Assembly: GCA_016198635.1 (NCBI GenBank)
Contig: JACQIF010000054.1
Location: forward strand, 1-5,881
Reading direction: 5' to 3'
Length of the DNA: 5,881 bases
From: Candidatus Aenigmatarchaeota archaeon
Lineage (GTDB): Archaea; Aenigmatarchaeota; Aenigmatarchaeia; PWEA01; JACQIF01
The translations under genes and the position numbers were made by a program. Shown piece after piece: positions 1 through 5,881 of this stretch (positions within the stretch are counted from its first letter, which is position 1; each line of letters begins with the position of its first letter). Below the pieces are notes generated by a model. That model ran no database searches, was not told where the DNA came from, and saw only the letters and a program-made list of their open reading frames with translations.

Positions 1-390
1 GCCTTGGATAGCGACATACTGATCTATGCTCTGCGGGGCAAAGAGCCTTTCGTTTCAACTGTCAAGGAGCTAGAAAAGAAAGTTGCTCTCGCTACCACCG
101 ACATCAACGTCTTTGAACTGTATGCCGGGGCATACAAGTCCTCACATAGCGATCGCGAGCTGGCTTCTGTAAAAGGCGCGCTGAACGCGCTAACTCTGTT
201 ACACACTTCCGAGGGTTCGATGGAATTGGCTGGTAAGATAGCCGCAGACTTGCATAGGAAAAGAACGCCTATAGACGCCAAAGACCTTTTCATAGCTTCT
301 ATCTGCATGGTATCGGGATGCTCTCTCCTTACAAGAAACACCAAACACTTCGAGCGGATAGACGGCCTGAGGCTTTTCGATCCTTCTTAA
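1..390 (+). CDS. vapC: VapC-like PIN-domain ribonuclease toxin, 5' end cut off by window edge
   Basis: PIN-domain endoribonuclease of the VapC type, normally the toxin of a VapBC pair that cleaves tRNA or rRNA with metal ions held by clustered acidic residues. The reading frame is open to base 1. The first conserved PIN motif (LDSDILIYALRG) begins at the second codon of the window, so the true start and a few residues lie upstream; the TTG at 4 is too close to the catalytic Asp to be the likely start. Counting that TTG as residue 1, the putative metal-binding residues are Asp2, Glu38 (in FELYAG) and Asp94 (in IDAKDLFIAS), followed by the usual PIN tail LLTRNTKHFERIDGLRL. About 128 residues are visible, near full family length. 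A cognate VapB should lie just left of the window and is not seen. The gene converges on endA, and its TAA stop (388-390) overlaps the endA stop. Family assignment is confident; target RNA is unknown. Confidence 0.9.
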   Translation, partial: ALDSDILIYALRGKEPFVSTVKELEKKVALATTDINVFELYAGAYKSSHSDRELASVKGALNALTLLHTSEGSMELAGKIAADLHRKRTPIDAKDLFIASICMVSGCSLLTRNTKHFERIDGLRLFDPS

Positions 391-959
391 GGCGTAATTC
401 TCGTCATGTGGTAGTACGTAACGTCCCCCTCGTCATCAACGACAGCCCACAGCATCGTCGCGCGGATGTTGTGTGCGAGGCGTACGGCGCGGCTAAGCTC
501 GGCGTACGAACAAGTGAATCCTTCTGGAACAGAATGCACAATCCATTTTGTGTGCTCTTTTGCGCTCTTGGGACCTTTTTTGAGCTTGACGCCGCGGTCG
601 TAGACACGAAAGTGCGTGCCGAACTTGAAGCCCGTGCGCACGACAAACCCACGTTCACGTAAATCTTTGTAGACCTTGTACTTCTGTGGAAACTCCTTGT
701 CCAGCTCTGACGCACGCGCATGGAAATCTTCTTTAGTGAGCTTTGATTTACCTTCCTTGACGACGAGACGCTTGCGTTCTATAAGGTGCATCGCTTCGAC
801 AAGAGCCATAACGTTACGCCCGTCCTCGGCCTTGCCGTAGCAGCCTATGTCATAACATTCTTCAGCTTCGCGTTCGCCCCATACGAGGACTTCATTACCT
901 TCAAGCACGCCGTCAAACTGCTTTTCGACACGCTCTTCACGTTTTTCACTATCGCCCAT
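387..959 (-). CDS. endA: tRNA-splicing endonuclease EndA family, catalytic Lys replaced by Ala
   Basis: Archaeal tRNA-intron endonuclease that cuts both bulges of the bulge-helix-bulge motif in pre-tRNA. ATG at 959 gives 190 aa; an adjacent in-frame TTG at 962 would add one residue, and an in-frame stop at 977-975 limits any extension. Length and layout match the single-unit alpha type (about 180 aa): an N-terminal domain, then a C-terminal catalytic domain starting at YKVYKDLRERGFVVRTGFKFG. Numbering from the TTG, catalytic Tyr121 (HFRVYDRG) and His137 (KEHTKW) are present. The third triad residue, Lys in the usual RLAHSVRKK motif (K156 in the Methanocaldococcus jannaschii enzyme), is Ala168 in RLAHNIRATM. 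The spacing His to Ala is 31, as in M. jannaschii. A Lys-rich insertion of about six residues (within 125-136) separates Tyr from His. The acidic VVDDEGDVTYY loop used for subunit contacts is kept. It may be a structural partner of another EndA subunit, or an active variant; the family call is firm, its activity is not. Confidence 0.92.
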   Translation of the reverse strand: MGDSEKREERVEKQFDGVLEGNEVLVWGEREAEECYDIGCYGKAEDGRNVMALVEAMHLIERKRLVVKEGKSKLTKEDFHARASELDKEFPQKYKVYKDLRERGFVVRTGFKFGTHFRVYDRGVKLKKGPKSAKEHTKWIVHSVPEGFTCSYAELSRAVRLAHNIRATMLWAVVDDEGDVTYYHMTRITP

Positions 960-972
960 CAAAACACCATGA

Positions 973-996
973 GTCTACCGTAGACGGTATTAAATA
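973..996. promoter_or_regulatory. Shared bidirectional TATA box with overlapping inverted repeat
   Basis: The gap between the divergent endA and the 1016 gene holds a near-symmetric AT box, TATTAAATA (988-996). Its centre (992) is 24 nt from the ATG at 1016 and 30-33 nt from the endA TTG/ATG, the distances expected for leaderless or nearly leaderless archaeal transcripts in both directions. Overlapping its left edge is an inverted repeat TACCGT-AG-ACGGTA (976-989); a second one, GTCTA-CCG-TAGAC (973-985), overlaps it. These could be an operator that blocks TBP/TFB binding. The distances and repeats are seen directly; the regulatory role is inferred. Confidence 0.5.
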
Positions 997-1015
997 GCTT
1001 TGTGCAGTTCGATTT

Positions 1016-1555
1016 ATGGAGAATATGGACATCCTATCTAGGATAGACCGCCAACTCGAAGATAACGAGAATATTGTTGTAGTCAGAAAACTCGGAAATT
1101 TCAAAGTACCGACGCCCCGCCGTCTCTCAAGCTACAACCAAACATGCTACCGACTGGTCGCCCCGAGGAATGGCATCTACGACGTCAACGGGCTTAACGA
1201 CTTTGTGGCACATTTGATAAAGGTTCCGTTGCCGTCAAGAACCGGGCCATTTAAAGAGAACGGTACTCTTCTGGAATTCGGATACCTAGACTTCCTTGAG
1301 TCCATAGGTGGCCAGACAGAAACACGCGAGGTCGTCCAGACTACGAACGTCGAAGAATGGCAAAACGCTGGAGGGTTTATCAAAGGCCGGAGAGTTATCA
1401 GAAGCGACGAGCAGGCATGCACATGGCACCGGACCACATTCGTTTTTCCTTATCCAGACGAGAATATCGCACAAGACCTGTACAAAGACCATGGTGTGAT
1501 GGCCCGCAGCATGAGACTGGAAGATTTGAAGGTATACCAGGCGCGCCGTCTTTAA
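1016..1555 (+). CDS. Hypothetical protein, 179 aa, divergent from endA
   Basis: I do not recognise this protein. The ATG at 1016 is preceded by no ribosome-binding site but lies 24 nt after the centre of a TATA box, which suggests leaderless translation; Met4 (1025) is an alternative start. The product looks soluble, with no signal peptide or membrane segment. Visible features are a charged, probably helical N-terminus (MDILSRIDRQLEDNENI), a basic stretch KVPTPRRLSSYNQTCYRL (residues 30-47), alternating short hydrophobic segments consistent with a mixed alpha/beta fold, two cysteines (44 and 135) and a basic C-terminus (VYQARRL). Codon use resembles the neighbours, so it is probably a native gene. 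It is transcribed divergently from endA off a shared promoter region and converges on the archaemetzincin gene, with the stop codons overlapping in a TTAA. The long open frame, promoter position and tight packing support a real gene; no function can be assigned. Confidence 0.75.
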   Translation: MENMDILSRIDRQLEDNENIVVVRKLGNFKVPTPRRLSSYNQTCYRLVAPRNGIYDVNGLNDFVAHLIKVPLPSRTGPFKENGTLLEFGYLDFLESIGGQTETREVVQTTNVEEWQNAGGFIKGRRVIRSDEQACTWHRTTFVFPYPDENIAQDLYKDHGVMARSMRLEDLKVYQARRL

Positions 1556-2073
1556 ACTCTTACGCCTGCGGCCGTGAGGCGCACCTCGCACGACTTGCAG
1601 AAGTCGCGGGCCTTGCCGTCGATGTCGCTGAAGTGCTGGGCCAACGCCATCACGCATTTCGCGTTTTCGCAGTTCGGCAGGCCCATCATGTGGCCCAGTT
1701 CATGTATCGTTTCCTTTACGATGCGTTCTGATGTGGTGGCGAAGTCGACGCTGTTGCCGTAGAATGTCGGATCCAGCCGCGCAAAACTGACGACGCTCGG
1801 GCCGTTGCCTTTTGTCAGTCCGAAGATGAAGTTGCGGTTCTCGGTGTAAATGTCGGCGTTCGTGATGAACAGCACGCGTGCGTCACGTGCGAGTTTCAGC
1901 AGCTCTTCGGCCTTATACTGCTGGCGGTATTTATCAAATGCGTTCGCCGGGAGCGGGAGCTTGTCGCCGAGCGTAAAGCGGTATATTCTGCTCTTCTTGT
2001 TCAACTCTTGCACGAGTACATCAAGATACTTCTTTGGTACGTCTCCGACTTCCAGAACGCGTATAACAGCCAT
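1552..2073 (-). CDS. amzA: Archaemetzincin-type zinc protease, third zinc ligand changed to Asn
   Basis: Archaemetzincin (peptidase M54), a small cytoplasmic metzincin found in archaea and some other lineages; the family has an HExxHxxGxxHC catalytic motif followed by a four-cysteine structural zinc site. With the chosen start (173 aa) the motif reads H124-E-L-G-H128-M-M-G-L-P-N134-C135: the position of the third zinc-binding His is Asn (codon AAC; His CAC would need one base change). The structural zinc cysteines are intact: C135-x4-C140, then C159-K-S-C162. The metzincin Met-turn CVM (Met142) is present. The start at 2073 is preferred because family members begin directly with the strand equivalent to MAVIRVLEVGDV and a TATATA box lies 32 nt upstream; ATG 2094 would add seven residues. 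The gene converges on the 1016 gene with overlapping stops and is divergent from tRNA-Asn. Family assignment is strong; whether it still hydrolyses peptides is open. Confidence 0.92.
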   Translation of the reverse strand: MAVIRVLEVGDVPKKYLDVLVQELNKKSRIYRFTLGDKLPLPANAFDKYRQQYKAEELLKLARDARVLFITNADIYTENRNFIFGLTKGNGPSVVSFARLDPTFYGNSVDFATTSERIVKETIHELGHMMGLPNCENAKCVMALAQHFSDIDGKARDFCKSCEVRLTAAGVRV

Positions 2074-2102
2074 AATAACGCGTTCTTTATGCATCGAAGC
2101 CT

Positions 2103-2131
2103 TATATACGTTTTAAAAATAGGTTTAAACC
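2103..2131. promoter_or_regulatory. AT-rich promoter region between amzA and tRNA-Asn
   Basis: Three symmetric AT elements lie between the divergent amzA and tRNA-Asn genes: TATATA (2103-2108), TTTTAAAA (2111-2118) and the perfect palindrome GGTTTAAACC (2122-2131). TATATA is centred 28 nt before the tRNA 5' end and 32 nt before the amzA ATG at 2073, so one box could serve both directions. If amzA instead starts at 2094, the GGTTTAAACC element has the matching 32-nt spacing. Positions are seen directly; promoter use is inferred from the usual archaeal TATA spacing of about 26 nt to the transcription start. Confidence 0.5.
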
Positions 2132-2133
2132 GT

Positions 2134-2247
2134 GCCGCGGTAGCTTAGTTCGGCAGAGCGCGTGGCTGTTACAGCAACAGTCATTATAATTTGACTAACG
2201 CTATGGAAACCACGAGGTCGTCGGTTCAAATCCGACCCGCGGCGCCA
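2134..2247 (+). tRNA. tRNA-Asn(GTT) with one intron, CCA encoded
   Basis: A complete cloverleaf can be folded by hand after removing one intron. Acceptor GCCGCGG (2134-2140) pairs with CCGCGGC (2237-2243). D-stem GCTT (2143-2146) pairs with GAGC (2156-2159). Anticodon stem CGTGG (2161-2165) pairs with CCACG (2210-2214). T-stem GTCGG (2220-2224) pairs with CCGAC (2232-2236) around loop TTCAAAT. The spliced anticodon loop is CTGTTAA with anticodon GTT at 2168-2170, decoding Asn codons. Discriminator G (2244) fits Asn, and CCA is encoded at 2245-2247. The spliced length is 77 nt with CCA. All stems pair perfectly apart from a U-G pair in the D-stem, so it should be functional once EndA removes the intron. 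Confidence 0.96.
2172..2208 (+). other. tRNA-Asn intron, 37 nt, canonical position 37/38
   Basis: The intron lies after position 37 of the anticodon loop. A complete bulge-helix-bulge can be drawn. The outer helix is the anticodon stem. The central 4-bp helix is CTGT (2166-2169) with ATGG (2203-2206), two pairs being G-U wobbles. The 3-nt bulges are TAC (2170-2172) and AAA (2207-2209). The inner helix is AGC (2173-2175) with GCT (2200-2202), and a terminal hairpin AGTCA (2179-2183)/TGACT (2192-2196) closes it. Cutting between the second and third bulge bases gives the boundaries stated. Confidence 0.9.
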
Positions 2248-2338
2248 TCTTCGAACTTTGGTTCGAAGCATTTCGGACTCGGTCCGAAAATCTCACGCGG
2301 CGCATCAGAAATTTCGATGCCCGCGAGAGACCACGAAT
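2248..2338 (+). other. Inter-tRNA spacer made of three consecutive hairpins
   Basis: The 91-nt spacer is nearly all inverted repeats. Hairpin A is CTTCGAAC (2249-2256)/GTTCGAAG (2261-2268) with a TTTG loop. Hairpin B is TTTCGGAC (2271-2278)/GTCCGAAA (2282-2289) with a TCG loop. Hairpin C is longer and imperfect: TCTC, CGCGG, GCATC (2291-2306) with GATGC, CCGCG, GAGA (2316-2330), with one mismatch and one bulged C. No good TATA box precedes tRNA-Phe (only AAATTT near 2309-2314, inside hairpin C), so the two tRNAs may be co-transcribed. I could not fold a third tRNA from the spacer. Its role, whether processing signal, termination or spacer RNA, is unknown. Confidence 0.7.
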
Positions 2339-2376
2339 GGGGCAGTAGCTCAGACCGGGAGAGCGCACGGCTGAAG

Positions 2377-2433
2377 AAGCAAACGCCCGCGTACGGAATG
2401 CTATGCATTCCGGGCCGTTTGTGAAGATCTGAA
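2377..2433 (+). other. tRNA-Phe intron 1, 57 nt, canonical position 37/38
   Basis: The boundaries are fixed by the need to restore a 7-nt anticodon loop; a one-base shift gives the same product because both junction bases are A. The central helix CTGA (2371-2374)/TCTG (2428-2431) has one U-U mismatch, with bulges AGA (2375-2377) and AAA (2432-2434). No inner helix directly abuts bulge 1, so the motif is relaxed. Inside, CAAACG (2380-2385) pairs with CGTTTG (2416-2421), and CGGAATGC (2394-2401) pairs with GCATTCCG (2405-2412) around a TAT loop. Confidence 0.85.
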
Positions 2434-2455
2434 ACCGTGATGTCGCGCGTTCAAA

Positions 2456-2570
2456 CCACCCTTTTGCGCACGTCCGCGAAAAAGCGCGCCCGGAAAATCC
2501 GTGCACGGAAACTGCGGTTTCCGGCACTTCGGAAAGTACGCTTTCCGCAAGCCTTCCGGCGCATGGAAAA
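2456..2570 (+). other. tRNA-Phe intron 2, 115 nt, T-loop position 59/60
   Basis: The insertion splits the T-loop between position 59 and 60. Runs of A at both ends leave several cut sites giving the same tRNA; 59/60 gives the best motif: outer helix the 5-bp T-stem, central helix TTC (2450-2452)/GAA (2566-2568) plus an A-G mismatch, bulges AAC (2454-2456) and AAT (2569-2571). The interior folds into a branched structure. A stem GCGCC-c-GGAA (2486-2495)/TTCCGGCGC (2554-2562) encloses two hairpins, at 2501-2527 and 2528-2550, each with a UNCG tetraloop. Non-canonical introns are known in several archaeal groups; the length and folding here stand out. Confidence 0.85.
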
Positions 2571-2609
2571 TCGCGCCTGCCCCACCATTGGTTTCTCTGC
2601 AGAATACGG

Positions 2610-2628
2610 AATATAACACTGTTATATT
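2610..2628. promoter_or_regulatory. Perfect inverted repeat with TATA-like arms before the aminopeptidase gene
   Basis: AATATAAC (2610-2617) and GTTATATT (2621-2628) form a perfect 8-bp inverted repeat around ACT. Both arms are TATA-like. Their centres (about 2614 and 2625) predict transcription starts near 2640-2651, downstream of the ATG at 2629 and 40-50 nt before the ATG at 2692, which supports 2692 as the real start. The symmetry would also suit a dimeric regulator. Sequence and spacing are seen; promoter or operator function is inferred. Confidence 0.5.
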
Positions 2629-2691
2629 ATGGACCGCAGACCGCCGCCTTTAAGAGCCCATAAGGAATCTACTAACCGGCTGTGGATAGAC

Positions 2692-5196
2692 ATGAAGAAA
2701 GATAGTAACGTCAAACCGGTGAACTACAAGATAGATTTTGAAATCGATCTGAAACCCCTCCGTTTCTCCGGTAAAGAATCGATAGTGTTGCACGTAGCGA
2801 AGCCTACGAACAGAATAGTCCTCAACGCGGCTGACTTGAAGATAACTGGCGCAACGTTAACGAGCGACGGCACAACGTTGAAGCCTCGCGTCAGGCTTGA
2901 CAAGAAAAGCGAAGAGCTTACGCTGCGCCTGCCTAAAAAGATAGCTGCAGGCGACGCAACGATCGTCGTGGAGTTCGAGGGCGTCTTGAGCGACGGACTC
3001 GCCGGCCTCTACCGGAGTCGTTACATAGACAAAGGAAAGACGAAGTACATCGCGACAACACAGTTCGAGCCCGCGGACGCACGCCGCGCGTTCCCTTGTT
3101 TCGACGAGCCCGCGATGAAGGCAACGTTCGACGTCTCAGTGACGATCGCCAATGGCTTGAAAGCAATCTCCAACATGCCTGTCTCTCTTGAGGAGAGCGT
3201 AGGCAAGAGCAAGAAGCGTGTTTCGTTCGAACGTACGCCAAAGATGCCCACGTATCTCTTCTATCTTGGAGTCGGGGAGTTCGAGTTTCTGGAGGACAGT
3301 TTTGAAGGCGTCACTATACGTGTTGCGACCACGCCCGGGAAAAGCCACCAAGGCGCGTACGCTGTTGATGTCACAAAGAAGATCCTCGATTACTACAACA
3401 AATATTTCGGTGTTGCGTACCCGTTGCCGAAATTGGATCTCATCGCGGTTCCGGACTTCGCCATTGGTGCGATGGAGAACTGGGGGGCTATCACGTTCCG
3501 TGAAACCGCCATACTCTACGATCCTAAGACAAGTTCAAAGGAGACGCAGCAGACCATTGCCGAAATCGTGGCGCACGAGCTGGCGCACCAGTGGTTCGGG
3601 AATCTCGTCACGATGAAATGGTGGAACGACCTCTGGCTGAACGAGTCCTTCGCTACGTGGATCTCTTTCAAAACAGTCGCTCATCTATACCCTCGGTGGG
3701 ATATGTGGAATCAGTTCATCAGCATGGAGACCGTGGGCGCACTCGGCCTGGACTCATTGAAGACTTCGCATCCTATTGAAGTGCGCGTCAAGCGTCCGCA
3801 CGAACTGATCGAGATATTCGATGCCATAAGTTACAACAAAGGAGCGAGTGTGTTGCGCATGCTCGAAGCGTATATAGGCGAGGATGCGTTCCGCAAAGGT
3901 TTGCAGACGTATATAGCGAAGCACGCGTATGCCAACGCCACGACAGAAGACCTATGGAGCGCTCTGGAGAGCAGCTCGACAGGCACAGTCAAAAAGATGA
4001 TGGATACTTGGACCAAGCAGACCGGTTACCCGTTCGTCTCTGTGGAGAAGGAAGGCTCTACAATAATACTCGAGCAGAAGAGATTCTTGCTAGAGCAGGC
4101 GCGTGACGAGACGCTCTGGTATGTGCCGGTGCGCCTCGAACTGTACAAAGGAAAGTTCTTGGATGTCGTGCTCAACGAGAAGAAAAAGTGGATAGCGCCT
4201 AACGACGAGATAGTTTACATGAAAGCGAACGCGGGACAGACAGGTTTCTATCGCGTGCGCTATACGGATGCGCTTCTCGAAGAGCTAAAGCGACGCATCG
4301 CCGACAAACGTCTCGGTTCTCTTGATCGCTGGGGCGTGCAGAACGACCTGTATGCGTTGGCGCGGGCTTGTGATGTCCCATTCGAGAAATATTTGGAGTT
4401 CATCGAAGCGTACGCAGATGAAGACGACTATCTTGTTGCAGAAGACGTCGCAGACAACCTGTATCGTGTCTACGTTCTGTCTTCTGGTGACCTACGCGCT
4501 CACGTGCAAGAACGTGCTCTTGCATTCTATCGCAAGCAGTTCGAGCGTCTCGGTTGGGACGCAAGGGAGGGCGAGAAAGAGAACGATGCGTTCTTGAGAA
4601 GCACGATAATAACGTATCTCGGAGTGCTGGGCGATGCGGACGTGCTTCGTGAGGCGCACAAAAGGTTCCAGAAGTTCACGCGTACCGGCGCACTTAATCC
4701 GGACTTGCGGCGCACTGTTTACCTTTTGGAGGCGTGGCAGGGCGACGCGCGTACGTACGCAACGCTCGTAAGCCTGTACAAGAAAGAGCAGAGCCCCGAA
4801 GAGAAAAAGAGGTTCTTGCTGGCGCTGGCCGGATCGCAAGACGAGGCGCTGCTCAAGAAAACACTTGAGTTTTCGCTATCGTCTGCCGTGCGTACGCAGG
4901 ACATGCCCGCGCCTGCCATTGTGATGGCCACGAATCCGATAGGCTGGGCGCTTGTGTGGCCGTGGATAAAGGAGAACTGGACGATGCTCCGCAAACGCTG
5001 CGGCAAGGGCGGCAACGTGAAGCTTATCGAACGTCTCGTCGAGACCACGAGCGTGCTGGCCACGTTAGACGCAGAGCGTGACGTGCGCGCGTTTTTCAAT
5101 AAGAATAGAACGCCCGGCACGGAGAAAGCTGTCGCCCAGTCACTCGAGCGAATACGCGTTAACCATCGATTCTTGGAGAAGAACGGCGGATTGTAG
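2692..5196 (+). CDS. M1 family aminopeptidase, tricorn-interacting-factor (F2/F3)-like
   Basis: Gluzincin aminopeptidase of peptidase family M1, cytoplasmic, releasing N-terminal residues from peptides. It resembles the tricorn-interacting factors F2/F3 of Thermoplasma, which finish peptides made by the proteasome and tricorn. From ATG 2692 (834 aa), landmarks are the substrate-binding GAMEN motif at 259-263, the zinc site HELAH at 295-299 with Glu318 in WLNESFA as third ligand, Glu296 as general base, and Tyr381 (ISYNKGAS) as transition-state Tyr. All key residues are intact. An N-terminal beta domain (VNYKIDFEIDLKPLRFSGKE) and a helical C-terminal half complete the fold; F3 of Thermoplasma is about 780 aa. 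ATG 2629 would add 21 Pro/Arg-rich residues unlike the family and would precede the predicted transcription start. No clear Shine-Dalgarno is present. No tricorn gene is in the window, so the partner is unknown. Confidence 0.95.
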   Translation: MKKDSNVKPVNYKIDFEIDLKPLRFSGKESIVLHVAKPTNRIVLNAADLKITGATLTSDGTTLKPRVRLDKKSEELTLRLPKKIAAGDATIVVEFEGVLSDGLAGLYRSRYIDKGKTKYIATTQFEPADARRAFPCFDEPAMKATFDVSVTIANGLKAISNMPVSLEESVGKSKKRVSFERTPKMPTYLFYLGVGEFEFLEDSFEGVTIRVATTPGKSHQGAYAVDVTKKILDYYNKYFGVAYPLPKLDLIAVPDFAIGAMENWGAITFRETAILYDPKTSSKETQQTIAEIVAHELAHQWFGNLVTMKWWNDLWLNESFATWISFKTVAHLYPRWDMWNQFISMETVGALGLDSLKTSHPIEVRVKRPHELIEIFDAISYNKGASVLRMLEAYIGEDAFRKGLQTYIAKHAYANATTEDLWSALESSSTGTVKKMMDTWTKQTGYPFVSVEKEGSTIILEQKRFLLEQARDETLWYVPVRLELYKGKFLDVVLNEKKKWIAPNDEIVYMKANAGQTGFYRVRYTDALLEELKRRIADKRLGSLDRWGVQNDLYALARACDVPFEKYLEFIEAYADEDDYLVAEDVADNLYRVYVLSSGDLRAHVQERALAFYRKQFERLGWDAREGEKENDAFLRSTIITYLGVLGDADVLREAHKRFQKFTRTGALNPDLRRTVYLLEAWQGDARTYATLVSLYKKEQSPEEKKRFLLALAGSQDEALLKKTLEFSLSSAVRTQDMPAPAIVMATNPIGWALVWPWIKENWTMLRKRCGKGGNVKLIERLVETTSVLATLDAERDVRAFFNKNRTPGTEKAVAQSLERIRVNHRFLEKNGGL

Positions 5197-5221
5197 ATAT
5201 ACTTAGTGAAACAAATTATAT

Positions 5222-5584
5222 TCATATCATTTTTCTTCGGCGGAACCTATCAATCTCAAGGACTGTGACAGTATCCGCGAGGGTCTCGTATTCTGTTCCT
5301 TTCAAGAAGCGAACAAGATGGGCTATCATCTGCTTTGTTGTAAAACTGTGCGGTAGCCTTATTACAATAACACCATAATGCGAACCTTTTGGATAAAGGA
5401 GCGAACTGCCGAACTCTATATCTCTTGTTACCAGAATGGCTTGTTTTGATTTTGCATATTTTGCTATCTCTTTGTCTGATGCTCCTCGGAGTCCGGAACT
5501 CTTGACGTGCTCAACTTCAAAACCAAGAGACTTTATGGCATCGACAGCCGAAACTGGAATATTCTCATCCAGAAATAATTTCAT
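5222..5584 (-). CDS. DUF5615 family PIN-like toxin
   Basis: Small PIN-like protein of the DUF5615 type, usually encoded with a DUF433 partner and considered a toxin-antitoxin pair; the toxin is a predicted ribonuclease. From ATG 5584 it is 120 aa. The family signature is clear: N-terminal MKLFLDENIP with acidic residues in LDEN, then ASDKEIAKYAKSKQAILVTRDIEFG, containing the second and third acidic clusters, then YGVIVIRLP. The start at 5584 matches the usual MKxFLDENI beginning; an in-frame start at 5611 would add nine residues across an inverted repeat. It lies 65 nt downstream of the DUF433 gene on the same strand. A TATA-like TTTAATA (5623-5617, minus strand) sits about 36 nt upstream of the start, so it may also have its own promoter. 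It converges on the aminopeptidase gene with a 25-nt gap. Family call is good; biochemical activity is inferred. Confidence 0.88.
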   Translation of the reverse strand: MKLFLDENIPVSAVDAIKSLGFEVEHVKSSGLRGASDKEIAKYAKSKQAILVTRDIEFGSSLLYPKGSHYGVIVIRLPHSFTTKQMIAHLVRFLKGTEYETLADTVTVLEIDRFRRRKMI

Positions 5585-5599
5585 TGCATATCCCATCAG

Positions 5600-5638
5600 G
5601 CTGTGGCGCACGCCTCTATTAAAGATTTATGCCACAGC
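5600..5638. repeat. 8-bp inverted repeat bracketing a TATA-like box between antitoxin and toxin
   Basis: GCTGTGGC (5600-5607) and GCCACAGC (5631-5638) form a perfect inverted repeat. The 23-nt interval is centred on 5619, and the TATA-like TATTAAA (5617-5623) sits at that centre. The repeat ends 15 nt upstream of the toxin ATG. It could be an operator around an internal toxin promoter, or an RNA stem in a bicistronic message that limits toxin translation. Sequence is direct; function is inferred. Confidence 0.45.
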
Positions 5639-5649
5639 GAATACGCCGT

Positions 5650-5865
5650 TTAAGCATAAGCGCTTACTTCATCCCCGTGCACGAGAGAGCCTACATAACG
5701 GATAACCGCGAGTATCTGTTCTCGCTTGAGACCGTACTCCCTTTCTATCTCTTCGTAAGTCATGCCGGCCTCTAACATTCCTAGAACTTCGTCTACTGTG
5801 ATGCGGGTGCCTTCGATAACAGGCTTGCCGTGCCTTGTCTTTTCATCGATGACTATTTTTGTCAT
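5650..5865 (-). CDS. DUF433 family antitoxin
   Basis: A 71-aa protein of the DUF433 family, the usual partner of DUF5615 toxins. The diagnostic segment is HGKPVIEGTRITVDEVLGMLEAGMTYEEIEREYGLKREQILAVIRY (residues 12-57). The short beta region with GKPVIEGTRI is followed by a helix-turn-helix-like part (EEIEREYGLKREQILAVI) of the kind used for DNA binding, so it probably neutralises the toxin and represses its own operon. The ATG at 5865 gives the family's normal N-terminus and length. Gene order, antitoxin first and toxin 65 nt downstream on the same strand, is typical. Its own promoter would lie beyond the right edge, since only 16 nt of upstream sequence is visible and no TATA box is in it. 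Assignment is by motif only. Confidence 0.88.
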   Translation of the reverse strand: MTKIVIDEKTRHGKPVIEGTRITVDEVLGMLEAGMTYEEIEREYGLKREQILAVIRYVGSLVHGDEVSAYA

Positions 5866-5881
5866 GGTATGTAATTATGAA

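Follow-up and report, generated by a model that had tools for sequence, protein, structure and literature searches.

A tRNA-splicing endonuclease without the catalytic lysine is the only EndA found in most genomes examined from an archaeal class and likely cuts introns with a rebuilt active site

EndA is the relative that archaeal and eukaryotic tRNA splicing have in common. According to earlier work, all four archaeal EndA types conserve its catalytic triad of Tyr, His, and Lys (PMC6379350), and a 2025 report calls the triad indispensable, with Ala at these residues abolishing cleavage by the ARMAN-2 and A. fulgidus enzymes (PMC12397907). In the ARMAN-2 complex described there, a nonbridging phosphate oxygen receives bonds from the lysine and from the amino group of S252, the residue after His; A. 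fulgidus is described as having a comparable pair, K287 and S258 (PMC12397907). The main text of that report contains no mention of Aenigm-, Nanohalo-, DPANN, or Diapherotrites. For the human enzyme, which has the same fold and L10 contacts, the lysine has been assigned a role in transition-state stabilization (PMC10539383, PMC8479045). Losses from the triad may be less absolute than these accounts suggest, since an archaeal His mutant is cited in a paper on Ire1 as losing only 28-fold in rate (PMC3149027).

Among the described enzymes closest to the one reported here, the alpha4-type EndA of Methanocaldococcus jannaschii (PDB 1a79) keeps the Lys, has Ser after His, and has 10 residues in the loop between Tyr and His. 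The epsilon2-type ARMAN-2 EndA (PDB 4fz2, 9w2k) carries three units per chain and also keeps its lysine, Lys282. Enzymes of the (alpha beta)2 type, such as that of Nanoarchaeum (PDB 3iey), are split into a His-keeping catalytic subunit with Lys and a His-less structural one. The unrelated RNase of Ire1 is alike in outline, with a Tyr/His pair, Asn and Arg on the phosphate, and no catalytic Lys named in the cited paper (PMC3149027).

Here, we analyzed a stretch of 5,881 nucleotides (the window) from a Candidatus Aenigmatarchaeota archaeon, which carries an endA gene (Table 1). By domain and fold, the product belongs to the EndA family. Using the family markers (PF01974 and PF02778; TIGR00324), it scores 96.9 bits for Pfam tRNA_int_endo and 54.1 bits for tRNA_int_endo_N, both above the curated cutoff, and 108.9 bits for NCBIfam endA against a cutoff of 59.6; its predicted fold (a monomer model) matches that of M. 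jannaschii EndA. These matches and the length of 191 aa agree with the initial annotation, made from the sequence alone, which had described an otherwise full alpha subunit. The protein is a single unit, unlike the three fused units (about 390 to 455 aa) of the epsilon2 type, and it retains the His that structural (beta) subunits have lost. It nevertheless lacks the triad that defines known catalytic subunits: Tyr121 and His137 are present, but the residue 31 positions after His is Ala168 instead of Lys. The Tyr121/His137/Ala168 reading given at the outset is correct when counted from TTG (from the start at 959, the numbers become 120/136/167), and the GCG codon reported at the Lys position is indeed found on the minus strand.

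The spacing of 31 residues between His and the lysine position recurs in 189/189 nonredundant Aenigmatarchaeota/Nanohaloarchaeota sequences, 104/104 from Diapherotrites, and 140/141 that bear the lysine. Because it is constant across these sets, misalignment, which had been judged improbable from the spacing in M. jannaschii, is excluded. Compared with the M. jannaschii enzyme, the window EndA has Ala and Thr in place of Lys and Ser, and its Tyr-His loop is longer, at 16 residues. It shares Tyr and His with the homologous catalytic unit of ARMAN-2, whose ASL region aligns with Tyr42-Gly43-Lys44. The bulge-recognition Arg of A. fulgidus (R280) is present as Arg161, in the window protein and in all 121 aligned rows of the family search below.

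Table 1. Features of the window and of its endA gene, with positions on the forward strand
Feature	Position	Strand	Basis or remark
endA, tRNA-splicing endonuclease without catalytic lysine	387..962	-	191 aa; TTG at 962 or ATG at 959
Tyr121 codon, catalytic tyrosine position	600..602	-	Tyr in 121/121 aligned (window plus best 120 of 1484 clusters)
His137 codon, catalytic histidine position	552..554	-	His in 121/121 aligned (window plus best 120 of 1484 clusters)
Thr138 codon, directly after His; likely new phosphate contact	549..551	-	
Ala168 codon GCG, catalytic lysine position	459..461	-	reverse complement of 459-461
Lys44 codon, adjoining the position of the ASL lysine when aligned with ARMAN-2; possible helper	831..833	-	
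Lys132 codon, 5 residues ahead of His; possible helper	567..569	-	
Arg161 codon, equivalent of A. fulgidus bulge-binding Arg280	480..482	-	alignment; role as described in PMC12397907
tRNA gene, likely tRNA-Asn(GUU), one 37-nt intron at about 2172-2208	2134..2247	+	Rfam tRNA 57.7 bits; spliced form reads tRNA-Asn
tRNA gene, likely tRNA-Phe(GAA), two introns	2339..2587	+	spliced form reads tRNA-Phe
Archaemetzincin-like peptidase M54	1552-2094	-	Pfam 77.1 bits
DUF5615 and DUF433 genes, adjoining	5222-5865	-	Pfam
179-aa ORF, divergent from endA	1016-1555	+	no Pfam match at E 0.001

The window protein as query returned 1484 protein clusters, of which we read the best 120. Across these and the window protein (121 rows), Tyr and His are present in every row, and the third position is Ala in 109, Thr in 12, and Lys in none; the alignment of close relatives proposed in the initial annotation thus finds Lys absent throughout. 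Scanning a species-level genome collection gave 374 relatives. The best 80 loci were kept; each encodes a copy that retains Tyr and His and carries Ala (71), Thr (7), or Ser (2) at the lysine position. These loci are mostly labeled Aenigmatarchaeota or Nanohalarchaeota/Nanohaloarchaea, with a few labeled Micrarchaeota, Nanoarchaeota, or "archaeon" and one labeled "bacterium." Outside the window's class, 50 genomes (one region each) carry a copy with Lys in 44 cases, Thr in 4, and Ala in 2, both Ala genomes belonging to one family (f49). One of the four Thr genomes (G174, a single contig of 1,241,428 bases) encodes an EndA that is a 100% match to a Diapherotrites-named protein. Searching from this protein yielded 359 relatives, and the 120 listed have Thr (113) or Ala (7) and no Lys; together with one further fragment row, they form a Diapherotrites set of 121 rows. 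A search with M. jannaschii EndA returned 101 proteins, 99 with Lys and 2 unreadable at one of the three positions. Epsilon2-length enzymes apart, loss of the lysine is fixed among the Aenigmatarchaeota, Nanohaloarchaeota, and Diapherotrites sequences that we read. With hundreds of relatives sharing this fixed state, Ala168 is more than chance.

Two EndA genes lie in tandem at seven loci. At all seven, one copy has Tyr, His, and Ala, with Thr after His, while its partner has lost both the His (replaced by Lys, Thr, Glu, Lys, Arg, Gly, and Lys) and Thr138 (replaced by Ile, Val, Ala, Ile, Ile, Ile, and Ile). Since the partner loses His and the other copy retains Tyr/His/Ala, selection treats the latter as the working site. 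The partners keep acidic residues at positions 176, 178, and 180 in 7, 7, and 6 of 7 cases, and these are not uniform in the Tyr/His/Ala copy; they would correspond to the L10 assembly loop, as expected of a structural subunit. The pairs thus resemble the split in (alpha beta)2-type enzymes, except that the catalytic subunit of the latter has Lys and that of the lysine-less lineage does not; the window itself has one gene. Retention of Tyr and His alone is no proof of catalysis, as a second group illustrates. Six fused two-repeat lysine-less EndAs (L049, L050, L052, L053, L055, and L057, family f5; frames of 364 to 372 aa) keep Tyr and His in both repeats (6/6), each repeat having Ser in place of the lysine, yet their first repeats have Val138 and have lost Arg161.

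Taken together, we consider it likely that the window endA encodes the cell's only intron cutter and a working one, built on the Tyr121/His137 pair, with Thr138 probably holding the scissile phosphate in place of the lysine, and that most of the genomes we analyzed have no splicing endonuclease other than this kind. An EndA that is the only one found, and that lacks the lysine but keeps the other two catalytic residues, is likely to cut RNA with a rebuilt active site. Like its M. jannaschii counterpart, the enzyme would be a homotetramer. As in its relatives, Tyr would serve as the base and His as the acid of an in-line transesterification that leaves a 2',3'-cyclic phosphate. The hydroxyl and backbone amide of Thr138 would form a new contact to the nonbridging oxygens; Lys132 may assist, as may Lys44 in Aenigmatarchaeota and Nanohaloarchaeota. 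The exons would then be joined by RtcB, a candidate for the ligase that is encoded in the window's genome.

The choice of Thr138 as the main replacement is the weakest step of this reading. In lysine-less catalytic rows, the residue after His is Thr in 377 and Ser in 26 (n = 403, after removal of the first repeats of the six fused enzymes, all Val138), whereas in lysine-bearing rows it is Ser in 84, Ala in 67, Gly in 1, and Thr in none (n = 152). Rows with fewer than 130 of the 191 model columns were left out of these counts, as they were for positions 44, 132, 158, 165, and 169, for the spacing between His and the lysine position, and for the tandem copies. Relatedness could explain the co-change at position 138, which may go back to one or two ancestral events. 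Moreover, Ser is common there in lysine-bearing enzymes, so a hydroxyl at this position is not new as such.

One possibility, which we regard as unlikely, is that a different basic residue directly replaces the lysine, with either Lys44, in a loop like that of the ARMAN-2/Aeropyrum ASL/CSL lysines, or Lys132, in the Tyr-His loop, reaching the scissile phosphate. Lys44 is found in 183/193 lysine-less sequences (four from the Diapherotrites group) versus 27/141 lysine-bearing ones; the position is basic (Lys or Arg) in 7/7 catalytic tandem copies versus 1/7 partners; and it lies one residue from ASL Lys161 in the ARMAN-2 alignment. Position 132 is basic in 97% of Aenigmatarchaeota/Nanohaloarchaeota, 100% of Diapherotrites, and 37% of lysine-bearing sequences. 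However, position 44 is Glu or Asp in 120/121 rows of the Diapherotrites set, which rules out Lys44 as a replacement common to every enzyme without the lysine. About one in three lysine-bearing enzymes has a Lys132 already, and the place of this residue is uncertain because the length of the Tyr-His loop differs between the sets.

Four further residues were considered as replacements and rejected. Lys139, two residues after His, is present in 119/121 rows of the window's set, but the position is Gln in 97/121 Diapherotrites rows, and the Lys is also kept in 7/7 tandem partners without His. The initial proposal that another Lys substitutes keeps some plausibility, but neither Lys44 nor Lys139 fits every lineage. 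Position 169, one after the lysine position, is Thr in the window EndA and Lys in 110/286 and 16/123 lysine-less rows. Arg158 is basic in 98% and 100% of the lysine-less sets versus 32% of lysine-bearing sequences, but it is basic in 5/7 His-less partners as well. Asn165 occurs in 173/189 and 102/104 lysine-less sequences versus 9/141 lysine-bearing ones; it is also kept in 6/7 His-less partners, which makes bulge recognition its likelier role. Position 165 is Ser in 13/189, including, in each of the three genomes with an additional epsilon2-length enzyme, the EndA that lacks the lysine, a clade effect that is inseparable from function in these data.

The initial annotation had suggested that the protein is a structural subunit in a new split of roles, with a catalytic paralogue elsewhere. 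A structural or other role for the protein, with cleavage left to a lysine-bearing EndA encoded elsewhere, now appears very unlikely. A second EndA with an intact Lys, of the kind that a beta subunit would need as a partner, was found neither in the window's own assembly (540 kb, just 74% complete), where the window EndA is the only one, nor in nine other genomes. This search used a profile from 19 lysine-bearing enzymes at E values up to 10 and covered ten genomes in all: that of the window, four others from its class, three whose EndA has Thr, and two of nanohaloarchaeal origin. Four of these consist of one contig, and for eight the completeness is 90% or more. In each of the ten, exactly one EndA was found, and it is lysine-less, so the paralogue explanation fails for most of the lineage. 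The tandem duplications argue in the same direction, as His was lost by the partner in 7/7 and not by the Tyr/His/Ala type.

Across the window's class, the catalytic domain was matched in 58/60 genomes, the window's included; no EndA match was found in the other 2/60, one of which is 94% complete. Besides the window's, EndAs were read in 57 genomes, of which 48 have the lysine-less kind only, 6 have a lysine-bearing, epsilon2-length enzyme only, and 3 have both. Among the 31 of these that are at least 90% complete, the corresponding numbers are 22, 6, and 3. Counting the window's genome, the sole EndA is lysine-less in 49/60 genomes of the class. A cutting paralogue could hold only for the 3/57 genomes that carry both kinds and is largely refuted for the lineage. 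The lysine-bearing, epsilon2-length enzymes (L046, L051, L054, L056, and L059 to L063; frames of 398 to 455 aa) speak against a uniform picture, being present in nine related genomes (9/57), three times beside a lysine-less one. Their distribution in the class is patchy, with gene transfer as a possible source.

The expectation that pre-tRNA substrates lie near endA was borne out by the two intron-bearing tRNA genes of the window (Table 1). In unspliced form, the first was found by ARAGORN only in intron mode, with a shifted intron and a call of Ser(GGA), so its identity as tRNA-Asn is likely but not certain. The second, unspliced, was missed by ARAGORN in both modes and at the Rfam gathering score. 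Of its introns, the one in the anticodon loop (about 2377 to 2433) measures 57 nt and the one in the T loop (about 2453 to 2567) 115 nt; the placement of each can shift by a few bases. We also counted tRNA matches of at least 95 nt, which exceeds the normal length of an uninterrupted tRNA and serves as a proxy for introns, in seven genomes in which the one EndA found lacks the lysine. Such matches make up 17/37 in G058, 7/14 in G054, 5/8 in G001, 2/5 in G010, and 4/10 in the window's genome and, among the matches listed, 12/30 (of 32) in G174 and 13/27 (of 30) in G272, where some short matches may be false. ARAGORN made 38 gene calls in the fetched loci, with some overlaps, and placed introns in 15 of them. 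In G001, a single contig from the window's genus that is an estimated 90% complete, only 8 tRNA matches were obtained out of 41 candidates; multiple or atypical introns may interrupt its remaining tRNAs.

It is highly improbable that the lysine-less enzyme is catalytically dead and that an unrelated nuclease removes these introns. To our knowledge, there is no unrelated nuclease that removes such introns. The reported inactivity of Lys-to-Ala mutants in ARMAN-2 and A. fulgidus (PMC12397907) would fit a dead enzyme, but the conservation of Tyr and His in all 121 rows, their retention in one tandem copy while the other loses His, and the rate loss of only 28-fold cited for the archaeal His mutant (PMC3149027) all count against it. 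As for a sequencing, assembly, or alignment artifact, its chance of explaining Ala168 is negligible even with the window's assembly in 90 contigs, since relatives with Lys, which would have pointed to an error in this copy, did not appear among the best matches, the lysine being absent from 120/120 best proteins and 80/80 best loci in separate records, at a constant spacing.

To place the loss of the lysine, we built a tree of 115 rows with the trait columns removed and with rows of fewer than 140 model columns excluded. Of the lysine-less rows, 38 of the window's kind (among them the nanohaloarchaeal ones) group with support of 99, and 18 of the Diapherotrites kind group with support of 89; the first repeat of L055 was placed among lysine-bearing rows. 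Two long-branch rows (this repeat and P0219) were dropped before the clade test. A tree constrained to hold all 56 lysine-less rows together was 19.3 log-likelihood units better than the free tree and was not rejected (p-AU 0.78). A single loss of the lysine is possible, and two losses would also be compatible with the tree. Tentatively, a lysine-free EndA may have arisen once, before several DPANN phyla diverged, and taken over tRNA splicing as a Tyr/His enzyme with its phosphate site rebuilt around the Thr beside His.

A substitution said to kill EndA is thus fixed in three archaeal groups with small genomes, in which intron-length tRNA genes are many. If the favored reading of a working Tyr/His enzyme is true, the supposedly universal EndA triad would be reducible to a dyad in nature, with intron-rich tRNA sets still processed. 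The role of the lysine and its replaceability can now be tested directly, for which the window supplies one protein and two substrates. The lineage also offers a natural comparison, as in some relatives an epsilon2-length enzyme with the lysine replaces or accompanies the one without it. Elsewhere in the window, the DUF5615 and DUF433 genes stand in an arrangement that we take to resemble a toxin-antitoxin pair.
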